Shown here: piece by piece, positions 1 to 64,000 of the stretch
Position numbering within the stretch: the stretch's first letter is position 1
Layout: each line of letters opens with the position of its first letter
Origin: Methylocella sp.
Lineage (GTDB): Bacteria; Pseudomonadota; Alphaproteobacteria; Rhizobiales; Beijerinckiaceae
Assembly (NCBI GenBank): GCA_037200525.1
Contig: JBBCGG010000001.1
Location: forward strand, 4,394,501-4,458,500
Length of the DNA stretch: 64,000 nt
Direction of reading: 5' to 3'
Notes under the pieces: generated by a model
The model's input: the letters and a program-made list of their open reading frames with translations, nothing else
Told to the model about the DNA's origin: nothing
Databases searched by the model: none
Made by a program: the position numbers and the translations under genes

Positions 1-651
1 TTGGGGGCCTTGCGGCGAGGCGTTCTCTCGATTCAGGCGAGCCAAACGATCGCGAGCTACTGGCTGCCGCGCCACTTGATCGCATTCCACGGCGCCCATC
101 CGCAGATCGATATCCGCTTGTCCGTCGGCAACACGTTGCAAGTCGCAAGATCCGTCGTTGAAGGACTGGCTGAGCTGAGTTTCGTCGAAGGCGACTTCGA
201 TGACTCGGCGCTTAGCGCGACAGACCTTGCGCGCGACCGACTGATTATCGTCGTCGGTCAGCAGCACCCATGGGCTGAACGCGCGAAGATAGAGCCGGAG
301 GACCTGTCTCAGTCCGACTGGATCATGCGAGAACCGGGTTCTGGAACCAGGTCTTCGTTCGAGGCGGCGATCGAAGGATTTGGCCTCGCGCCGAGCCAAC
401 TCCGCGTCGCATTGGAGCTCCCGTCTAACGAAGCTGTACGCGCTGCGGTGGAGGCCGGCGCCGCAGCGGGTGCCCTTTCGGCTTCGGTCGCTGCGCCCAG
501 CATTGAGTCGGGATTGCTGCATCACCTCGCGCTCGATTTACCCGAGCGGGTATTTCGCGTTCTGCGACACCGCGAGCGGTTTTCGAGCAACGCCGCCGAA
601 GCCCTTTTGGCAATGATCAACGAAGCGACGCCGAGCAGGAGAGCCGCATGA
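1..651 (+). CDS. LysR-family transcriptional regulator, C-terminal part
   Basis: The reading frame is open from the first base, so the N-terminal helix-turn-helix lies upstream of the window. What remains is the type 2 periplasmic-binding-like effector domain of a LysR regulator: ASYWLPRHLIAFHGAHPQI near the start, then the NEAVRAAVEAGAAAGALSAS stretch typical of the second subdomain. It ends in a 4-base overlap (ATGA) with the following cytochrome c gene, so it is probably cotranscribed with the tsdBA-like pair and may control it. That arrangement is unusual, because LysR genes are more often divergent from their targets. The effector cannot be read from the sequence. Confidence 0.85.
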   Translation: MGALRRGVLSIQASQTIASYWLPRHLIAFHGAHPQIDIRLSVGNTLQVARSVVEGLAELSFVEGDFDDSALSATDLARDRLIIVVGQQHPWAERAKIEPEDLSQSDWIMREPGSGTRSSFEAAIEGFGLAPSQLRVALELPSNEAVRAAVEAGAAAGALSASVAAPSIESGLLHHLALDLPERVFRVLRHRERFSSNAAEALLAMINEATPSRRAA

Positions 652-1412
652 CATCAACGATGACTCGCTTGCAAAAGTCGCAAACGCTCCAAGGACGGCG
701 GGAGGCAGGATCGCTTGCTTGGCTGGCGTTGCTCGGCTTGGCCTTCGTATGCGGATCAGCTCGGGCGGATGACGCGCCGGCGGCCGGCGGCCTCGGCGCG
801 CAGATCGCAACGTCGGGTACCAACAAGGGCGCGCCGGCCTGCTCCGCCTGCCACGGCGCGAATGGCGAGGGCCAGGATGGGGCGGGGATTCCCCGGCTCG
901 CGGGGCTCGACGCCGCCTATATCGCGCGACAGTTCGCCAGTTTTGAAGACGGCAGCCGGTCCAACGATACAATGAAGTTCATCGTCACGAACTTGACGGC
1001 GGCGGATCGCGATGCAGTCGCAAAATATTATGCCGCTCTGCCAGCGCCGAAGCTCGCGACGTCGATGACGCCGGTAAATGCGGCCGGTCAAGAGCTGGCG
1101 CAGCGGGGAGCCTGGGGCGTCGGCGTACCGCCTTGCGCCTCGTGCCATGGGGCGCAGGGACAAGGGGTCGGCGCATCCTTTCCGCCGCTCGCTGGCCAGC
1201 CGTCCTCCTATATTGTCAGCCAATTCAATGCATGGCGCGACGGTTCGCGACATAACGATCCAATGGGGTTGATGCATGGCATTGCGACGCGTCTTTCAGA
1301 CGCGCAGATTGCAGATGTCGCTGCCTATTACGCGATGCTTTCGGCCCAATCCGGGCCGCCCAACGCATCCGCTACGTCGAAATCGCCTACAGATGGGAAG
1401 GTGGTCCAATGA
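648..1412 (+). CDS. Periplasmic diheme cytochrome c (TsdB/cytochrome c4-like)
   Basis: A hydrophobic signal segment near residues 24-40 ends at ARADDAP, giving a periplasmic protein. There are two c-type heme sites, CSACH (Cys65) and CASCH (Cys163), each opening a class I cytochrome c domain, so the protein is a tandem diheme of the c4 type. The start codon overlaps the LysR stop and the end overlaps the next gene by 4 bases. Next to a TsdA-type enzyme the natural role is electron acceptor (TsdB) passing electrons on towards a terminal oxidase. That role is inferred from context; the diheme cytochrome assignment is seen directly. Confidence 0.85.
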   Translation: MTSTMTRLQKSQTLQGRREAGSLAWLALLGLAFVCGSARADDAPAAGGLGAQIATSGTNKGAPACSACHGANGEGQDGAGIPRLAGLDAAYIARQFASFEDGSRSNDTMKFIVTNLTAADRDAVAKYYAALPAPKLATSMTPVNAAGQELAQRGAWGVGVPPCASCHGAQGQGVGASFPPLAGQPSSYIVSQFNAWRDGSRHNDPMGLMHGIATRLSDAQIADVAAYYAMLSAQSGPPNASATSKSPTDGKVVQ

Positions 1413-2389
1413 AAGGGCGCTTATCAGTCTTGTTCGCGCTGACCGCGCTGGCCGCCGTCACCGTGACGATCGCGATCGCCGGTTCCGATGCGCCGCGACA
1501 GAGCGGCGCGGGCGACCGGGGCGCCCCGCAACTCGTTGCGGAAATGTCAGTGACGGCGGCCTCTGCCCCGTCGGCCTCGTTCACCCCTCCTCCAGACAGC
1601 GCGATCCCGAACAATGAGTTCGGCAAGGCGGTCCGCGCCGGCGAGGCGATCTTCACCGATCCGGTGGCGCACGCCGGCCAGTATGTCGGCAACACGCTTC
1701 GCTGCTCGAATTGCCACCTTGAAGCCGGCAGGCTCGCCAATGCATCGCCAATGTGGGGGGCTTATGGCGAATACCCCGCCTATCGAAGCAAGAACGGACA
1801 CGTAAACTCCTTTCAGGAGCGTCTCCAGGGCTGCTTCCGGTTTAGCATGAACGGCAAGGCGCCACCGCTCGGCGATCCCGTCCTCGTGGCGTTGGAGAGC
1901 TATTCCTATTTCCTTTCGAAGGGGGCGCCGATCGGCGCCTCATTGCCAGGGCGGGGATATCCTGAACTTGCGAAACCCGCGCAAAAGGCTGACTTTGCTC
2001 GGGGCGATCTTATTTATCAGCAGAAATGCGCCCTCTGCCACGGCGCGAACGGAGAAGGCCAATCCTCGAACGGCCAAACCGTCTTTCCCTCGCTGTGGGG
2101 AAAGGATTCCTTCAACTGGGGCGCGGGCATGGGGTCGGTCAAGAATGCGGCCGAGTTCATCAAAGCCAACATGCCGCTCGGCCAGGGCAATACGCTGACA
2201 GACCAGGAGGCCTGGGACGTGGCCATGTTCATGGACAGTCATGAGCGGCCGCAAGATCCACGCTTCATCGGATCGGTCGAACAAACCCGCGCCAAATATC
2301 ACGACACGCCGATGTCGATGTATGGCCAGCTGGTGAACGGCGTACTGCTCGGCGAGAACTCGCCTCCATCAGGCGAAACCGGAGAGTAG
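1409..2389 (+). CDS. tsdA: Diheme thiosulfate dehydrogenase-type cytochrome c (TsdA-like)
   Basis: TsdA oxidises two thiosulfates to tetrathionate in the periplasm. The protein has an N-terminal signal/anchor (residues 1-22), a first heme site CSNCH (Cys99), and a second heme site CALCH (Cys207). Between them is the block LQGCFRFSMNGKAPP with Cys142. This matches the family block in which a cysteine replaces Met/His as axial ligand of the active-site heme, and it is the main reason for calling TsdA rather than a generic diheme cytochrome. The 326-residue length fits. It overlaps the upstream cytochrome by 4 bases and is followed by a hairpin. Substrate is inferred from family membership. Confidence 0.75.
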   Translation: MKGRLSVLFALTALAAVTVTIAIAGSDAPRQSGAGDRGAPQLVAEMSVTAASAPSASFTPPPDSAIPNNEFGKAVRAGEAIFTDPVAHAGQYVGNTLRCSNCHLEAGRLANASPMWGAYGEYPAYRSKNGHVNSFQERLQGCFRFSMNGKAPPLGDPVLVALESYSYFLSKGAPIGASLPGRGYPELAKPAQKADFARGDLIYQQKCALCHGANGEGQSSNGQTVFPSLWGKDSFNWGAGMGSVKNAAEFIKANMPLGQGNTLTDQEAWDVAMFMDSHERPQDPRFIGSVEQTRAKYHDTPMSMYGQLVNGVLLGENSPPSGETGE

Positions 2390-2404
2390 GCGCGCCATCA
2401 TGAC

Positions 2405-2435
2405 GGCCATGAGCGCGACGAAGACGCTCATGGCC
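2405..2435 (+). terminator. Perfect 11-bp hairpin after tsdA
   Basis: The arms GGCCATGAGCG (2405-2415) and CGCTCATGGCC (2425-2435) are perfectly complementary around a 9-base loop, 16 bases after the tsdA stop. No T-run follows, so it may be a 3'-end stabiliser or a weak terminator rather than a classical intrinsic terminator. Confidence 0.5.
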
Positions 2436-3262
2436 GACCTACAATCTCAACTGCGCCGCTTCGATGGGCGCACGCCTTCGTTCAAACCTCACGACGTTCT
2501 ATCTTGATCCCGTGGATCTCCGATTGGGATCGGAGGCGCCAAACCGGGCGACAAGTCGCCGGTCGATGTGCTGGTTCCCGAGCTGCGGCCTATGAAAGCG
2601 CCACCCGCCGGCGAGCCCTTTGCGGCCTGTCTCGACGCTCCGAGGAAAGCGAGCGACGCCGGATTTGAAATTGACCCGCGAGATGATCGCCAACGTCGCC
2701 CGCGCGAGCCGATGGGGGGAGCGGTCACGCTCCGTCCGCTGCTCAATGCCCTGGCATCAATTGTGAAGGACTTGCGACGCTGCCCGGCGGATATCGCTTG
2801 CAGAAACGCGATAAACCCGAATGCTCTCTGGAAGAAGAAGCAAACGGCTCTATGAGGCAGTCATCGGCGCCAAGCCTCGAGCAATATCTGGAGCCTCTGC
2901 TGTGATGCCCGCAATCGTGACCACAGGAACGCGCCTAGATCCCACGCAGCCCGAGTTGCGCGTTGATCGTCAAGTAAACGCCTTTTCGCCTTATTGATGA
3001 TCTTGAAATGGCCAGATGTCTTTAGCCCCTCTCCTACAAATTTAGCTCTCTCGACGGATGCCTCGCCACAGTTCATAAGAACACGAATAAATAACGCACT
3101 GCGTCGGAGCATCCTGCGAAATGGCGATTTGTAATAATTGGAATAGCTCTTGCGAGCGACAGTTGCATACAAATGACGATGCACTTCTCTCGTTTCTTCA
3201 TTCGAAGAACGAGCACGGCCGTTGGGCTTTCTCGGCAGACTCAACAGTGGGGAGCGCCCTAT
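2436..3262. other. Gap without supported genes
   Basis: About 830 bases between the tsdA hairpin and the VirG-like regulator region. Open frames exist on both strands (for example 2568-2855 plus and 2861-3244 minus), but their translations show no domain, no consistent start with a ribosome binding site, and no family resemblance I can recognise. The right half is less GC-rich than the genes around it. It may hold decayed sequence and the promoter of the regulator. Confidence 0.4.
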
Positions 3263-3364
3263 ATGAATAGTTTTACTAAGGTTGCAAGCATCCCATCGGC
3301 GGTCTCGCCCTTTTTGCTGAGAGGCTGCGCCCCGGATGAGGCCAGAGACGCGCTAAGAGCATGA
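3263..3364 (+). CDS. Possible 33-residue leader peptide
   Basis: An ATG at 3263 preceded by GGGGAG opens a 33-codon frame whose TGA overlaps the ATG of the VirG-like regulator (ATGA, 3361-3364). The peptide begins MNSFTKVASIPSAVSPF and has no known domain. The overlap and plausible ribosome binding site suggest translational coupling, but a frame this short can arise by chance. The alternative is that the regulator is translated from its own site or from a later ATG at 3406. Confidence 0.25.
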   Translation: MNSFTKVASIPSAVSPFLLRGCAPDEARDALRA

Positions 3365-4116
3365 CGCCCCAAGATCAAGCCGAGCCAAATCAATGCGCCG
3401 CGTCGATGCGCGTTCTCGTCGTCGACGATGACCCCGCCATACGGCAGTTGATCGTCAATTATCTCGAGCAGCATAACCTGCGCGTCATCTCGGCCTCGGG
3501 ACGGCAGGACATGATTCGTCATTTCGCCATGGGCGAACCCGACCTTGTGGTGCTGGATCTCCGGCTCGGGCGAGAGGATGGGCTCGAGCTGCTGCGCGAG
3601 ATCCGCGCGCGCTCCGACGTTCCTGTGATCATCGCCACCGGCCATCGCCGCGATGAAATCGACCGGGTTGTCGGGCTCGAGCTCGGCGCCGATGATTACC
3701 TCACCAAGCCGTTCAGCCTGCGGGAATTGCTGGCGCGGATCCGGGCCGTGCTTCGGCGATGGGAAACCGGGCGCGCGATCCTTCATCGGGATCCTGAGTG
3801 GAGCCGCTGCACGTTCGGCGGTTGGCAGCTTGATCGCCGCATCCGGCGTCTCACCAGCCCGAATGGGGAGGCCGTCGGGCTGACCAAAGGCGAATATGCG
3901 CTGCTGATCGCCTTTCTGGACGCGCCGCAGCGACCGCTGACGCGCGAACACCTCCTTCAGGCCACGCGCATGCACGAGGACATATTCGACCGCAGCATCG
4001 ACGTGCAAATCCTGCGGCTCCGCCGCAAACTGGAGATTGACCCAAGCGCGCCGCGCATCATCCAGACCGAGCGCAGCGTCGGCTATGTGTTTGCGCTCAC
4101 AGTTGAGCGGCTCTGA
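3361..4116 (+). CDS. VirG-like OmpR-family response regulator
   Basis: The protein has an N-terminal receiver (from MRVLVVDDD at residue 16; phospho-acceptor Asp in VVLDLRLGREDGLELL; conserved Lys in DDYLTKPFSLRELLARIR) and a C-terminal winged-helix DNA-binding domain (LTKGEYALLIAFL ... RSIDVQILRLRRKLEIDP). Several blocks, notably LGREDGLE, LLIAFL and DRSIDV.ILRLRRKLE, resemble Agrobacterium VirG more than the average PhoB-type regulator (recalled, not aligned). No kinase is adjacent; the nearest is the VirA-like kinase 1.6 kb downstream on the same strand, its likely partner. The N-terminal 15 residues are dispensable, so the true start could be 3406. Target promoters are unknown. Confidence 0.85.
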   Translation: MTPQDQAEPNQCAASMRVLVVDDDPAIRQLIVNYLEQHNLRVISASGRQDMIRHFAMGEPDLVVLDLRLGREDGLELLREIRARSDVPVIIATGHRRDEIDRVVGLELGADDYLTKPFSLRELLARIRAVLRRWETGRAILHRDPEWSRCTFGGWQLDRRIRRLTSPNGEAVGLTKGEYALLIAFLDAPQRPLTREHLLQATRMHEDIFDRSIDVQILRLRRKLEIDPSAPRIIQTERSVGYVFALTVERL

Positions 4117-4247
4117 CGAAAGCGCTTGAGCGGAATCCACGCCTAGCTCCATGGCGTGCGGCAAAATCGCGCGCGATATAAAGATCTTGTATTGCGGATG
4201 TAACCTGTTCGCCTCGCCGTGAAGCGCTGTCGTAATGCGAATTTGAA

Positions 4248-4272
4248 AGCCTCCATTCCAGCAATGGAGGCT
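4248..4272. terminator. Perfect 10-bp hairpin after the VirG-like gene
   Basis: The arms AGCCTCCATT (4248-4257) and AATGGAGGCT (4263-4272) flank the loop CCAGC. It lies 130 bases past the regulator stop and is followed by AAAAATT on the plus strand. It could terminate transcription weakly or be an isolated palindromic site. Confidence 0.4.
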
Positions 4273-4724
4273 AAAAATTGTGATCAAACCTCAGAGGCGG
4301 AGAACGAGCGACCCCTGCGAGGAGCCGCTCCTTTTCGTCCTTCGGAGCGATGGCCCGTCGCAACTGGCATCCGGGGACCCTGATATCGATGCTGATCTGT
4401 CTAAGGCGCACAGATATCGGCAAGGCCATCGATTTCTGAATTTAGCTGGCGTCGCAATGCGCCACCTGCTGGATTTGTGCCTCGACGGATTTGCGAAACA
4501 CGCCGGAGCCTACCACGGAATTTGCCTCAAATCGCACCGGGAGCACATGGATCACGACGAAAGCGCTCCCAACTGAATGGCCCAACAATGTTGGAAGATA
4601 TATCCATCTGCGCTAGGCTTAAGCGCCGGAACGGATTTGCGAAGCTTTTGGGCGATGATCTAAACTAGCTTGCTCACCCGGACAGCAACGAGCGCAACCG
4701 GCGGCGAGCGGGCAAGCATCGACG
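4273..4724. other. Gap before the cytochrome c peroxidase-like gene
   Basis: About 450 bases. A 98-codon plus-strand frame at 4280-4576 has no recognisable domain and atypical composition, and I do not accept it as a gene. The stretch presumably carries the promoter of the cytochrome/kinase operon; I could not identify convincing -35/-10 boxes. Confidence 0.35.
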
Positions 4725-5765
4725 ATGAGGCCCGCCCCCTCCGACGACGCAATGAGGTTCAGCTTGACGCCCAATTCCGCGCCGCCTGCCGGCGGACGAT
4801 CATATAGCCAATCATATCGTCGCTGGGTCTGGCGTTGCCTCATGCTGCTGCCTCTCGTCAGCGGAGCGTCTGCGCAGGCTCCGGAGGCCCCATACCCGGC
4901 GGCTGAGATTCCCACGGCGGAGGACCGTATAACCCCCATTCCGCCGCCGCCTGCACTCGACCCTCTGAAGCTTGCGCTTGGCGAGCGCCTCTTTCAAGAC
5001 TCGCGCCTGTCGTATGATGGAGCGAGGGCCTGCTCGTCCTGCCACAATATCGGCTCCAACGGAGCAGACGGGAATCAGCGCAACAAGGCGTCCGATGGCT
5101 CGGAGCTTCGGTTCAACACCAATACCGTCTTCAATGCTGCGCTCAGCTTTCGGTTCAATTGGGAAGGCAAGTTTCATACTCTCGAGGCGCAAGCCGAGGC
5201 TTCATTGGAAAGTCCGGCCATCATGGGAGGAGGCGTCGACGAGGCGCTCGCAAGGCTGAGCGCCGATACGGGTGAGGTCGATCAATTTCGCCAGGCCTAC
5301 GGCCGTGCGCCGGACCGCGCGAGCCTGCTTGACGCCATCGCGACCTATGAGCGCTCTCTTGTGACGCCCGACAGCCGGTTCGACCGCTGGCTCAGCGGCG
5401 ACAGCGCGGCGCTCTCGGCCGAGGAGCAGAACGGCTTTCAGCTGTTCAAGTCGCTCGGCTGCATCTCCTGCCATCAAGGCGTGAATGTCGGCGGCAATTT
5501 ATTCGAACGCCGCGGCATCTTTCATCCGCTTGGCTCACAGACGACCGAGATTTTGCGGGTGCCGAGTCTGCGCAACGTAGCGACGACGCCGCCTTACTTC
5601 CACGACGGCAGCACCACGACGCTCGAAGAAGCAGTGGAGAAGATGGCTAACGCTCAGCTCGATTGGACGCTCTCGAAGGCCGACATCGCGGCGATCGTCG
5701 CCTTCTTGACTACATTGACTGGAACCTATCAGGGCCATCCCGTAACGACCGGCGCAATGCGATGA
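4725..5765 (+). CDS. Diheme cytochrome c peroxidase/MauG-family protein, catalytic Glu absent
   Basis: Secreted diheme protein: a hydrophobic signal segment around residues 38-51 ends in GASAQAP, then heme sites CSSCH (Cys103) and CISCH (Cys246) as in bacterial CCP/MauG proteins. The family block that carries Gln and, ten residues later, catalytic Glu (Q...EMG) reads QAEASLESPAIMG here: Gln156 is kept but the Glu position is Ile166. Peroxidase activity is therefore doubtful, and an electron-transfer or sensing role is possible. The stop overlaps the start of the VirA-like kinase (ATGA). The start at 4725 has a GAGCGGG upstream; an in-frame ATG at 4752 is an alternative giving a shorter N-region. 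Confidence 0.85.
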   Translation: MRPAPSDDAMRFSLTPNSAPPAGGRSYSQSYRRWVWRCLMLLPLVSGASAQAPEAPYPAAEIPTAEDRITPIPPPPALDPLKLALGERLFQDSRLSYDGARACSSCHNIGSNGADGNQRNKASDGSELRFNTNTVFNAALSFRFNWEGKFHTLEAQAEASLESPAIMGGGVDEALARLSADTGEVDQFRQAYGRAPDRASLLDAIATYERSLVTPDSRFDRWLSGDSAALSAEEQNGFQLFKSLGCISCHQGVNVGGNLFERRGIFHPLGSQTTEILRVPSLRNVATTPPYFHDGSTTTLEEAVEKMANAQLDWTLSKADIAAIVAFLTTLTGTYQGHPVTTGAMR

Positions 5766-8248
5766 GAATAACGCCGGCTGCAGCCGCAGTGCCGCTTCTT
5801 CTCTTTCTGCTCACTTGGCTGTCGCTGCGAGCCGTCAACCCGGACGCAGAGTCGTTCGATCGCGCTCTGGAGGCGCTCGATCGTTTTGCGATGTCTGAAA
5901 ATGCGCAGCGTCGGGATATCCTCATGGCGCGCACCGGCATGTTGCGAAACTACGATCCATTGGTGCGGGAGGTAAACGCGCTATCCGAAAGCGTCAATCA
6001 ATTACGCGAAACTGCTGTCGTGGATTCAGAGACGGCAAAAGCAATCGACCAACTCGCCGCGTCGGTTAGTCGAGAGAATGAATTGGTGGAGCAGTTCAAG
6101 AGCGATAACGCTCTCCTGCAGAACTCCCTTGCCTATTTTAGCTTGTTCAGCTCCCGTCTTGGATCTTCCGAGCGGGATGGGCCTTTGGCGACAGCAGTCA
6201 GCGCGCTTGCCGCAGCCATGCTCAGCCTCACTCTTGACACGTCGGCGAGGGCCGTGCGCGAAGTCGAAAATCGATTGGACGGACTCGCTGGCCAGTTCAT
6301 TCCAACAGGCGACGGCCCGGCGATTCAGGCGTTGTCGGCGCATGGGAGGCTGCTGCAGGATCTGCTGCCGAAAACTGATAATCTGGTGAAGACGCTGTTC
6401 GCCCTGCCGACCGGATCGCAGCGGAAAGTCGTCCGGTCCATGATCCTGACGCACCAGAGCGCCTCGAGAGAAACAGCGCGGCGCTTCCGCGTTTTACTGT
6501 ACGCGACATCAGTGCTCTTGCTCGGAGTGTTGGTCCATCTTGGATTGCGCGTCCGTCGGGGGGCGTTGGCGATGCAGCGGCGCGCAGCGTTCGAACATGT
6601 CGTCGCCAAAATTTCGACGCGTTTCATCAACGCGCGGCCGCACGAAATCGGGGCCTATTTCCAGCAGGCGCTCGGCGAACTCGCGGAGATTCTCGACGCA
6701 GACCGCGCCTATTTTGTCCTCGCGGGCAAACCAATCCGGGTCCATGCATGGTCTCGGCAGATGGTCACCTGCCCGCCAAACTGGCCAGATCAAGCGTCGG
6801 CGCTCGCAGCACGGTTTCCGCCGGGCAAGGACGGAATTGTTTACATTCCGGCTGTGGATCGCTTGCCGCCCAGTCGCGACAGAGACGCGCTTGTCGCCGC
6901 CGGCGTCAGCAGTTGGGCATGCGTCTCGACAATAGACGAGAACGGCATCAGCGGCGTTCTCGGTTTCGATGCGCTCAGGCCGCGTCCGCACAAGGTGGAA
7001 GGGCTAGGCCTACTTCGCTTCGCCGTCGATACCGTCGCCAATGCGGCGGCGCGGGAGGTTCTCGAGCAGGAACGGACGCGCCTTGAAACGAGACTGCAGC
7101 AAGCGCGACGCATGGAAACCGTAGGCGCCCTCGCCAGCGGCATCGCGCATAATTTCAACAATATTATCGGCGCCATCCTCGGCCATGTGGAGATGGCGGA
7201 GGAGCAAGTCGTACCCGGCAGCCGGCCGAGGCGCCACATCGAAGCAATCCGCCTCGCCGCGGAACGGGCGAGCGATCTCGTAGACCAGATTCTCACATTC
7301 GGTCGGCGCCGTGATTCGCGGCGGAGACCCGTGAGCATGCAAGCCTTGATTTCGGAATCGGCCGCCTTGCTTCGTCCCTCGTTACCCTCGCGCCTCGACC
7401 TCGTGGTCCGGGACATACCCCAAGCGGCCGTGGTGTCCGGGGAGGGCGCGCAACTGCAGCAGGTTATCCTCAACCTTTGCTACAATGCGGCGCAGGCGAT
7501 GGAAGAAGAGGGATGCATCGAGATCGAAGTGAAGATGCAGGAAATAGAGTCAGTTAGATCGCTCACTCATGGCGAGCTTGGGTCGGGCCGCTATGTGCGC
7601 GTTACGGTAAGCGACGCCGGCCGCGGCATGGACGAGAGGTCTCTTGGCCGCATCTTCGAACCATTTTTCACAACGCGCCTGGCAGGCAATGGTTTGGGCC
7701 TTGCTACTGTCCGCGAGATCATACAGGAGCACGCTGGAGCCATTAACGTATCGAGCAAAGTAGGCGTTGGCAGCCGCTTCGAGGTTTGGCTGCCTAGCAT
7801 CGCTTCGACGGAGGCGACGCCGAGAGAAGATGACCCGACGCCGCAGCTCGGCCGCGGCGAGACGTTGCTTGTCGTGGACGACGATCGCAAGCGCTTGCTC
7901 GCCGATGAGGACATGCTGGCCGCGCTCGGATATGAGCCGGTCGGTTTCTCGAGCGCAGCCGATGCATTGGCTGCGTGCCGAGCGGCGCCGGAGCGGTTCG
8001 AGGCGCTGTTGATTGGCCATCTGATGTTCGACATGCCGGCGCTCGATCTCGCGGCTTTTCTGCACGAGATTGCGCCGAGTCTGCCTATCTTGTTAGCGAC
8101 CGCTTCAACCGAGCACATCAGCGTCGACGAGCTGGCGAACGCCGGCATCTCAGAAGTCGTGCGTCGCCCCCTTGCATCCTCCGAAATCATGGCCGCGCTT
8201 TCCCGTTGCCTAGCCCCGAAAAGCGCCGCGGCCAGCGCAGAATCTTAA
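5762..8248 (+). CDS. VirA-like hybrid sensor histidine kinase with degenerate receiver
   Basis: Order of parts in 828 residues: membrane segment (about 5-22), a long helical periplasmic region (25-240, resembling the DAHL-type double sensory domain), second membrane segment (about 245-262), GAF-like domain (about 280-430), HisKA with the H-box IAHNFNNIIGAILGH (His near 461), HATPase with LNLCYNAAQAM, DAGRGMD and GNGLGLATV, and a C-terminal receiver from about 700. The receiver keeps the acidic cluster VVDDD, but the acceptor Asp is Gly752 (ALLIGHLMFDM) and the conserved Lys is Arg (VVRRPL), so it cannot be phosphorylated normally. ATG at 5762 overlaps the CCP-like stop. The kinase core looks competent; its likely output is the VirG-like regulator at 3361. 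Confidence 0.9.
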   Translation: MRITPAAAAVPLLLFLLTWLSLRAVNPDAESFDRALEALDRFAMSENAQRRDILMARTGMLRNYDPLVREVNALSESVNQLRETAVVDSETAKAIDQLAASVSRENELVEQFKSDNALLQNSLAYFSLFSSRLGSSERDGPLATAVSALAAAMLSLTLDTSARAVREVENRLDGLAGQFIPTGDGPAIQALSAHGRLLQDLLPKTDNLVKTLFALPTGSQRKVVRSMILTHQSASRETARRFRVLLYATSVLLLGVLVHLGLRVRRGALAMQRRAAFEHVVAKISTRFINARPHEIGAYFQQALGELAEILDADRAYFVLAGKPIRVHAWSRQMVTCPPNWPDQASALAARFPPGKDGIVYIPAVDRLPPSRDRDALVAAGVSSWACVSTIDENGISGVLGFDALRPRPHKVEGLGLLRFAVDTVANAAAREVLEQERTRLETRLQQARRMETVGALASGIAHNFNNIIGAILGHVEMAEEQVVPGSRPRRHIEAIRLAAERASDLVDQILTFGRRRDSRRRPVSMQALISESAALLRPSLPSRLDLVVRDIPQAAVVSGEGAQLQQVILNLCYNAAQAMEEEGCIEIEVKMQEIESVRSLTHGELGSGRYVRVTVSDAGRGMDERSLGRIFEPFFTTRLAGNGLGLATVREIIQEHAGAINVSSKVGVGSRFEVWLPSIASTEATPREDDPTPQLGRGETLLVVDDDRKRLLADEDMLAALGYEPVGFSSAADALAACRAAPERFEALLIGHLMFDMPALDLAAFLHEIAPSLPILLATASTEHISVDELANAGISEVVRRPLASSEIMAALSRCLAPKSAAASAES

Positions 8249-8301
8249 TCCGTTGCGCTCGGCCCGAAATCGCGCGCGAAGCAGCCCACGAACTTTGCTG
8301 A

Positions 8302-8724
8302 TTACTTTTTCACAGCCTGTATGAAGCTCTCGGCCGTGCCGTCCTCGGGATTAACGAAGATGATGTCTTTGGGATCTCGTCTCGGGATATCGAGCGACAG
8401 GAACACGACCGGCGTTTCATAAATATCGGGGAGCGCGTGCACGGTGCCGCGTTTGAAGAACAGAAGATGACCCGGCGCGAAATCTCCGCCATTGGCGGCC
8501 TCCCCCATCCAGAACGAACCTTTGCCGGAGAGCACATAAAGATATTCGTCGCATGTCGCATGATAGTGCGGCGGCGTCGCCCGATAGACGCGGAAGACGC
8601 GCGCGCTGGCCGACTCCTCATTGGTTAAATAGGTGTCGAGCAACAGCGTCTTGGCCGTCTCTGGAAAGGATTTCGCGATTTTGTTCAGATCGAACCGGCC
8701 AAAGGCCGTTTTATCTTGGCTCAT
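8302..8724 (-). CDS. Small single-domain cupin protein
   Basis: 140 residues, cytoplasmic (no signal peptide). Cupin motif 1 is seen as PPHYHATCDEYLYVLSGKG and motif 2 as PGHLLFFKRGTVHAL, giving the usual His/Glu/His metal ligands. The PEDGTAESFIQ tail is conserved-looking but of unknown meaning. The family includes isomerases, dioxygenases and non-enzymatic binding proteins, so no reaction can be assigned. It lies 59 bases downstream of lrgB on the same strand and could be transcribed with lrgAB, but there is no overlap to suggest coupling. Confidence 0.75.
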   Translation of the reverse strand: MSQDKTAFGRFDLNKIAKSFPETAKTLLLDTYLTNEESASARVFRVYRATPPHYHATCDEYLYVLSGKGSFWMGEAANGGDFAPGHLLFFKRGTVHALPDIYETPVVFLSLDIPRRDPKDIIFVNPEDGTAESFIQAVKK

Positions 8725-8783
8725 ATGATGATCTCCGTATGTTTCGCGTGGCGAGGCTCGGCGCCTGCCGCCGGCCGCGTCAT

Positions 8784-9506
8784 TCAGGGCGCAACGCCCA
8801 AACGCAGCAGCAGCGGCGCTATTATGGCGGTGAGGACAGCGCTCAATCCGATCGCGATTCCACTATAGGCTCCCGCCGTCTCATTGATCTCCATCATCCG
8901 CGCGGTCGCGAGCCCATGCGCAGTCGCGCCCGCCGCGAGCCCTTGCGCGCGCATATCCTTGACGCGGATCAGCCGCATCAATGGAATCACAATTATGACG
9001 CCGACGATGCCTGTCATAAGCGTAAATGCCGCAGCAAGCGAGGAATTGCCGCCGATCTGATCCGCTATGCCCATTGCGACGGGCGTTGTCGCTGAGTGCG
9101 GCGCAAGCGAAAGGACGACGATCTTGGAGGCTCCCATGGCGCGGCTGATCAGCATAGCAGTCAACGAGGTTGTCACGGCTCCTGCGATCACGGCGGGCAG
9201 AATGGCATGGACGGCCTTGTGGATCGAGCGAAGATTGTCATAGAGGGGCAACGCCAAGGCGACGGTCGCCGGCCCCAGCAGGAAGCCGACGAACTGGCCG
9301 CCCTTCATGTAGTTTGCGTAGGAGACGTGAGTCAGCTTCAGCGCAAGCACCAAAATCACGACGGAGACGAGGACTGGGTTGAGGAGCGCGAATCCGCCGC
9401 AACGGCGCTGAATCCAGATGCCGAACCGATATGCCAAAAGCGTGCCGACCAAACCGACGGAGGCGTCCGACACAAAGGCGGCGTCGATGATCCCAGAGGT
9501 CTCCAT
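8784..9506 (-). CDS. lrgB: LrgB family membrane protein
   Basis: 240 residues, almost all hydrophobic helices, with the family signature GGQFVGFLLGPATVALALP near residues 70-88 and the glycine-rich SLAPHSATTPVAMGIA block. LrgB/CidB proteins act with LrgA/CidA holin-like partners in the inner membrane. In bacteria they affect murein hydrolase activity and transport of small carboxylates or glycolate; the plant homologue PLGG1 is a glycolate/glycerate transporter. The start overlaps the lrgA stop by one base, so the pair is translationally coupled. No LytTR-type regulator sits alongside. Confidence 0.9.
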   Translation of the reverse strand: METSGIIDAAFVSDASVGLVGTLLAYRFGIWIQRRCGGFALLNPVLVSVVILVLALKLTHVSYANYMKGGQFVGFLLGPATVALALPLYDNLRSIHKAVHAILPAVIAGAVTTSLTAMLISRAMGASKIVVLSLAPHSATTPVAMGIADQIGGNSSLAAAFTLMTGIVGVIIVIPLMRLIRVKDMRAQGLAAGATAHGLATARMMEINETAGAYSGIAIGLSAVLTAIIAPLLLRLGVAP

Positions 9507-9850
9507 CAGCTTTGTCTTTCGCGGGTGAGATAATGCATCACGCTTGCCGTCACGATCATGCCAAGAACAGTGGAGACGACAATCGATATGCTGATCGGCA
9601 AAGCATCCCGCGCCAATATGGGCAGAGCGTTGATCAGGCCAACGCCCGCCGGAACGAAAAGGATCGACATGTTTTGCAGCAACGTTCCGCCCGTCATTCT
9701 GAGAGAATGGTCCGGCCCGCCTTGCCGCGCCAACAACGCGAGCAGGATGAGCAGGCCAATCACGGGCCCCGGCAACGGCAAGCCAGTCAGCCGCGCAATC
9801 GCATTGCCCACCACGAGGCAGATGAAGAGCGTCGATAAAGCCTTCAGCAT
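9506..9850 (-). CDS. lrgA: LrgA/CidA family holin-like membrane protein
   Basis: 114 residues, four predicted membrane helices, with the family block LTGLPLPGPVIGLLILLALL. It is the partner of LrgB and is encoded first in the two-gene operon. The length matches the family (about 110-150 residues). It starts at an ATG whose upstream stretch on the minus strand contains AGCGGGAAGACATTA, a weak ribosome binding site. In such pairs LrgA is thought to form or gate the oligomeric membrane complex; the transported substrate here is unknown. Confidence 0.85.
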   Translation of the reverse strand: MLKALSTLFICLVVGNAIARLTGLPLPGPVIGLLILLALLARQGGPDHSLRMTGGTLLQNMSILFVPAGVGLINALPILARDALPISISIVVSTVLGMIVTASVMHYLTRERQS

Positions 9851-10210
9851 TTAATGTCTTCCCGCTCTAGCAAGCGCTTGCTCCTATTTGGATCGAGCGT
9901 CCTCTAGGTATTTGTGTTGATTCGAAACGTCATATTTTGGCTGTGGATCACGACCCCGCCTTGGCGCGCGAGACTGAAACCAGCGACTGACGTTGGGTTG
10001 TCTCGGGCGAAAGGCGGCCTTCGTCAAGCAGAGGACGATGCTTCCCCGGTCTCGTTTCTCGCGCGATGCGGCCGGCCGATGCCGCATCCACGGCGATCGC
10101 TTGCCTCTCGCCCAGCATAGGCGACGGCGTTTTGGCGTCGATCGAGTCGAGACTTTAGTCTATTGCGGCTGATCGTCGCTGCCGTGACTCGCCTCCCCGA
10201 CGTTCACGCT
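9851..10210. other. Gap between lrgA and the efflux operon
   Basis: 360 bases upstream of lrgA and downstream of the emrB-like gene. The open frames here are GC-driven and show no protein features. It should contain the lrgA promoter; TTGATTC/TTTGTG-like stretches near 9910-9950 are too weak to call. Confidence 0.35.
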
Positions 10211-11775
10211 CTAATGCGCCTCAACTGGCGCGGCGCTCCGCCGAGGCCTTCTCAGCAACACGATTGCGGAAAGGCTGATGATCAGCCCGACGCCAACGAT
10301 CCAGAAGGCGTCGGAATAGGCTGACACATAAGCCTCCCGCCGGACCTGAGCCGCCAGCGACATAAGGGCCTGCGCTTTGGCCATGGCCGGGTCAGCGAGG
10401 CCGTTGCGCAATCCAGCTATGAGCATGGCGAGCCGCTCCTGCGTCCGCGTGGCGTTCTGCGTCATGGCTTCGGCCAGCATCGAGAAGTGGAAATGCTCGC
10501 GCCGCTCGATGACGGTCGCCAGCATTGCGATGCCGACGGAGCCGCCGAGATTGCGCATCATATTCGACAGCGCCGATGCGTCCGCCGTGTCGCGCGGGGT
10601 AAGGCCCGCGGTGGCGAGTTGCGACAATGGGATTGAGAAGAGGGGTTGACCCGCCGCGCGCAAAAGCTGCGGCAGGATCAGCTGGTCCATGCCAACGTCA
10701 TGCGTCAGGTTCACATTGATGAAGCAGCTCGATGCAAAGAGCAAGGTGCCGATAACCACGAGAATGCGGGGATCGAACCGCTTCATGAGAAAGGGCATGG
10801 CCGGAAACAGCACGAGCTGCGGCAGGCCGCTCCACATGACGACATAGCCGATCTGCTCGGCGTTATAGCCTTGGATCTGCGCGCATAGAGCGGAATCACA
10901 TAGGTCGATCCGAGCGACACGGCGCCGAGCACCGTCATCAGCGCGCAGGACGCGCCGATCGTTCTGTTGCCAAGGACGCGCAGATTGATGAACGGCTTTG
11001 CGGCGGTGAACTCGCGCAGGATGAAGCAGAAGATTCCAATCGTCGCGACAACTGCGAATTGGCTGATTGAGCTCGACTCGAACCATTCCTTCCGCTGCCC
11101 TTCCTCAAGCACGTAGGTCAGGCTGGAGAGGCCGATCGCCATCGCCGCAATCCCGATCCAATCGCCCTTCGGAAGCTCGGCCCATCGCGCAGATTGCTTC
11201 GGCAAGGCCATCAATTGAATGATCGCGGCGATCGGGCCTGGAATGAGGTTCAGGTAGAAAATGTAGTGCCAGGAGAAATTGTCGGTGAGCCAGCCTCCTA
11301 TCGTCGGGCCGATGGCTGGAGCAAACGTCGCCGTCAAGCCGAAGAAGGTGATGCCCAATCCTTGCTGTGATTTCGGCAGGCGCGTGCGGATGATGGTCAC
11401 GGCGGTCGGGATCAAGACGCCGCCGGTGAACCCCTGCCCCGCCCGAAAAATGATGAGTTGGGTCAGCGACGTCGACAGCGCGCAAGCGATCGAGAAGGCG
11501 ATGAACAAGCCGGTGTTGACCGACAGATAGCGGCGGAGGCCAAAGATCGATCCAAGCCAGCCGGTCAGCGGGATCACGACGATCTCTGCCATCAGATAGG
11601 CGGTGGAGATCCAGCTCCCCTGCTCCGCCGAGGCGCCGATGGCGCCTTCAATATTGGCGAGCGAGGAGTTGGTTATCTGAATGTCGAGGATGGCGGTGAA
11701 AGCGCCGAGAATGGCGCCGGCGACCGCCAGCCAATCGGCGAGGGAGGCTTTCGCTTCGGGTTCGCCGATCGTCAT
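10211..11775 (-). pseudogene. DHA2 (EmrB/FarB-type) MFS drug exporter, interrupted by a one-base frameshift
   Basis: The N-terminal half (10783-11775) reads as a 14-helix DHA2 exporter: AILDIQITNSSLANIEGA, motif C-like APAIGPTIGGWLTDNFSWHYIF. It stays in register to STYVIPLYA, then loses it. The C-terminal half continues in the next frame from QIQGYNAEQIGYVV to the stop at 10211, including LSNMMRNLGGSVG. The whole span is 1565 bases, one short of a multiple of three, so a single deleted base near 10880-10890 explains it. Start overlaps the emrA-like stop by 4 bases. If the lesion is real the exporter is dead; a sequencing error in the GCGCGC run is the alternative. Confidence 0.85.
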
Positions 11776-13025
11776 TGCGAGCTCAGAGCGCCAAGCTGAA
11801 TTGCCTCGGCGGACTGTTCTTTGGGACGGCCTCGCGTGTCGATCGCCGCCTCCGCAGACAGGCCCGGCCGCAACCGCGCGATCAGCGGATCACGATCGTC
11901 CAAAATGATTTTGACCGGAACGCGCTGCACCACTTTGGTGAAATTGCCCGTCGCATTCTCCGGCGGCAGCAGAGCGAATTGCGATCCCGTGCCGGGAGCG
12001 AAGCTTTCGATCTCGCCGTGGAAGAGGTGATCGCCGAAAGCGTCGACGGTGAAAGTGGCGGCTTGCCCTTCGGTCATCGAGCCAAGCTGCGTCTCTTTAA
12101 AGTTGGCGACGAGATAAATAGCCTTTCCCATCGGCACGATCGTCAAAAGGCTCGTGCCCGGCTGAACGAATTGGCCCTTGCGCAACGCCCTGTCGCCGAC
12201 CACCCCATCGATTGGAGCTGAAATCGTCGTGTACTCGAGATTGAGCTTTGCCTGATCGAGGTTGATCTCGGCTCGCTGCAGGCTGGCGCGCGCGGCGCCC
12301 TCGAGGGAGAGCAGACCATCCGTCTGCTTTTGCGCGGCGTCATAGGTCGCGTTGGCCTTATCGAGCGTCGCCTGCTTAACGAGGAGATCCGAACTCGCCT
12401 GATGCGACCGCTGGACAGTCCCCGCGCCGCGGATGAGAAGATTGCCATAACGTTGCTGCTCTTCGGCCGCGAAGTCGAGAGAGGCGGCCGCATTGGCCAC
12501 ATCCGCCTTAGCTTCTTCGATCTTCGCCTGCTGCTGAATGAGCGCGGCTGCAACGCCATCGAGACTGGCGCGCGCCTTATCGAGATCGGCCTGGGACTGG
12601 AGAAGCGCGACCCGTAAATCCCGGTCATCGATCCGCGCCAGAACCTGCCCGGCTTTCACAGGCTGGTTGTCGCCCGCGAAAACCTCCGCGATAAAGCCGC
12701 CGACCTTTGGCGCCACGACAACCTTGTCGGCCTGCAGGTAGGCGTTGTCGGTCGTCTCTTCGAAACGGCCATCCGTCCACCAATGCCAGCCAAAGCGGCC
12801 CGCCGCTCCGACCGCGAGCAAGGCGACAATCGCGATAATGGCCCGCTTGCGCGAGAATCGCGAGGCCGCCTTTTCAGCGCGAGCTCCAGCATCGGGCGCT
12901 TTTGGGGGACTCAATCTCGCGGCGGGAGGCTCGTCCCCACGGAGACGAACGATCGTCTCGCTGGCGATCACGCCTTCGCTCATTGCGCCGGTTTGATGAG
13001 CATGAGATCTTGCTGAAGCGTCCAT
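11772..13025 (-). CDS. HlyD/EmrA-type membrane fusion protein
   Basis: Adaptor that links a DHA2 inner membrane exporter to an outer membrane channel. It has a cytoplasmic N-terminus, one membrane segment (about residues 62-80: AIIAIVALLAVGAAG), a lipoyl half-motif (VVVAPKVGGFIAEVF), a long coiled-coil hairpin (about 120-240) and the second half-motif (TTISAPIDGVVGDRALRKGQ), ending in a beta-barrel domain. It is first in a divergent operon with emrB, opposite the TetR gene, so it is presumably repressed by that regulator. An in-frame ATG at 12983 (MSEGVIAS) is an alternative start. The transported compound is not evident. Confidence 0.9.
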   Translation of the reverse strand: MDASARSHAHQTGAMSEGVIASETIVRLRGDEPPAARLSPPKAPDAGARAEKAASRFSRKRAIIAIVALLAVGAAGRFGWHWWTDGRFEETTDNAYLQADKVVVAPKVGGFIAEVFAGDNQPVKAGQVLARIDDRDLRVALLQSQADLDKARASLDGVAAALIQQQAKIEEAKADVANAAASLDFAAEEQQRYGNLLIRGAGTVQRSHQASSDLLVKQATLDKANATYDAAQKQTDGLLSLEGAARASLQRAEINLDQAKLNLEYTTISAPIDGVVGDRALRKGQFVQPGTSLLTIVPMGKAIYLVANFKETQLGSMTEGQAATFTVDAFGDHLFHGEIESFAPGTGSQFALLPPENATGNFTKVVQRVPVKIILDDRDPLIARLRPGLSAEAAIDTRGRPKEQSAEAIQLGALSSQ

Positions 13026-13044
13026 TTTTCGACCATTATGAAAC

Positions 13045-13060
13045 AGAACGGTACTGTTCT
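13045..13060. promoter_or_regulatory. Palindromic operator in the emrA/tetR divergent promoter
   Basis: AGAACgGTACtGTTCT is a 16-base inverted repeat with one mismatched pair. It sits midway between the two divergent start codons (13025 minus, 13106 plus), and TATACT overlaps its right edge (13060-13065) as a possible -10 box for the tetR gene. Size, symmetry and position fit a TetR-family operator controlling both directions. Confidence 0.6.
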
Positions 13061-13105
13061 ATACTCAGCGTCGCTGAATGGCAAGCTAAAATTTTGAGGC
13101 AGACG

Positions 13106-13795
13106 ATGAACGAGACCCTCGAGGACAGGCCGAAGGAGCTGCGGCCGAAGACGCGCGGCGGCCGTCCAACCAAGGCGGCGGCGGCGCTGCGCGACGAGCG
13201 TCTTCTCGAAATCGCGGCCGAGATGTTCATGGAGCATGGCTTCGATGCGACGTCGATGGACCGGCTCGCCGAGACCGCCATGATTGGGAAGGCGACGCTC
13301 TATGCCCGCTATGCCGACAAGGCGGCCCTTTTCGCCGACGTTTTGCGCCGGCGCATCCTTCTGATCTATGAGCCGCTGGAGGCGGAATTCGAAAAAGGCC
13401 TGAAAGGCAAGGGCCTCGAAGCGACCTTGCTGATCGTGGCGCGTCGGATGACCGACCTTAGCGTGGCCCCCTCCACTATCGCCCTTTTTCGCATTCTCGC
13501 CGCTCAAGGGACGCGATTTCCTGAACTCGGCAAGCTTGCCATTCAGGAAGGATTGTATCGGCAAATCAAGATCGTCGAAAAAATCCTGATCCGCTTTTCC
13601 GGCGCGCATCGCTATGCAATCGATGATTTATCGCTTGCCGCGGATCTCTTTCTCAGCATCGTTCTCGGCCGCGTGTCCCGAATAGCGCTGCTTGGCGTCC
13701 ATATGGAGCCGGAAGCGCTCGATCGCCGGGCGCGCGAGGCGGTAAGGATCTTCGTGCGAGGCCTGCTTGAGCCGCCGTCCGCCGACCTCCGCTAA
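13106..13795 (+). CDS. TetR/AcrR-family transcriptional repressor
   Basis: 229 residues. The N-terminal DNA-binding domain is clear: RDERLLEIAAEMFMEHGFDA, then TSMDRLAETAMIGKATLYARYADKAALFADVL, the canonical TetR helix-turn-helix. The C-terminal region (about 80-225) is a helical ligand and dimerisation domain with the AefR-like pattern seen in efflux regulators. Start at 13106 is chosen over upstream in-frame codons because GAGG lies 7-10 bases before it and the domain begins shortly after. It is divergent from the emrAB-like operon with a palindrome between, so it is the probable local repressor. Confidence 0.9.
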   Translation: MNETLEDRPKELRPKTRGGRPTKAAAALRDERLLEIAAEMFMEHGFDATSMDRLAETAMIGKATLYARYADKAALFADVLRRRILLIYEPLEAEFEKGLKGKGLEATLLIVARRMTDLSVAPSTIALFRILAAQGTRFPELGKLAIQEGLYRQIKIVEKILIRFSGAHRYAIDDLSLAADLFLSIVLGRVSRIALLGVHMEPEALDRRAREAVRIFVRGLLEPPSADLR

Positions 13796-13805
13796 AGCAT
13801 GATCC

Positions 13806-13827
13806 CGGAAAGTCGCCAACTTTTCCG
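13806..13827. repeat. REP-like palindrome after tetR
   Basis: CGGAAAGT (13806-13813) pairs with ACTTTTCCG (13819-13827) with one bulged base, inside AAAGCATGATCCCGGAAAG. Sequences of this form (AAGCATGATCC..GAAAAGT..ACTTTTCCG) occur dispersed between genes in many Hyphomicrobiales. A related palindrome is at 50838-50864 in this window. Confidence 0.5.
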
Positions 13828-13929
13828 ATAGGATTGCGCGTTGAAACGGCCATATAAAAACGCAACATATAAAGCGGCGGCCGGCGGACGAGGCTTATAT
13901 GAGCCATTCTCGCAGAGAGCATTTTTAAA

Positions 13930-14649
13930 ATGAACCAATTCCTTCCCCCCATCGCCGAGTCGCTTAAGCGAGGTGGTTTCGCCTTCGTCGATGCGCAGAC
14001 GATGGAGATCGCGCTGCGAGAGTCGGGCCTCGCCGAATGGGATAGCTTTGCGCAAAGCTGGAATGACCTCGGGCTCGACACCTACATGGCGGATGGCGGC
14101 CGCTACCGGCGGCGCCGTCATGCCGCCTTCGCGAGCGCCGCTGCCGGCGTTTCGAGGAAGCCGCATCAACCGCATTATCAAAGTCGCGACTATAATGCGC
14201 TGAACGGCGGTCTTGAGCGGTGGTTCGCCCCGATCACGGATGCAATTGCGAACCATCCGGCAATGCAAGCCATATTGAGCATGTGTTTCGAGTTGTTTGA
14301 TGGCCTGACGCCAGCAACCCAAAGACCGCCGGCATGGCATGTCGAAGTCCATCAGTTTCGGATTGAAGCTGGTCCGGGGCGGAAGGGACTTCCAACGCCA
14401 GAGGGCCTTCATCGCGACGGCGTCGACTGGGTGCTCGTATTGCTGGTGGCGCGGGAAAATATCGCGAGCGGCATGACGACCATCGCTGACAATGACAGGC
14501 AGACCATCGGCAGTTTTACGCTGACCCGGCCGCTCGACGCCGCCCTGGTCGATGATAGCCGCGTCTATCACGGCGTGACGCCGGTCGAGGCATCCGACCC
14601 CTCGCGCCCGGCCTATCGCGATGTGCTTGTCGTGACCTTTCGACGCTAG
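13930..14649 (+). CDS. 2OG-Fe dioxygenase family protein (amino acid hydroxylase-like)
   Basis: 239 residues, soluble. The iron-binding facial triad is visible: His161 and Asp163 in EGLHRDGVDW and His214 in SRVYHGVTPVE, with a downstream Arg (RPAYRDVLVVTFRR) placed to bind 2-oxoglutarate. The architecture matches the family that includes L-isoleucine 4-hydroxylase (IDO). These enzymes hydroxylate free aliphatic amino acids with 2-oxoglutarate and O2, releasing succinate and CO2. The substrate here cannot be told from sequence. It stands alone, 134 bases after tetR and 400 bases before a TonB receptor. Confidence 0.8.
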   Translation: MNQFLPPIAESLKRGGFAFVDAQTMEIALRESGLAEWDSFAQSWNDLGLDTYMADGGRYRRRRHAAFASAAAGVSRKPHQPHYQSRDYNALNGGLERWFAPITDAIANHPAMQAILSMCFELFDGLTPATQRPPAWHVEVHQFRIEAGPGRKGLPTPEGLHRDGVDWVLVLLVARENIASGMTTIADNDRQTIGSFTLTRPLDAALVDDSRVYHGVTPVEASDPSRPAYRDVLVVTFRR

Positions 14650-15053
14650 AGCGCCATTGCTTCAACTTGAATCGCACGCGCCCTCAATCTCTTTGAATCA
14701 AGCCCAAAGAGACCGGATCGTTTCGGGAATCAACGGCGGACGAGGCCGCAAAAAATTCCCGAAGTTTGAAGGGGATTGGCCTCCCATCCGGTGACATGAA
14801 ACCCCAAAAACGAATGATAAAATCAGATTAGAGATAGAAAAGTTCATTCTTCAAGTAATGAAATTCCTTTTCCAGAGCAGTTATGTAACATAAGAGCCAC
14901 GGGAAGGCAGTTTCTTACTAAAGAGTATCTTTGTTTATTGCCCTCTCCAATAGCGTTCTTAATGTAGACGCCAGAAGATTGGAATCGGCGGCGGCAAAGA
15001 TCGGCTAGCCGATTCGACGCTCTATCTGGTTGCCGCTCTGGAGGGGGGATTTC
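14650..15053. other. Leader region of the TonB-dependent receptor
   Basis: 400 bases with no supported gene. The first 40 bases (TAGAGCGCCATTGCTTC...) look like a dispersed intergenic repeat. The stretch 14810-14960 is AT-rich compared with its surroundings and is the likely promoter region. I found no cobalamin riboswitch core or clear Fur box. A strong ribosome binding site, GAGGGGGG (15041-15048), precedes the receptor start. Confidence 0.4.
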
Positions 15054-17471
15054 ATGAGGATAAGAACGGCTTGGCCGATTGTGGCTGGTGCGGCTTTGGC
15101 GGGCGTCGCATTTGGGCCGGCGGCGCTGGCGCAGGATCCCGGCGGCGCTCTCGCCCTGCCTGAGATCGTCGTCCTGTCGCCGACGCCGGTGCCTGGCGGC
15201 GGCACAATCGACGCCGACAAGGTCCCGGCCTTCCTATCCACAGTAACGGCGCAGGAATTCGCCGATAGATATTCGCCGGCCGTAACGGATGCATTGACGT
15301 CGCATGTTCCCGCGGCGATCGCCATCAACGTCGACGGCACTGATCTCTCGCCCGACCTCTTCTACCGCGGCTTCGACGCCTCGCGCATATCGGGAACCGC
15401 GCAGGGGTTGGCGATCTACCAAAACGGCGTGCGCATCAACGAAGCCTTCGGCGACAGCGTCAATCTCGATCTCGTGCCGCCGATCGCGGTGGATCACGCC
15501 GACGTCTACACCAACAACCCGATCTTCGGGCTCAATGCTCTGGGCGGCGCAATCAACTTCACGATGAAGAACGGCTTCACCTATCAAGGCGGCGAGGCCT
15601 CGCTGCTCGCCGGATCCTTCGGCCGCGTCTGGGGCAATTTCCAATACGGAAAGCAAATCGGCGACTACAGCATCTATTTCGCCGCCGACGCGCTGCGCGA
15701 CGATGGATACCGCCCCTTCGGATCCTCGAATCTGCAACGAGCCTACGCCGATCTCGGCTACCGCACGCAAGACTCTGAGTTCCACGCCATCGCTTCGTTC
15801 GGCCGCTCCTGGCTCGGCGTTCAAGGAGTGACGCCGCAGCCGCTCGTCGATCGGCAATATAATGCCGTTTTCACGACGCCGCAGACAACCAACAACCAGG
15901 CCGGCCTCGCGCAGATCACGGCCCGCTTCGACCTTTCGCCGAAATGGTCAGTCGCGAGCAACTTCTACTACCGCCAATTCGATCAATATCACGTCGACGG
16001 CAACGACGCCGACATCGAAGATTGCGGCGATCAGGGGGGCGCCCCCGGAAACGCCTGCTTGCCCGCCAGCGGCTCGTTTACCGGCAATCCGAACGATTTC
16101 CAGTTTACCAACCACGGGCAGCCGATTCCCTTCCTCGGCGACAGCTTCCCTTATGGAACAACCGCCTATACCGCGACGCACACCAATACTTTCGGCACGC
16201 AAATCCAGGCGACGAACAAGGATCGCTACTTCGACCATGACAATTATTTCGTCATGGGCGGCAGCGTCGACACCAGCTCGACCAATTTCTCATCCTCAAC
16301 CGTGCTCGGCCAACTCAATCCCAATTTCCAAAACGTCTTCAGCGGCTTCCCCGGCTCGGACTCGATCCTAGCGACGGAAGGCCAGGTCGGTTTCGCGCCG
16401 GTCTACGTCCATTCGACAGCCACCTATTTCGGCGTCTTCGCGCTCGATACCCTCAACATAACGAAGGAGCTCGCGATCACCGCCGGCGCGCGATACAACG
16501 TCGCCAACATCGACCTCCAGGATCTCAGCGGCACGGCCCCAGATCTCAACTCGACCAATTCCTACAGCCGCATCAATCCGGTCGTCGGCCTCACCTATAC
16601 CGTCTCGCCTGCCCTGACCTTCTATGGCGGCTACTCCGAGGCGAATAGGGCGCCGACGCCGCTCGAAAGCCAATGCTCCAATCCCGCCCTGCCCTGCGTT
16701 CTCGAAACGGCGCTGGTCTCCGACCCTCCGCTGCAGCAGGTCGTCTCGCACACCTTTGAAGGCGGCGTTCGCGGAACCTTCGCCATGCCGAGCAACTACG
16801 GCTCGCTGGCCTATAAGGTTGGATTCTACCACACCACCAGCACGAACGACATTGTGAGCGAGGCGAGCGAGATCTCGGGACAGGGGTTCTTCACCAACGT
16901 TCCCGAGACCCTGCGGCAAGGCGTCGAGTTCGGCGCCCAATATAATTACGGCGCGTTCAGTTTTTACGGCAACTACGCCCACGTCGATGCGACCTACCAG
17001 TTCTCCGCGACGTTCTCCTCGCCGATGAACCCATTTGCCGACGCGAACGGAAACATCTTCGTGCATCCCGGCGATCACATTCCGGGGATTCCGCAAAACC
17101 TCGGCAAAGTCGGCTTCGATTACGCTTTGACGCCGAATTGGAAGTTTGGGGCCGATGCGATCTTCGTCGGCAGCCAGTATTTCGTCGGCGACGACGCCAA
17201 CCAGAACCCGCAGTTGCCCTTCTACTACGTCATCAATCTGCACAGCTCGTATCAGGTCAATGATCACGTCCAAGTGTTCGGCCTGATCAACAACGTGCTC
17301 AATCGTCAATATGCAACGTTCGGAACTTTTTTCGATACCGGAACAAGCGCTGGCAACGTCAATCAGACCCTGTTCAACAACAATCCCGACAATGGCGGCG
17401 TCGGCAACGCTCGAGCCGTCACCGTCGCCCAACCCATATCGTTCTACGCCGGGGTGAAAGTCACGTTCTGA
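15054..17471 (+). CDS. TonB-dependent outer membrane receptor
   Basis: 805 residues. Signal peptide to about residue 26 (AGVAFGPAALAQDPG), then a plug domain (residues about 45-170, with YRGFDASRISGTAQGLAIYQ and the plug-end block NNPIFGLNALGGAINFTMKNG), then a 22-strand barrel ending in the aromatic C-terminus VKVTF expected for BamA-assembled proteins. Start at 15054 is set by the GAGGGGGG ribosome binding site; a start at 15030 is less likely. Such receptors import siderophores, heme, cobalamin or other large nutrients using TonB energy. An extracellular loop has a Cys pair (EDCGDQGGAPGNACLP). No ABC or TonB genes are adjacent, so the substrate is unknown. Confidence 0.9.
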   Translation: MRIRTAWPIVAGAALAGVAFGPAALAQDPGGALALPEIVVLSPTPVPGGGTIDADKVPAFLSTVTAQEFADRYSPAVTDALTSHVPAAIAINVDGTDLSPDLFYRGFDASRISGTAQGLAIYQNGVRINEAFGDSVNLDLVPPIAVDHADVYTNNPIFGLNALGGAINFTMKNGFTYQGGEASLLAGSFGRVWGNFQYGKQIGDYSIYFAADALRDDGYRPFGSSNLQRAYADLGYRTQDSEFHAIASFGRSWLGVQGVTPQPLVDRQYNAVFTTPQTTNNQAGLAQITARFDLSPKWSVASNFYYRQFDQYHVDGNDADIEDCGDQGGAPGNACLPASGSFTGNPNDFQFTNHGQPIPFLGDSFPYGTTAYTATHTNTFGTQIQATNKDRYFDHDNYFVMGGSVDTSSTNFSSSTVLGQLNPNFQNVFSGFPGSDSILATEGQVGFAPVYVHSTATYFGVFALDTLNITKELAITAGARYNVANIDLQDLSGTAPDLNSTNSYSRINPVVGLTYTVSPALTFYGGYSEANRAPTPLESQCSNPALPCVLETALVSDPPLQQVVSHTFEGGVRGTFAMPSNYGSLAYKVGFYHTTSTNDIVSEASEISGQGFFTNVPETLRQGVEFGAQYNYGAFSFYGNYAHVDATYQFSATFSSPMNPFADANGNIFVHPGDHIPGIPQNLGKVGFDYALTPNWKFGADAIFVGSQYFVGDDANQNPQLPFYYVINLHSSYQVNDHVQVFGLINNVLNRQYATFGTFFDTGTSAGNVNQTLFNNNPDNGGVGNARAVTVAQPISFYAGVKVTF

Positions 17472-17482
17472 TCCAGGGAGCC

Positions 17483-17509
17483 GACCGCGCCTTCTTGCAG
17501 GAGGCGGTC
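17483..17509 (+). terminator. Imperfect hairpin after the TonB receptor
   Basis: GACCGC (17483-17488) pairs with GCGGTC (17504-17509), with partial further pairing inward, 12 bases after the stop. It has no T-run, so I call it a possible terminator only. Confidence 0.35.
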
Positions 17510-18215
17510 AGCTAGCCCGGCGTGCAATTTCGCACATCGCCGGAAGATGATGTCCGCTAGCCCTGAGCTACTATTTCAGCACCTAAAAATTTACAATTAT
17601 GAGCAGCCGATGGCCATCTCTCCGCCGCCATCCTTTCGCACGAGCGATGCGCGGGCCGGAAGCCGCTTCGGCGGCGGGACTTGGCCATCCCATTCCTAAG
17701 CCGCGTCGCGAGCTTCAATCGGCGTTGATCCGCGTCCAAAAATACGGAGCGCAGGCGGGTCGAGACCTGGTCTTGCCGTAAGTCTCGCAGACGCGCTATA
17801 AGCACCCGCTTAGCCGAGCGAAATCATCCCAGCTTTTATCAACTTGGGCGCGGGTCGCTCAACAAAGTCACGATCGTTGCGCGCGATTGCGATCCATGTT
17901 TAAGAGCAGATTGATGATTTCCCAGCCGAAGGTCCGCCGACTGAATAGGTTTATCGATGTCCGAGAGTTCAGGCTAATTTTCTAAAGGATAAAATCATAC
18001 AAATCCTGCCCATTAGGACATCTTCTTGCGCAACGGATGCCTAACGAGCCACTCAATAAGAAGAGTTTAATGATGATCCATTGCAATCGATTGTGATTAG
18101 TGCGGTCAACGCTCATGCGCTATGATAATAGTTGCATAAAATTTATACATCTGTCCAAATTTCTGCTCCCTTCTTAGTCGCTGACGCCGCCATGGGCTTG
18201 CGCGAAAGGCTCTTT
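17510..18215. other. Long gap upstream of the polyketide operon
   Basis: About 700 bases without a supported gene. Frames at 17557-17805 (minus) and 17599-17781 (plus) show no domains. The final 250 bases are clearly more AT-rich (for example around 17975-18160) and probably contain the operon promoter and any operator. A ribosome binding site GAAAGG lies at 18203-18208. Confidence 0.4.
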
Positions 18216-19268
18216 ATGAACGATGCAACCGCGCTGGTGTCCGTCGCAACCGCCTCGCCCCCGCATAATTTCTTTCAGCGAGATGTTGCCTCGCTCGCCC
18301 GCAGCCTTTTTGGCGAACGCTATCCGGACTTCGAGCGACTTTCGCGCGTCTTTTTGAACACCGGCATTGTCCAGCGCCAGGGCGTGAAACCCGTTGAATG
18401 GTATCTCGAGCCGCGGGCCTGGCCCGAACGGACGCAAGCCTATCTTGAAGGGGCGCGCGATCTATTCGTCGCCGCGACTGAACTTGCGCTCAGCCGCGCT
18501 GGGCTGACCGCTGCGCAGATCGATACGGTCGTCGCTGTCTCATCGACGGGGATTGCGACGCCGAGCCTCGAAGCGCGCGCGGCGGCTCATGTCGGATTCC
18601 GGCGAAATATCTCGCGCGTTCCTATTTTTGGCCTCGGCTGCGCAGGCGGGGTCACGGGACTTTCGATCGCTTCGCGTTTGGCGCAGGCGCAACCAGGCAC
18701 GAATGTTTTGTTCGTCGCCGTCGAACTCTGCACCTTGGCGCTTCGTCTCGACGAATTGACTCCCGCCAATATCGTGGCCACGAGCTTGTTCGGCGACGGC
18801 GCCGCCGCCTGCATTGTTCGCGCGGGCGATGGCGGCGATGTTCTCGTCGAGGGCGCAGGCGAGTATCTGTGGCCGGACACGTTGGACATCATGGGCTGGA
18901 GCGTCGATCCGGAGGGATTTGGCGTGATCTTCCAGAGCTCCATTCCTGCGTTTGTCCACGAAAATATGCGCACCGCGGTCAGCGACATTTTAGCGCGCTT
19001 CGACCTCTCAATCGACGATGTCGAACGATTTATCTGTCATCCCGGCGGCGCCCGCGTGGTCAAGGCGCTTGAGGCTGCGTTGTCGTTGGGTCAAGGCTCG
19101 CTCGATCACGAGCGAAGCGTTCTGGCCGATCACGGCAATATGTCCGCCCCAACGGTTTTGTTCGTCCTTGAACGGATGTTGAAGAGCAAAATGCCGAATC
19201 GAGCCGTTATGACCGCGCTCGGACCAGGATTTACCGCCAGCTGCGTCTCCCTGCGGCGGGCCGCATGA
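18216..19268 (+). CDS. Type III polyketide synthase (chalcone/alkylresorcinol synthase-like)
   Basis: 350-residue thiolase-fold enzyme that extends an acyl-CoA starter with malonyl-CoA and cyclises the chain to a resorcinol, pyrone or similar ring. The catalytic triad is seen: Cys142 in FGLGCAGGVTGLS, His275 in CHPGGARVV, Asn308 in DHGNMSAPTVLF; the His-Asn spacing equals that of plant chalcone synthase. A LGPGF loop is near the C-terminus. The start at 18216 has GAAAGG 7 bases upstream; 18192 is a possible longer start. It heads an operon whose next gene overlaps by 4 bases. The downstream methyltransferase makes a methylated phenolic lipid or pyrone the likeliest product (inference). Confidence 0.9.
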   Translation: MNDATALVSVATASPPHNFFQRDVASLARSLFGERYPDFERLSRVFLNTGIVQRQGVKPVEWYLEPRAWPERTQAYLEGARDLFVAATELALSRAGLTAAQIDTVVAVSSTGIATPSLEARAAAHVGFRRNISRVPIFGLGCAGGVTGLSIASRLAQAQPGTNVLFVAVELCTLALRLDELTPANIVATSLFGDGAAACIVRAGDGGDVLVEGAGEYLWPDTLDIMGWSVDPEGFGVIFQSSIPAFVHENMRTAVSDILARFDLSIDDVERFICHPGGARVVKALEAALSLGQGSLDHERSVLADHGNMSAPTVLFVLERMLKSKMPNRAVMTALGPGFTASCVSLRRAA

Positions 19269-19780
19269 GCCTCTCCGCCATCATATTGGCGTTGGTGACC
19301 GCGCAGCGGGTCGGCGAGCTGCTTCTGTCGCGGCGCAATACCGCGCGCCTCGTGGCGCGGGGCGCGATCGAAATCGGCAAGTCCCATTATCCCTATCTCG
19401 TCGCCATGCATGCCGCCTGGTTGCTGACGATCTGGGCGTTGGGGGTCGGCCAACCGGTCCAGTTCTTCTGGCTTGCCTTGTTTTGCTGTCTGCAGGTTTT
19501 GCGGGCGTGGGTCATTGCGACGCTCGCTGGCCGCTGGACGACGCGGATCATCGTGCTGCCTGGCGCAGATCTCGTGAAAAGCGGTCCATATCGTTTCATA
19601 TCGCATCCCAATTACATCGTCGTCTGCGCGGAAATTGCCGTCTTCCCGATGGTCTTCGGCCTGCCTTGGGTGGCCGTCACGTTTTCCATCCTTAACGCTC
19701 TCGTCCTCGCCGTCCGAATAACAATCGAGAATCGCGCCCTGGCGGCGAACTCATCTTTGTTTCCGTCCGTCAGGTCATGA
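19265..19780 (+). CDS. Isoprenylcysteine carboxyl methyltransferase-like membrane methyltransferase (SrsB-like)
   Basis: 171 residues with about four hydrophobic segments. The ICMT-family C-terminal core is seen as SGPYRFISHPNYIVVCAEI, the S-adenosylmethionine-binding block of this family, followed by a Glu-Asn-Arg motif (TIENRALAANS). In Streptomyces griseus the ICMT-like SrsB O-methylates alkylresorcinols made by the type III PKS SrsA; the same gene pair order here suggests the same kind of step. ATGA overlap with the PKS and with the next gene implies coupled translation. The position of methylation is not predictable. Confidence 0.8.
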   Translation: MSLSAIILALVTAQRVGELLLSRRNTARLVARGAIEIGKSHYPYLVAMHAAWLLTIWALGVGQPVQFFWLALFCCLQVLRAWVIATLAGRWTTRIIVLPGADLVKSGPYRFISHPNYIVVCAEIAVFPMVFGLPWVAVTFSILNALVLAVRITIENRALAANSSLFPSVRS

Positions 19781-21336
19781 CCTCCGAGAGCGCGCCCTAT
19801 ATCGAAGCGCAATCCTTCGAAAGAGCCCGCATCGGCACATGGTTTGGATTCGGCCTGATGTGCCTTGGCATGTTCATGGCGATCCTCGACGTCCAAGTCG
19901 TGGCGACATCGCTGCCCAATATTCAGGGCGCACTCAACATCAAGCCCGACGCGATGAGCTGGATTCAAACAGCCTATTTAACGGCGGAGGTGGTTGCGAT
20001 CCCGCTGACCGGCGGACTGATGCGCGTGTTCACCATGCGCTGGCTGTTCGTCGGGGCGACCGCCGCTTTCACCTTCGCGTCGATCTGCTGCGCCTTCAGC
20101 AGCGGCTTCTCGAGTCTTGTCGCGTTCCGCGTCATCCAAGGATTTTCGGGCGGAACCCTGATCCCTTTGGTTTTCTCGGCCGTCTTTCTCTTGTTTCCCA
20201 AGCGGCAAGAAGGCCTCGCGACGACGCTCGCGGGCGTCCTCGCCATGCTTGGCCCAACCGTCGGACCAATTGTCGGCGGCTGGATCACCGAGACCTATTC
20301 ATGGCACTGGCTGTTTCTCATCAATGTCGCTCCGGGACTGATCGCAGTCGGCTTGACCCCGGCGTTGCTGCCGCGCGATAGGCCGGATTTACGCCATGCA
20401 AGGACTCTCGATTGGCTTTCGCTCATCCTGCTGATCATCGCCTTGGCATGTCTTGAGATCGGATTGAAGCAGGCGCCGGAGGCGGGTTGGACGGCCGCAT
20501 CGACATTGGGTCTGCTTGGCGCAAGCGTCCTCGCCGGGGCCTTTTTCGCGAAGAAAACCTTGAGGGCGGCTCAAAAGATCGTCGATCTCGCCACGTTGAA
20601 AAACCTCTCTTTTGCGATTGGCTGCGTTCTCAGCCTCTGTCTTGGCGTCGGGCTGTTTGGCTCTGTCTATCTGATGCCTGTGTTTCTCGCCTATGTCCGC
20701 GGTCACGACTCGTTGGAGATCGGCACGGTCATGCTGGTGACCGGCTTGGCCCAACTGGCGACGGCGCCGCTTGCAGTCTTTCTCGAAACCAAGATCGACG
20801 CTCGCCTATTGACGGCGCTGGGCTTTGCCCTGTTCGCGCTGGGTCTTGGAGCCTCCGCGTTCGACACGATCGACGCCGACTTCGATGAGATGTTGTGGCC
20901 CCAAATCATACGCGGCGTCGCGATCATGTTCTGCCTGCTTCCGCCAACCCGCATCGCGCTCGGCAACCTTTCGCCAAAGCAAGTTCCTGACGCAAGCGGA
21001 CTGTTCAATCTGATGCGGAATCTCGGAGGGGCGATCGGCCTCGCCCTTGTCGACACCGTCCTTTATGGACGCATCCCGATCCATGCCGAGGCGTTGAAAG
21101 TCGGCCTCATGGCGGGCGATGCATCGGCCGCGCTCGCGGTCGGACTTTCGCCAAGCAGAGTTGCGCAGAAAGCCGGGGCGCCTATCGACGCGGCGACTGA
21201 AGCCTATGTGCGGCCCTTTGTCGAAAGAGGCGCTTTCGTGATGAGCGCAAACGAAGCCTGGCTTCTGCTAGCCGCCTTTTCTCTCATCGGCTTGGTGGGG
21301 ATTGCATTGCTCGCGAAAAGGTCCGCTCAAAGGTGA
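19777..21336 (+). CDS. DHA2-family MFS exporter
   Basis: 519 residues with the 14-helix DHA2 pattern: MFMAILDVQVVATSLPNIQGAL (helix 1, motif D1-type) is followed by motif A-like and motif C (GVLAMLGPTVGPIVGGWITE). The C-terminal half contains the NLMRNLGGAIGLA block common to EmrB/FarB exporters. It overlaps the methyltransferase upstream (ATGA) and the next gene downstream (GTGA). Lying inside the polyketide operon without an EmrA adaptor, it is best read as the exporter of the product across the inner membrane, or as self-resistance. The frame is intact, unlike the EmrB copy at 10211-11775. Confidence 0.9.
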   Translation: MTSESAPYIEAQSFERARIGTWFGFGLMCLGMFMAILDVQVVATSLPNIQGALNIKPDAMSWIQTAYLTAEVVAIPLTGGLMRVFTMRWLFVGATAAFTFASICCAFSSGFSSLVAFRVIQGFSGGTLIPLVFSAVFLLFPKRQEGLATTLAGVLAMLGPTVGPIVGGWITETYSWHWLFLINVAPGLIAVGLTPALLPRDRPDLRHARTLDWLSLILLIIALACLEIGLKQAPEAGWTAASTLGLLGASVLAGAFFAKKTLRAAQKIVDLATLKNLSFAIGCVLSLCLGVGLFGSVYLMPVFLAYVRGHDSLEIGTVMLVTGLAQLATAPLAVFLETKIDARLLTALGFALFALGLGASAFDTIDADFDEMLWPQIIRGVAIMFCLLPPTRIALGNLSPKQVPDASGLFNLMRNLGGAIGLALVDTVLYGRIPIHAEALKVGLMAGDASAALAVGLSPSRVAQKAGAPIDAATEAYVRPFVERGAFVMSANEAWLLLAAFSLIGLVGIALLAKRSAQR

Positions 21337-22136
21337 CGACCCGTTCGACGCGCGCGGCGATCGCGATCATCTATGGCCTTTGCTGCCACGCCGCCTTCGC
21401 GCTCGGCGTCGGAGCAATGATGGCTGCGATGTTCTTCGGCATGAGCCGCTCGCTCGGCGCGCTTTCGGCGCCATGGAGTTTTGCGGCCAATGGATTTCTC
21501 CTGATCCAATTTCCCATTCTGCATTCATGGCTGCTATCGCGACCGGGGCGCTCGCTCCTGAGCCGTCTGGCCCCGTTCGCTCTCGGCGATCGGCTTACCA
21601 CGACGACATATGCGTTCATTGCGTCGGTGCAGGTGGGGCTGCTGTTTGTCTTGTGGTCTCCCTCGGGAATCATATGGTGGCAAGCGAGCGGTCTCGCGCT
21701 AGCCGCTATCAGCTCCCTTTACGCGACCGCTTGGCTGCTTCTTTTGAGATCGATCATCGACGCCGGCTTTGCAATGCAGGTCGGCTTGCTGGGTTGGCGG
21801 GCTGTCGCGAAGGATGTCGCGCCCAAATATCCTCCGATGCCAAAGCTCGGTCTTTTCCGCATTTGCAGACAGCCTATCTATGTTTCGTTTGCGTTGACGC
21901 TTTGGACAACGCCGACCGTGACGCCGGATCAGCTGGTCGTTGCGACGGCTCTGACGGCCTATTGTCTGATCGGACCGATGTTCAAGGAGGCCCGCTTCAA
22001 GCGCTTATTCGGGGACCAGTTCGAGGCGTATCGACAAGAGGTGCCTTACTTGCCCCAGTGGCCGCGCCGCTCGGCGTTGATCCTTCAGAGGGAAGCCGGT
22101 CCGGCGCGCTGCGATTCGAGCTTGCCAAACATTTAG
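21333..22136 (+). CDS. Second NnrU/ICMT-like integral membrane protein
   Basis: 267 residues, six or more hydrophobic segments. The C-terminal part has FRICRQPIYVSFALTLWTTP and later FGDQFEAYRQEVPYLPQW, the spaced motifs of the methyltransferase/NnrU-type (MddA-like) membrane family. The start is a GTG whose bases overlap the exporter stop (GTGA, 21333-21336). A second membrane methyltransferase-like protein in the same operon could methylate another position or act on the lipid tail; it could also be a non-catalytic NnrU-like protein. Methyltransferase activity is inferred only. Confidence 0.7.
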   Translation: MTTRSTRAAIAIIYGLCCHAAFALGVGAMMAAMFFGMSRSLGALSAPWSFAANGFLLIQFPILHSWLLSRPGRSLLSRLAPFALGDRLTTTTYAFIASVQVGLLFVLWSPSGIIWWQASGLALAAISSLYATAWLLLLRSIIDAGFAMQVGLLGWRAVAKDVAPKYPPMPKLGLFRICRQPIYVSFALTLWTTPTVTPDQLVVATALTAYCLIGPMFKEARFKRLFGDQFEAYRQEVPYLPQWPRRSALILQREAGPARCDSSLPNI

Positions 22137-22211
22137 AAAGCGCAGCGACTGAACGCTCGCCTCGTCCGAAGCGCGCAATTTCGATGTCATTCGTAGAAGG
22201 TTCGTCGAACC

Positions 22212-23141
22212 ATGAAACGTAGATCTTTCCTCGCCGCAACCGCGACTCTTTGCTCTGCAATCGCATCAAAGTCGTTTGCCGCGTCCCCTGCCATATTTTT
22301 GGGCTACGACCAGGAGCAGCTCGACAAAGCTTACGACCAATCCTTTTGGGCGCCGCAGATGAAGGAGTCCGAAGCAACCGACAGCGCGGCGAGCGTCGCG
22401 GTGCGCCGAGCGATGCCGCCCTCGACGGAACAATACGGGCCGAATGCGGCCGATCTGATCGACATTTTCGCGCCGGTCGGAGCGCATGACGCGCCGATCT
22501 TCGTCTACATCCACGGCGGCGCCTGGATCCGCAATACAAGGCTGGACGCCTCATATCCGGCCCCTACCCTGACCGGTCGCGGCGCCGCCTATCTCGCGCC
22601 CGATTTCGGGAGCCTCAAGACTTCGCGCCTGCCGGAGATGGTGGAGTCATGCCGCCTCGCCCTGGAATGGACGGCGCGCAATGCCGCCAGCTTCGGCGGC
22701 GATGCTACCCGAATCTTTCTCGCCGGCCACTCCTCCGGCGCTCACCTTGCGGCCTGCGCGCTCGCCACCGACTGGACCGCCCGCGGCCTGCCAGCCGACC
22801 TCATCAAAGGCGCTTTCTTAATGAGCGGCATGTATGATCTTTATCCGGTGCTTCTTTCGTCGCGCAGGAGCTTCCTGCATCTCACGGAGAAAGAGGCGAC
22901 GGAGTTTAGCCCGATACGGCATTTGGACCGCATCAACTGCCCGGTCGCCGTCCTCAACGCCGATCAGGACAGCCCCGAATTCAAGCGCCAATCAGACGTT
23001 TTCGCCGACGCGCTGAGGGGCATGGGGCGGCTGGCGAACCGCACCGTCGTGTTCAACGCCAACCATTTCCAAGAGCCCGAGCAACTGACCCGGGCCGATA
23101 GCGAGGTCAGCCAGGCGGTCTTCTCCCTGATGGGACTGTGA
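22212..23141 (+). CDS. Secreted alpha/beta-hydrolase (BD-FAE/kynurenine formamidase-like esterase)
   Basis: 309 residues beginning with a twin-Arg-like signal (MKRRSFLAATATLCSA ... SFAASP). It has the oxyanion block VYIHGGAWIR, the nucleophile elbow LAGHSSGAHLAA (Ser in GHSSGA), and a late His in VVFNANHFQEPEQL, with Asp in VLNADQDSPEF. These are the features of the esterase group that includes kynurenine formamidases. It follows the polyketide operon by 75 bases on the same strand and may be cotranscribed, for instance as an esterase acting on the exported product (inference). Confidence 0.85.
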   Translation: MKRRSFLAATATLCSAIASKSFAASPAIFLGYDQEQLDKAYDQSFWAPQMKESEATDSAASVAVRRAMPPSTEQYGPNAADLIDIFAPVGAHDAPIFVYIHGGAWIRNTRLDASYPAPTLTGRGAAYLAPDFGSLKTSRLPEMVESCRLALEWTARNAASFGGDATRIFLAGHSSGAHLAACALATDWTARGLPADLIKGAFLMSGMYDLYPVLLSSRRSFLHLTEKEATEFSPIRHLDRINCPVAVLNADQDSPEFKRQSDVFADALRGMGRLANRTVVFNANHFQEPEQLTRADSEVSQAVFSLMGL

Positions 23142-23278
23142 CGCCTCGCAGGCATGTTTTTCCGCGATCTGCAATGGTATCTTCCTCAATTCGGCCAATC
23201 ATTGTATCTGGGGCGCAACACGAGCTTCCCATTCCGAACATCCGCCGCAAACCCGTGCGCAACCCTTGGAGTTTATCG

Positions 23279-23881
23279 ATGAGCCCACCCAAATCGCTCC
23301 TGCAAATGGTCGGCGCGCCGGCGCATCCTTCACCGCTTGAGCGCTCGGCGCTCATTCTCATCGATATTCAGCGCGAATATTCCGACGGCGCCGTGCCTTT
23401 GGCGCGCGTGCATGAAGCCGCGGCCGAGGCCGCAAAAGTGCTGGAACTCGCGCGCCGCCATAACGTCCCGGTTTTCCATATCGCGCACTCGACCGGTCCC
23501 GGCGGACCGGTGTTTGACCCAAACGGCCCTTACTACGCTTTCCTTCCGGAAGTAGCGCCCTTGGCCTCGGAGACTGTTGTCGTAAAACCCCATGCGAATT
23601 GCTTCATCAAGACGGATCTCGATCAGTTGATCCGGCCCACCGGCCGACAGGAATTGATCATTGTGGGAAATATGACCCATGTCTGCGTTTCGGCCACGGC
23701 GCGATCGGCCGCTGAGCAATACGGCTACCGCGTCACCGTTGTTGGCGATGCAACTGCGGCGCGAGATCTGCCAAATCCACTCGGGGGAGTGGTCGAAGCC
23801 GAAACCGTTCGGCAGACGGCCTTGACAGAACTCGCGGATTTTTTCGCCATCGTCGTCAAGGACGCGTCCGCGTGGGGCTGA
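23279..23881 (+). CDS. Isochorismatase-family cysteine hydrolase
   Basis: 200 residues, cytoplasmic. The family triad is visible: Asp in SALILIDIQREY, Lys in VVVKPHANCF, Cys in GNMTHVCVSATAR. It therefore belongs to the nicotinamidase/ureidoacrylate/isochorismate hydrolase superfamily; the residues seen do not separate these activities. The start at 23279 has TTGGAG 7-12 bases upstream; a longer frame reaches back to 23138, where GTG would overlap the hydrolase stop. Same strand as the polyketide operon, but a biosynthetic link is unproven. Confidence 0.85.
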   Translation: MSPPKSLLQMVGAPAHPSPLERSALILIDIQREYSDGAVPLARVHEAAAEAAKVLELARRHNVPVFHIAHSTGPGGPVFDPNGPYYAFLPEVAPLASETVVVKPHANCFIKTDLDQLIRPTGRQELIIVGNMTHVCVSATARSAAEQYGYRVTVVGDATAARDLPNPLGGVVEAETVRQTALTELADFFAIVVKDASAWG

Positions 23882-23965
23882 CCCCTTTCGCCTAGCTCCA
23901 AGGCCCGCGACTTGATAGGTCGCGGGCTTCCATTAGAGATCCCGCCCCAGCCGAGAGGACAGCCC

Positions 23966-24286
23966 ATGTTCATCGCCATGAACCGTTTCAAAGTCATCAA
24001 GGATGAACAAAAGGCGTTCGAGAATATCTGGCTGACGCGAGATTCACGGCTCGACGAGGTCAAGGGTTTCGTCGCCTTCCATATGTTGCGCGGGCCGGAG
24101 CGCGAGGATCACGTGCTCTATTCTTCGCATACGGTCTGGGCGACGCAGGAGGATTTCCTCGCCTGGACAAAATCCGAACAATTTCGCGCCTCTCACAAGC
24201 AAGCCGGCGATCGCAAACCCATGACGCTCGGTCATCCGGAATTTGAAGGGTTTGAAGTCATTCAAACGATCGAGGCTAGCTCGTAA
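23966..24286 (+). CDS. ABM-domain monooxygenase (IsdG/HmoA-like)
   Basis: 106 residues, a single ferredoxin-like ABM domain. The pattern MFIAMNRFKV, GFVAFHMLRG, LYSSHTVWATQEDFLAW and FRASHKQAG is that of small heme-degrading monooxygenases (IsdG/HmoA), where the conserved His in the C-terminal ASH segment binds heme iron. The same fold also includes enzymes that oxidise polyketide phenols to quinones. Ribosome binding site GAGAGGA lies 7-13 bases before the ATG. Neighbours allow either reading: a TonB receptor 6 kb away favours heme, and the type III PKS operon directly upstream favours phenol oxidation. Confidence 0.75.
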   Translation: MFIAMNRFKVIKDEQKAFENIWLTRDSRLDEVKGFVAFHMLRGPEREDHVLYSSHTVWATQEDFLAWTKSEQFRASHKQAGDRKPMTLGHPEFEGFEVIQTIEASS

Positions 24287-24378
24287 GGCGAATAGAGAGT
24301 GATCCCAGAAATGTGAAGGGACTGCTTTAAAGCTGTGCATTCACAAGGATAGCGCTGCTCCGTCCCTGAGTGAGCGCC

Positions 24379-25377
24379 TCAATGCGGCGCTGGCAAGCCG
24401 GCCCGCATCCTCTCGCCAAATTCTATTTCGCTCAATCCCATTTCGATGCGATCCGAAACAGCCGATCGTTCGATAAGCTTGGCCAGCGGAAGCGACGTAT
24501 CAACGAGACCGTTCTCATAGGCATAGGAAGGCAGAAAGCCGTTGAGCACGACACGCCAGTCCACCGGGAACGTTGGGCTGAGGGCGCGCAACATCACAAA
24601 AATGGTCGTCGTGCAGTTTGTCGTGAGAGTATTGTAGAATTGCGGATGATCGGCGAGATCGCTGGCCTGCTGGATATATTCCAGAAGAAGCCCCCGCGCA
24701 GCCTCGGGCGTCGTTCGAATCCGATAGAGCCGCACGTCCTCGTGATCGGCCTTTCGCAAAAAGAGAAAATCGCGTTCATCGGCGGCGAGGAAAACGAGCT
24801 CGTACCGCTTGAAAAATCCTGCGATCGCCGAAAAAGCCTCGTCTCTTTCTTTTCGGATCTCGATTGAAAACATAAGATAGCGGCCATCCTCGAAGCCAAA
24901 GCTGACCATCGAGTGGGCGACCAGCGGACCCATAAAATACACGAGATAGAAATCGACGGATTTTACTTTCGAAAGATCATAGCTGCGGTCTTCCCAATTT
25001 TCCGTAAAGTCCGCGCGCGATCGCCATTTGAAATTGCGCACATTCTTCAGCGCGAGTTCATTGCCGCGCGCTATGCCTGTGACGCCATGAGCGACGTCGG
25101 GCGCCCAGTCGCGGTCATTGCTCGGCTTGATCGTTCCCCACCAAATGAGGAGCGTGGCGAAGGCCAGCGCATAGGCAAAGCCCAAGCGCCAGCGCCGTCC
25201 CAGGCCGACGAGGGCCAGAACAGCCAGAAGATCCAGCAGAACGGCAACGCCGATTCGCAGGACTGCGGGGCCCGGCATCTGGAACCATATTGCGAAGGAC
25301 CCCAATACAGCTGACACAAGGACAACGACGACAAGACAGAAGAGCCCAAGGCTTCGCGCAAAGCGGGGCATATTCAT
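24379..25377 (-). CDS. DUF4105 membrane-anchored protein
   Basis: 332 residues from the chosen start (MNMPRFARS). Three hydrophobic segments lie in the first 100 residues, then a periplasmic domain with conserved Cys/His-type patterns: HSMVSFGFEDGRYLMFSIEIRKE, RYELVFLAADERDFL and NTLTTNCTTTIFVML. These are characteristic of the DUF4105 (Lnb N-terminal periplasmic-like) family, thought from the Cys in NC and the fold to be papain-like. An upstream in-frame extension to 25428 is possible. It is convergent with the ABM gene. Function unknown. Confidence 0.8.
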   Translation of the reverse strand: MNMPRFARSLGLFCLVVVVLVSAVLGSFAIWFQMPGPAVLRIGVAVLLDLLAVLALVGLGRRWRLGFAYALAFATLLIWWGTIKPSNDRDWAPDVAHGVTGIARGNELALKNVRNFKWRSRADFTENWEDRSYDLSKVKSVDFYLVYFMGPLVAHSMVSFGFEDGRYLMFSIEIRKERDEAFSAIAGFFKRYELVFLAADERDFLFLRKADHEDVRLYRIRTTPEAARGLLLEYIQQASDLADHPQFYNTLTTNCTTTIFVMLRALSPTFPVDWRVVLNGFLPSYAYENGLVDTSLPLAKLIERSAVSDRIEMGLSEIEFGERMRAGLPAPH

Positions 25378-25429
25378 CAAACCACAGCACGAAGAATCTT
25401 CAACTCGGCGTCGTTGGAGTGAGAACATC

Positions 25430-26157
25430 TCGTGAAAGTATTTTTATTTATCACAAATTTCCTCAAATATTTAATATAATAACACGTATTAACTCTGCTA
25501 CAACAAATAAAATAGAACATATAAATGTAAATTGATATTTATCACTTTTAAGATAAGAAGTACTAAATACAATATTTGTAACTCTATACATACGACATCC
25601 TATCAAAATACAAAAAATACCAAAATAATAAAGGATCGATGTGCCAAATGAAGTAAGGAAAAATACAGCAAATGGAATCTGCACCTCACCTAATGCTACT
25701 TGCCGAAGCTGGCCCGAAAGAGTTGGGCCCTGATCGAACGTTACGGCTGCAAGAAACGATCCTCCGCAAGTCTCTTTGCCGCTTTGCACGAGAGAATCAA
25801 GATTATTTTTTGGAATCTCTATTTATTTCAGCGCTAAGGATGGGCATTGAACTAAAGCTTCCGAAGTACCGTCATAATATTTCTCAGCTATTTTGTAGAG
25901 TTCTGACTGATGAATGACGATAGGATTGAGACTAACAACATCAATAAACGAATATCGTAGGGTGGCCATCCAATCGTAGGAAGCAAAGCAATAGCTAGGT
26001 CATTCACGGATTCGCCGTCCGTTCCAATCAAAGCCTTTCAGCTTCCAGAGGGCGGCGGAGTACAAACAAATTCATCGCCAACTTGTTTTAAAAAATGGCG
26101 GTGTTTTGCTCATCTGTCATTCGACAAAATATTTCGCGCACAATTGTTTTGGCCGCC
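25430..26157. other. AT-rich island without a supported gene
   Basis: From about 25430 to 25670 the sequence is strikingly AT-rich, against a background near 60 percent GC; GC rises again gradually to 26100. A hydrophobic minus-strand frame (25463-25789, with FAVFFLTSFGTSILYYFGIF and a second hydrophobic stretch) and a plus-strand frame (25672-25917) overlap each other and match no family I know. T-rich codons alone give hydrophobic residues, so neither is accepted. The stretch looks like foreign or decayed DNA. No transposase or repeat ends are visible. Confidence 0.5.
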
Positions 26158-26982
26158 TCAACGCGCGATCTTGTTCGAAACCGCGCCGGCTTTCGCCCGC
26201 GCCTGTCCGCGGTCGCCGACCTTATCCCAACGCGTCGAAAAAGCCGTGTCGCAGAGGCCGGGACTGCCGAACCCATCGCTGAAACTGACATTGCTGCGGC
26301 GGTGATGCTCGGCGTGCGCCTTGCTGGTCAAGAGCGCGGCGAGCGCGCCGATGATGCGTCCCTTCAACCCGGTCGCGCCGCGCGGCAGGCGAACCGAGAA
26401 ATCATAGCCCGAATGTTCGTAGAGGCCGCCGAATGCGCCAAGACCGGCGACGAGCAGGTGAAACCCAATGTCCGCCCCGGCGCCGACGAGGATCAGCGGA
26501 ACGAGATAGGGCAAAACGATCTCGAGAAAGAAATCGGCGGCGCTCATATAGCAGGCGCTAATGCTCCTGCTGGCGCTTGTCGAATGATGCACGCTATGAC
26601 CCAATTTGCGGATCAAGCCCGGCCGGTGCAGCAAAAAACGGTGCGAGGCATATTGCACGACGTCGTGCCCGACGCCCATGAACGCGAGGGCGATCAGAAA
26701 ATGCAATGCTCCCATATGCGGCGCGCCGACGAAAGCGAGCCCGGCAAACTGCAGCAACGCCATCGCCGGCAACATAATGAAAAACTGATTGGCGAGCACG
26801 CGCGGCAAAAGCTCGAAATAGCCGAGCCGGTCGACCGGTCGAACCTTGAAGGAGCGCAGCCGTCCCGTGCGGTCGCACCATTCGAAAACCAGCCCGACGC
26901 AGTGATAAATGACCATCTGGCCGAGGCAGGCTAGAACCGAAAGCGGGAGCCACCAGGGCAAAGAGCCGTTCAAGTCAGCCAC
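26158..26982 (-). CDS. Sterol desaturase/fatty acid hydroxylase-family membrane protein
   Basis: 274 residues, about four to five membrane helices. The diiron histidine boxes are present: HDVVQYASHRFLLH (HX3-4H type), HSVHHSTSASRS (HXXHH) and HAEHHRRSN (HXXHH), with further His between. This is the ERG3/fatty acid hydroxylase superfamily, which introduces hydroxyl groups or double bonds in sterols, carotenoids or fatty acyl chains using O2. The start appears to be GTG at 26982. It stands alone on this strand between the AT-rich island and pyrE. Substrate unknown; a lipid-tail substrate is possible given the window's other lipid genes. Confidence 0.85.
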   Translation of the reverse strand: MADLNGSLPWWLPLSVLACLGQMVIYHCVGLVFEWCDRTGRLRSFKVRPVDRLGYFELLPRVLANQFFIMLPAMALLQFAGLAFVGAPHMGALHFLIALAFMGVGHDVVQYASHRFLLHRPGLIRKLGHSVHHSTSASRSISACYMSAADFFLEIVLPYLVPLILVGAGADIGFHLLVAGLGAFGGLYEHSGYDFSVRLPRGATGLKGRIIGALAALLTSKAHAEHHRRSNVSFSDGFGSPGLCDTAFSTRWDKVGDRGQARAKAGAVSNKIAR

Positions 26983-27404
26983 GTCAAAAGCACCTTTCGA
27001 AGCGCAAAGCTGTCACCCATATACCCTCGCGCCAGAGTTTTCGGCAAATCCCGCCGCGAAACTCGATCCTCATGCCGAGGAAGGCACCGATCGAGGCGCG
27101 TGGGCGGCTCGGCGGATAGGCTGAGGCTTTGAGAGCAGGCTGCGCCTGCTTCCCGCGAGCGCCGCCGAGTTTCAATCCTATTTAACTCAACACATAATTT
27201 CAGCCGAAAAGTCCATGACTTTTTGCCGATCACAGTTTCTAACTATTTGTTCCAACACGTGATCTTGCCGCAATGAGCTGCGACGCCGCGCCTAATGGTG
27301 CCAGCGCAAGTTGCTGCGCTCTTGCCAATCCGCGCAGATTAATTAGGACAGGACGGATCGAGGCGCGATCTGACGCAATGGGACGGAAGGGACATGGGAC
27401 TTTG
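26983..27404. other. Divergent intergenic region with a 7-bp hairpin
   Basis: 420 bases between the desaturase (minus) and pyrE (plus). It holds a perfect short hairpin, AGCAGGC-TGC-GCCTGCT (27134-27150), and a more AT-rich stretch 27175-27265 that is likely promoter sequence. No gene is supported. Confidence 0.4.
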
Positions 27405-28103
27405 ATGACGGAACCTTCACCCGAAAAGGAAATCATCGCCCGCGAAACTGCAAAAATGCTGATCGAGGTCGAGGCGATTCTGTTCAATTCGGAAACGCCC
27501 TTCATCTTCACCTCGGGCTGGGCGAGCCCGGTCTACACCGACATGCGCAAAATTATTTCCTACCCGCGTTTGCGCACGCGCCTCGTCGATTTCGCCGTGA
27601 CGACGATCGAGCGCGAGATCGGCTATGAGCGCCTCGACGTCATCGCGGGAGGAGAGACCGCGGGCATTCCTTACGCCGCATGGCTGGCGGATCGCCTGAT
27701 GCTGCCGATGCAATATATCCGCAAAAAGCCGAAAGGTTTCGGCCGCAACGCGCGAATCGAGGGCGACCTGCATGAGGGCGGCCGGGCGCTTCTGGTCGAG
27801 GATCTCGCCACCGACGGGCGCAGCAAAGTGAGTTTCTGCAACGCCCTGCGCGAGGCGGGACAAAGCTGCGACCATGCCTTCGTCTTTTTCTTCTACGGCA
27901 TTTTTCCGCAGACAAAAGCGATCATGTCGGACCTCGGCGTCACCCTGCATTATCTCGTCACCTGGCGGGATATCCTCGCCGCAGCGCGAAAAAACGAGTA
28001 TTTCAAGCGGGAAACGCTCGATGAAGTTGAGAAATTCTTGAATGAACCCGCGCAATGGTCAGCCGAGCATGGCGGCATCGCGGATTTCAAGTCCGGATCC
28101 TAA
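27405..28103 (+). CDS. pyrE: Orotate phosphoribosyltransferase
   Basis: 232 residues, catalysing orotate + PRPP to OMP in pyrimidine synthesis. PyrE features: [16 protein letters not shown] (N-terminal orotate-binding region), [17 protein letters not shown] (flexible catalytic loop with Lys), and the PRPP-binding block [13 protein letters not shown], the local form of the VEDvxTTGgS signature. Starts at ATG 27405 (MTEPSPEKE); an in-frame ATG at 27378 would add nine residues. It is slightly longer than E. coli PyrE, as in other alphaproteobacteria. Monocistronic, followed by a GC-rich hairpin. PRPP would come from Prs, encoded at 49159. Confidence 0.95.
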
Positions 28104-28105
28104 GC

Positions 28106-28138
28106 GCGGGCGGAGTTCGCGAGATCCGCGCCGCCCGC
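28106..28138. terminator. GC-rich hairpin between pyrE and convergent cupin gene
   Basis: GCGGGCGG (28106-28113) and CCGCCCGC (28131-28138) are perfect complements, placed between two convergent stops. It could serve both directions; there is no T-run. Confidence 0.5.
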
Positions 28139-28163
28139 AACTCAACGCCGCCGGCGCGGCCTC

Positions 28164-28682
28164 TCAGACCTCCCGCCAGCCCGGCTTGCTTGGGTCGGTC
28201 AGATGATAATGGATCGGCCCTAAGCCTGTGATGGCGATGATGGCCGGCTCGGCGACGCCTTTCTTGACGCCATCATAATGCGCCGTCTTGGCGACGCGCC
28301 GCACAAAGGACCCCGCCGAGACCGGCACAGTCGCATCAGGCGCGAAGTCCTCGCCGCTGGCCACATACCATGTGCCGGAAAGAACGACGCACAGGCGGTC
28401 GGTCTCATAATAATGCGGAGCGCTCATATAACCAGGATGCCAGCGGATCAGCACGAAATACTGGCCCGGCTCGCCGATGGCGCCAAACATCGGCGCCTGT
28501 TCGGCCATCCCCGGCGGAAAATTATAGAGCGGTTGCCAGGGTATCTGGTCTGGCGGCGTGACGATGGTCATTGATGGGTCGACGCCCGCCGCTTGCGCTG
28601 AGCCGATGCCGAAGGACGCGGCCGCAGCAGCCAGCAAGGGCGCCGCCAAGAGGTCGCGGCGGTTAGTTATAAATTCGTTCAT
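28164..28682 (-). CDS. Exported cupin-domain protein
   Basis: 172 residues from MNEFITNRRDLLAAP, which has a twin-arginine-like signal (NRRDLLAAPLLAAAAAS ... AQAAG), so the protein is probably periplasmic. The cupin core is seen as HPGYMSAPHYYETDRLCVVLSG (metal ligands His/Glu-type) and VSAGSFVRRVAKTAHYDG. This is a small single-domain cupin with a conserved GPIHYHLTDP tail. No substrate can be assigned. A start 9 codons further upstream (28709) is possible but spoils the signal peptide. It is convergent with pyrE and separate from the glycosyltransferase upstream by 67 bases. Confidence 0.75.
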   Translation of the reverse strand: MNEFITNRRDLLAAPLLAAAAASFGIGSAQAAGVDPSMTIVTPPDQIPWQPLYNFPPGMAEQAPMFGAIGEPGQYFVLIRWHPGYMSAPHYYETDRLCVVLSGTWYVASGEDFAPDATVPVSAGSFVRRVAKTAHYDGVKKGVAEPAIIAITGLGPIHYHLTDPSKPGWREV

Positions 28683-28749
28683 CAGGGTTCCCACGATCGA
28701 TTGCGACAAGGCTATGGAAGCATGATCGTTTTACGCTGATGCGACCGCG

Positions 28750-29934
28750 CTAAACATCTTCCTTGTTCGCGCCGGCGAAAAGAATAGCGCTCCAGGGAAC
28801 GCCGCTGACAAACATCAAGCCCTTCGCGTGCAGCGGCCCGAGAACCGGCGCGATGGTTTTGAAGCGCTTGACGAGTTGATTGGCGACGCGCGATCGGCGC
28901 GACCATCGCGGCGCGCGCGCGTTCGCGGCAGGGTCCGAGCAATCGAGCCGCCTCAGCAGTCGGGCGTAATCGAAGGCGGTCCAGCCGCGCTCTAAAAAGA
29001 ATCCAGCGCGCTCAATCAGATGATCGATCAGAATGGCTTTGGCTTGCGCATTGCTGTCTCCCGAGCCGCCCGGCTGGTAGGACAGCACTTTGTGCAATTG
29101 CGCCCGTTTTGAAAACATATTGCCGCCATGCAGGCGATACACCGCGAGCGCATCGTCAATGAGGACGCTGCCGCTGATGGCGTTGACGCCGAGGCAGAAA
29201 TAGAGATCGGTTCCGGTCCTGAGGCCGGCGAGCGCCGAATTGGCTGAAAATAGATCGAGCGCATCGCGGCGAAAGCAATTGCCCGAGGTCGGCGACCAGA
29301 CCCATTCATTCGTCATCGGCTCCACGAAGCGAATTCGATCAAGGATACCGCGATCGAAATTGTCCGGCGGCCAGGAATCGCCGGAAGCATGGCGATATGG
29401 GCGCACGGCATTCGCTTTGGCGCCGCGCTTGGCGCTAATCACGCGGTTGAACGCCTCTTCGGAACCAAGCACCACCTGATCGCCGACGACCTGGAGCATG
29501 TCGCCCGACGTGAAGCCGACATGAACGCGTAGCGACAGATGGACAAAAATATGGGTTTCGACGCCATGCAGCAACAGCATGTCGTCGGCGTCCAGAAATA
29601 TGACGTAAGGCCCGCAAGACGCCGCGAGACCGTCTAAAGCGGCGGCTGTCTGGCCGTCATTTGCAACGCGGCGGATGATCTTGGCCGCGGGATGGCGCGT
29701 CTCGATCGCACGAAGAACCTCTGGACTTTCGTCGGTCGAGGCGTTGTCCACAATGACGCATTCGATATTTGGATAGGTTTGCCCAAAGACCGAATCCACG
29801 GCGGCGTGGAGAAAACGGCCATAGTTGAAATTGACCACGACGACGCTCACCAGAGGCAGACGAACGATCGCCGCCGCATCGCTGCGGGAGTCGTCCAAAA
29901 GACGTTTGGTCAACTGAAGCTCATTCGTGGACAT
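28750..29934 (-). CDS. Family 2 glycosyltransferase
   Basis: 394 residues. GT-A fold: LVSVVVVNFNYGRFLHAAVDSVFGQ at the N-terminus, then CVIVDNASTDES (nucleotide-sugar binding Asp) and VIFLDADDMLL (DXD motif), typical of inverting GT2 enzymes that build surface polysaccharide. The N-terminal 25 residues precede the domain; the frame extends upstream to 30174 but ATG 29934 (MSTNELQ) is better placed. The C-terminal 150 residues are helical with no membrane segment. No polysaccharide cluster surrounds it, so acceptor and sugar are unknown. Confidence 0.85.
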   Translation of the reverse strand: MSTNELQLTKRLLDDSRSDAAAIVRLPLVSVVVVNFNYGRFLHAAVDSVFGQTYPNIECVIVDNASTDESPEVLRAIETRHPAAKIIRRVANDGQTAAALDGLAASCGPYVIFLDADDMLLLHGVETHIFVHLSLRVHVGFTSGDMLQVVGDQVVLGSEEAFNRVISAKRGAKANAVRPYRHASGDSWPPDNFDRGILDRIRFVEPMTNEWVWSPTSGNCFRRDALDLFSANSALAGLRTGTDLYFCLGVNAISGSVLIDDALAVYRLHGGNMFSKRAQLHKVLSYQPGGSGDSNAQAKAILIDHLIERAGFFLERGWTAFDYARLLRRLDCSDPAANARAPRWSRRSRVANQLVKRFKTIAPVLGPLHAKGLMFVSGVPWSAILFAGANKEDV

Positions 29935-30070
29935 CCTCAACGCTTCGACATGAACGAAATCTCTCTCTCCAGTCAACTTGATTGCATGTTGAAGCTCGCT
30001 CGGCCGCCGCTCCGAGCCTGAGCAATTCCGCGACGAATATGATAGGAGATGCCTCCTCACGCTTACGCAA

Positions 30071-31093
30071 TTGAAAGGCATCGCATTGGGTAAATCGTCT
30101 TCGCCGTCCGTAACCCGTTTCCATCGCCTCGGGACCAGCGATCTCAACGTCTCAGCGCTAGGGCTTGGCTGCATGTCGTTTTCCGGCGTTTATGGGCCGT
30201 GCGAGGACGTTGACGGCGCATCGGTCATCAAGGCGGCTTTGGACGCCGGGATAAATTTTTTCGACACCGCCGATATGTACGGCTGGGGGCACAATGAAAG
30301 CCTTGTCGGCGCTGCGATCGCCGGACTGAACCGCGATATTTTTCTCGCGACGAAGTTCGGCCACGTTCGCACGCCCGCTGGGAAGACGGTCATCAATGGA
30401 AGGCCGGATTATGTGTTCTCCGCCTGCGACGCCAGTTTGCAAAGGCTCAAGGTCGACCACATCGATCTTTATTACCAGCACCGCGTCGATCCGCAGGTGC
30501 CGATCGACGAGACGGTCGACGCGATGGCTCAATTGGTGAAAAAAGGCAAGGTGCGGGCGATCGGCCTCTCGGAGGCAAGACCGGAAACCATCCGTCGCGC
30601 GCACAAAATCTATCCGCTGACGGCGGTGCAGATGGAATATTCGCTGCTCTATCGAACCGAAGCGGAGGAAGTGCTCGCCACCACGCGTGAACTTGGCATC
30701 GCCTTCGTCGCCTATTCGCCGCTCGGGCGCGGTCTTCTCACTGGCGCGATCCAATCAACTGAGGACGTCGCCGGTGACCGGCGAGCCGAGCATCCACGCT
30801 TTGATATCGAGAACTTCGCGCATAACCGGCGGCTTGCCGACCGGGTCGCAGCGATGGCCAAGGCGAAGGGATGCACGACGGCGCAGCTCGCGCTCGCCTT
30901 CATTTTGGCGCAAGGCGACGACGTTACGCCAATCCCCGGAACGAAGAAGATAGAGCGGCTCATGGAGAACATTGGCGCTCTCGCGGTCGAACTGGACAGC
31001 GCCGAAATGGAGGAACTCGCGACGATGATTCCTCGCGACGCCGCCGCTGGCGAACGCTACCCGGAAGCGGCGCTCAAGAACGCCTATCTTTGA
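30071..31093 (+). CDS. Aldo/keto reductase
   Basis: About 330-340 residues, (beta/alpha)8-barrel NADPH oxidoreductase. Key residues: Asp/Tyr in FFDTADMYGWGHNE, Lys in LATKFGHV and His in YYQHRVDPQVPIDE form the catalytic tetrad; the cofactor-binding end reads PIPGTKKIERLMENI. The overall pattern (LGTSDLNVSALGLGCMSFSG) is that of the AKR13-like group. The start is unclear: the frame opens at a TTG at 30071 without a good ribosome binding site, and homologues would begin near SVTRFHRLG. Divergent from the glycosyltransferase. Natural substrate unknown. Confidence 0.85.
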   Translation: MKGIALGKSSSPSVTRFHRLGTSDLNVSALGLGCMSFSGVYGPCEDVDGASVIKAALDAGINFFDTADMYGWGHNESLVGAAIAGLNRDIFLATKFGHVRTPAGKTVINGRPDYVFSACDASLQRLKVDHIDLYYQHRVDPQVPIDETVDAMAQLVKKGKVRAIGLSEARPETIRRAHKIYPLTAVQMEYSLLYRTEAEEVLATTRELGIAFVAYSPLGRGLLTGAIQSTEDVAGDRRAEHPRFDIENFAHNRRLADRVAAMAKAKGCTTAQLALAFILAQGDDVTPIPGTKKIERLMENIGALAVELDSAEMEELATMIPRDAAAGERYPEAALKNAYL

Positions 31094-31129
31094 GTTTTAG
31101 AAGCGGCGCCGGCGTGGGAGAAAAACCCA

Positions 31130-32368
31130 TCAAACCGGCGCCGCTACAGACTCTTCCTTCTGCCGCAAATCGGCTTCGCGGCGGCTGATGTAGTCCCGCG
31201 TATACGGGACAGCCGCATCGAGCTTCTTTGCGAGCTGGATTTGAAAGATGAGGATGCCCTGCCGCCTGAACGCCGTTTCCGACCCCGCGAGATAAAATTC
31301 CCACATGCGGCAGAAGCGTTCGTCATAGATCGCTTTGGCCTCTTTGCGTCGGGCCATAAAGCGCTCGCGCCAGATCCTCAAGGTCTCGGCGTAATGAAGC
31401 CGCAGCATCTCTATGTCCGTGACGATGAGGCCCGCGCGTTCTATCGCCGGCAGAATTTCCGACAAGGCCGGGATATAGCCTCCTGGAAATATATATTTGG
31501 CGATCCACGGGTTGGTCGCCGCCGGTCCCGGCCCTCGACCGATGGTGTGCACGAAAGCCACCCCATCCTCATCGAGCATCTGCGCGATCTTCTGGAAATA
31601 GGCATCGTAATTCGGCAGGCCGACATGCTCGAACATTCCAGTCGAGACGATGCGATCAAACCGCTCGTCGATCTCGCGATAATCGAGCAGACGGAAATCG
31701 ACCGCCGCCGATAATCCAAGGTCGGCGGCGCGCTTTTCGGCGATGGCGAATTGAGCCTTTGATAAAGTGAGGCCGGTGACCGAAGCCTCGCAAAACCGCG
31801 CCAGATAAATTGCCGTTCCGCCAAAGCCGCTCCCGATGTCGAGCACCCGCTGGCCGGGCTCGACCAGGAGTTTCGCCGCGATGTGACGCTTTTTGGCGAG
31901 CTGCGCGTCTTCAAGGCTTTGGCCGTCAAATTCGAAATAGGCGCAGGAATATTGCAGGTCTGAATCGAGGAACAGCGTGTAAATGCCGGCATCGAGATCG
32001 TAGTGATGCGCGACATTGTTGCGCGCCCGCACCTTGTCGTTAACCTGGCTAAAGCGACGCACGAGCAAACGCGCCTCTTGCAGCAGGCGCACCCAACCTT
32101 TCGGCTGCATCAGATTGTCGGCGGCGAGCATCAGCACGTCGTAGACAGAGCCTTGCGTCACCTCGATGCGGCCGTCCATGAACAATTCGCCGAAATGAAG
32201 TTCCGGGTCGAGCATGAGCGAAATCTGGGCGGCTCTGTCGGCAAAGCGTATCACCACCGTCTTTCCGGCGCCATCGCCAACGACGAACCGATGTCCGGCC
32301 GCGGTCTCTACCTCGATCGACCCTGCGCGGATCAATCGGTCAAAAAAAATCTTGAATAAATGGTCCAC
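31130..32368 (-). CDS. cfa: Cyclopropane-fatty-acyl-phospholipid synthase
   Basis: 412 residues. Uses S-adenosylmethionine to add a methylene bridge across double bonds of membrane phospholipid acyl chains. Seen: RNNVAHHYDLDAGIYTLFLD (family block), SAM-binding RVLDIGSGFGGTAIYLARF, MFEHVGLPNYDAYF, the IFPGGYIPALSE segment and the C-terminal FRRQGILIFQIQLA. I chose GTG 32368 (VDHLFKIFFDRLIRAGS), which aligns with family N-termini; the frame continues upstream to a TTG at 32449. Convergent with the aldo/keto reductase; divergent regulatory inputs are not visible. Confidence 0.9.
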   Translation of the reverse strand: MDHLFKIFFDRLIRAGSIEVETAAGHRFVVGDGAGKTVVIRFADRAAQISLMLDPELHFGELFMDGRIEVTQGSVYDVLMLAADNLMQPKGWVRLLQEARLLVRRFSQVNDKVRARNNVAHHYDLDAGIYTLFLDSDLQYSCAYFEFDGQSLEDAQLAKKRHIAAKLLVEPGQRVLDIGSGFGGTAIYLARFCEASVTGLTLSKAQFAIAEKRAADLGLSAAVDFRLLDYREIDERFDRIVSTGMFEHVGLPNYDAYFQKIAQMLDEDGVAFVHTIGRGPGPAATNPWIAKYIFPGGYIPALSEILPAIERAGLIVTDIEMLRLHYAETLRIWRERFMARRKEAKAIYDERFCRMWEFYLAGSETAFRRQGILIFQIQLAKKLDAAVPYTRDYISRREADLRQKEESVAAPV

Positions 32369-32502
32369 GCCTACCCGCCGACTCGGAAAAACCCTATGCA
32401 CTTCATTAAAAATGAATTTGCCGAAATTCAAGGCCAATGAAAAGAGCAAGTTACAGAAGCCGGCTTGGCCGCGTCGTTTCTTGCAGCTGGCGAACCGGCG
32501 CG

Positions 32503-32979
32503 TCAGCCAGCGATCGGAAACGCGGTCTCCGACTTGATGTCTTCGAGAACAAAACGCGAGATCACGCTCTTCAACGGAATTAGCTCGATCAACCGTTTAT
32601 AGAACTCATCGAAAGCGGAGGCGTCGGCCGCGACGACCCTCAGGACGTAATCAACATCGCCGGCGGTGCGATAAAGATCCACGACCTCTTCCATGGCCGC
32701 CAGATCGCTGGCGAATCGCGCCAATGCCTTTCCCGAATGTTCGCCGACCCGGATCTCTACAAAAACAGTGACGTTCAAGCCGAGTTTGGCCGGGTCCAAC
32801 AGGGCGATGCGTCGTCGGATCACGCCCGCGGCCTCGAGCCGCCGCAGCCTTTTCCAACACGGCGTCTGCGATAGCCCGACCTGCGCAGCAATTTCATTGA
32901 TCGACAGCGAAGCGTCCCTTTGGACGATGCGAAGAATTTGTTTGTCGATCGAGTCCAGGGTTTTCGGTTCGCTCATCAT
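32503..32979 (-). CDS. Lrp/AsnC-family transcriptional regulator
   Basis: About 158 residues. N-terminal winged helix (LDSIDKQILRIVQRDASLSI, then VGLSQTPCWKRLRRLEAAGVI) and a C-terminal RAM ligand-binding domain (VVDLYRTAGDVDYVLRV). These regulators usually sense an amino acid. Transcribed divergently from ssuD with 214 bases between, so it may control that gene as well as itself; this is inferred from position. ATG 32979 or 32976 is preferred over the upstream TTG. Confidence 0.9.
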   Translation of the reverse strand: MMSEPKTLDSIDKQILRIVQRDASLSINEIAAQVGLSQTPCWKRLRRLEAAGVIRRRIALLDPAKLGLNVTVFVEIRVGEHSGKALARFASDLAAMEEVVDLYRTAGDVDYVLRVVAADASAFDEFYKRLIELIPLKSVISRFVLEDIKSETAFPIAG

Positions 32980-33193
32980 ATCCAACGGAATAATTCTATT
33001 TTGTTTATAGATCTTATTTAGGCTGTTGCAAGTTTATCGCTTGTTGCAATTCAGCAATCGCGGCAAGGTCGGGACCTTCAAAATTGACTCATAAGCATAT
33101 ACAATCCATAAAATGAATGAACTTTAGAGGGCTGCGAAAGCCTGTCGCCGGCCTGATCACCAGTTGATCCGACATCAAATAAGAAAGACGCAT

Positions 33194-34387
33194 ATGAGCG
33201 AGACTTCCGCCAAAACCGCGCTTCAGCCAACCGCGAATGTCTTGTGGTTTTTGCCGACCCATGGCGATGGCCGATATCTCGGCACCTCGCATGGCGCCCG
33301 AGAGGTCAGCTTGCGCTATCTCGCCCAGATCGCGCAGGCCGCCGATGAACTCGGATATTTCGGTGTCCTTTTGCCAACCGGCCGCTCCTGCGAGGATTCC
33401 TGGGTCGTCGCCTCCGCGCTGGCGCCTCTGACGCGCCGCCTGCGCTTTCTCGTGGCCGTGCGTCCCGGTCTGCAATCGCCGACCCTCGCCGCTCGGATGA
33501 CTGCGACGCTTGATCGCATCTCAGAGGGACGACTGCTGATCAATGTCGTCACCGGCGGCGATCCCATCGAGAATAAGGGCGACGGAATTTTCCTCAGCCA
33601 CGACGAACGCTACGAGATTACCGACGAATTCCTCCAGATCTACTCTCGCCTTCTGGCGGGCGAGGAGGTCACGTTCAAAGGCGCGCATCTGCAGGTCGAG
33701 GGGGGCAAACTGCTGTTTCCGCCGATCCAGCAGGGCGGGCCGCCGCTATATTTCGGCGGTTCCTCGCCCGCAGGTCAGGCCATCGCCGCGCGCAGCATCG
33801 AGAAATATCTCACCTGGGGTGAGCCCCCGGCGCAGGTCGCAGAAAAAACCGCCGCCATGCGCAGCCGCGCCGCCGCGGTCGGCCGGACTGTCAGTTTCGG
33901 CATTCGCCTCCATGTCATCGTACGCGAGAGCGCGGACGAGGCCTGGGCCGCCGCCGCCAAGCTGATCGAACACGTCGATGACGCGACGATAGCCGAAGCG
34001 CAAAAAGCCTTCGCTCGGATGGATTCAGTTGGGCAGCAAAGAATGGCGGCGCTCCATCAAGGCCAGCGCGGCAATCTCGAGATCAGCCCCAATCTTTGGG
34101 CGGGCGTTGGCCTCGTGCGCGGCGGAGCGGGAACGGCGCTCGTCGGCGATCCCGAGACGGTCGCCGAGCGGATGCGCGAATATATGGCCGCCGGCATCGA
34201 TACGTTCATCCTTTCGGGATATCCGCATCTTGAAGAGGCCTATCGCTTCGCCGAACTTGTGCTGCCGCTCTTGCCGCTCGCCAGCACAACTCTTACGCCG
34301 CGGGTGGCGTCAGCGCATCGCGGCCCCTTTGGCGAGATCGTCGGCAATGCCTTCGCGCCGGAAGATCGACGCGCCAGCGCGTCCTGA
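33194..34387 (+). CDS. ssuD: FMNH2-dependent alkanesulfonate monooxygenase
   Basis: 397 residues, luciferase-like TIM barrel. SsuD cleaves alkanesulfonates to aldehyde and sulfite with FMNH2 and O2, supplying sulfur when sulfate is scarce. Seen: [35 protein letters not shown] (contains the SsuD Cys), [30 protein letters not shown], and a C-terminal [23 protein letters not shown], all close to the SsuD pattern. Length fits (E. coli SsuD is 381). Start at 33194 has AAGAAAG upstream. Unlike the usual ssu operon, no FMN reductase (ssuE) or ABC transporter (ssuABC) is adjacent; they must be elsewhere. Confidence 0.9.
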
Positions 34388-34406
34388 GACGCTCAGCGGC
34401 GCAAGC

Positions 34407-35000
34407 TCAGCCCTGACTGGGCTCGACCTTGCCCGCTTTCGGTTGAGCCGGACGCGGTCGCTTGCCCGGCCATGCGACAATATGATCCGGATAGTCATCG
34501 AGGGGAACCTCGGTCTCCAACGCGGAGACGCGCCCGCGCGCCGATACGCCCGCCTCATGCACGCTTTGGGGCGATCCGGAGATCAGCGGATGCCACCACG
34601 CGAGGTCGCGCCCTTCGGCGACCAGCCGATAGGCGCAGGACGGCGGCAGCCAGTTGAGGGTTCGCACCGCCTCCGGCGATAATTTGATGCAGTCATGCAC
34701 TTTGCGGCGGCGATGTGCGTAATCGGCGCAGCGACAGGTTCCGGCGTCGAAAAGTTTGCAGGCGACGTCAGTGAAGTGAATCTGGCCGGTATCCTCGTCC
34801 TCAAGTTTAACGAGGCAACAGCGGCCGCAACCGTCGCAAAGACTCTCCCACTCGTCCACATTCATGGCTTCGAGGGATTTTGCCTTCCAAAATGGATTTT
34901 TGCGGGCGCTTTTCACCGGTTTGGCTTTAGCCTTGGCTTCAGTCAAAATTTCGCCCCCGCCCGCGGCGATGCTGTCAGTGTTTGGAAAGGACTGAGCCAT
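34407..35000 (-). CDS. UPF0260/YkgJ-family cysteine cluster protein (YcgN-like)
   Basis: 197 residues. After a variable, Lys/Ala-rich first 35 residues the conserved domain runs [20 protein letters not shown] then [17 protein letters not shown], with more Cys in [24 protein letters not shown] and [15 protein letters not shown]. The Cys set is thought to bind a metal or Fe-S cluster. This matches the YcgN group, present across proteobacteria with no established function. It is convergent with ssuD and divergent from the penicillin-binding protein gene. Confidence 0.85.
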
Positions 35001-35069
35001 AGGCTCGGAACGCCTCTTCTCAAGGTTGCGCGCAGGGCTTGCGCCTCCCTATGACAATCGTCAAGGGCC

Positions 35070-37337
35070 TTGCTAGACTGCAGCCGACTCCGACATACGG
35101 GTCGGATCTCTTTGGAGCATCGAATCGTGTTCGACGGTCTGCGCAGGACGCAGCTTTGGCGGAAAATAGCGCGAGCCTTGCTCGCCTTTGACGCTTTCGT
35201 CGATTCCTCCCTCTATGCGAGCGGCGAACGGACCAAGGAGCGCTACGCCGCCTTTTCCACCTTCATGGACAGGTTCCACATCGCCGGCTGGCGTCGCGCC
35301 CTCAATGAAATCGCCTGCGAGTCAATAACCATCACGATCGCCTTCGGCCTCGTGGCGCTTACTCTGGCGGTCCCGGCCTTCCAGGAGACCTCTGACGATT
35401 GGCTGAAGAAACAAGACCTCGCCGTGACGTTTCTCGACCGTTATGGTCAGGAAGTTGGGCGACGCGGCATCAAGCATGATGATTCGGTGACGTTCGATCA
35501 GCTGCCCGAATATCTGATCGAGGCGGTTCTGGCGACTGAGGATCGGCGCTTCTTCGATCATTTCGGCATCGACGTGATCGGCACTTTGCGGGCTCTGACG
35601 GTCAACGCCCGCGCCAATACCGTGGTGCAAGGCGGCTCGTCGATCACCCAGCAACTGGCCAAGAACATCTTCCTGTCCAACAAACGGACCTTAGAGCGCA
35701 AGATCAAGGAGGCCTATCTTGCGGTCTGGCTCGAATTCCGTTTGTCCAAACGCGAGATCCTGCGGCTTTATCTCGATCGCGCCTATCTCGGCGGCGGCGC
35801 CTTTGGAGTGCAGGCCGCGTCGGAGTTTTATTTCGGCAAATCGGTGCGGGATCTCTCGCTTGCCGAAGCCGCTATGATGGCTGGCCTGTTTAAGGCGCCG
35901 ACGAAATACGCGCCGCACGTCAATCTGCCGGCCGCGCGGGCGCGAGCCAATGACGTTCTGAACAATATGGTCGACGCGGGCTACCTAACCGAAGGGCAGA
36001 TCTACGCGGCGCTGCGCAATCCGGCGACCGCGGTCGATCGCAACAAGGATGTCAGCCCCGATTGGTATCTCGATTATGCCTATGATGAGGTGAAAAAACT
36101 CAGCGACGCGAAGAAGATTGGCGATGACCGCGTGCTCACGGTGCGCACAGCGCTCGACTCCAACCTGCAAAGGCGCGTTGACGCGACAATCGAGGATCAG
36201 TTGCGCCAATATGGCTCCAGCTATCATGCCAAACAAAGCGCAATGGTGATTCTGGAGCCGACGGGCGCCTTGCGGGCGATCAGCGGCGGCCGCGATTATG
36301 GCGCGAGCCAGTTTAACCGAGCGACCGACGCTTTGCGTCAACCTGGCTCATCGTTCAAGCCATTCGTTTATCTAACGGCACTGATGACCGGAAAATTCAA
36401 GCCGACGACCATTGTGGTCGATGCGCCGATCTGCATCGGCAATTGGTGCCCGCATAATTATAAGAACAGCTACGCCGGTTCGCTGCCGCTGGTGACGGCC
36501 CTGGCGCATTCGCTGAATACGGTTGCCGTGAGGCTGTCGATCGCCATCGGCGATGGCAATCCGAAGGCCGGCCGCGCAAAAATCATCGACACCGCGCGGC
36601 GGATGGGGCTGACGACGCCTCTGGCTGATACGGTTTCGCTGCCGATCGGCGCGGCGGAAGTCACCGTCATCGATATGGCTTCGGCCTATTGCACCTTCGC
36701 CAACGGCGGCCTCCGCGCGCCGCCCTATTCCGCGGTCGAAATCAGCAACAGCCGCGGCGAAGTGATCTACAGGCATGACCGCGATGAGCCGCCGCTGCGC
36801 CAGATCATTCCGGCGGAAACCATCGCAACGATGGATGGGATGCTGATGCAAGTCGTTCTCGCCGGCACCGGCCGCCGCGCGCAGCTCGACAATATCGAGG
36901 TCGCCGGCAAGACCGGCACGACGAACGGCTATAAGGACGCCTGGTTCATCGGCTTCACCGGCAATTATGTCGGCGCGGTCTGGTTCGGCAATGATGATGA
37001 CACGTCTATGGACAATATGACCGGGGGCACCCTACCCGCCTCGACCTGGCATGAGGTCATGACCTACGCACATCAGGGCATCGAGCTGAAGCCGTTGCCG
37101 GGACGCCCGGTTCCTGAGGTTGCATCTCCCGCAGAAGCCGCGCCCGACGCGAGCGTCGCCTCCACTGAGGCGCCGCAGCGACCGGCGACCCTATCGACGC
37201 GGGCCGCTGAAGCCTTGCGCGCAATCGAGGTCGAGATGACGGCGGCCCAAAAGCAGCGAGCGGACGCCGTCGCCGGGGCTAGCGCCGCGTCGGATGCGCG
37301 GCAGACTCCAGTTACGCCAGGTCAGGGCGGTGGTTGA
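35070..37337 (+). CDS. Class A penicillin-binding protein (PBP1A-type)
   Basis: Bifunctional peptidoglycan synthase. One membrane segment near residues 88-107, then the GT51 glycosyltransferase domain (AVLATEDRRFFDHFGID with the catalytic Glu; QGGSSITQQLAKNIFLSNKRT), then the transpeptidase domain with SxxK nucleophile Ser427 (QPGSSFKPF), an SLN motif (AHSLNTVA) and KTGTTNG (Lys614). The C-terminal 80 residues are Ala/Pro-rich and probably disordered. The frame opens at TTG 35070; a GTG at 35127 (VFDGLRRTQLW) may be the true start. Its end overlaps a GTG start of the DUF1214 gene, giving a three-gene operon. Confidence 0.9.
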   Translation: MLDCSRLRHTGRISLEHRIVFDGLRRTQLWRKIARALLAFDAFVDSSLYASGERTKERYAAFSTFMDRFHIAGWRRALNEIACESITITIAFGLVALTLAVPAFQETSDDWLKKQDLAVTFLDRYGQEVGRRGIKHDDSVTFDQLPEYLIEAVLATEDRRFFDHFGIDVIGTLRALTVNARANTVVQGGSSITQQLAKNIFLSNKRTLERKIKEAYLAVWLEFRLSKREILRLYLDRAYLGGGAFGVQAASEFYFGKSVRDLSLAEAAMMAGLFKAPTKYAPHVNLPAARARANDVLNNMVDAGYLTEGQIYAALRNPATAVDRNKDVSPDWYLDYAYDEVKKLSDAKKIGDDRVLTVRTALDSNLQRRVDATIEDQLRQYGSSYHAKQSAMVILEPTGALRAISGGRDYGASQFNRATDALRQPGSSFKPFVYLTALMTGKFKPTTIVVDAPICIGNWCPHNYKNSYAGSLPLVTALAHSLNTVAVRLSIAIGDGNPKAGRAKIIDTARRMGLTTPLADTVSLPIGAAEVTVIDMASAYCTFANGGLRAPPYSAVEISNSRGEVIYRHDRDEPPLRQIIPAETIATMDGMLMQVVLAGTGRRAQLDNIEVAGKTGTTNGYKDAWFIGFTGNYVGAVWFGNDDDTSMDNMTGGTLPASTWHEVMTYAHQGIELKPLPGRPVPEVASPAEAAPDASVASTEAPQRPATLSTRAAEALRAIEVEMTAAQKQRADAVAGASAASDARQTPVTPGQGGG

Positions 37338-37986
37338 ACTGTCGTCATTTCCGCGCCAGGACGCGAAAACAAGCAGAGAAAATCGCAAAACCGGATTGCG
37401 GGAAAGCGTGGCGCTTATCGGCAAATTCCTGTTGGTCGGCTGCGCTGGCGTTCTTCTTGGTCTCTGCATCACTTTTGCGACGCTCCAGCATGGTTTTGGC
37501 TTTGGGGCGGTGACGGCGGGCCCCTGGACCGCTTGGCCAAAGAGCGGCGCGGGGAATTTCGACCCTTACGCTCGCGCCGGGCTGGCGCATTCGGGCGAGC
37601 TGCCCATGGGCGCGTCGGAGGGAGTCAGCTTTATTGCTCACGACGATAGCGCCGGGGCGGCCTTCGACGCCAATTGCGACTACACAGTGAGCGGCGAGAC
37701 GCCGAAAGCCCGCCACTGGACGCTAACTTTGCTCTCTCCGGGAGGCGCTCTGCTGGCCAACGCCGCGGATCGAAACGGTTTCACCTCCAGCGAAATTCTC
37801 CGCTCGGCCGACGGCGGCTTTACAATATCGCTGTCGCGCTCCGCCCGGCCCGGCAATTGGCTGCCCATCGGAGCCGCCAAAACATTCATCCTCGATCTTC
37901 GACTTTATGAGACGGAACTGAGCCCCGCCACAGTCGCGCTTGACGCGGCGAATCTGCCGACAATCATCAAAGGCGCCTGCCGATGA
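37330..37986 (+). CDS. DUF1214 membrane-anchored protein
   Basis: 218 residues: one membrane helix (about 32-55: LIGKFLLVGCAGVLLGLC) and a periplasmic beta-rich domain ending in GNWLPIGAAKTFILDLRLYE, the DUF1214 signature. GTG at 37330 overlaps the PBP stop, and its own stop overlaps the next start (ATGA), so all three genes are translationally linked. Pairing of DUF1214 and DUF1254 proteins is common, and in Hyphomicrobiales they often follow a class A PBP; a cell-envelope role is inferred, the molecular function is unknown. Confidence 0.8.
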   Translation: MVELSSFPRQDAKTSRENRKTGLRESVALIGKFLLVGCAGVLLGLCITFATLQHGFGFGAVTAGPWTAWPKSGAGNFDPYARAGLAHSGELPMGASEGVSFIAHDDSAGAAFDANCDYTVSGETPKARHWTLTLLSPGGALLANAADRNGFTSSEILRSADGGFTISLSRSARPGNWLPIGAAKTFILDLRLYETELSPATVALDAANLPTIIKGACR

Positions 37987-38567
37987 TGAACCGGCTTGAT
38001 CGCCTTCTCGTCGGCCTGCTCTGGCTGCTTGGGATCATTTTCGCGGCGGGGATCGTCCATATCGTGTCGATTTTCGCGCTGCCTGACTTTGAAGGAAAAG
38101 ACGCCTTTGTCCGGCTCTCGGCTTTGGCGAAACCTGCCGAGTTGACGCTTCTGCCGCGACCAAGCCCCGGCAAGGCGTTCATGCCTTTTTCGGATCCAGC
38201 CCTGGCGCAGGGCGTCTGCCTGTTCGACCTGTCGCAAAATCCCTTGCGTCTTCACGGCGAGATTGAGGGCGACGCTATGCTGACCCTTTCCTTTCGCACG
38301 CCCACCGGGGAAATCTTCTATTCAATGACGGACCGAGCGGCGCAGCACGGCAAGATCGATGTGCTGATCCTAACTCCAGAACAGCTCGAAAGCCTGCAAG
38401 CCGAGGAAGACGACGATGACGAGCCGCCGCAAGAATTGCGGCTCCTCGCCCCGACGAGAAGAGGGTTTGTCCTCATCAATGCGTTGAGCGCATTCCCGAG
38501 CGAAAGACAGGATGCGGAGCAGCGGGTCAAAGCCATCTCATGCGAGCCGGAAGTTTCGCAGGAATAG
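37983..38567 (+). CDS. DUF1254 membrane-anchored protein
   Basis: 194 residues: a membrane helix at about 8-32 (LLVGLLWLLGIIFAAGIVHI) and a periplasmic domain with MTDRAAQHGKIDVLILTPEQ, as in short DUF1254 proteins. An acidic linker (EEDDDDEPP) sits before the final strand pair. It overlaps the DUF1214 gene by 4 bases and ends the PBP operon. Function unknown; it probably works as a pair with its neighbour. Confidence 0.8.
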   Translation: MMNRLDRLLVGLLWLLGIIFAAGIVHIVSIFALPDFEGKDAFVRLSALAKPAELTLLPRPSPGKAFMPFSDPALAQGVCLFDLSQNPLRLHGEIEGDAMLTLSFRTPTGEIFYSMTDRAAQHGKIDVLILTPEQLESLQAEEDDDDEPPQELRLLAPTRRGFVLINALSAFPSERQDAEQRVKAISCEPEVSQE

Positions 38568-39038
38568 GACGGCGCCCAAGGAGCGCTTGGACCACGATCT
38601 CGAAAAGCGAAACGCTCTTCGGAGATCATCCGTTAAAGCGCATCATTTAGGAAAGCCGCCGCCGATTTCCGCCGCTTCAAGCCGGATGGCTTTTTTGTCG
38701 GTCGCCGCGGCGGCGTCCCTGACACTTCGGCTATCAACTCGCGCCGGACGCCTGTGAAAATAACCACCGCGCCAGGTTCGCTCCGCCTGCTCACACGCCT
38801 GTTCTTCTCCGGCACTCTGAATGCTAAGACTTCCCCCATCGGCTTTGCCTCCGAATGATGTCGCCAGCTGGGCCCGATTTGTCCGCCTATCGCGAAACTA
38901 CCGCGCTAATCTTGATAAAGTTTCAAAAATCGATCGAAAATGAGGTAAATCAATCTAGCAAATTACAAGTTTGTACACGCGCGATGCATCCGGCATGTGA
39001 GTTATAGCACATCGCGAAATCGCCAGGTCGTCCTTCGA
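38568..39038. other. Gap with dispersed-repeat-like sequence
   Basis: 470 bases. The start (ACCACGATCTCGAAAAGCG ... CGGAGATCATCCG, 38590-38635) resembles the palindromic repeats seen at 13806 and 50838. The stretch 38900-38990 is AT-rich. No protein-coding frame is supported. Confidence 0.4.
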
Positions 39039-39419
39039 TCAAAGGAACTGGCTAAGACCCGGGATCGCAGCGGCAACTTGACCAACGCGTTCATCCCCGG
39101 CTTTCTCCCGGACATATTCGAAGAGTCCGCGCCCGACGGCCTGCATTTGTCCCATGCCGAGGCCAAGGCCGGTCAACCGTCCGGCAAGACCCATCAATCC
39201 GCCGCCCATCATTCCCATCAAACCGCTCAACATGCCGCCGCCTGTTTCTTCCGCCGCGGCGGCCGCCTCCGCAGCGCCGGGCATGGTCGCGAATAATTCA
39301 TCGACTTCCGCCTTTGGTCCCTCTTTGCGAAGGAAGGCCAAAATGATGCCAATCGCTTTCTGAGCGGTCTCGGGTTCAATTCCAGCAGAAGCGGAAACGC
39401 GTGCGACCAAATCTTCCAT
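39039..39419 (-). CDS. DUF2267-like protein with a Gly/Met-rich centre
   Basis: 126 residues. The N-terminal half (MEDLVARVSASAGIEPETAQ ... AIGIILAFLRKEGPKAEVDEL) is helical and DUF2267-like. The middle is a run dominated by Gly, Met and Leu (GGGMLSGLMGMMGGGLMGLA, then GRLTGLGLGMGQM). The C-terminus is a second helical segment (LFEYVREKAGDERVGQVAAA). No signal peptide. The family is uncharacterised. It is a single gene, divergent from pit with about 300 bases between. Confidence 0.7.
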   Translation of the reverse strand: MEDLVARVSASAGIEPETAQKAIGIILAFLRKEGPKAEVDELFATMPGAAEAAAAAEETGGGMLSGLMGMMGGGLMGLAGRLTGLGLGMGQMQAVGRGLFEYVREKAGDERVGQVAAAIPGLSQFL

Positions 39420-39720
39420 ATGAGTCCCTGCTCCTGCTGATGAGGTCCGAGCTTTTCACATTCGCGCGGCGAAAATCAAGCGCCGTTCGGCCGCAAGAAT
39501 TAGAGCGGCGGGGCAACCCGCACAAACGTCAGGCGCCCCGGCAATGCCCTAACCGACTGTCAAATATGACCTTCTCGCAGTCATCACCAGCTCTCATTTA
39601 TTGGGCTTGTCGCTGCTTTCGTCATGAGACTGTCGTGTGCGGAATATAGGTGGAAAGAGCCCGATTTCGTCTTTTCGCCAGCCTCGACCTTCGCGTATCC
39701 GCAAGCAGTGGAGAGTATCC

Positions 39721-41349
39721 ATGACAGTCTTGTCTTCACCGGACATTCTGGCGACGCCCAGCAAGGACTCAAAACCGAATCTCAATCAGCCGATGAGCCT
39801 GCGGACAATACTGATCTTCTTCGCGGTCATCGCGCTTGGCCTGTTTTTTACCGCCTTCAGCATTTTTCGGGACGTGAGCGCCGCCGGTGGAGCCTCCCCA
39901 GGCGTGTTGCCTTTCCTTCTGCTCGGCCTGGCCTTGCTCATCGCGCTCGGCTTCGAGTTTGTAAATGGCTTCCACGACACGGCCAACGCCGTCGCCACCG
40001 TCATCTACACCCACTCGCTGGCTCCGCCGGTCGCCGTGGTCTGGTCGGGCTGCTTCAATTTCCTCGGCGTTCTTTTCTCGACTGGCGCTGTGGCCTTCGG
40101 CATCGTTTCGCTTTTGCCCGTTGAATTAATCCTTCAGGTCGGCTCCGAAGCCGGTTTCGCCATGGTCTTCGCGATGCTGATCGCCGCGATCATCTGGAAC
40201 CTTGGCACGTGGTGGCTTGGCCTGCCGGCATCGAGCTCGCATACTCTGATTGGCTCCATCATCGGCGTCGGCGTCGCCAATGCGCTCATGCGCGGACGCG
40301 ACGGAACTTCGGGCGTCGACTGGAGCAAGGCGACCGAGATCGGCTATGCGCTTTTGCTGTCGCCGCTGGTTGGTTTCTTTTGCGCCGCCGGTCTGCTCTT
40401 GATCATGAAATTCTTGATCAAGAGACCAGAACTCTACTCCGAGCCGAAAGGCAACAAAGCTCCTCCGGCCTGGATCCGCGGGCTGCTCATCTTCACTTCG
40501 GCCGGCGTCTCCTTCGCTCATGGGTCGAACGATGGACAAAAGGGCATGGGCCTCATCATGCTCATCCTGATTGGCACGGTGCCGACCACTTACGCATTGA
40601 ACCGGGCGATGCCGGACGCGCAAGTGGACAGCTTCGTTCAAAATTCGCTCGCCGCCTCCAAAATCATTGAAGCCAAGGCGGGCGGCGCTGATTTCACCGG
40701 CGATCCTCGCCCGATCGTCACCAATTACGTGACCACGCATCAACTCAACGAAGAAACGTTTCCGGCCCTCGCGGCGCTGATCCGCGACGTCGCAAACCAG
40801 ATCAAATCCTATGGTTCGATTGCAAAAATGCCGGCCTCGACCGTCGGCAACGCCCGCAACGATATGTATCTGACGTCTGAGGCCCTCCGCTTCCTCGTAA
40901 AAGACAAAGGCGCCGATCTCACGGGCGCGCAGATCGCAACGCTCACGGCCTATAAGAAGGGGCTCGACGCTGCGACGAAATTCATTCCCAACTGGGTCAA
41001 GGTGTCGGTCGCGCTCGCGCTGGGACTCGGGACCATGATCGGATGGAAGCGCATTGTCGTCACCGTCGGCGAAAAAATCGGCAAGCAGCACCTGACTTAT
41101 GGCCAGGGCGCCGCTGCCGAACTCGTCGCTATGGGCACGATCGCCGCCGCTGACAGCTTCGGCCTCCCGGTCTCGACGACTCATGTGCTTTCATCCGGCG
41201 TCGCAGGGACGATGGCCGCCAATGGCTCCGGCGTGCAGATGTCAACCATCCGCAGCCTTGCCCTCGCCTGGGTGCTGACCTTGCCCTGCGCCATCGCATT
41301 GTCGGCGACCCTCTTCTTCGTGTTCCGGAAGCTGGAATTTCTGTTTTAG
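39721..41349 (+). CDS. pit: PiT-family inorganic phosphate transporter
   Basis: 542 residues. Low-affinity phosphate (metal-phosphate) symporter in the inner membrane. The duplicated PiT signature is present: GFEFVNGFHDTANAVATVIY with WWLGLPASSSHTLIGSIIG in the first repeat, and SFAHGSNDGQKGMGLIMLI with FGLPVSTTHVLSSGVAGTM in the second. Between the repeats lies a hydrophilic insert of about 120 residues (roughly 300-420), making the protein longer than E. coli PitA (499). Start at ATG 39721 is preferred to 39637. Upstream bases 39420-39720 hold no gene and should contain its promoter. No DUF47 (PhoU-like) partner is adjacent. Confidence 0.95.
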   Translation: MTVLSSPDILATPSKDSKPNLNQPMSLRTILIFFAVIALGLFFTAFSIFRDVSAAGGASPGVLPFLLLGLALLIALGFEFVNGFHDTANAVATVIYTHSLAPPVAVVWSGCFNFLGVLFSTGAVAFGIVSLLPVELILQVGSEAGFAMVFAMLIAAIIWNLGTWWLGLPASSSHTLIGSIIGVGVANALMRGRDGTSGVDWSKATEIGYALLLSPLVGFFCAAGLLLIMKFLIKRPELYSEPKGNKAPPAWIRGLLIFTSAGVSFAHGSNDGQKGMGLIMLILIGTVPTTYALNRAMPDAQVDSFVQNSLAASKIIEAKAGGADFTGDPRPIVTNYVTTHQLNEETFPALAALIRDVANQIKSYGSIAKMPASTVGNARNDMYLTSEALRFLVKDKGADLTGAQIATLTAYKKGLDAATKFIPNWVKVSVALALGLGTMIGWKRIVVTVGEKIGKQHLTYGQGAAAELVAMGTIAAADSFGLPVSTTHVLSSGVAGTMAANGSGVQMSTIRSLALAWVLTLPCAIALSATLFFVFRKLEFLF

Positions 41350-41700
41350 CAAAGTCTGCTTGAGAGGGCGCCTGGACTGTCATAAGCCCGGGCCGCGCGA
41401 AAATTCCGCGACTTCGCAAAGACTATTCGCAAATCCTGCCCGAAGCTGAGCTTCCGCCCCAGCGACCGCTACCCTGGAAACGGGCATTCCTCGAGGCATA
41501 TGCGGCTCGGAGCCGAATCCAGCGCATTGTCCGCGACGCTCCCTGTCGACAAATCCATTTTCTCCATATTTGTCAGCTGATCGAATCTAGAGAGGCCGGC
41601 CTATTGGCGGCGCAGCCGAAGAGTTTCGCCTTGAACGACCGCGCGTCACGTGCATTTCTTATATATGTGTTTGCCTATGAACCGACGGACGATCGGACGC
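41350..41700. other. Gap upstream of cysE
   Basis: 350 bases, no supported gene; a minus-strand frame here is an artefact of GC-rich sequence and the end of pit. Presumed terminator of pit and promoter of cysE. I looked for a SAM riboswitch core before the sulfur genes and did not see one. Confidence 0.35.
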
Positions 41701-42561
41701 ATGACGCTGGTTACCAATGAGGCGCCCTCTGAAGCAGCGATGCCGCCGGAGACCTCGTCTCTCGCGCTTTGGACGCGCTTGCGCCAGGAAGCCGAAGAAG
41801 CGTTCGCCCGCGAGCGCACTCTAGCGCCGCTGTTCGTCAATTCGATTCTAAACCGTTCGTCGTTCGAGGACGCCGTCATTCATCGCGTCGCGGGGCGGCT
41901 CGGCAATGAGACGGTTCCGGCCTATCTGATCAGCGATGCGTTCGGGCAGGCGATCACTGAGGATCCCAGCATCGGGGACGCATTCCGGGCCGATATTCTG
42001 GCGGTGCTGGAGCGCGACCCTGCGAGCGAACGGTTGATCGAACCTCTCCTTTACTACAAGGGCTTTAACGCCATTGAGACGCATCGGCTGGCGCACTGGC
42101 TCTGGCACCATGACCGGCCTGATTTCGCGCTCTACTTGCAAAGCCGCTCGTCCGAATTGTTCCAGACCGACATCAATCCTGCGGCGAGCATTGGCAAGGG
42201 CGTTTTTCTGGATCACGCCACCGGGCTCGTCGTCGGTTCGACCGCCATCATTGAGGATGACGTATCGATTTTGCAGGACGTGACGCTCGGCGGCACCGGC
42301 AAAGAGCGCGGCGACCGGCACCCGAAAGTGCGGCGCGGCGTCATGATCGGTGCGGGAGCGAAAATCCTCGGCAATATCGAAATCGGCGCCCGCTCGCTGA
42401 TCGCCGCCGGCTCAGTCGTGTTGCGCGACGTTCCGCCAAACACCACTATGGCCGGGGTTCCCGCTCGCCCGGTTGGAACCACCGGCTCCGCCGAGCCCGC
42501 GCGCGATATGAATCAGATTCTGAGCCAGCTCGCCTATGATTCATTTACCTATATGATCTGA
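41701..42561 (+). CDS. cysE: Serine O-acetyltransferase
   Basis: 286 residues. Makes O-acetylserine from serine and acetyl-CoA, the first step to cysteine. N-terminal helical domain (SLALWTRLRQEAEEAFARE), then the left-handed beta-helix of hexapeptide repeats with KGVFLDHATGLVVGSTAIIE (catalytic His-Asp pair nearby) and VTLGGTGKERGDRHPKV. The C-terminal tail ends near TYMI; CysE tails commonly end in Ile and dock into cysteine synthase, and this one does too, with CysK encoded 2.4 kb downstream. ATG 41701 is used; ATG 41677 (MNRRTIGR) is possible. 53 bases before metY, same strand. Confidence 0.92.
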   Translation: MTLVTNEAPSEAAMPPETSSLALWTRLRQEAEEAFARERTLAPLFVNSILNRSSFEDAVIHRVAGRLGNETVPAYLISDAFGQAITEDPSIGDAFRADILAVLERDPASERLIEPLLYYKGFNAIETHRLAHWLWHHDRPDFALYLQSRSSELFQTDINPAASIGKGVFLDHATGLVVGSTAIIEDDVSILQDVTLGGTGKERGDRHPKVRRGVMIGAGAKILGNIEIGARSLIAAGSVVLRDVPPNTTMAGVPARPVGTTGSAEPARDMNQILSQLAYDSFTYMI

Positions 42562-42614
42562 TGCAACGCTGCCGGCGCCCATAGCCGGCTCAACGAAACA
42601 CTGGGAGAACGCAA

Positions 42615-43925
42615 ATGTCGGCGCAAACGAGAAAGCCGGAGACCCTCGCCCTCCACGCCGGGTGGCGCGCCGATCCGGCGACCGGCGCCGTCGCCGTCCC
42701 GATCTATCAGACGACTTCCTTTCAATTTCACGACACGCAGCACGCGGCCGATCTGTTCGCGCTGAAAGAGCTCGGCAATATTTATACGCGCATAGGCAAT
42801 CCGACGACCGACGTGCTGGAGCAACGCGTGGCCGCGTTGGAAGGCGGAGTCGCAGCATTGGCGCTCGCATCGGGTCAGGCCGCTTCGGCCATCGCGGTGC
42901 AAAATCTCGCGCGCGCCGGCGATAACATCGTCAGCGCCACGGATCTTTACGGCGGCACCTGGAACCTCTTCGCCAATACGCTGAAGGACCAAGGCATCGA
43001 AGTTCGTTTCGTCGATCCGATCGATCCGGAGAACTTTCGCCGGGCCACAGACGGGCGCACGCGCGCCTATTATTCCGAGACGCTTCCCAATCCGAAGCTC
43101 GCGGTTTTTCCGATCTCCGAAGTCGCCGCCATCGGCCGCGCGTTCGGCATCCCGCTCATCGTCGACAATACGGCTGCGCCGATCCTTTCGCGCCCGCTCG
43201 ATCATGGCGCCGCGATCGTCGTCTATTCGGCCACAAAATATCTCGGCGGCCACGGCAACTCGATCGGCGGCCTTATCGTCGATGGCGGCAATTTCGATTG
43301 GGCGCAGCATAAGGAGCGGCAGCCGGCGCTGAATACGCCCGACCCCAGCTATCACGGCGCGATCTGGACGGAAGCCGTGAAGCCTTTGGGTCCGGTCGCC
43401 TATATCGTCAAGGCGCGCACGACTCTTTTGCGGGATGTCGGCTCGTGCCTATCGCCCTTCAACGCCTTTCTTCTCTTGCAGGGAATCGAGACCATTGCGC
43501 TCAGGATCGAACGCCACGTCAAGAACGCCGAGGCGGTGGTCAATTATCTGACGCAAAAGCCGGGAGTGACGAAAGTCTTTTATCCCTCGCTGCAGACCGG
43601 GGTTACGCGCGAGCGCGCCGATAAATATCTGACCGGCGGCTATGGCGGCCTCGTCGGGTTCGAGCTCGCCAACGCGGAAGCGGGGCGCAAATTCATCGAT
43701 CGCCTCGAACTTTTCTACCATGTCGCCAATATCGGAGACTCGCGCAGCCTCGCGATCCACCCGGCGACCACGACCCATTCGCAGCTATCGGCCGAAGAGC
43801 AGCTCGCGACCGGCGTATCGCCCGGCTACGTGCGCCTCTCCATCGGCATCGAGCATATCGACGACATTATCGCGGACCTCGATCAAGCTCTGGCTGCGGC
43901 GACCGGGCTCGCCCGCGCCGCCTGA
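42615..43925 (+). CDS. metY: O-acetylhomoserine aminocarboxypropyltransferase
   Basis: 436 residues, PLP enzyme of the Cys/Met metabolism family; joins O-acetylhomoserine with sulfide (or methanethiol) to homocysteine/methionine. Seen: ALHAGWRADPATGAVAVPIY, YTRIGNPTTDVLEQRVAALE, and the PLP lysine K208 in YSATKYLGGHGN. Length (about 430) and the inserted segment after the PLP Lys (ALNTPDPSYHGAIW) separate MetY from the shorter MetB/MetC/MetZ group. GGGAG lies before the ATG. Together with cysE and cysK it forms a sulfide-assimilation group. Methylthio substrates cannot be excluded. Confidence 0.92.
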   Translation: MSAQTRKPETLALHAGWRADPATGAVAVPIYQTTSFQFHDTQHAADLFALKELGNIYTRIGNPTTDVLEQRVAALEGGVAALALASGQAASAIAVQNLARAGDNIVSATDLYGGTWNLFANTLKDQGIEVRFVDPIDPENFRRATDGRTRAYYSETLPNPKLAVFPISEVAAIGRAFGIPLIVDNTAAPILSRPLDHGAAIVVYSATKYLGGHGNSIGGLIVDGGNFDWAQHKERQPALNTPDPSYHGAIWTEAVKPLGPVAYIVKARTTLLRDVGSCLSPFNAFLLLQGIETIALRIERHVKNAEAVVNYLTQKPGVTKVFYPSLQTGVTRERADKYLTGGYGGLVGFELANAEAGRKFIDRLELFYHVANIGDSRSLAIHPATTTHSQLSAEEQLATGVSPGYVRLSIGIEHIDDIIADLDQALAAATGLARAA

Positions 43926-43997
43926 GCCGTGACAAGTCCTGCGCGATCAATGTTGAACGCTAATCGGTTCAATTCTGAAATCATACGGAAACAATCG

Positions 43998-44013
43998 CGC
44001 CCTAAACAGGGCG
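43998..44013 (+). terminator. Short hairpin after metY
   Basis: CGCCCT-AAAC-AGGGCG, a perfect 6-bp stem with tetraloop, 73 bases past the metY stop; a T-run (TTTTT) occurs 18 bases further on, too far for a standard intrinsic terminator. Confidence 0.35.
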
Positions 44014-44135
44014 GCGATGATGCGGCGCTCTGTTTTTGATTGTTGACAGAAAGCCTAGACTTTATACTTTGCGGTCAGAGCGGCGTTCAGTTTCTCAGCT
44101 AGCCGAACAGACGCTCGTTTGAGGAAAGACGAGAA

Positions 44136-44771
44136 ATGGCGCTTCAGCTTAGCGATATTGCTCCGGACTTTGAGGCGGACACCACCAAAGGCCGCATTCG
44201 TTTCCATCAATGGGCTGGAGATTCCTGGGTAATCCTTTTTTCTCACCCTAAAAATTTCACTCCCGTGTGCACGACCGAACTCGGCTACGCCGCCAAGTTG
44301 AAACCTGAGTTCGACAAACGAAACGTCAAGGCCATCGGCCTCAGCGTCGATGAGCTGTCGAGGCACGGCGAATGGGAATACGACATCAAGGAAACGCAGG
44401 GCCATGCGCTCAACTTTCCGCTGATCGCCGATCCAGATCGCAAGGTCGCCGAGCTTTATGGCATGATCCATCCCCATGCGAGCGACACGCTGACGGTCCG
44501 TTCGGTCTTCGTCATTGGGCCAGACAAGAAGATCAAGCTTACCCTGACCTATCCAGCCAGCACGGGCCGCAACTTCGACGAAGTGCTGCGGGTCGTCGAT
44601 TCCCTGCAGCTGACCTCGCGACATCAAGTGGTGACGCCTGTGAATTGGAAGACGGGCGAAGACGTCATCATCACTCCCTCCGTTTCCGATGAGGACGCGA
44701 AGAAGAAATATCCGGAAGGATGGACGGCGCAGCGTCCCTATTTGCGACTTGTTCCGCAGCCGCAAGAGTGA
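44136..44771 (+). CDS. 1-Cys (Prx6-type) peroxiredoxin
   Basis: 211 residues, cytoplasmic thiol peroxidase reducing H2O2 and organic hydroperoxides. The peroxidatic Cys45 is in FTPVCTTELGYAAKL; the Prx6 C-terminal domain (TPVNWKTGEDVIITPSVSDE, then KKYPEGWTAQRPYLRLVP) is complete and no resolving Cys is visible, so an external thiol would resolve the sulfenate. GAGGAAAG lies about 12 bases before the ATG. It sits between metY and cysK on the same strand; whether it shares their regulation is not shown. Confidence 0.95.
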   Translation: MALQLSDIAPDFEADTTKGRIRFHQWAGDSWVILFSHPKNFTPVCTTELGYAAKLKPEFDKRNVKAIGLSVDELSRHGEWEYDIKETQGHALNFPLIADPDRKVAELYGMIHPHASDTLTVRSVFVIGPDKKIKLTLTYPASTGRNFDEVLRVVDSLQLTSRHQVVTPVNWKTGEDVIITPSVSDEDAKKKYPEGWTAQRPYLRLVPQPQE

Positions 44772-44962
44772 GCGCGTTCAAGGAAGGTTAGGGTCTGTCG
44801 CAGAGGTCGGACGAGCAAGGCGCGGCCTCCGGCAGGCGATGATGGCGGCGCGGATTCGTCATGCGGCCATAAAACGGTTGTCCTAAAGCATCGTACAAGT
44901 CTCTTAACACATTGCACACCCGGGCTGCGGCGGCGCGGTTCAAACCAATCGGAGCATGGATC

Positions 44963-45958
44963 ATGGGGCAGACAGCAGCACAACAAGCCAAAGGCTTGGC
45001 TCCCAAGCAAGCGCCGGGACGCGGGCGCATCTACGATTCGATCACCGACACAATCGGCAATACGCCGCTCGTGCGTTTGCGGAAAATCGAGAAAGAGAAA
45101 GGCGTCAAAGCCAATCTCCTCGCCAAGCTCGAATTCTTCAACCCGCTGGCCAGCGTCAAGGACCGCATCGGCGAGCATATGATCACGTCGCTGGAGGCTG
45201 CTGGTAAAATCACGCCCGGCAAGACCACGCTGATCGAGCCGACATCGGGCAATACGGGCATCGCCCTGGCGTTTGTGGCCGCCGCTCGCGGCTACAAGCT
45301 GATTCTCGTCATGCCGGAGTCAATGTCGCTCGAACGGCGCAAGATGCTTGCGCTGCTCGGCGCGGAGCTTGTCTTGACGCCCGCGCCGCTGGGCATGAAA
45401 GGCTCCATTGCCAAGGCGCAGGAACTTGCTGAGGCGACCCCGGACTCCGCTATTCCAAGGCAGTTTGAAAATCTCGCCAATCCGGAAATTCATCGCCTCA
45501 CCACAGCCGAAGAGATCTGGAACGATACGGCCGGGGAAATCGACATTTTCGTCTCCGGCGTTGGCACCGGTGGGACGATCACCGGCGTCGGGCAAGTCCT
45601 GAAGCCCCGTCGTCCGGGCCTGAAGCTCATCGCGGTCGAACCGGAGGACTCCCCGGTGCTCTCCGGCGGGCAACCTGGCCCACATAAAATCCAGGGCATA
45701 GGCGCGGGCTTCATTCCCGCCGTTCTTGACCGCTCATTGATCGATGAAGTGGTCACCGTCGGCAATCAGACATCTTTCGATACGGCGCGGCTTTTGGCGC
45801 GGCTCGAGGGAATTCCCGGCGGCATCTCATCGGGCGCCGCTGTCGCAGCCGCCATCGAGGTCGGTCTGCGGCCGGAGAATGACGGCAAGAACATCGTCAT
45901 TATTATACCTTCATTCGCCGAGCGCTATTTGTCTACCGCATTGTTCGACGGACTCTGA
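44963..45958 (+). CDS. cysK: Cysteine synthase A (O-acetylserine sulfhydrylase)
   Basis: 331 residues. Converts O-acetylserine and sulfide to cysteine. PLP-binding Lys66 in [11 protein letters not shown]; the substrate loop [14 protein letters not shown]; phosphate loop [16 protein letters not shown]-terminal [11 protein letters not shown]. Matches CysK rather than cystathionine beta-synthase (no CBS domains). A 20-residue hydrophilic N-terminal extension precedes the fold. Start 44963 has GGAG 9-12 bases upstream. Partner CysE is encoded at 41701. Confidence 0.95.
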
Positions 45959-46081
45959 GCGACGCCGCGCAAAGCATTGGGTTGACGATTAAATTGGAAC
46001 CTTGGCCGCGACGCGGCGTTGGGAAGGTATGCGCATCGGGATCCGTCGCGATGCGTCTTTTCCGGGGAAGGATGGAGTTCC

Positions 46082-46195
46082 ATGCGAATTTTCGCTCTGC
46101 TTGCGGCCGCTTTTGTCATGGCCGGGATGGTTTCCAGTCTTATTCATAATTGGCGTTTGGAGCCCGTGCGGGTGCGCCGCATCAGCCGCCGCTAG
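46082..46195 (+). CDS. Small 37-residue membrane peptide
   Basis: An ATG preceded by AAGGATGGAG opens a 37-codon frame: MRIFALLAAAFVMAGMVSSL is one hydrophobic segment, followed by a strongly basic tail (RLEPVRVRRISRR). The ribosome binding site and the hydrophobic-then-basic layout suggest a real small inner membrane peptide, but no family is known to me. It lies 123 bases after cysK and 28 bases before the next gene. Confidence 0.45.
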   Translation: MRIFALLAAAFVMAGMVSSLIHNWRLEPVRVRRISRR

Positions 46196-46223
46196 CGGGA
46201 TTTGAAGTCATGATGATTGACGC

Positions 46224-46847
46224 ATGCGGCCGATCAGTTTCGCCGAAGCGTCAAATCATCGGTTTATAAGTGTGCCTTTTCTGTCACATTGTTCATTTAA
46301 TAACAGATTTATTCGCCCGTCCGCGCTGCTTGCGCTCGTCTTCATTGCAAGCGGTTTTGAGGGCTTGGATCGTTTCCATGCGTGCGCCGCACAAGCAGGC
46401 GAGCCGCCATCGGGCTCGGCTGACGCGACGAATGCGTGGCGGCTCGTGCGAACGCCTGGCGGCGTCGGCAAACCTGACGCTTTATCCATTATGCACACCG
46501 CCGATTTCGAGCGGTCGGACCCTCTGTTGGCTGGCTTAATGCTGCGATGCGGCGACGCGGGCATCGAAACCATCATCGTTCTTATCGAGCCATTTCCCCC
46601 TGAGGCGCGCCCGAAAATTACCTTGCGCGCGGACGGACAAGAGTCTTATTTTGAAGGCCGCTCGACTTTAACTGGCGTCGGCGTCCGCGTGCCCATCGAT
46701 GCAATGGATAAGGCGACAAATTCATGGCGGCGAGCTCGCGAGTTATTCGTTCAAATCTCCGAGGGCAAAACCGAAATTGATGGCGTCGTCAAACTGTCTG
46801 GTTTGGATGCTGCGATACAACCACTTAGTGCTTGCTTCACCAGATAA
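46224..46847 (+). CDS. Hypothetical exported protein
   Basis: 207 residues. A hydrophobic segment near residues 32-45 (SALLALVFIASGFEG) looks like a late signal peptide, so the true start may be downstream of 46224. The mature part has ADFERSDPLLAGLMLRCGD and IETIIVLIEPFPPEARPKI, then LRADGQESYFEGRST, a beta-rich pattern resembling small periplasmic proteins of Hyphomicrobiales. I do not recognise a named family. Two Cys residues in the mature part could pair. Confidence 0.6.
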   Translation: MRPISFAEASNHRFISVPFLSHCSFNNRFIRPSALLALVFIASGFEGLDRFHACAAQAGEPPSGSADATNAWRLVRTPGGVGKPDALSIMHTADFERSDPLLAGLMLRCGDAGIETIIVLIEPFPPEARPKITLRADGQESYFEGRSTLTGVGVRVPIDAMDKATNSWRRARELFVQISEGKTEIDGVVKLSGLDAAIQPLSACFTR

Positions 46848-46943
46848 CGTTTGCGATTTTTAGCGTATCGCATCAAATCGAACTAAAAAAAAAGCACCGC
46901 GTAAGAAAAATAAAACAAGATAAAGGTATTGGGAGGCATCGAA

Positions 46944-47246
46944 ATGGGTATTCTGATGATTGGAGGAGTCCTTTTCGGGACTATCCTTGGGCGATTCTTC
47001 AAAGTTTACATTCTCATTCCCGCATGCGGGGCCGCGATCGTGCTCGCTCTCGCCCAGCCTGGCCTCGGGGGCCAGAGCTTGGCGCGGGCTTGTCTTGAAA
47101 TCATCGTCCTAATTGCGAGTCTTCAGTTCGGCTACGTCCTAGGAGTTCTCTCAAGTAAGACGTCAGTTGTGCTGGCGGGCCTCCGCAAAAGCTGGGCTTC
47201 TTCTCCTAGCCATGGCCAGTCTTCCCGGACGTTGCATGTGAGGTAG
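46944..47246 (+). CDS. Small two-helix membrane protein
   Basis: 100 residues with hydrophobic segments at about 1-38 (MGILMIGGVLFGTILGRFFK, then VYILIPACGAAIVLAL) and 50-70 (ACLEIIVLIASLQFGYVLGV), and a polar C-terminus. GGGAGG is 8-13 bases before the ATG, a strong ribosome binding site that fixes the start. Proteins of this size and shape recur in Methylocystaceae/Beijerinckiaceae and Bradyrhizobiaceae without a known role (recalled, not checked). The 97 bases upstream are AT-rich. Confidence 0.65.
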   Translation: MGILMIGGVLFGTILGRFFKVYILIPACGAAIVLALAQPGLGGQSLARACLEIIVLIASLQFGYVLGVLSSKTSVVLAGLRKSWASSPSHGQSSRTLHVR

Positions 47247-47768
47247 TAAATCGCGCAGGCAGTCGTGGCGCTGCCTGACGCACGCCACGCTCCGCCGATG
47301 AGGCCTTAATCGCGGCGATGTTACGTCAATGGCGTTCGAAATGTTCTCTTAAATCCCGCAGAATGATTTCGATTGTTGCCCGACTGTTGCCAATTCTTTT
47401 TGTTCTCCGACCGATTCTTGGCTGACCAAAGGCAATGTTGTCGCGTTGGGCTCAATAGCCTGCCATCCCGGCTTCAATCGAGTTTGACGCGCCTCAAATC
47501 GGTCCTGATTTCTCCGCACCCTGTGGCCACGCCTATCAGGCTCTCCTGAGCCCTACTCCCCTTCCACTTTGATCGATGATGCTCACCACCGCATTGCGAC
47601 ACTTAAAATGCTCTGGACGTTGGTTAAAAATCAGTTTAGCTCTGCGCGATTGTTACGGGGTCCGTTAACTTTGCGCATTGGTTTCCCTGCCGGTCGCGGG
47701 CGGCGCATCGGCTAAACGAACTGGTCGCACTCCTGTGAGAGCGGTCAGCTGGAGAGGCGAAAAGAGCA
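47247..47768. other. Gap with no supported gene
   Basis: 520 bases. It contains a small hairpin (GGCTCTCCTGAGCC near 47540) and otherwise nothing I can identify. Presumably holds the promoter for the lipoprotein gene. Confidence 0.35.
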
Positions 47769-48467
47769 ATGGATCCAGCGATCGACTGGCGTAGATCTCA
47801 ACGCCAATCTCGGGCGCGTCTCGCCGGAGCTCTATGGGGCATTGCGCTGGCTGGTCTTGCTAGCGGATGCGTCGACTCCTCGGCTCCTCAAGCCGAAGCG
47901 CCACAAGTCTCCACCTCAGGGCGCGTAGCCCAGAATAGCGTGAGCCCACGCGGGGCCAGCGTCGCTATGGCGAGTTTGAACGGAGTTCCGCAGCCCGTAG
48001 AAGATCGCATGATGGACGCCTTCACTAAAGAAGCGGCCGCGCGCGACATCACCCTCGCCGAAGCAAACAAAGCCAATTACCTCGTCCGAGGTTACGTGAC
48101 GGCCTACCCAACTGAAACCGGGACCGAAGTCAGCTTAGTCTACGATATTTTCGACGCGAAAAAGAACCGCGCCCAGAGGCTCGAGGACAGTTTCGTCGTC
48201 AAGAGCGCGGCGGCCGCCGATCCATGGTCGAGCGTTGATCCTGCGGCGATCAGCAATCTCGCCGCGAAAAGCGCCGACGACCTCGCCGCTTTTCTAGCCA
48301 CGACGCCGGAGGCGCTGGCGGAAGCCCAATTTGCATCGACCACTTCAAACCAAACCGCGCCGCGATCCGCTCCGGATGAAGGCCAAACGACCATTCAAAA
48401 GAAATCGCCAACGCTATCGGTTTCCGCGCCAAAGGCGAGCGATCTCAACATCGCCGCACTGCACTGA
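47769..48467 (+). CDS. Hypothetical lipoprotein
   Basis: 232 residues. Signal peptide with a lipobox, GIALAGLASGC, acylated Cys34. The mature part has a beta-rich middle (NYLVRGYVTAYPTETGTEVS, then LVYDIFDAKKNRAQRLEDSF) of the kind seen in small envelope lipoproteins, and a low-complexity Ser/Thr/Pro C-terminus. No named domain recognised. An outer-membrane location is likely from the lack of Asp after the acylated Cys wholly being retained (Cys-Val-Asp here), but this rule is weak outside enterobacteria. Confidence 0.65.
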   Translation: MDPAIDWRRSQRQSRARLAGALWGIALAGLASGCVDSSAPQAEAPQVSTSGRVAQNSVSPRGASVAMASLNGVPQPVEDRMMDAFTKEAAARDITLAEANKANYLVRGYVTAYPTETGTEVSLVYDIFDAKKNRAQRLEDSFVVKSAAAADPWSSVDPAAISNLAAKSADDLAAFLATTPEALAEAQFASTTSNQTAPRSAPDEGQTTIQKKSPTLSVSAPKASDLNIAALH

Positions 48468-48582
48468 GGAAAAGCGCCGCCGTAAATCACGCAAAGATGT
48501 TTTGAGCCAAAGCTCGACACCCGCTGTGCCGGCGCTATGAGGAAGGCGTGAAACTTATTTTGATAATCCACCCGGAGGAATT

Positions 48583-48990
48583 ATGAAACGCATCATCCTA
48601 ACCGCATTCGCGCTCACCGCACTATCAATTGGTCAAGCCAGCGCCGAACCAACCGGCGAATGGCGGGTCGCCGATGGCACCGCCACAGTGCGAATCGCAA
48701 AATGCGGCGCGGCTCTATGTGGCTTCGTCGCAACGACGCGGACGGCGCCGGGCAAAGATGTAAGGAATCCAGATCCCAGCAAGCGCGGACGTTCGGTCAT
48801 CGGGATCGAGGTTTTGATCAACCTGCGGCCAACCGGCGACAATGTCTGGACAGGCACGACATACAACGCCGAAGATGGGCTGCTTTATAACGCAACCGTC
48901 ACTCAGGAAGGCAATCAGAGTTTGCAGATCAAGGGCTGCGGCGCCAATGGCGGGGTTTGCGGCTCAGAGACTTGGACCCGCGTAAAATAG
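48583..48990 (+). CDS. DUF2147 secreted protein
   Basis: 135 residues. Clean signal peptide MKRIILTAFALTALSIGQAS-AEP, then the DUF2147 beta-barrel pattern: GEWRVADGTATVRIAKCG, LCGFVATTRT, and a C-terminal LQIKGCGANGGVCGSETWTR. Four Cys in two pairs suggest disulfides. GGAGG is 5-10 bases before the ATG. The family is widespread in alphaproteobacteria, often near growth or envelope genes, and has no established function. Confidence 0.85.
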   Translation: MKRIILTAFALTALSIGQASAEPTGEWRVADGTATVRIAKCGAALCGFVATTRTAPGKDVRNPDPSKRGRSVIGIEVLINLRPTGDNVWTGTTYNAEDGLLYNATVTQEGNQSLQIKGCGANGGVCGSETWTRVK

Positions 48991-49158
48991 CATAAGGCGT
49001 CTCGCCTCGACTTTCGCGCCTCTTCGAACGCGGATGCATTTAAAGTTGCATTCGGACGAGGCGCACTCCAACTATCTGCCCCCGCATGATTGTCCCGCCC
49101 CGGCGGCGCTGTTAATAGTCGGCGCCGTTATCGGAACGGCGAATGGGAAATCGGTGCA

Positions 49159-50091
49159 ATGAAGATTTTGGCGGGCAACTCCAACCACCCTCTTACTGAG
49201 GCTATTGCCGCCTATCTCGGCGTTCCCCTCACAAAATGCCAGGTTCGTCGTTTTGCGGACATGGAGATCTTTGTCGAGATTTTAGAGAATGTCCGCGGCC
49301 AGGACACGTTTATCGTCCAGTCGACGTCTTACCCGACCAATGATCACTTGATGGAAATGCTGATCATGACCGACGCGTTGCGGCGCGCTTCGGCGCGGCG
49401 GATCACAGCGGTGATTCCCTATTTCGGCTACGCTCGGCAGGATCGCAAGCCCGGTCCGCGCACGCCGATTTCAGCCAAATTGGTCGCCAATCTGATCACC
49501 CGCGCAGGGGCCGACCGTGTGCTCACCGTGGACCTTCACGCGGGCCAAATTCAAGGTTTCTTCGATATTCCGACCGATAATTTGTTTTCGGCGCCGGTCA
49601 TGGTGCGCGACATCAAGGAGCGGCTGCCGCTCGGCAATCTCATGGTGGTCTCTCCAGACGTCGGCGGCGTGGTTCGCGCGCGCGCCCTCGCGAAACGCAT
49701 CGACGCGCCGCTCGCCATCGTCGACAAGCGTCGCGAACGCGCTGGCGAGTCAGAGGTCATGAACATCATCGGCGATGTCGCCGGCAAAACCTGCATACTG
49801 ATCGACGACATCGTCGATTCCGGCGGCACTTTATGCAATGCGGCGGACGCGTTGCGCAGCGAAGGCGCCAGCGAGGTCTACGCCTATATCACCCATGGCG
49901 TGTTGTCCGGGGGCGCGGCGGCGCGCATAGCCGCCTCGCAGCTCAAGGAGCTGGTGCTCACCGATACGATCCGGTCGACAGAAGCCATTCGCGTCTCCAA
50001 AAACATTCGCGTCGTGTCGATTGCGCCGTTGATCGGCGAAGCCATCGCGCGAATCGCTAAGGAAGAAAGCGTTTCAAGCCTGTTCGACTAA
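49159..50091 (+). CDS. prs: Ribose-phosphate pyrophosphokinase
   Basis: 310 residues. Makes PRPP from ribose 5-phosphate and ATP, feeding purine, pyrimidine, His and Trp synthesis. Seen: [37 protein letters not shown], the flexible-loop [11 protein letters not shown], and the PRPP loop [17 protein letters not shown]. Length is standard (about 310-315). The start at 49159 aligns with the family; the frame runs back to 49090. Followed by a textbook intrinsic terminator. Confidence 0.97.
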
Positions 50092-50120
50092 AGGCCTCGG
50101 CGTAACGCTGACGTCCCCAC

Positions 50121-50146
50121 GCGGCAATTTGGTTGCCGCCTTTTTC
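50121..50146 (+). terminator. Intrinsic terminator of prs
   Basis: GCGGCAA (50121-50127), loop TTTGG, TTGCCGC (50133-50139), then CTTTTTCTG: a perfect 7-bp GC-rich stem and T-run, 29 bases after the prs stop. It is the clearest rho-independent terminator in the window. Confidence 0.85.
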
Positions 50147-50280
50147 TGTCATTGGCGGCCGAGTTTCTAAATAGTATAGACAGCTGCGCAAGGTGACGAT
50201 GGGGCGCCATTGTTTCACGCAATGATCTAATCGAAATATCTGCATATTTTTTATGATCAACGCCCAAGGAAGCATCGACT

Positions 50281-50758
50281 ATGAAACGCGAAGAACTCAC
50301 CGAAAAGATTCTCGACATCAAGCGTGTAAAGAGGCTGGACCTGGAAATACATCACCGGGGAAATCGGCGGCCTGTCTGAGGTTCTCATTGTTGGAGCATT
50401 GCTGGGCCAGATGAGGCTCCCCAAGGCTCTCGCTAAAACAGCCGCTAAAGTCTTCGATCTCTCCGAAGTGGAAGAGAGAATGCTCAACGAGGTCCCTTAT
50501 AGGGGAAGCCCAATGCCGCCAACGGACCCGTTGCTGTACCGCTTCTATGAACTGGTGATGGTCAACGGCCCGGCGTGGAAAGCGCTTATCGAAGAAGAGT
50601 TCGGCGACGGAATCATGTCCGCCATCGATTTCGACCTCGAAATCAATCGCGAGGCCAATCCCAAAGGCGATCGCGTCAGACTCTCCATGTCAGGGAAGTT
50701 CCTGCCTTATAAATATTATGGCAACGAACAAGGCGTTCCTGAAAATGGGGATCAATGA
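50281..50758 (+). pseudogene. cynS: Cyanate hydratase (cyanase) with one-base frameshift
   Basis: Cyanase converts cyanate and bicarbonate to ammonia and CO2. The first 17 codons read MKREELTEKILDIKRVK; the next frame then continues GWTWKYITGEIGGLSEV and on to 50758. The downstream part contains the catalytic residues (Arg and Glu in LLYRFYELV; Ser in GIMSAIDFD). The whole span is 478 bases, one more than a multiple of three: an extra A at about 50328-50332 (AAG-A-GGC) explains the break. With it removed the protein would be 158 residues, normal for cyanase. A real lesion would leave only an N-terminal stub; all else is well conserved, so it is recent or a sequencing error. Confidence 0.85.
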
Positions 50759-50837
50759 GGCCTGAGAACGCCTCCAAATTTCTCATTCGTCCGCTTATAA
50801 AAAGCTCTCCGCTCATTTTATTTTGAGGCGTGGTCTT

Positions 50838-50864
50838 ATCGGAAAAGCTTCCCGTTTTTCCGAT
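50838..50864. repeat. REP-like perfect palindrome after cynS
   Basis: ATCGGAAAA (50838-50846) and TTTTCCGAT (50856-50864) pair perfectly around a 9-base loop, 80 bases after cynS. The GGAAAA/TTTTCC arms resemble the palindrome after tetR (13806-13827). It could also act as a terminator. Confidence 0.5.
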
Positions 50865-51307
50865 GAGTAAATTGTTGCTCAGCGCCGGCCTCAAGAAGGC
50901 ACCCGAATCGGCGTTTAGAGTTCTCTTCAGTCACTGCGTCGCGCTCGCGATTCGAGAGGGCCGCCCATCCTCGCGCTGATTCGCCAAAAGCCGCGCCCAA
51001 ATCCCGTGCCGCGTGAAGGCCGGAAACTGCCCCTGCCCTGTTGGAGATCAAACCAGCTGGAACCAACGGCGCCGCCGCGCATTTTGCGACGCGATCAGGC
51101 TGGCTCGATTGAAAGTTGAGCATCAGACTGGCGCCAGTTTCGCGTGTCATTTGCGCAAGTTCGGACGATGATCGAAGCGACATCCATGGCGTTATCAACG
51201 CAGGCGACTTTCGGAACAGCCACAAATTCGCGGATTGCCCTTGGCACAATAAAATATATATTCTATATACTAAATAGACATTCGCGCCGATGGGAGAGAG
51301 ATTGGTG
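50865..51307. other. Gap between cynS and a small hypothetical gene
   Basis: 440 bases. A 137-codon minus-strand frame (50836-51249) starts in the AT-rich region and ends in the palindrome; its translation has no domain I can defend, so I leave it out. An AT-rich block (AATAAAATATATATTC, 51248-51280) just before 51308 is a probable promoter for the next gene. Confidence 0.35.
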
Positions 51308-51538
51308 ATGCCTGACGCCTATGTCATCCAAATCAGCGGCCGGACGGCCGGAATCGTCGCTCGCGACGGACGCGATGTCAGCTTCAATTTTTTTGCCGCG
51401 TCGCAATCTTTCGACGTGATGGAGGGACAGAGCTTCACCGATCCTCTGGCGGCGGAGAGAGCCGCGCGTCATCTCCTCAAGCATGGATGCCTGCCGCGAC
51501 GATTCGATGAAGACCCCGCCCGCGAGCCATTTGGATGA
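51308..51538 (+). CDS. Small hypothetical protein
   Basis: 76 residues: MPDAYVIQISGRTAGIVARD, then DVSFNFFAASQSFDVMEGQS and a basic helical end (AAERAARHLLKHG). The first half reads like two beta hairpins. The start at 51308 has GAGAGA 11-16 bases upstream; ATG 51290 would add six residues. An AT-rich promoter-like stretch precedes it. Unknown family. Confidence 0.55.
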   Translation: MPDAYVIQISGRTAGIVARDGRDVSFNFFAASQSFDVMEGQSFTDPLAAERAARHLLKHGCLPRRFDEDPAREPFG

Positions 51539-51834
51539 AGCTTCGAAATATAGCGACCGGCGCGGCGAGCTCACGGCAAGTCGTAATGACATCGTCCGCC
51601 GGGGTTTGCGCGCCATCACACCCTTTTGACTCGTGATGTTTTGTCGTTAAAATAGCTTTCTGCCGAGAGCGCCGCGCCAAAACACGGTAACGCCGTCCAT
51701 TTTGCTCGCTTTGATCCCGCCGCATTGCCTTGTTAGCACCTCCTTAAATTGCTAACGAGCAGCATCGGTTAAGCCCAGCGCTATATAACACAAGCGCTCT
51801 ACACTTGAGCTGGCGATGGCTTCGCGTGGGATCA

Positions 51835-53310
51835 ATGAGCGAACGTAGAGTGAGAACCTGGGGATTCTTTTCGGCGCTGCTTATGGCCTTGGGACTGGCT
51901 GCCTGCACGGTAGGTCCAGATTATGAGCGGCCATCGGCGCCAGAGCCGACGAAATACAAGGAGCTGAAAGGCTGGAAAGTCGCAACGCCAAGCGATGCCC
52001 TCGACCGCGGCGCCTGGTGGTCGGTATTCAAAGACCCCAAGCTAGATTGGCTTGAAAGCCAAGTAGACATCTCCAACCAGACTGTCATTGGCGCCGAGGC
52101 CGCCTATCGTCTCGCGCAAGCGGCGGTCAAGGAGGCGCAGGCCGGCCTGTTTCCAACCGTAAATGTGAGCTACAGCGGGACCGGAACCCATAATGGCAGC
52201 GCGACGTCGGGAAGTGGAGGCGGGATCTCGAGCACGGTCTTCACGTCCAATTTGTCCGGCAACGCCAGTTGGCAACTCGACATTTGGGGGCAAATTCGCC
52301 GCTCCATCGAGAGCAATATCGCGGGCGCGCAGGTCTCCGCAGCTGACCTCGCCAACGCCAAACTGTCCACTCAGTCCTTGCTCGCCACCGCCTATTTCAA
52401 TCTTCGGGCGGCTGACTCACTCAAGACCTTGCTCGATCAGACCGTCGTGATCTTCAAGCGAACGCTGGTGATCACTGAGAATCAATTTAAGGCGGGCACA
52501 GCATCGAGAGCGGATGTCGCCACGGCGCAGGCTCAAGTTTACAACACGCAAGCTTCCGCGCTCAGCATTCAAGTATCCCGCGCGCAATTCGAACACGCGA
52601 TTGCGGCCCTGATCGGCAAACCGCCGGCCGAGCTGACGATTCCGCCAACGTCGCTGCCGTTTAATCCGCCAACTATCCCGGTTAGCGTGCCTTCGACCCT
52701 GCTCGAACGCCGCCCGGACATCGCGGCGGCGGAGCGCCAGATGCAGCAGGAGAACGCTCTGATTGGCGTCGCCATCGCCGCCTATTACCCCGCCGTCACG
52801 CTTTCGGCGTCATATGGTTTCGCAGGCCTCGGTCCGCTGGCGATCTCGCTCGCCAACGAAGTTTGGTCGGCGGGCGTCTCCGCGTCGCAAATCGTTTTCG
52901 ATGGAGGATTGCGCAGCGCCGAGGTCGACGCGGCGCGCGCAACCTATGATCAAGCGGTGGCCAATTACCGACAGACTGTGCTTACGGCATTTCAGCAGGT
53001 GGAGGACCAGCTTGCGGCCATTCGAATTCTGGCGAAGGAAATCAGGGTCGAAGACCAAGCGGTGAAAGCGGCGCAAACAGAGGTCGACGTTTTTCTTAAT
53101 CAATATCAAGCCGGCACCGTCGCCTTCACCTCGGTCGTCGTCGCCCAAGCCACTCTGCTGTCTGACCAGGAGACGGCGCTGACGATCAGGCAAGACCGTT
53201 TCCTCGCGGCTGTGAGCTTGATCGAAGCGCTCGGCGGCGGCTGGGAGGTCAAGGAGTTGCCGAGCAGCCGGGAATTGGAGGTCGCCAATCCCTTGATACC
53301 GCATTTTTAA
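51835..53310 (+). CDS. NodT-family outer membrane efflux lipoprotein
   Basis: 491 residues. Lipoprotein signal with lipobox LGLAAC (Cys24), then CTVGPDYERPSAPEPTKY, the standard opening of TolC-like RND outer membrane factors. Two outer-membrane-efflux repeats follow (for example AEAAYRLAQAAVKEAQAGLF and VDAARATYDQAVANYRQTVL), with RRPDIAAAERQMQQENALIG in the first half of the second repeat. It forms the trimeric channel of a tripartite pump with the adaptor and RND genes just downstream; 293 bases separate it from the adaptor gene, so a second promoter is possible. The 296 bases upstream of it hold no gene. Confidence 0.9.
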   Translation: MSERRVRTWGFFSALLMALGLAACTVGPDYERPSAPEPTKYKELKGWKVATPSDALDRGAWWSVFKDPKLDWLESQVDISNQTVIGAEAAYRLAQAAVKEAQAGLFPTVNVSYSGTGTHNGSATSGSGGGISSTVFTSNLSGNASWQLDIWGQIRRSIESNIAGAQVSAADLANAKLSTQSLLATAYFNLRAADSLKTLLDQTVVIFKRTLVITENQFKAGTASRADVATAQAQVYNTQASALSIQVSRAQFEHAIAALIGKPPAELTIPPTSLPFNPPTIPVSVPSTLLERRPDIAAAERQMQQENALIGVAIAAYYPAVTLSASYGFAGLGPLAISLANEVWSAGVSASQIVFDGGLRSAEVDAARATYDQAVANYRQTVLTAFQQVEDQLAAIRILAKEIRVEDQAVKAAQTEVDVFLNQYQAGTVAFTSVVVAQATLLSDQETALTIRQDRFLAAVSLIEALGGGWEVKELPSSRELEVANPLIPHF

Positions 53311-53603
53311 AGACATTTTTCGATGCCTGGGCTCGCTCCCTAGGTTTAGAAGTTACGCATATTTGCCGCTGATTGAATAAGTTTCCAATCAACGGAGAAT
53401 TGATTCGAAAAAATGCCCCTTTCTGTCGCATAGATTGAATCACATTCAGTTGGCGATATGATTGATCGGCGCTTCGATCTTAGGCTGGACGCAATGTTGC
53501 GAAATCCTCATGCCTCGGAAAGCGGACGGCAATCCGTTTTGAGCGATAATTGGTTGGGATAACTCTCCCAAAGCGCAGCGAAGCAGGCACTGGACCAAAA
53601 ACC

Positions 53604-54950
53604 ATGGATGATCGCCCCCGCACGACAGAAAACGAGGCTACAAACGAGTTTTCTTTTCGCGAGAAATACACGCCTGGCGAGAAGCTTGCGCCGCACGACC
53701 CGCAGATCAATCCCACTTCCCGGCCAAAATCACGGCTGCGGCCGATGCTTTTGCTTATCATCGCGGCTCTGATCGCTTACGCAACTTATCGTCTTGTAAC
53801 CAGCCCCCATGCGCCCCCTGAATCGACTCGCGCTCTGCAGCACAGCGCGGCTCTGCCCGTCGGCGCGGCGACCATAGGACAAGGCGACATAAATGTTGTC
53901 GTGAATCAGCTCGGCACAGTGACCCCGCTTGCCAACATCACGGTGAAGACCCAGGTCAATGGTCAGCTCCTCGAAGTCGGATTCAAGGAAGGCCAGATCG
54001 TTAAGAAAGGCGATTTCCTGGCGCAAATCGATCCGCGCCCATTCCAATTGTCCGAGCGGCAGCTGGAAGGGCAGCTCGTGCACGATCAGGGCCTGCTGGA
54101 TCAGGCGCAACTGGATCTGACGCGCTTCCAAACTCTCGTCAAACAGGAATCGATTGCGCGGCAGCAGGCCGAGGATCAGGCTTTCCTGGTGAAGCAATCT
54201 GAAGGCTCCGTCAAAAGCGATCAGGCCCAAATCGACACCCAGAAGCTAAATCTCATCTATGCACGGATCGTCTCGCCAATAGATGGGCGCGTCGGGCTGC
54301 GTTTGGTCGACGCCGGCAATTATGTGCAGACGACCGATGCCGGTCTCGCGGTGGTGACCCAGCTGCATCCGATTTCGGTGATTTTCACCGTTCCAGAGGA
54401 TTACTTGCCGGAGATCATGGCGCAGATGAAAGCCGGGCAGTCCCTTGAAGTGACGATTTATGATCGCGCCAATATAAACCGCCTCGCGGTCGGAAAAGTC
54501 ACGAATCTGGACAATCAAATCGACACGACGACCGGCACAGTTAAGCTTCGCGCCGAATTCGACAATCTCGACGATGCGCTGTTCCCCAACCAGTTCGTCA
54601 ACGCGCGTCTGTTGATCAAAACCTTGAACAACGTCGTTACGGCCCCAGCGACCGCCATTCAGCGCGGCGCGCCCGGAACTTTCGTCTACCTCATCAACGC
54701 TGACGGCACAGTCTCCGTGCGGCCGGTCCAGCTCGGCCCACAGGATGGAGCCATGACCGCCGTTACCTCGGGATTGGTCCCCGGCGACCGCGTCGTCGTC
54801 GATGGCGCCGATCGCCTGCGCGATGGCGCGAAGGTCTCCGTCCCCGCCGCCAACGGCGACGCGGCGGCTTCCGCTCAAGGCGCGCCCGCTGAGGCCAAGC
54901 CGGAAAAGGGCCGCCGCGGCGATCGCGCCCGCCAACAAAGCGCGCCATGA
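53604..54950 (+). CDS. mdtA: RND periplasmic adaptor (MdtA-like)
   Basis: 448 residues. Cytoplasmic 45-residue lead, one membrane segment (about 49-66: MLLLIIAALIAYATYRLV), then the membrane-fusion-protein order: half-lipoyl LGTVTPLANITVKTQVNGQL, coiled-coil hairpin, second half-lipoyl IVSPIDGRVGLRLVDAGNYV, beta-barrel and membrane-proximal domains. Resembles MdtA (MdtABC system) in the long N-terminus and the D-type FTVPEDYLPEIM block. The Lys/Arg-rich tail is typical. 49 bases before the first RND gene. Confidence 0.88.
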   Translation: MDDRPRTTENEATNEFSFREKYTPGEKLAPHDPQINPTSRPKSRLRPMLLLIIAALIAYATYRLVTSPHAPPESTRALQHSAALPVGAATIGQGDINVVVNQLGTVTPLANITVKTQVNGQLLEVGFKEGQIVKKGDFLAQIDPRPFQLSERQLEGQLVHDQGLLDQAQLDLTRFQTLVKQESIARQQAEDQAFLVKQSEGSVKSDQAQIDTQKLNLIYARIVSPIDGRVGLRLVDAGNYVQTTDAGLAVVTQLHPISVIFTVPEDYLPEIMAQMKAGQSLEVTIYDRANINRLAVGKVTNLDNQIDTTTGTVKLRAEFDNLDDALFPNQFVNARLLIKTLNNVVTAPATAIQRGAPGTFVYLINADGTVSVRPVQLGPQDGAMTAVTSGLVPGDRVVVDGADRLRDGAKVSVPAANGDAAASAQGAPAEAKPEKGRRGDRARQQSAP

Positions 54951-54999
54951 TCGCAGGCGCGACGCCTTTGCGTCCAAGGTTGGGTCCAGGATTGGCTAA

Positions 55000-57900
55000 A
55001 TGAATCCCTCAAAGCTGTTCATTCTGCGGCCAGTCGCGACGACGCTGTTAATGGTGGCGATCCTGCTCGGCGGCGGCGTCGCTTATGGATTCCTGCCGCT
55101 ATCCGCACTGCCGGAAGTAGATTATCCGACGATCGAGGTGCGAACGTTTCTTCCTGGAGCAAGTCCGGAAGTGATGACCTCTTCGGTGACGGCGCCGCTG
55201 GAGCGTCAATTAGGCCAAATGCCGGGCCTCAACCAGATGACCTCGTCAAGCTCGGGCGGAGCCTCGGTCATCACCCTGCAATTCAGCTTGGACCTCAGCC
55301 TCGATGTCGCCGAACAGGAGGTGCAGGCCGCAATCAACGCCGCGAATAATCTTCTGCCCGCCGACCTGCCGACGCCGCCGGTCTACGCCAAGGTGAATCC
55401 GGCGGACGCCCCGATCATGACGCTCTCGGTGACGTCGAAGACCTTGCCTTTGACCGATCTCGAGGATCTCAGCGAGACTCGGCTGGCGCAAAAAATTTCG
55501 CAGCAGCCGGGCGTCGGGGCCGTCGACATCAGCGGCGGCCAGAGGCCCGCCGTGCGCATTCAGTTCAATCCGCAGGCCCTCGCCGCCTATGGCCTCAACA
55601 TCGACGATCTTCGGACAATTATCGGCAACGCCAACGTCAATTCGCCCAAAGGCAATTTCGACGGTCCCGCCCAGGCCTCGACGATCAACGCCAACGACCA
55701 GATCACCAGCATCAAGGATTATGGCGATTTGATTGTCGCTTATCGCGACAGCGGCCCGGTGCGGATGTCGGATGTAGCGACGATCATCAACGGCCCGGAG
55801 AACACAAAGCTGCGCGCGTGGGCGAACGATGCGCCGGCGATCATCCTCAACATCCGCCGCCAGCCGGGCGCCAATGTGATCGCCGTCGTGGACGGCATCA
55901 AGAAGCTGTTGCCAACGCTCGAGGCGAGCCTACCCGCCGCCGTCGACATCAACGTGCTGAGCGATCGCACCGTCACCATTCGCGCATCCGTCGCCGACGT
56001 CGAATTTGAGCTTGCGCTCGCCATCGCGCTCGTCGTCGTGGTGATTTTCCTGTTCCTGCGCAATCTGCCGGCGACGATCATTCCCAGTCTCTCAGTGCCT
56101 TTGTCGCTGGTTGGCACGCTGGTCGCCATGTATCTTTTGGGCTTCAGCCTCGACAATCTTTCGTTGATGGCGCTGACCATTTCGACAGGTTTCGTCGTCG
56201 ACGACGCAATCGTCATGATTGAAAACATCAGCCGCTATGTCGAGGACGGCGACCCGCCCTTGGAAGCGGCGCTGAAGGGCTCCGAGCAAATCGGATTCAC
56301 CATCATTTCGCTCACCGTCTCATTGCTGGCGGTGCTGATTCCGCTGCTCTTCATGGGCGATGTCATCGGCCGTCTGTTTCACGAATTCGCCATCACTCTG
56401 GCCGTCACCATCGTGATTTCGGCGATCGTCTCGCTGACCCTCGTGCCGATGCTTTGCGCGCGATTGATCCATCATCGCCCGGAGTCCCAGCGGACGCGCT
56501 TCGACATTGTCGCTGAGCGCATCTTCGACTCCATCGTGGCCGGCTATGGCAAAGCGCTGCGAGTCGTGCTGCGTCACCAGCCGTTCACGCTCTTCATTGC
56601 AATCGCGACGCTTGGCGTGACGATTGCGCTTTATGTCGTCATTCCGAAAGGCTTCTTCCCGGTGCAGGACACCGGCATGATCCAGGCGATTTCGCAGGCG
56701 TCGCAAAGCATCTCCTTCGAAGCCATGGCGACCCTGCAGCATAAGCTCGGCGACGCTATTCTGGCGGATAAATCGGTCGTCAGCCTGAGCTCTTTCATCG
56801 GCGTCGATGGTGATAATACGACGCTGAACAGCGGCCGCTTTCTGATCAATCTCGAGCCGCGCGAAGAGCGCGGCGTCAGCGCGACCGAGGTCATCCGCCG
56901 CCTGCAAAAAGAGGTCTCCGGAATCCCCGGCGTGGAGCTCTACATGCAACCGGTGCAGGACCTGACGATCGATTCCAATATCAGCCGCGCCCAATATAAT
57001 TTTATTTTGCAGAACGCCAATCCTGGCGAATTCGAGACTTGGACGCCGCGCCTTCTGGAGCGGCTGCGCCAGATGCCAGCGCTCGCCGACGTTGCAAGCA
57101 ACACGCAGGCGCAAGGCCAAGCCGTGGATCTCGTCATCGATCGCGCCACCGCCGCCCGCTTCGGCATAACGCCGGCCAGCGTGGATAATGCGCTTTATGA
57201 CGCATTCGGTCAGCGCATCGTCTCGACCATCTACACGCAATCAAACCAATATCGCGTCATCATGGAGGCGACTCCAGACCTGCAGCGCGAGATCGACAAT
57301 CTTTCCGCTTTTTATCTGCCGTCATCATCGTCCGCCACCAACGGACAAGTGCCGCTTTCCGCGATCATCCACGTCGAACAACGCCCCGGTCCTTTGTTGA
57401 TCAGCCATCTTGGCCAGTTTCCGGCGACGAACATCTCGTTCAACGTCGCGCCCGGCTATTCCCTCGGCGCGGCCGTCGACGCCATTGAGCAAGCCAAGGT
57501 CGACATCGCCCTGCCGGAGAGCTTCGTCACCTCGTTCCAAGGCGCCGCCGCCGCGTTCCACTCGTCGATGTCGAATGAACTCTTCCTCATCATCGCCGCC
57601 GTGGTCACCATGTATATCGTGCTTGGCGTTTTGTACGAGAGCTTCATCCATCCGATTACGATTCTCTCGACGCTGCCTTCGGCGGGCGTCGGCGCCTTGC
57701 TCGCCTTGATGGTCTTTGGCGGCGAACTCGACGTCGTCGCCGTTATCGGCATCATCTTGCTCATCGGCATCGTCAAGAAGAACGCGATCATGATGATCGA
57801 TTTTGCGCTCGACGCTGAGCGCAACGAGGGACTTCCGCCCGAGGAAGCCATTTACCAGGCGTGCCTGCTGCGGTTTCGTCCGATCCTGATGACGACCATG

Positions 57901-58119
57901 GCGGCGCTGCTCGGAGCCTTGCCTTTGATGATTGGAACCGGAACCGGCTCAGAGCTGCGTCATCCCCTCGGCGTCGCCATCGTCGGCGGCCTGATCGTGA
58001 GCCAGGTGCTGACCTTGTTCACGACGCCGGTGATCTATTTGTATTTCGATCGTCTCGCGATGCGGCTGCTCGGACGATCGGCCGCCCATCCGCTTGCCGC
58101 AGGCGAGAGCGCCGAATGA
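55000..58119 (+). CDS. mdtB: RND efflux permease (MdtB-like)
   Basis: 1039 residues, 12 membrane helices with two large periplasmic loops. Signature blocks: [59 protein letters not shown] (proton-relay Asp pair in helix 4) and [18 protein letters not shown]. Adjacent to a paralogous permease overlapping by 4 bases and preceded by mdtA, matching the MdtA-MdtB-MdtC gene order in which two different RND subunits form a heterotrimer. Substrates in E. coli MdtABC include bile salts and novobiocin; substrates here are unknown. Confidence 0.9.
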
Positions 58120-61100
58120 ACCTTTCCGCCCCTTTCATAAAGCGGCCGGTGGCGACGTCGCTGCTTACGATCGGGATTGCCTTGGCGGGCTGTCTCGCTT
58201 TCATGAGATTGCCCGTTTCGCCGTTGCCGCAAGTCGATTTTCCCACGATTTCGGTGCAGGCGACGCTCCCTGGAGCCAGCCCTGAGACAGTGGCGACGAG
58301 CGTCGCCAGCCCGCTGGAGCGCCATCTCGGCCAGATCGCCCACATCACCGAAATGACCTCGCAGAGCGGCGTCGGCCAGACGCGCATCACGCTGCAGTTC
58401 GATCTTGATCGCGACATCGACGGCGCGGCGCGCGACGTTCAGGCGGCGATAAACGCGGCCCGCGCCGATCTGCCGGCGGATCTCGTCACCAATCCAACAT
58501 ATCGCAAGGTCAATCCGGCCGATGCGCCGATCCTTATCCTCGCGCTCACGTCCAAAACGCTCACGCGCGGGCAGATGTATGATGCGGCGAGCAATGTTCT
58601 CCAGCAAAGGATCTCGCAGCTCGACGGCATTGGTCAGGTCATCATCGGCGGTTCCGCCCTACCCGGCGTCCGCGTCGAGATCAACCCCAATGCGCTGTCC
58701 AAATATGGCATCGGGCTCGAGGACGTGCGGGCGGCGCTTGCGTCCGCCAACGCCAACAGCCCGAAAGGCGCGATAGAAAACGACCAGAAACACTTCCAGA
58801 TTTACACCAATGATCAAGCGGCTCATGCCGCTGACTATATTCCTCTCGTCGTCGCTTATCGCAATGGCGCCCCTGTCCGCCTTACCGACATCGCCGACGT
58901 GGTGGATTCGGTCGAAGACCTGCGCAATGAAGGCTTGGCCAACGGCGAAAAATCCGTGCTGGTCATCTTGTTTCGCACGCCGGGCGCCAACATCATCGAC
59001 GCCGTCGACCGCGTGAAAGCCGAGCTGCCGCATCTCCAAGCGGCGATGCCGAGCGATATGGAAATCACCCTCGCCTCTGATCGCAGCAATACGATCCGGG
59101 CATCCTTGCATGACACTGAAAAGACCTTGGTGATCGCGGTCATCCTCGTCACGCTCATCGTCTTTTTGTTTCTGCGCGATATCCGAGCCACAATCATTCC
59201 GTGCATTGCGGTGCCGCTCTCCATCATCGGCACGTTCGCCGGAATGTATTTGCTGGATTTCAGCCTGAACAATTTGTCCTTGATGGCGCTGACCATCGCC
59301 ACAGGCTTCGTGGTCGACGACGCGATTGTGGTTCTCGAAAATATCACCCGCCACGTCGAGGGGGGCATGAATCGGGTCGAAGCAGCGTTGCGCGGCGCCG
59401 GCGAGGTCGGATTTACGGTGGTGTCGATCAGCATTTCGCTCATCGCCGTCTTCATTCCGATCCTCTTCATGGGCGGAATTCTTGGCAGGTTGTTTCGCGA
59501 GTTCGTCATCACGCTCTCGCTCTCCATCCTCGTTTCGCTCATGCTATCATTGACCCTGACGCCAATGATGTGTGCGCTTTTTCTGAGGCCGAAGCCGCAC
59601 GCGGAAACAGGGAGGCGCCGCTTCGACCCATTCGCCGCTCTTCTGCGCGGTTATGAGCGAAGCCTTGGCTGGGCGCTGGACCATGGCAGCATTGTAATGC
59701 TGGTCCTCTTCGCCACTATTTGCCTCAACGTCGCGCTATTTTGGGTCGTGCCGAAAGGCTTCTTCCCGCAGCAGGACACCGGCCGCATAACAGGCAGCAT
59801 TCAGGCCGATCAGAGCATCTCGTTTCAATCGATGCGGCAAAAGCTTGCGCAGCTGATGTCGATTGTGAACAGCGACCCGGCGGTGGACAGCGTAGTCGGC
59901 TTCACCGGCGGCGGCGGCGGCTCGCAGACAAATACTGGATCGATCTATGTCAGCCTGAAGCCGACGGAGCGACGCGACGTAACCGCCGACGAGGTCATTG
60001 CGCGCTTGCGCCGCAAGCTTGCGCAAGTGCCGGGCGGACAGCTCTTCCTGCAGGCCGTGCAGGATATTCGCATCGGCGGCCGCCAGAGCAACGCTCAATA
60101 TCAGTTCACCCTGCAGGGCGATACGACGAGCGACGTCTACGCCTATACGCCCAAACTCGTCGAGGCGTTGCAGCACAGTCCCGTACTGGCCGACGTCAAT
60201 TCCGATCAGCAGCAGAAAGGCCTGGAGACGGAGATTATCATCGATCGCGACACCGCCTACCGCCTTGGGATCACGGCGAGCCAGATCGACAATACGCTCT
60301 ATGACGCATTTGGGCAGCGCCAAGTCTCAACCATCTATAGCGCGATCAATCAATACCATGTCGTGATGGAAGTCGCGCCGCGCTATTGGCAAGATCCGGC
60401 GATTCTGAAGGATATCTACGTCAGCACCTCGGGCCAAAGCCCCAGCGGCACGGCGACAACCAATGCGCCGGGCGGCACGGTTGTCGCCACAGCTGTGCAA
60501 GCCGCAACCACCGCCGGAGCGAGCGACTCGGCGCGCAATGCGACGACGAACTCTTTGGCCAATACGGGCCATGGCAGCGCCTCCTCCGGCGCCGCGGTCA
60601 GCACCAGCGAAGAAACAATGGTCCCTCTCGCAGCCTTCACCCATTATGGACCGGGCCATACGCCTTTGGCGGTCAACCATCAGGGCCTCTTTGTCGCGAG
60701 CACCATTTCTTTCAATCTGCAGCCCGGCGCCTCGCTGAGCGATGCGACCGCAGAAATCCAGCGCGCAATTCGGGCCATCGACATGCCAGCCACGATGCAC
60801 GGCACCATGCAAGGCAATGCGCGGGCTTTTGAGGACTCGCTCGCCAACCAAGGTTTTCTGATCCTGGCCGCGCTGGCGACGGTCTATATCGTTCTGGGCG
60901 TTCTTTACGAGAGCTACATTCACCCAATCACGATCCTCTCCACATTGCCTTCCGCAGGGGTCGGGGCGGTGATGGCGCTTATGCTGTTTCATGTCGAATT
61001 CAGCATCATCGCTCTCATCGGGGTGATATTGCTCATCGGCATCGTCAAAAAGAACGCGATCATGATGATCGACTTCGCGCTGGAGGCGGAGCGCGGCGAG

Positions 61101-61403
61101 GGGCTTTCTCCGCATGACGCGATCTTTCGCGCTTGCATGCTGAGGTTCCGTCCGATCATGATGACGACGTCCGCCGCGTTGCTTGGGGCCGTGCCGCTCG
61201 CCCTGAGTTTCGGCGACGGCGGCGAGATCCGGCGTCCGCTCGGCATCGCCATCGTCGGCGGCCTGATCGTCAGTCAGCTTTTGACGCTTTACACAACGCC
61301 GATTCTCTATCTCTATCTTGACGAATTCAGGCTATGGTTGAAGCGGCAGCAGCGGCGGGTGTTTCCGGGCCTCTCAGATCCCGCAGCGGAGACCCGACTC
61401 TGA
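58116..61403 (+). CDS. mdtC: RND efflux permease (MdtC-like) with Ser/Thr/Ala-rich insert
   Basis: 1095 residues. The start is the ATG of the ATGA overlap with mdtB (the frame also runs further upstream inside mdtB). RND signatures are complete: [78 protein letters not shown]. In the second periplasmic loop, about residues 770-835, there is a low-complexity insert rich in Ser, Thr, Ala and Gly ([16 protein letters not shown] ... STSEETMVP) that MdtB lacks. It makes the protein longer than usual (about 1025-1040). Probably works as a heterotrimer with MdtB. Confidence 0.9.
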
Positions 61404-61489
61404 CGCAAGGCTGAACCGCCGGCGAGGGTTCCTTGACTTCAGACGCCAGAATGGCCAGTTTCCGGCCTCCTTTAACCTATCCGGCGCAG

Positions 61490-62443
<954 letters not shown>

Positions 62444-62448
62444 AAACG

Positions 62449-62482
62449 GGCGGGTCCGCAGGCCCCGGGCAAGCTTCCCGCC
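62449..62482 (+). terminator. Hairpin after accA
   Basis: GGCGGG (62449-62454) pairs with CCCGCC (62477-62482), with further partial inner pairing, directly after the accA stop; an AT-rich stretch (AACACTAAATTTTAAGATAA) follows. A likely terminator. Confidence 0.5.
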
Positions 62483-62617
62483 AACACTAAATTTTAAGAT
62501 AAAAGTTTGCATAATCCGGACATAAGTCGGGCTTAAGGTAACGTGCTGATAAGGTTGCCGCTAGTAACCCAGCGAGGGACGTCGCGAAAATCCCTTCGCT
62601 CAACGGGCCAGAAACAG

Positions 62618-64000
62618 ATGCGCTGCACTTCTTTCGTCCGCCATTTTGGCGCTTCCAGCCGGTGTTTTGGCGCGTTTGCGCTCCTCGCGTCCGCGGCTTT
62701 GTTTCTGGCCGGCTGCAACGAGGATAGCGTTGGCGGCGGCGCGACCAGCGCGCGAGCCAACGCGCCCATCGCCCCCCAGACTTTGGCTCTGATGGAGCAG
62801 ATAGGCACGACGAAGAACGCCCCGGTGCTGATCCGCACCTATAAGAAAGAGTCAGAACTCGAAATCTGGAAAATGAAGGCGGATGGGCGCTACGCGCTTT
62901 TGAAAACCTATCCGATGTGCCGCTGGTCGGGCCAGCTTGGACCCAAGACGCACGAAGGCGATCGCCAGGTGCCGGAAGGCTTTTATTCGATCACGCCGGC
63001 GCAGATGAACCCCAATTCAGCCTATTATCTGTCGTTCAACGTCGGCTATCCCAATGCCTATGACCGCGCCCTTGGACGCGACGGCGGTTCGATCATGGTG
63101 CATGGCATTTGTTCGTCGGCCGGCTGTTTCTCGATGACCGACCCGCAAATCGGCGAGATCTACGCGCTCACGCGGGAGGGATTCTCGGGCGGCCAGCGCG
63201 AGATCCAGATGCAGTCTTATCCGTTCCGCATGACCGCCGAAAACCTCGCAAAATACCGGCTTGATCAGAACATCGCCTTCTGGAAGCAATTGAAGGAGGG
63301 ATCCGACAATTTCGAGGTGACGCAGCAAGAAGTCAAAGTCGGCGTTTGCGACAAGCATTATGTCTTCAACGCAGTTCCCGTTGCTGGCGAACGTTTCGAC
63401 CCCACGGGCGCCTGCCCTGGACTGAAACGCGACGACGAAGTGCGCGGCCTGGTGGCCGAGAAGGAAAAACGCGACGAAGTCAAAGTCGCCGAACTCGCGG
63501 CGCAGGGCGTGCGGCCAGTGCACACGATTTACGTCGATGGCGGTCAACATCCAAGTTTTGCCTCGCTCTCGGCCTTTTCAAGCCGCCCCGAAGCTCTGGC
63601 GCACCCCCCGGTTGAAATTGCGCTCGACGAAGGCAAGGCCAGCGACGACAAGAGCAAGAAGGGCAAGACATCGGCGCTGGCGCAAATGGCGGCGCTGAAA
63701 GCCAACCCAAACCCGGCTGCGCCTGACATCAACGGCAACCAGGGCGATCCTGCGGATGTGACCGGAGCCATCGCGGAGCCGGCAAAGCCGCAAACCTCCA
63801 TTTTCAGCCGCTTCTTCGGCGAGAAGCCGGCTGAAAAGGCGGTCGACCAGGCGCCGGCGCCAGTCATCGCCATCAACGAACCTCTGGTTCCCCAATTCGC
63901 CGATGTGCCTTTGCCGCCTCGCCGCGGCGACGTTGTTGGCCTCGCCGCCAAGCCGCAGGCAGCTGTTTCAGGCTCGGCGGCTGCCGGGACGACCGTCAAG
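62618..64000 (+). CDS. L,D-transpeptidase-family (YkuD) lipoprotein, C-terminus beyond window
   Basis: The frame from ATG 62618 stays open to the last base (461 codons), so the C-terminus is missing. Signal peptide with lipobox LFLAGC (Cys33). The catalytic domain (about residues 60-200) has the YkuD pattern EIWKMKADGRYALLKTYPMC, GFYSITPAQMNPNSAYYLSF and HGICSSAGCFSM with His162 and nucleophile Cys170, here arranged HGxCSSxGC. These enzymes form 3-3 peptidoglycan cross-links or attach proteins to it. From about residue 320 the protein is Pro/Ala/Lys-rich, an unusually long low-complexity tail. Confidence 0.85.
   Translation, partial: MRCTSFVRHFGASSRCFGAFALLASAALFLAGCNEDSVGGGATSARANAPIAPQTLALMEQIGTTKNAPVLIRTYKKESELEIWKMKADGRYALLKTYPMCRWSGQLGPKTHEGDRQVPEGFYSITPAQMNPNSAYYLSFNVGYPNAYDRALGRDGGSIMVHGICSSAGCFSMTDPQIGEIYALTREGFSGGQREIQMQSYPFRMTAENLAKYRLDQNIAFWKQLKEGSDNFEVTQQEVKVGVCDKHYVFNAVPVAGERFDPTGACPGLKRDDEVRGLVAEKEKRDEVKVAELAAQGVRPVHTIYVDGGQHPSFASLSAFSSRPEALAHPPVEIALDEGKASDDKSKKGKTSALAQMAALKANPNPAAPDINGNQGDPADVTGAIAEPAKPQTSIFSRFFGEKPAEKAVDQAPAPVIAINEPLVPQFADVPLPPRRGDVVGLAAKPQAAVSGSAAAGTTVK

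Follow-up and report, generated by a model that had tools for sequence, protein, structure and literature searches.

Organization of the operon

The window, a stretch of 64,000 nucleotides of Methylocella sp. DNA, carries four consecutive genes on the forward strand: a type III polyketide synthase (PKS; 18216–19268, 350 amino acids), an ICMT-family membrane methyltransferase (ICMT; 19265–19780, 171 amino acids), a DHA2-family (EmrB-like) MFS exporter (DHA2; 19777–21336, 519 amino acids), and an MddA/NnrU-like membrane protein that is probably a methyltransferase (MT2; 21333–22136, 267 amino acids). The genes overlap by 4 bases at each of the three junctions, in the order ATGA, ATGA, and GTGA, and both the ORF coordinates and the junction bases agree with the overlaps described in the initial annotation. 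An alternative PKS start codon (TTG) occurs upstream at position 18132, and the relatives of the protein align from the ATG at position 18216. A promoter scan was uninformative (0 sigma-70-like sites found, 2.0 expected). Esterase and isochorismatase-like genes (22212–23881), which run in the same direction as MT2 and have a 4-base overlap between them, begin 75 bases past MT2 and might be co-transcribed with the operon; no conserved link was seen between this pair and the cassette formed by the first three genes.

Protein families encoded by the first three genes

The PKS matched the Pfam domains Chal_sti_synt_N and Chal_sti_synt_C at 70.4 and 56.1 bits, respectively (cut-off 27). The Cys/His/Asn triad claimed for it is present as C142, H275, and N308, is invariant in 26 relatives, and aligns with the triads of the solved enzymes Pks11 and THNS. 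In terms of structure, the nearest solved type III PKS was Pks11 of Mycobacterium tuberculosis (PDB 4jao; E = 1e-46, or 6e-73 with a profile), an alpha-pyrone synthesis enzyme by name, although the two sequences are distant. The score against the profile of the 3,5-dihydroxyphenylacetyl-CoA synthase DpgA (NF042429) was 152.9, under the curated cut-off of 425.

Among the relatives, the PKS RHE_RS29540 on the symbiotic plasmid p42d of Rhizobium etli CFN 42 shares 61% identity with the window PKS and is probably RePKS, an enzyme that converts acetyl- and malonyl-CoA to a heptaketide pyrone and C4–C18 acyl-CoAs to tri- and tetraketide pyrones (PMC6274091). Unlike the window PKS, the p42d gene is solitary, without ICMT or DHA2, and no remnants of either were found next to it with tblastn. 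Only the PKS was likewise retained in other copies of the Rhizobium symbiotic-plasmid type (loci L072–L080, L189, and L103), of which that of Rhizobium sp. Root708 (L103) has a weak or degenerate ICMT-like ORF (30%) at the same ATGA junction.

The protein encoded at 19265–19780 matched PF04140 (87.5 bits; cut-off 24) and scored 19.4 against the protein-S-isoprenylcysteine O-methyltransferase equivalog NF040696, under its cut-off of 160. It was related to Ma-ICMT (4a2n) at 1e-5 with a profile, and its AlphaFold model (pLDDT 91.9) had top Foldseek matches that included the ICMT structures 5v7p and 5vg9, with probabilities of 0.97 and 0.92 but E-values of 0.13 and 0.31. The product of the third gene passed TIGR00711 (EmrB) with 378 bits against a cut-off of 230.2. 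Together with the overlaps, these family profiles agree with the earlier description of the genes as a coupled operon for a type III PKS, a methyltransferase of the ICMT family, and a DHA2 exporter.

Conservation of the PKS–ICMT–DHA2 cassette

Named-species genomes were scanned for relatives of the PKS, and the best 80 loci (identity 59–70%) were combined with further loci into a set of 94, a few of which are redundant. The ICMT gene was located immediately 3' of the PKS gene in 75 of the 94 loci, with a 4-nucleotide overlap in 67, and DHA2 was the next gene after ICMT in 43 loci, with a 4-nucleotide overlap in 20. In three further loci, including those of Brevundimonas and a Phenylobacterium MAG, DHA2 occurred just upstream on the opposite strand, whereas at least 29 of the 94 loci had no adjacent DHA2, partly through contig ends. 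The trio was present in Bradyrhizobium, Bosea, Rhizobium, Mycoplana, Alsobacter, Magnetospirillum and its relatives, and Reyranella, and a Phyllobacterium plasmid has the three genes annotated in this arrangement.

The picture was similar in a survey that covered 297 genomes of the same order. PKS and ICMT occurred together in 61 genomes, PKS only in four, ICMT only in three, and neither in 229 (Fisher p = 1.5e-54), and ICMT was located directly downstream of 57 of the 69 PKS genes. When membership of the DHA2 clade was defined by a score of ≥500 bits, all 20 genomes with a clade member also contained the PKS (p = 5e-15), and ICMT directly preceded 14 of the 20 clade DHA2 genes. The distance matrices of PKS, ICMT, and DHA2 were correlated (r = 0.79–0.89, against a permuted maximum of 0.19 and with species phylogeny not controlled for), and the three therefore tend toward joint inheritance.

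PKS–ICMT–DHA2 is thus a recurrent cassette in several alphaproteobacterial orders, and it goes beyond chance because its genes keep their order in many genera. The exporter had previously been regarded as an inserted gene that, like the fourth gene, lay outside the known set. This view held for MT2, but DHA2 belongs to the set because the trio recurs, its members co-occur, and their distances correlate; its recurrence within the cassette rules out an inserted foreign gene. Conservation beyond close relatives, which the initial annotation had taken as the check on its proposal, was likewise found for the first three genes but not for the four-gene co-directional order, which was confined to the window genome. 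In none of the other loci found was MT2 the immediate, co-directional successor of DHA2, and the four-gene order was rejected as a conserved unit. No publication describing the cassette was found in the open-access literature.

Distribution and likely horizontal transfer

The cassette is patchily distributed around its host. No close match to the window PKS clade was found in the 14 other sampled genomes of the genus (best E = 4e-37), and a PKS match at E = 1e-60 occurred in 28 of 169 genomes of the family. In the phylogenetic trees, the window PKS grouped with copies from Bradyrhizobium and Nitrobacter (support 0.996, and 0.988 after the addition of family members), as did the window DHA2 (0.99 and 0.97), and the corresponding grouping of ICMT was weakly supported. 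Plasmid-borne copies were found in Nitrobacter, Phyllobacterium, and many Rhizobium. A likely cause of the patchiness is that the cassette was transferred horizontally, with loss elsewhere a possible alternative. In the GC profile, the base composition of the operon is like that of its surroundings.

MT2 as a rare addition to the cassette

The initial annotation described the fourth gene product as a second ICMT/NnrU-like protein. MT2 is indeed an MddA/NnrU-like membrane protein, but the ICMT part of the description fails at the level of protein family: MT2 had no Pfam match, PF04140 (ICMT) included, and Pfam ICMT was rejected as its family because that cut-off was not reached. Its best named family comprised the MddA methanethiol S-methyltransferases and NnrU-like proteins (NF045656). 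With 84.7 bits against a cut-off of 270, MT2 could not be assigned to MddA, and it formed a clade apart from the MddA-like outgroup. Searches of PDB sequences with MT2 and with an MT2 profile gave no match. In its AlphaFold model (pLDDT 78.4), the top six matches obtained with VIA-align all had the ICMT/steroid-reductase fold (4quv, 5v7p, 5vg9, 7c83, 4a2n, and 7bw1; Z = 6.7–7.8), with Z falling to 4.6 at rank eight, and Foldseek gave no E-value below 0.001. The residues R179, P181, Y183, and E219 are invariant. Because the R-x-P-x-Y and later E motif is common to ICMT-type enzymes, MT2 is most likely a SAM-dependent methyltransferase, a putative assignment within a fold class, ICMT/steroid reductase, that also includes reductases.

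MT2 occurred in only five of the 169 family genomes and abutted the cassette in three of these: the window genome, Lichenifustis flavocetrariae (locus L096, the same as L211), and genome G781 (locus L210). Within the family, only three genera were thus seen to have this rare add-on beside the cassette. MT2 was co-directional and overlapping only in the window, and convergent in L. flavocetrariae and G781. A search for MT2 on plasmids found none. The Lichenifustis MT2 forms a single fusion protein with a soluble class I (UbiG-like) methyltransferase (L211:6163–7689, equivalent to L096:11115–12641), and a homologue of this class I domain is encoded by the gene adjoining MT2 in locus L178.

A conceivable though less probable alternative is that MT2 has nothing to do with the polyketide and is a stress-, thiol-, or quinone-linked membrane enzyme brought to the locus by rearrangement. 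This is consistent with the order-level survey, in which the PKS was present in three of the seven MT2 genomes and the two were not associated (p = 0.18; 297 genomes), and with the genes that adjoin MT2 homologues elsewhere, which are photolyase, SDR, and UbiG-like methyltransferase genes and not PKS genes. On the other hand, the juxtaposition of MT2 and the cassette recurs in three genera and in two orientations, the three cassette-linked proteins form one clade (support 0.991), and the other two are 64–71% identical to the window protein, as against 47–55% for the remaining homologues. The 4-base overlap with DHA2 in the window also counts against this alternative. Bradyrhizobium copies without MT2 form the sister group of the window PKS, and the wider clade (support 0.946) includes both of the other MT2-linked loci.

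The MT2 homologues located away from PKS genes (L179, L182, L183, L218, and L221) had photolyase/cryptochrome, SDR, or FAD-oxidoreductase-like genes nearby, a setting suggestive of light or oxidative stress.

Predicted product and function of the operon

The pairing of the PKS with a conserved, adjoining ICMT-type gene that overlaps it by 4 nucleotides resembles two known systems. In BpsA–BpsB of Bacillus subtilis, the methyltransferase gene adjoins that of the type III PKS, and the two enzymes together yield triketide pyrone methyl ethers (PMC4901931). Both Pfam families occur in B. subtilis, which is consistent with this comparison without establishing the pair as homologous; the two systems are likened by gene arrangement, not by sequence, and neither a DHA2 exporter nor MT2 is described for BpsA–BpsB. 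SrsA–SrsB of Streptomyces griseus, on which the initial annotation was modelled, likewise pairs its type III PKS with an O-methyltransferase, as in the window. It differs in its resorcinol chemistry and later oxidation step, whereas the window PKS is nearer to pyrone synthases. SrsA–SrsB is not known to have an exporter or an MT2 counterpart.

The parallel with srsA–srsB thus stands insofar as a PKS occurs with a methyltransferase. As a model, however, BpsA–BpsB, which makes alkylpyrone methyl ethers, is the better one, because the closest characterized relatives of the PKS make alpha-pyrones. An exported O-methylated alpha-pyrone is therefore favoured over an SrsAB-type phenolic lipid, given that the PKS is nearest to the pyrone makers Pks11 and, probably, RePKS. 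On the competing reading, the PKS product would be an alkylresorcinol or a resorcylic acid, from which O-methylation by the ICMT-like enzyme would give a phenolic lipid, perhaps oxidized later to a quinone. The gene arrangement is equally that of srsAB, and SrsB is named as an O-methyltransferase acting on alkylresorcylic acid in a title cited in PMC5916927. We consider this reading unlikely, because the closest solved and probable characterized relatives are pyrone synthases, the cassette has no FAD oxidoreductase, and the second type III PKS of the genome has neighbours of the resorcinol/quinone type. This second PKS (G000:C1:1056459–1057199; locus L119) lies beside a methyltransferase and an FAD oxidoreductase, an arrangement seen in alkylresorcinol clusters (PMC10896814) and in Acetobacteraceae (PMC8776678), suggesting that the two PKS systems make different products.

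The probable role of the trio is to synthesize, methylate, and export a small polyketide resembling a pyrone. The PKS would condense malonyl-type units onto a CoA-activated starter and release a small pyrone-type polyketide. By analogy with BpsB and its BpsA-derived substrates, the ICMT-like enzyme may then O-methylate this polyketide at the inner membrane, using SAM. DHA2, as a proton antiporter, would expel the methylated, lipophilic product. MT2, from a separate MddA/NnrU-like family, appears to have been drawn into the coupled operon in the window genome, where it would probably carry out a second modification, most likely a further SAM-dependent methylation. The coupled operon thus plausibly makes, methylates, and exports a polyketide, and we regard as the best-supported account, with somewhat more confidence than doubt, that the trio is a biosynthesis-and-export cassette for a methylated pyrone and that MT2 is a recruited second tailoring step.

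That the exporter serves instead as a general drug pump for self-protection or resistance, with the PKS product not its cargo, is improbable. Multidrug export is the usual role of EmrB-type DHA2 pumps, and six of the 20 clade DHA2 genes are located away from the PKS; nevertheless, the PKS is present in every genome with a clade member, and the DHA2 distances track those of the PKS and ICMT.

Reports of type III PKS genes whose product is not known are frequent for the genomes of Microvirga (PMC6780248), Bradyrhizobium, Rhizobium, and others, and the conserved methyltransferase–exporter context joins these scattered genes into a single pathway that can be tested and whose product is predicted to be secreted. 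If the p42d gene of R. etli is RePKS, the locus of the assayed enzyme is without partners, and the natural methylated product made in other genera may therefore have been missed. More tentatively, the methylated-pyrone cassette could represent a dedicated secreted pathway across the Alphaproteobacteria, the sole relative assayed so far (probably RePKS) belonging to a locus that lost its partner genes, and into which the unrelated MT2 was recruited in one family to give a doubly modified product; MT2 would then mark the second tailoring step.

The window also contains an EmrA/EmrB-type pump operon, with an EmrB-like gene (10211–11775, reverse strand), an HlyD gene (11772–13025, reverse strand), and a TetR gene (12902–13795, forward strand). 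The EmrB-like gene is broken across two frames (10783–11775 and 10211–11086), owing either to a frameshift or to an assembly error. In several Bradyrhizobium loci, an HlyD–DHA2 pair directly adjoins the PKS cassette.
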